From positions 1 to 7,864 of the forward strand of contig JAGBSA010000097.1 of assembly GCA_017632095.1 (NCBI GenBank): a DNA stretch of 7,864 bases, given 5' to 3'. The position numbers and the translations under genes were made by a program. Positions 1-7,864 of the stretch are shown here, piece after piece. Position 1 is the stretch's first letter. Each line of letters begins with the position of its first letter. Under the pieces are notes generated by a model, which saw only the letters and a list, made by a program, of their open reading frames with translations, searched no databases and was not told where the DNA came from. The stretch comes from Bacteroidales bacterium. Its GTDB lineage: Bacteria; Bacteroidota; Bacteroidia; Bacteroidales; P3.

Positions 1-544
1 ATTACTGATTTTAACTTCTGCAAGCGTTGGCAACGAAGAAAGGTCTTGGAGCGGTAATCTCTTTTGTTTGATGAGTTGTATTGCGTATGCACTTTACCTT
101 ACTTTGTTTAAGAATCTTATTCAACGCAATCACCCTCTCACATTGATGAAATGGATGTTTCTTTTCGGCTCTATAATGGTCTTTCCTTTATGTTATAAGC
201 CTTTATGCGAAATTCCGTTTGCTCAATTACCATTAGAGATGTGGGGAAAGATTGCTTACATCATCTTAGCCGCAACATTCTTAACCTATTTGCTTATTCC
301 TGTGGCACAAGTTCGCATCAGACCTACAACACTTTCAATGTACAATTATCTACAACCTATAGTTACAACATTGGTTGCAGTTTATATGGGCATGGGAACT
401 TTTGGTTGGCAAAAGGCTTTGGCGGCTGGCTTGATTTTTGCAGGGGTTTACGTAGTTACTCAAAGCAAATCTCGTAAGCAATTAGAAATGGAGAAAAATA
501 AAACGGCGTTTGAGAGTCAGCAAAACGAAGTTTCAGAAAATTAG
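1..544 (+). CDS. DMT-superfamily (EamA) transporter, C-terminal half, 5' end outside window
   Basis: This is the 3' part of an inner-membrane drug/metabolite transporter gene. The frame is open from position 2, so about 180 residues are visible and the true start lies upstream; the ATG at 68 is internal. Five hydrophobic segments are seen, matching the second EamA repeat of a 10-helix transporter. The stretch RPTTLSMYNYLQPIV, followed by a hydrophobic helix, a short turn and a last helix ending GVYVVTQSKSR, is typical of Bacteroidetes EamA proteins. The substrate cannot be inferred; members of the family export amino acids, metabolites or drugs. The hydrophilic tail after the last helix (about 28 residues, ending NEVSEN) is partly encoded by the first unit of a 21-bp repeat array, and the stop codon lies on a unit junction. 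No clear hairpin terminator follows. Family assignment is confident. Confidence 0.85.
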   Translation, partial: LLILTSASVGNEERSWSGNLFCLMSCIAYALYLTLFKNLIQRNHPLTLMKWMFLFGSIMVFPLCYKPLCEIPFAQLPLEMWGKIAYIILAATFLTYLLIPVAQVRIRPTTLSMYNYLQPIVTTLVAVYMGMGTFGWQKALAAGLIFAGVYVVTQSKSRKQLEMEKNKTAFESQQNEVSEN

Positions 545-584
545 ATTCAAGTTTTAGAAAATTAAAACGAAGACTTATTTTATT
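522..584 (+). repeat. Three tandem 21-bp units spanning the stop codon of the EamA gene
   Basis: The units are 522-542, 543-563 and 564-584. Unit 1 reads AAAACGAAG, then TTTC, then AGAAAATT. Unit 2 matches it at 16 of 21 positions and unit 3 at 14 of 21, with AAAACGAAG exact. A more decayed copy may lie at 500-520. Each junction is a stop codon in frame with the gene: TAG at 542, TAA at 563 and TGA at 584. The same unit recurs downstream of speA on the other strand. Function unknown. Confidence 0.7.
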
Positions 585-649
585 GAATCGAGAAAAAGAA
601 AAAAACACCTTCAAATAACACTTTAGCAAGTTTAGAAAGAAAATTTGTG

Positions 650-657
650 TATCTTTG
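650..657 (+). promoter_or_regulatory. Bacteroidetes -7 box (TATCTTTG) for the secreted-protein gene
   Basis: The sequence matches TAnnTTTG, the -7 element of the Bacteroidetes primary sigma factor. It lies about 21 bases before the ATG at 679, implying a leader of roughly 15 bases. No convincing TTTG element is seen at -33. Confidence 0.65.
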
Positions 658-678
658 CAACGGATAAATATTCACAAG

Positions 679-1131
679 ATGAAAAAACGTATAGCTTTAT
701 TTACAGGTTTCTTATTCCTATGTCTGTTTGGTGCAATGGCTCAACACGAAGACAATTCTCCTTTTCCCTTTTATATAGGTAAGGATTATGTTGTTGTTGG
801 CGTAAGTTGCGACACCTCTGACAAGGAATTATTGGAAATAAGAAAAAACATATTGAAATATTCTTCGATTCGATTCACCGAATTCGATGTAATACGCTCT
901 AAAAGTGGTAAAATACAATTCATGTCTATGGAAATAGATTGCAGAGATGGCTATAAAGCATCAATCTCTCATAGTTTTGAAAAAGGCGATAAATCAGTCC
1001 ATGGATTTATTCGAGACTACACTCGCACTAATTACGACAGGGCTTTCTACTATGGAGATTTAACATCAGAACTATCGGGAATTGAAAGAGTTACACAAGC
1101 AATCGAAGAATCAAATCAAGCTTCTGAATAA
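679..1131 (+). CDS. Small secreted protein of unknown function
   Basis: The product is 150 residues. I chose the ATG at 679 because it begins a clear signal peptide (MKKRIALFTGFLFLCLFGAMAQ, residues 1-22, probable cleavage after AQ). An in-frame TTG at 655 lies inside the promoter -7 box and cannot be the start. The mature protein is hydrophilic and has two cysteines (C44 and C88) that could form a disulfide in the periplasm. The stretch around residues 46-86 (SDKELLEIRKNILK, then a segment ending SGKIQFMSMEI) resembles, from memory, the repeated strand-helix segments in the periplasmic tails of Bacteroidetes M56/BlaR1-like peptidases; this is a weak inference. There is no lipobox. The gene stands alone, with its own promoter and a separate promoter after it. 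I do not recognise the family and assign no function. Confidence 0.8.
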   Translation: MKKRIALFTGFLFLCLFGAMAQHEDNSPFPFYIGKDYVVVGVSCDTSDKELLEIRKNILKYSSIRFTEFDVIRSKSGKIQFMSMEIDCRDGYKASISHSFEKGDKSVHGFIRDYTRTNYDRAFYYGDLTSELSGIERVTQAIEESNQASE

Positions 1132-1147
1132 TTTTTTTCAAATAATA

Positions 1148-1179
1148 TTAGGCTGAAACAAAAAAATATAGTACCTTTG
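1148..1179 (+). promoter_or_regulatory. Promoter of the rpmG-DUF4295 operon
   Basis: TACCTTTG at 1172-1179 is an exact match to the Bacteroidetes -7 consensus TAnnTTTG. A weak -33 candidate, TTAG at 1148-1151, lies 20 bases upstream. The expected transcription start is near 1186, about 15 bases before the rpmG ATG. It makes rpmG the first gene of its transcript. Confidence 0.7.
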
Positions 1180-1201
1180 CAGCCTCAAAAAGCGTAGAAA
1201 G

Positions 1202-1390
1202 ATGGCAAAGAAAACGAAAGATGTAAGAGTTCAAGTTATACTTGAGTGTACAGAGCATAAGGCATCAGGAATGCCTGGAACTTCTCGTTATGTTACGACA
1301 AAGTCCAAAAAGAATACACCTGAAAGATTGGAATTGAAGAAATACAATCCAATATTGAAAAGAATGACTGTACACAAAGAAATAAAGTAA
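1202..1390 (+). CDS. rpmG: Large-subunit ribosomal protein bL33
   Basis: This 62-residue basic protein is bL33 of the 50S subunit, which sits near the tRNA exit site. The central [19 protein letters not shown] and the C-terminal [20 protein letters not shown] are characteristic of Bacteroidetes bL33. Only one cysteine (C16) is present, so this is the zinc-independent form without paired CxxC motifs. The length is normal for the phylum. The start at 1202 directly follows the promoter leader. The next gene, DUF4295, begins 23 bases after the stop. In related genomes rpmG is usually preceded by rpmB (bL28); here a promoter and an unrelated secreted-protein gene occupy that place, so bL28 must be encoded elsewhere. 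Confidence 0.95.
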
Positions 1391-1396
1391 CAAAAT

Positions 1397-1404
1397 AAGA
1401 GGAG
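1397..1404 (+). promoter_or_regulatory. Shine-Dalgarno-like site AAGAGGAG before the DUF4295 gene
   Basis: A purine run containing AGGAG lies 9 bases before the ATG at 1414, the classical spacing. The other starts in this window have A-rich leaders without such a site, as usual for Bacteroidetes. Confidence 0.5.
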
Positions 1405-1413
1405 TATCGAGAA

Positions 1414-1569
1414 ATGGAAAAGAAAGTAGTTGCAACCCTTAAGACATCAACAGGTAAAGATTTCGCAAAAGTAATCAGAACATTGCGCTCTGAAAAGACT
1501 GGCGCATACACATTCAAAGAAGAAATCATACCTTCAGACAGCGTTAAGGAATATTTTGCGAAAAAGTAA
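1414..1569 (+). CDS. DUF4295 family small basic protein, probable ribosomal protein
   Basis: This 51-residue gene is easy to miss because of its size. The protein begins MEKKVVATLKTSTGKDFAKV, and its second half contains KTGAYTFKEEIIP followed by VKEYFAKK, the signature of DUF4295, a family found almost only in Bacteroidetes and encoded directly after rpmG. It is rich in lysine, as expected for an rRNA-binding protein. From memory, the Flavobacterium johnsoniae ribosome structure revealed a new small protein called bL38, and I believe that it corresponds to this family; treat that link as unverified. The gene is the second in the rpmG transcript, 23 bases after rpmG, and has an unusually good Shine-Dalgarno-like site at 1397-1404. 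Hairpins follow the stop and probably end the transcript. The length matches the family. Confidence 0.9.
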   Translation: MEKKVVATLKTSTGKDFAKVIRTLRSEKTGAYTFKEEIIPSDSVKEYFAKK

Positions 1570-1589
1570 ATTGACTTTCTGCTCGTTTT
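1569..1589 (-). repeat. Possible diverged single copy of the 21-bp unit
   Basis: Read on the minus strand, this stretch starts AAAACGA and ends CAATT, and matches the 21-bp unit at about 14 of 21 positions. It abuts the DUF4295 stop codon but is inverted relative to that gene. A second AAAACGA begins 17 bases away at 1606. It also forms part of a hairpin, so the similarity may be chance. Confidence 0.25.
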
Positions 1590-1607
1590 AGCGGCAGAGT
1601 CGTTTTT
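1573..1607 (+). terminator. Weak terminator-like hairpin after the DUF4295 gene
   Basis: GACT plus CTGC (1573-1582, with a two-base bulge) can pair with GCAG plus AGTC (1594-1601), followed by G and five T. A further stem, GCCCT (1613-1617) with AGGGC (1630-1634), follows at once. Confidence 0.4.
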
Positions 1608-1646
1608 GATAAGCCCTCGAAGATTGATTAGGGCATACGGAAAGAT

Positions 1647-1694
1647 AAAGTTGTTATACTCACTCTTATGATGAGAATAGCAACTTTTTTGTTT
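1647..1694 (+). terminator. Rho-independent terminator of the rpmG-DUF4295 transcript
   Basis: AAAGTTGTTAT (1647-1657) pairs with ATAGCAACTTT (1677-1687) over 11 bp with one G-T wobble. An inner CTCA/TGAG stem (1659-1662 with 1672-1675) extends the helix. A T-rich tract (six T, G, three T) ends it. It lies 70 bases upstream of ftsY, so ftsY probably has its own promoter. Confidence 0.75.
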
Positions 1695-1698
1695 AATA

Positions 1699-1730
1699 TT
1701 TGTATAACTATACAAGATTTCAATCGTTTG
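1699..1730 (+). promoter_or_regulatory. Candidate promoter for ftsY
   Basis: TTTG at 1699-1702 could serve as a -33 element. ATCGTTTG at 1723-1730, after a 20-base spacer, keeps the TTTG of the -7 box but not the TA. It sits between the terminator and ftsY, where a promoter is expected. The match is partial. Confidence 0.35.
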
Positions 1731-1764
1731 AAATTTAATTCATAACCAATAAAAGCAAAGGATT

Positions 1765-2715
1765 ATGGGATTTTTTTCTTTTTTCACCAAAAGCAAGAAA
1801 GAATCTTTGGATAAGGGACTTTCAAAAACCAAAGAGAGTGTTTTCGGTAAGATTTCAAAAGCAATAGCTGGTAAGTCAAAGATAGACGAAGATGTACTCG
1901 ATAACCTTGAACAAATTTTGGTTGAAGCGGATGTCGGAGTAGAAACAACCTTAAAGATAATCGAAAGAATCGAAGCCCGTGTAGCAAGAGATAAATATCT
2001 TGGAACTACAGAATTAAACAATATGCTACGAGATGAGATTTCTAATTTGATGCAAGAGAATGCAGGAGAAGAGAGAGAAAGTTTTGATATCCACACAAGC
2101 TCAAATCCTTATGTTATAATGGTTGTTGGAGTAAACGGTGTTGGTAAAACAACTACAATAGGTAAGTTGGCATATCAATTTAAGCAAGCTGGCAAAAAAG
2201 TAATCCTTGGTGCATCTGATACATTCCGTGCAGCAGCTGTTGATCAGCTTAAAATATGGTCTGAAAGAGTTGGCGTGGATATAGTTTCTCAAGGAATGGG
2301 AGCCGATCCTGCATCGGTAGCTTTTGACACTTTGAAGTCTGCAGTGGCAAAACAAGCCGATGTTGTGATAATTGACACAGCTGGACGTTTACATAATAAG
2401 GTTGGTTTGATGAATGAGTTGTCCAAAATCAGAAATGTTATGAAGAAAGTTTTGCCAGAAGCTCCTAATGAAGTGCTTTTGGTTTTAGATGCTTCAACTG
2501 GACAAAATGCAATCGAACAAGCAAAACAATTTACCGCAGCAACAGACGTCAATGCTTTGGCTTTAACAAAATTAGATGGCACTGCAAAAGGAGGAGTCGT
2601 GATAGGAATCTCCGATCAGTTCAAAGTACCTGTACGATACATCGGTTTAGGAGAACAAATGGAAGATTTACAAATCTTCAACACCAAAGCATTCGTAGAT
2701 AGCTTATTTGAATAA
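1765..2715 (+). CDS. ftsY: Signal recognition particle receptor FtsY
   Basis: FtsY is the membrane-associated GTPase that receives SRP-bound ribosomes translating membrane proteins and passes them to the SecYEG translocon. The 316-residue protein shows the NG core: a helical N domain (about 20-100), then the G domain with P-loop GVNGVGKTTT (122-131), the SRP-GTPase insertion motif DTFRAAA (152-158), DTAGR (204-208), TKLDGTAKGG (268-277) and the closing GLGE (294-297). The acidic A domain seen in Escherichia coli is absent. Only a short start, MGFFSFFTKSKK, remains; it is hydrophobic then basic and could act as an amphipathic membrane anchor. This compact form is usual in Bacteroidetes. A terminator and a candidate promoter precede it. 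The next gene starts 22 bases after the stop, so the two are probably co-transcribed. Confidence 0.97.
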   Translation: MGFFSFFTKSKKESLDKGLSKTKESVFGKISKAIAGKSKIDEDVLDNLEQILVEADVGVETTLKIIERIEARVARDKYLGTTELNNMLRDEISNLMQENAGEERESFDIHTSSNPYVIMVVGVNGVGKTTTIGKLAYQFKQAGKKVILGASDTFRAAAVDQLKIWSERVGVDIVSQGMGADPASVAFDTLKSAVAKQADVVIIDTAGRLHNKVGLMNELSKIRNVMKKVLPEAPNEVLLVLDASTGQNAIEQAKQFTAATDVNALALTKLDGTAKGGVVIGISDQFKVPVRYIGLGEQMEDLQIFNTKAFVDSLFE

Positions 2716-2737
2716 CTCACAAAGAATTAATTTAGAA

Positions 2738-3409
2738 ATGAAAAAGACGATTTTATTATTATTATCGGCTGTTTTGACTATGCCGATATTTGCACAAAAC
2801 AATTTCGAGAAGCATAATTTTTCAATGAATCTTGGTTACGCGTACAAGGCAACAGACCAGCATCCCTTAGAATTTGTTAATATGTCTGAGAATGAAGACC
2901 ATGCGAAAGCGATGAAACATGGTTACGAATTGGAATTTGATTACGACTATCGTTTTCACAGATTCTTATCATTCGGTTTTAAGGCTTCGTTGTTTGGTTC
3001 AGTACATGGATTTGACGTAACAACTATTAATGGAAGTGGAAAGGAGGTCACATCTTACTACACTGATGACATGAATATCTTTTACGTTGGACCATCATTC
3101 AAAGTTCAACTTCCGACAATTGCCAATCACTGGGATATTTGGGCAAAAGCAACTGCCGGTTATATGAATATGAGAAACACCGACAAAAATATTACATCTG
3201 CAACATATAGTGGAAGTTGCTTTGGTTACGGGTTTGGTTTCGGAGTTGATTATTCTATTTCTAAATACATGGCAGTTGGATTCTCTACAAGCATGCTTGG
3301 TGGCACTGTTTCAACTCTTAAAATTGGGGAAGATGAAATAGATATTACCGGTTATGAAGAGGCTTTGCACCGTTTCAATTTCAACATCGGAGTAAGAATC
3401 AGACTATAA
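2738..3409 (+). CDS. Small outer-membrane beta-barrel protein
   Basis: The 223-residue product starts at the ATG at 2738, which begins a clean signal peptide (MKKTILLLLSAVLTMPIFAQ, residues 1-20). An in-frame TTG at 2708 overlaps the end of ftsY and is rejected. The mature protein alternates polar and hydrophobic residues in short strands rich in glycine and aromatics (for example GYGFGFGVDYSIS around 173-185) and ends FNFNIGVRIRL, like a final barrel strand closing at the C-terminus. Size and pattern suggest an 8- to 10-stranded barrel of the porin/OmpW-like class. No ligand or enzyme motif is visible. The gene sits between ftsY (22-base gap) and rimO (12-base gap), so it is probably part of the same transcript, although no functional link to either is obvious. 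Confidence 0.82.
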   Translation: MKKTILLLLSAVLTMPIFAQNNFEKHNFSMNLGYAYKATDQHPLEFVNMSENEDHAKAMKHGYELEFDYDYRFHRFLSFGFKASLFGSVHGFDVTTINGSGKEVTSYYTDDMNIFYVGPSFKVQLPTIANHWDIWAKATAGYMNMRNTDKNITSATYSGSCFGYGFGFGVDYSISKYMAVGFSTSMLGGTVSTLKIGEDEIDITGYEEALHRFNFNIGVRIRL

Positions 3410-3421
3410 TCACCTATTGAA

Positions 3422-4711
3422 ATGCCAACAAAAGTAAATCTAATCACATTGGGATGTTCCAAAAACCTTGTTGATAGCGAACATTTGGCTGGGTTATTGG
3501 GAGAAGACTTCAAGATATATTTCGATTCCGACAAAAGACGTTTCGACATCGTTATTATAAACACTTGTGGTTTTATTGGAGATGCCAAAGAGGAGTCAAT
3601 TGATATGATTCTTCAATATGCAGAAGCGAAAAAACAAGGAAAGATAAAAACCTTAATTGTTTTTGGTTGTCTGATTCAAAGATATACAGAAGAACTTTCA
3701 AAAGAAATACCAGAGGTTGATGCATTCTTTGGAGCTAATGATTACAAAGAGATTGCTGAATACTTGATGAACAAAACTCTTGAAAGAAATGAGACTTTGC
3801 GTTTGTTGAGTACGCCCAAGCATTACGCCTATTTGAAAATTTCAGAAGGTTGCGACAAGTTCTGTTCCTTTTGTGCAATCCCTTATATCAGAGGAAGGCA
3901 TACTTCATTGCCTATAGAAGACTTGGTAGAGCAAGCAAAATCTTTGGCAAATCAAGGAGTAAAAGAACTAATCGTTGTTGCACAAGATACAACCAATTAC
4001 GGAGTAGATTTATATGGCAAATGCCGTTTAACAGACTTGCTAAAAGAGTTTGCAAAGATTGATGCAATTGAATGGATCAGGCTTCAATACTCCTACCCTA
4101 ACAATTTCCCTATGGATTTGTTGGATTTGATGCAAGGGGAACCGAAGATATGTAAATATATCGATATGCCGCTACAACACATCGACAACAGCATACTCGA
4201 TTCAATGAACAGACACATAACCAAAGAACAAATCACAAGTCTGATTGAGCATTTGCGCACAAAAGTTCCTCAATTATGCCTTCGTACAACCTTGATTGTA
4301 GGCTATCCAAACGAGACAGAAGAGCAGTTTGCAGCGCTTAAAGACTTTGTTGCACAGACTAAATTCGACAGAATGGGAGCTTTCACTTATTCTCCTGAGG
4401 AAGGCACTGCCGCATTCAAATTAGAAGATAACGTTCCCGAAGAAGTAAAGTCCGAGAGATTGAATGAGTTGATTGAAATACAACAAAGCGTTTCTCTATC
4501 GTTGAATAATCAAAAAATAGGCAAAGTTTTCAAAGTCTTAATTGACAGATTGGAAGGAGATTTTTGGGTAGGACGCACCGAATTCGACTCTCCGGAGGTT
4601 GATAATGAGGTTCTGATTCCTGCAAATCAAAAAGCAAAAATAGGAACTTTTGTAAATGCTTTGATAACATCGGCAGAGGAATTTGACTTGTATGCAGATA
4701 TTGTTTCTTAA
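3422..4711 (+). CDS. rimO: Ribosomal protein uS12 methylthiotransferase RimO
   Basis: RimO is a radical-SAM enzyme that adds a methylthio group to the beta carbon of a conserved aspartate of ribosomal protein uS12 (Asp88 in E. coli numbering), using two iron-sulfur clusters. The 429-residue length is typical. The N-terminal UPF0004 domain has its cluster cysteines at C12 (TLGCSKN), C49 (NTCGF) and C83 (FGCLIQ). The radical-SAM motif CDKFCSFC gives C144, C148 and C151. GYPNETEEQF (294-303) is a typical core motif. A TRAM domain occupies about 363-428 and includes GRTEFDSPEVDNEVLI, the version that separates RimO from the tRNA enzyme MiaB. It follows the barrel gene by 12 bases and precedes the 80-codon gene by 6. 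Linkage of ftsY and rimO near rpmG is common in Bacteroidetes; the barrel gene between them is unusual. Confidence 0.97.
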   Translation: MPTKVNLITLGCSKNLVDSEHLAGLLGEDFKIYFDSDKRRFDIVIINTCGFIGDAKEESIDMILQYAEAKKQGKIKTLIVFGCLIQRYTEELSKEIPEVDAFFGANDYKEIAEYLMNKTLERNETLRLLSTPKHYAYLKISEGCDKFCSFCAIPYIRGRHTSLPIEDLVEQAKSLANQGVKELIVVAQDTTNYGVDLYGKCRLTDLLKEFAKIDAIEWIRLQYSYPNNFPMDLLDLMQGEPKICKYIDMPLQHIDNSILDSMNRHITKEQITSLIEHLRTKVPQLCLRTTLIVGYPNETEEQFAALKDFVAQTKFDRMGAFTYSPEEGTAAFKLEDNVPEEVKSERLNELIEIQQSVSLSLNNQKIGKVFKVLIDRLEGDFWVGRTEFDSPEVDNEVLIPANQKAKIGTFVNALITSAEEFDLYADIVS

Positions 4712-4717
4712 TTAAGT

Positions 4718-4960
4718 ATGAATATAGCAGATAACACAGAGAAGTTAATAAACGACGTACTCGATACAATAGAATTGTTTATCGAACAAGACTATAAAGA
4801 CATTGAGAAAACGTTTGAAGATTATACCATAAGGGTTTACATGACTACCGATAGAGATGAAAGCATTGTCGAATGGGATTATGATTTGAAAAATGCCGAT
4901 TCCTATTTGATTAACGAACAAGAGGTGATTGACAGAGTTTACGACTGCATTTCATATTAG
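4718..4960 (+). CDS. Acidic 80-residue protein of unknown function
   Basis: The ATG lies 6 bases after the rimO stop, so translation is probably coupled and the gene is likely the last of the ftsY transcript. The protein is strongly acidic, with many Asp and Glu, and has no signal peptide or membrane segment, so it should be cytosolic. Residues 5-35 look helical (TEKLINDVLDTIELFIEQDY). The segment TIRVYMTTDRDESIVEWDYD (about 42-61) looks like two strands with a charged turn, and the C-terminus returns to a helix. No catalytic motif or metal site is evident, and I do not recognise a family. Tight spacing and a strong terminator just after it support a real gene. Its position next to rimO hints at a ribosome-related or housekeeping role, but this is only guilt by association. 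Confidence 0.72.
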   Translation: MNIADNTEKLINDVLDTIELFIEQDYKDIEKTFEDYTIRVYMTTDRDESIVEWDYDLKNADSYLINEQEVIDRVYDCISY

Positions 4961-4972
4961 GAACTAAAAATA

Positions 4973-5016
4973 AAAGAAGCGGGAAATTAGATTTTAATTT
5001 CCCGCTTCTTTGTTTT
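4973..5016. terminator. Strong bidirectional terminator between the rimO operon and speA
   Basis: A perfect 17-bp stem (4973-4989 with 4995-5011) has a 5-base loop and a GCGGG core. T-rich tracts lie on both sides: TTTGTTTT on the plus strand and TTTTATTTTTAG on the minus strand. It can serve both convergent transcripts. The right arm is also the last unit of the 21-bp array behind speA (17 of 21 matches to the consensus). Confidence 0.9.
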
Positions 5017-5079
5017 AATCTACTGAAACCAAGTTTTAATTTTCTCTTTCTTCGTTTTAGAAAATTGTTTCTTCGTTTT
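4996..5079 (-). repeat. Four tandem 21-bp units starting at the speA stop codon
   Basis: Read on the minus strand, the units are 5079-5059, 5058-5038, 5037-5017 and 5016-4996. All begin AAAAC and three end ATT. The second (AAAACGAAG, AAAG, AGAAAATT) matches unit 1 of the 522-584 array at 17 of 21 positions. The first has its last 8 bases inverted (AATTTTCT). The speA stop and all four following junctions are TAA in the speA frame (first bases at 5080, 5059, 5038, 5017 and 4996). The last unit is an arm of the terminator. Function unknown. Confidence 0.75.
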
Positions 5080-6475
5080 AATATCCCAATATCTTCAACA
5101 TAGATTTGTGACTTTGCTCTTTGGCAAAAAGTTTCGTCGTCCACTCTCCGTTCTCATCTTTATCCAATATGATATGTTTAGGTTGTGGAATAAGACAATG
5201 CTGAATGCCGCCATAGCCAGCAAGACTCTCTTGATAAGCTCCTGTATGGAAAAAACCAATATAAAGAGGCTCTTCCTCATCATTTGAACACTTAGGCAAG
5301 AATACGGCATTTGAGTGAGTTTCTGCTGAGTAATAATCTTGACTATCGCAAGTTAAACCACCTAAAAACACTCTTTGATATTCGTTATCCCACTTATTTA
5401 TTGGTAACAAAATGAATCTTTGTCCAATTCCCCAAGTATCTGGCAAAGTTGTAATGAAAGAAGAGTCTATCATATACCACAACTCTCTATCGTTTTGTCT
5501 TTTTTGATCAATTATACTATAAAGAATGCAGCCGGCTTCACCAACAGTAAACGAACCAAACTCTGTAAATATGTGAGGTTCTTCTATATCCTGCTTATTG
5601 CAAATGTCCTTTATCTGAGCGAGTATCTCCTCTGCCATATACTCATAATCGTATTCAAAGCCTAAAGAGTTCTTTATTGGGAATCCACCTCCAATATCCA
5701 AAGAATCCAAATCAGGACATATTTTCTTCAATTCGCAATAAACATTCACGCATTTCTGCAACTCATTCCAATAATAAGCCGAGTCTTTTATTCCTGTATT
5801 GATAAAGAAGTGCAACATCTTCAACTTAAACTTCGGATTATTTGCAATCTTCTCCTTATAAAAGTCTACAATGTGATTATAACGAATACCTAGTCTCGAT
5901 GTATAAAAGTCAAACATTGGTTCTTCTTCCGAAGCTATACGAATACCGACATTACACTGCGTCCTTACGCTATCATTCAACAAATCAATCTCCTCTATGT
6001 TGTCAATAATCGGTATAACATTAGTAAAACCGTTCTCTACCAAATCCGCAATGTTGTCAATGTACTGAGGACGTTTGAAACCGTTACAAAGAATGTACTG
6101 ATCCTTACCAACCTTACCTTGTTCGTACAATTCATTGATTATATTTATGTCAAAAGCAGACGAAGTCTCTAAATGGACATCGTTTTTAATTACTTCGTCT
6201 AACACAAATGAGAAGTGCGAACTCTTAGTACAATAACAATAATTGTACGTTCCCTTATAATCAGTCTTAGCTATCGCAACATTAAACAAACGCTTAGCTT
6301 TCTGTATTTGAGAACTGATTTTCGGAAGATAAGTTATCTTCAACGGAGTACCGTATTGCTTTATTATATCCATTAAAGGAATTTCGTGAAAAGTCAATTC
6401 AGCATCTTCAACCTCAAATTCTTCTTGTGGAAACTCAAAGGTTTGCTCAATCAAATCATTGTACTTATTCTTCAT
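5078..6475 (-). CDS. speA: Arginine decarboxylase, short Bacteroidetes type (PLP-dependent)
   Basis: The enzyme probably converts arginine to agmatine, the first step of polyamine synthesis, in the cytosol. The 465-residue protein has the alanine-racemase-like barrel and a C-terminal beta domain of fold-type III decarboxylases. K84 in YCYCTKSSHF is the expected Schiff-base lysine. HFFINTG (222-228), the phosphate-binding loop IGGGFP (261-266) and TEFGSFTVGE (304-313), in place of the usual EPGR region, follow. GLTCDSQD (373-380) supplies the C-terminal catalytic Cys-Asp (C376 and D377). It is far shorter than classical SpeA (about 630 residues) but closely resembles the 460-465-residue enzyme annotated as arginine decarboxylase in Flavobacteriia. 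Diaminopimelate or ornithine activity cannot be excluded by sight. A -7 box lies 70 bases upstream. No agmatinase gene adjoins it. A 21-bp repeat array begins at its stop codon. Confidence 0.87.
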   Translation of the reverse strand: MKNKYNDLIEQTFEFPQEEFEVEDAELTFHEIPLMDIIKQYGTPLKITYLPKISSQIQKAKRLFNVAIAKTDYKGTYNYCYCTKSSHFSFVLDEVIKNDVHLETSSAFDINIINELYEQGKVGKDQYILCNGFKRPQYIDNIADLVENGFTNVIPIIDNIEEIDLLNDSVRTQCNVGIRIASEEEPMFDFYTSRLGIRYNHIVDFYKEKIANNPKFKLKMLHFFINTGIKDSAYYWNELQKCVNVYCELKKICPDLDSLDIGGGFPIKNSLGFEYDYEYMAEEILAQIKDICNKQDIEEPHIFTEFGSFTVGEAGCILYSIIDQKRQNDRELWYMIDSSFITTLPDTWGIGQRFILLPINKWDNEYQRVFLGGLTCDSQDYYSAETHSNAVFLPKCSNDEEEPLYIGFFHTGAYQESLAGYGGIQHCLIPQPKHIILDKDENGEWTTKLFAKEQSHKSMLKILGY

Positions 6476-6545
6476 GACATTATTTTATTTATGTTACATC
6501 AGTCTTTTTACCACAATCTAACTTCCTCGGATTGCTTTCAAAATG

Positions 6546-6553
6546 CAAATATA
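6546..6553 (-). promoter_or_regulatory. -7 box (TATATTTG) of the speA promoter
   Basis: The minus strand gives an exact TAnnTTTG match, 70 bases before the speA ATG, implying a leader of about 60 bases. No clear -33 element is seen. It is the only good match upstream of speA. Confidence 0.55.
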
Positions 6554-6617
6554 TAACAATTCATCGTTTTATCACGCATTTTCTATGATTTTAATGCGAT
6601 GATTGCTATTTATTTTA

Positions 6618-6625
6618 TAATTTTG
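6618..6625 (+). promoter_or_regulatory. -7 box (TAATTTTG) of the FKBP gene promoter
   Basis: This matches TAnnTTTG exactly and lies 39 bases before the chosen ATG at 6665. It is about 65 bases from the divergent speA box, so the two promoters share a short AT-rich control region. No clear -33 element is seen. Confidence 0.6.
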
Positions 6626-6664
6626 CCATCTGAAAATATAATGAACATAAACAAGAATACAAAT

Positions 6665-7417
6665 ATGAAAAGACTAAATTTAATTATGAGTTATTCTGCT
6701 GTACTCACAATGTTTTTTGCATTCACAGCATGCTCTCAAAAAAAGCAATATGTAGATCTAGGAGACCTTAAAACACTTGAAGATTCTGCATCCTATGTAT
6801 TCGGAATATACGAAGGTATGGGAATGAAAGCACAAGGCTTTGAGATGAATCCTGAGATTTTTGCGAAAGCTTACCAACAAGCATACGCAGGAGACACTGC
6901 TGGAATGATGTCTCAAGAGCAAATGAAGGAAGTTATGCAAAAGTATCAAGCCAAGATGATGGAAAAACAACACGCTAACGCAAGACAACTGGCCATTCCA
7001 TATCGCCAAGCCGCAGAAAAATTCCTTGAAAGCAACAAATCAGCAGAAGGAGTTATCACAACAGAAAGCGGATTGCAATACAGAGTTATCAAAGAAGGCA
7101 AAGGTGTGAAACCATCTAATCCAAACGACAGAGTAAGAATCCAATACAAGCTATCACTTCTTGACAAAGACGGAAAGATAGGAGAAGCCCTTGAAGACAC
7201 ATTTGAAAGAGGAGGCGAGCCTGTTATCTTCGCATTGAACGGAGGACTAATCCCAGGAATGATTGAAGTATTGAAATTGATGAATGCAGGATCTGTATTC
7301 GATGTTTGGATACATCCTGATTTGGGATACGGAGATCAAAACAACCCAGAGCTCCCTGCAGGAAGCCTTTTGCAATTCCGAATCGAAATGATTGAAGTAT
7401 TGCCAGCAAAATTGTAA
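6665..7417 (+). CDS. FKBP-type peptidyl-prolyl cis-trans isomerase lipoprotein
   Basis: The protein catalyses proline isomerisation and probably helps fold envelope proteins. I chose the ATG at 6665 because it gives a compact lipoprotein signal (MKRLNLIM, a hydrophobic core, then lipobox FTAC with C23 lipidated). The in-frame ATG at 6641 would add eight polar residues, and one at 6599 lies upstream of the promoter. The 250 residues comprise a helical FKBP_N dimerisation-type region (about 35-120, rich in Met, Gln and Lys) and an FKBP_C domain (about 135-247), like Mip and FkpA. Active-site-type residues visible include Y161, D178 and F180, V187-I188, I196 and Y222 in DLGYG. The usual tryptophan after the IPG motif is M199. 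After C23 comes SQKK, without the acidic run linked to surface export in Bacteroidetes, so periplasmic anchoring is likelier. It is monocistronic, divergent from speA, and followed by a terminator. Confidence 0.9.
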   Translation: MKRLNLIMSYSAVLTMFFAFTACSQKKQYVDLGDLKTLEDSASYVFGIYEGMGMKAQGFEMNPEIFAKAYQQAYAGDTAGMMSQEQMKEVMQKYQAKMMEKQHANARQLAIPYRQAAEKFLESNKSAEGVITTESGLQYRVIKEGKGVKPSNPNDRVRIQYKLSLLDKDGKIGEALEDTFERGGEPVIFALNGGLIPGMIEVLKLMNAGSVFDVWIHPDLGYGDQNNPELPAGSLLQFRIEMIEVLPAKL

Positions 7418-7436
7418 GACATAGAATCATAAAATC

Positions 7437-7473
7437 AAAAGTCCCGAGGCCTAAAACTTCGGGACTTTTTTAT
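7437..7473. terminator. Terminator between the FKBP gene and the symporter gene
   Basis: AAAAGTCCCGA (7437-7447) pairs perfectly with TCGGGACTTTT (7459-7469) around an 11-base loop, and a T tract follows. On the minus strand TTTTGATTTTA follows, so it may serve both convergent genes. Confidence 0.9.
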
Positions 7474-7527
7474 TTAATCAAATATCAATCTCTTAAAAAC
7501 TTCTCTTGCTCTCCAACAAATCACTTT

Positions 7528-7864
7528 CTATTTTTTCAACACAGCCTTACGACTGATTGCACACAAACCTCCAAAAGTCAATATCGCATTTACAAGCAGC
7601 AACTCAAAGTCAAAACTATAATTAAACCACGCTTGAGAATTGTTATTCAAAATAAAACAAATCACAGGAGCTGCAATACAAACATAAGGCACCAATTTAT
7701 CATTCACTCTTCTTTTAGTAAAGATACCAAATGCAAACAAGCCTAAAAGCGGACCATAAGTTATGGACGCGATCTGATAAAGCGTGTCTATCAAATGCTT
7801 ATCCCTATGCTCTGAATAGAAGATTATAATACCTACAAACAATAATGCAAATGCCAAATGCACA
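7528..7864 (-). CDS. Sodium:solute symporter (SSS family), C-terminal part, 5' end outside window
   Basis: About 112 C-terminal residues of an inner-membrane symporter are visible; the frame is still open at the right edge, so the start is outside. The conserved stretch ITYGPLLGLFAFGIFTKRRVND, here cited only by its core GPLLGLFAFGIFTKR, is the hallmark of the sodium:solute symporter family in Bacteroidetes, at the junction of a late helix and a basic loop. Four hydrophobic segments are seen, at about residues 2-15, 36-48, 58-72 and 86-103. The tail is short and basic (SRKAVLKK). Family members use the sodium gradient to import sugars, sialic acid, amino acids or similar solutes; the substrate cannot be read from this end. 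The gene is convergent with the FKBP gene and shares its terminator. Confidence 0.82.
   Translation of the reverse strand, partial: VHLAFALLFVGIIIFYSEHRDKHLIDTLYQIASITYGPLLGLFAFGIFTKRRVNDKLVPYVCIAAPVICFILNNNSQAWFNYSFDFELLLVNAILTFGGLCAISRKAVLKK

Follow-up and report, generated by a model that had tools for sequence, protein, structure and literature searches.

The window analysed here is a stretch of 7864 bases (contig C105) from genome G000, an assembly of 1.51 Mb in 288 contigs that is 73% complete. Its minus strand carries speA (5078..6475, 465 aa), which retains the name given in the first-pass annotation and whose C-terminus is the same in relatives; an ORF of 80 aa on the plus strand (4718..4960) is convergent to it. 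The speA stop codon opens a minus-strand series of tandem 21-bp units. The TAA of unit 1 (5060..5080, TAAAACGAAGAAACAATTTTC) is the stop codon itself (5080-5078), and in the pattern search of the genome this unit matched the doubled core pattern exactly. Unit 2 (5039..5059, TAAAACGAAGAAAGAGAAAAT) agrees at 17 of 21 positions with a unit at 522-542, an identity that is exact in the register of the first-pass annotation, which had matched this array to one at 522-584. Unit 3 (5018..5038, TAAAACTTGGTTTCAGTAGAT) has diverged to the dyad form AAAC-TTG-GTTT, and near-canonical form is confined to units 1 and 2. The 3' part of unit 4 (4997..5017, TAAAACAAAGAAGCGGGAAAT) constitutes the left arm of a predicted terminator, the right arm of which is provided by an in-register continuation, unit 5 (4976..4996, TAAAATCTAATTTCCCGCTTC). 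As previously stated, the speA stop and the four next junctions are all TAA in steps of 21 bases, with minus-strand units at 5080, 5059, 5038 and 5017. The terminator is a predicted bidirectional, intrinsic-terminator-like hairpin (4973..5011, both strands) between the convergent speA and 80-aa ORF; its stem (5011-4973) has 17 pairs in the minus-strand prediction and 18 in the plus-strand one, and its RNA fold scores -32.6 kcal/mol (z -6.8), while the array without the terminator folds weakly (z -2.0). The lag-21 identity over the 85 bases of the array is 0.61, a value that none of 2000 dinucleotide shuffles equalled, either at lag 21 or anywhere in the range of lags 10-40.

The window contains another array on the plus strand (521..583, units at 521, 542 and 563). 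The unit 521-541 encodes the final residues QNEVSEN of the upstream ORF, whose stop TAG lies at 542-544, and by direct reading a further diverged unit (499..520, TAAAACGGCGTTTGAGAGTCAG) is found within the ORF, 22 bases ahead of the next one. Over 75 bases the lag-21 identity of this array is 0.59, which 0 of 2000 shuffles equal at lag 21 and 2 of 2000 equal when all lags between 10 and 40 are considered; as RNA it does not fold (z -0.5). The local alignment between the two array regions was equalled by one of 1000 shuffle pairs. Two G000 proteins have tails that are the repeat unit read in frame, QNEVSEN (window 499-544) and QNQVSEN (contig C274, L020), with the stop, T-A-G or T-A-A, coming from the next unit. 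Elsewhere in the window, the arms of the terminator at 7438-7475, which follows the ORF 6599-7417, enclose the family's dyad core TAAAACTTCG, which may be due to chance.

Both window loci share a common unit above chance expectation, as proposed in the first-pass annotation, and this unit belongs to a genome-wide family: TAAAACGAAG-N11-TAAAACGAAG with up to three mismatches occurs 198 times in G000 (4 for the reversed control), and exact TTAAAACGAAG occurs 78 times (control 7). Searched in 61 genomes (G000 and 60 relatives), the pair pattern is abundant relative to its control in G014 (605/4), G005 (108/5), G003 (66/2), G004 (64/12), G008 (41/2), G033 (41/5), G016 (23/5) and G026 (22/6), and occurs 0 to 7 times in each of the other 52. 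The spelling of the unit varies by genome, since among the matches listed for G004 and G005 the core is mostly AAAG rather than GAAG. A symmetric double pattern, AAACNNNGTTT-N10-AAACNNNGTTT with at most one mismatch, was sought in 190 genomes of the family and reached high counts in four of 12 genera: g1 (G000 64, G005 26, the remaining four 2-3), g4 (G194 232, G197 223, G199 101, G029 98, G192 47, G008 21, the remaining eight 0-8), g10 (G014 117, G206 73, G203 27, G204 24, G205 20, G209 17, G207 12, the remaining four 1-8) and g12 (G026 268, G016 128, with the 14 of G035 and 10 of G181 near their controls of 9 and 4). In the remaining eight genera each genome has 0 or 1, and among 393 genomes of the order none beyond this family exceeds 10. 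The array-bearing samples are more AT-rich (31-41% GC) than G007 and G034 (51-55%).

The unit is two-fold symmetric, TAAAAC-NNN-GTTTTA followed by a 6-bp link, and both of its orientations are present within single arrays in one common register. The difference between minus and plus starts, modulo 21, is 15 in 170 of 292 pairs in G000, 170 of 281 in G004, 71 of 402 in G005 and 157 of 163 in G014, which places the dyad at unit position 8. Positions C6 and G10 are among the best conserved, while the middle triplet is free (GAA, TTC, GGC, GCC, GCT, AGC, AAA and others). The arms show no base-pair covariation at positions 2/14 in 70 units of G000, where A/T (16) or G/C (8) pairs account for 24 units, A/C (25) or G/T (15) for 40, and other combinations for 6; in G014 these positions are A/T in 57 of 57 units and hence uninformative on covariation. 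Conserved arms, a free triplet and lack of covariation are as expected of protein half-sites, not of hairpins. Exact cores mostly have an in-register neighbour (94/98 in G000, 42/57 in G004, 38/48 in G005, 100/103 in G014), and those within predicted coding regions number 4, 16, 10 and 1, respectively.

The period remains constant while the sequence changes. With genes and spacers called by a purpose-written simple gene finder (the sample of G006, all 43 kb of which was called spacer, being left out of the conclusions), lags 21 and 42 outrank all others between 4 and 74 in the spacers of G000, G004, G005, G014 and G026, and lag 63 is in the top five. The lag-21 excess identity in these genomes is 0.052, 0.037, 0.037, 0.047 and 0.067, respectively, against maxima of 0.0029, 0.0018, 0.0018, 0.0019 and 0.0037 in 100 dinucleotide shuffles per genome. 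In G000, 32 of 152 spacers contain a 42-base stretch with at least 27 of 42 positions identical at lag 21, and at other lags from 12 to 33 at most one spacer passes, with 0 at lag 20 and, as the exception, 5 at lag 22; in G014, 42 of 140 pass at lag 21 and up to 11 at another lag. When lag 21 is expressed as a z value relative to the spread of other lags, which is not a probability, the peak is also present in G194 (6.3), G019 (5.1), G002 (4.5) and the named speA loci L072-L093 (8.5) and L067-L071 (4.0), borderline in G009 (3.5), and missing in G007 (1.0), G034 (2.0), G031 (1.5), G012 (1.3), G024 (1.1) and L094-L146 (1.7). The AAAC-NNN-GTTT pattern is scarce in G002 (3) and G019 (0) despite their peak; the units are of the GGATTCAGAAAAG type in G002 and L067, of the TGTTAAACA type in G019, L090 and L091, of the AGTGACACT type in L082, and TCTTTATTCTAATAAAATGGA in L076, with GATTCAGAAAA common, by eye, to the units of G002 and G000. 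The strong arrays of L067-L093 have periods of 21 (12 arrays), 22 (9) and 19 (1), and no other between 14 and 33.

The spacing of adjacent units is similarly narrow: 21 in 151 cases, 22 in 20, and 16 and 17 in one each in G000; 21 in 140 and 22 in three, with no others, in G014; and 21 in 113, with 1 to 5 each at 16, 17, 19, 20 and 22-26, in G004. It is noisier in G005 (86 at 21, where the control gives 18; 33 at 17; 21 at 25). The mean number of substitutions per 21 bases is 8.4 in G000, 6.0 in G014 and 6.6 in G004. Indels generally arise at about one per ten substitutions, so that more shifted unit pairs would be expected at this divergence than were found; detection requires an intact conserved half-unit and misses broken units, so the true share of indels is higher than that seen.

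The arrays are present in some species and absent from others at comparable positions. Among spacers between conserved neighbour genes, seven have an array in one genome, none of these seven in both, and 16 are without an array in either. The five with an array only in G000 are longer than their partners (164/10, 72/18, 68/8, 112/overlap and 79/16 bases), while of the two with an array only in G005 one is longer (82 vs 52) and one shorter (251 vs 798). A counter-example, which argues against pure turnover, is an orthologous gene (contigs C274 of G000 and C25 of G005) with a 3' array in both species. The 3' ends of orthologous speA genes reveal change rather than conservation of the array. The first-pass annotation regarded orthologous 3' regions without unit structure as evidence against its proposal, and such regions exist in part of the comparison: G003, G004 and G005 have no array in 210 bases past the stop, whereas in G002, and weakly in G001, a different unit forms an array some 105 bases past it. 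The speA spacers of the latter two can be aligned and are similar over about 130 bases, diverging at the 21-bp array. Among 31 named speA 3' ends none has an array of the TAAAACGAAG unit, and those with 21-bp arrays of other units are L067 (G002; lag 21 best, 21/30 vs 16), L070 (G001, weak; 18/30 vs 17) and L076 (JAKVOZ010000017.1, 3895-4110, after its speA). A conserved array position at speA was not found, and we claim no speA-specific function.

Stop codons that coincide with the first three bases of a unit, as at speA, are in excess genome-wide. Among the 97 arrays located from -45 to +63 of a gene end in G000, G004 and G005, 14 begin precisely with the stop codon, against 0.77 expected (Poisson 1.4e-13); the stop is TAA in all 14, and some of the first units are weak. 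By direct reading, TAA is the sole stop in the three forward frames of the canonical unit, which accounts for part of the excess. The C-termini of 16 query proteins were compared (the 14 with stop-starts and two whose array lies one unit further inward), and a relative could be aligned near the C-terminus for 11, nine of them among the 14. Six of these nine align to within two residues of their own end, including speA (465/465), the only case in which the relative's own end was confirmed at that point. Arrays that abut an unchanged natural stop would require a further cause, and we suggest that joining may occur at TAAAA, which would account for the frequent start of arrays at TAA stops.

Our preferred reading, to which we assign a probability of about 0.4, is that the speA array is a copy of a genome-wide, satellite-like family of 21-bp dyads, likely block-copied and with a phase that is predicted to be kept by a protein. 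Blocks of units would likely be copied between spacers, as suggested by one clear pair, a 79-bp multi-unit block that is 98.7% identical on contigs C1 and C179 of G000 between flanks that differ and are partly array-like. A predicted homodimeric DNA-binding protein, occupying one unit after another along a single helical face, would then keep the exact 21-bp phase. The constancy of spacing together with the two-fold symmetry makes a dimeric protein the preferable candidate, and the near-absence of other spacings at 6-8 substitutions per unit, as well as the persistence of the period across differing units, appears to ask for a constraint on spacing. A dyad site with fixed helical spacing, as in a phased protein-binding array, is present, with noise in G005. 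Several observations count against this reading. Among 74 regions of G000, no block pair on different contigs other than that of C1 and C179 reached such identity (the next best, C31/C60, is 88% identical over 110 bases). Neither an array-binding protein nor a copying enzyme was found, the search for mobile-element enzymes having covered Y1 transposases (PF01797). A motif-free test for inverted phase, which gave no value for G019 and L072-L093, also reached z values of 3.1-4.2 in G009, G031 and L094-L146, all of which are without a clear 21-bp period. Moreover, the in-phase spacing could be merely inherited, since indels in the conserved half-unit escape detection and since other spacings are common in G005.

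The last point leads to the explanation that survives best among the alternatives, namely a neutral or selfish minisatellite without any binding protein, which would spread by slippage, unequal exchange and template switching at TAAAA-like homologies and would simply inherit its period. We regard it as a tenable, if somewhat doubtful, account. It agrees with the gain and loss of arrays, with their avoidance of conserved positions and with the different spelling of the unit in each genome, and it would render the in-phase inversions an automatic outcome of exchange between palindromic units. However, it fits poorly with the very small number of spacings beyond 21 and 22 among units that differ by 6-8 substitutions, and with one period across genomes with different units, unless most indels are hidden by the detection.

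It is less plausible that the arrays are the interior of a non-autonomous MITE mobilised by a transposase, whose ends have been worn away in G000; we consider this improbable. The model for such an element would be BrickBuilt of Porphyromonas gingivalis (PMC4596501), a minisatellite inside a MITE, with a 23-nt unit (AGAYCATARTATCCTCTCRTRTG; 19 copies in one strain) between a leader and a tail with terminal inverted repeats. According to the available portion of that report, BrickBuilt resembles the 21-bp arrays in being found in Bacteroidales, in intergenic, spacerless tandem units of approximately two helical turns, in many copies per genome and with frequent stop codons in the unit. On the other hand, its unit is, by eye, unlike any unit described here (21 bp, TAAAACGAAG-type), and that portion does not report the two-fold symmetric in-phase units that the 21-bp arrays possess. 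A mobile element is suggested by two genomes in which arrays are found in larger repeats, a fact that at the same time counts against our preferred reading. In G026 (contig C1, L293-L307) a common tail containing GTCAGTGCGACACGCAC, a short dyad (GTGCG-ACA-CGCAC), terminates many arrays and occurs beside arrays in both orientations. In G014 (L203-L222, e.g. contig C41 at 45404 and 9269) many arrays are embedded in interspersed, AT-rich repeats that are noncoding, up to about 960 bp in length and 72-93% alike, in seven loci of which Rfam detected only two tRNAs. However, the G026 tail and the G014 repeat are unlike each other, and neither a leader or tail nor any other common end was seen by eye at 128 array ends in G000. 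Terminal ANNTATT units, found in 16 of 76 terminal vs 4 of 88 internal units in G000 and in 27 of 39 vs 19 of 105 in G014, represent a tendency only. In G005 (L308-L312), dyad units (AAACGCCGTTT) form part of a noncoding stretch that is repeated and is located near contig ends and also near internally repetitive DNA.

A function at the RNA level, in which the arrays would act as 3'-UTR elements that end or stabilise transcripts together with a terminator, seems very improbable to us, although units 4-5 of the window do form a predicted terminator. Among 290 arrays called in five genome samples, 39 are in called genes and 35 at contig edges, and the remaining 216 occupy 54 convergent, 117 tandem and 45 divergent spacers. 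All 672 spacers of at least 42 bases, including those with arrays, comprise 103 convergent, 415 tandem and 154 divergent ones, so that convergent spacers are enriched (54/216 vs 103/672, Fisher p 0.002), as an element of this kind would suggest; G026 alone exhibits no such excess (7/56 vs 16/136). A terminator was detected in 15 of 51 array-bearing 3' flanks of the G000 sample vs 13 of 92 without an array. Nonetheless, no terminator was found in 36 of the 51, and in the others the order is stop-array-terminator in five and stop-terminator-array in nine, with the terminator inside the array in one. The first-pass annotation had the array end in its terminator, which is correct for speA, where units 4-5 are the arms, and applies to few arrays as a rule; its other generalisation, that an array follows the direction of its gene, has to be abandoned, since 45 arrays have the same orientation, 38 the opposite one and 14 are tied (p 0.51). 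Together with the arms that do not covary, the weak folding once the terminator is removed and the lack of any Rfam match at the gathering score in the window, this random orientation leads us to reject RNA structure as the basis of the family. Hairpins of the form AAACGAGCG...CGCTCGTTT, whose arms are two successive units as at speA, are followed by T-rich DNA and units on contigs C31, C60 and C38 of G000 (L001, L280, L288).

Finally, a REP/BIME family mobilised by a RAYT (Y1) transposase can be dismissed as barely conceivable: the arrays share with REP/BIME, according to the available portions of the literature (PMC2817692, PMC3116915, PMC8266576), palindromic, intergenic, high-copy units of alternating orientation in arrays, but differ in their AT-rich 21-bp unit with fixed phase and without a conserved, covarying stem, and the distribution of PF01797 opposes the link, for this domain is absent from g1, g4 and g12, is found in g10 only in G033, G209 and G210 (3 of 11), is missing from the array-rich G000, G005, G014, G016, G026, G194 and G197, and has 73 of its 85 positive genomes in genus g3, where array counts are 0-1.

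Two other types of short repeats deserve comparison. The TAACTGA heptamer direct repeats of Beggiatoaceae, Cyanobacteria and some Bacteroidetes (PMC4679880) are, as far as the available part of that report describes them, likewise short tandem sets that lie between genes and contain TAA in their unit; some of the sets overlap stop codons, and their distribution across lineages is patchy. They differ in having a 7-nt unit with one sequence across phyla, mostly just upstream of start codons, while in the 21-bp arrays the sequence varies and the period is constant; when lags 4-74 are ranked in G000, G004, G005, G014 and G026, lag 7 is in the top six of none of these genomes. DNA uptake sequences are mostly single short sites that occur also in coding DNA, and we reject this identification because the cores of the present family mostly have an in-register neighbour and only a minority of them are in predicted coding regions. 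None of BrickBuilt, REP/BIME, the TAACTGA repeats and uptake sequences agrees with the arrays in all features that were tested, and the statement of the first-pass annotation that no described family is known to have this layout agrees with our search of the open-access literature.

Returning to the preferred reading of a dyad family whose phase is kept by a protein, it is tempting to extend it further and to consider the arrays as a bacterial satellite DNA, in which length is fixed and sequence is rewritten in each lineage because a clade-specific dimeric chromosome protein reads spacing and symmetry and co-evolves with the unit. We consider this extension rather unlikely. It would be analogous to eukaryotic satellites (PMC8122249), which, from what is available of that source, are likewise tandem, with a monomer length tied to the chromatin unit and a lineage-specific sequence; the likeness is one of analogy, since the arrays described here have 2-9 units and are dispersed in bacterial gene spacers. 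If so, the monomer would correspond to two helical turns, and a clade of Bacteroidales would fill its gene spacers with it. We found no description in the open-access literature of a bacterial genome-wide, periodic noncoding repeat that combines constant length with changing sequence. Its measurable signature, the autocorrelation peaks of spacers at 21, 42 and 63, can be used on any genome. By starting on stop codons and, in two cases in G000, providing the final residues of proteins, the arrays shape the ends of genes, and they pose a testable question, namely whether their phase is read by a protein or merely inherited by a selfish repeat.
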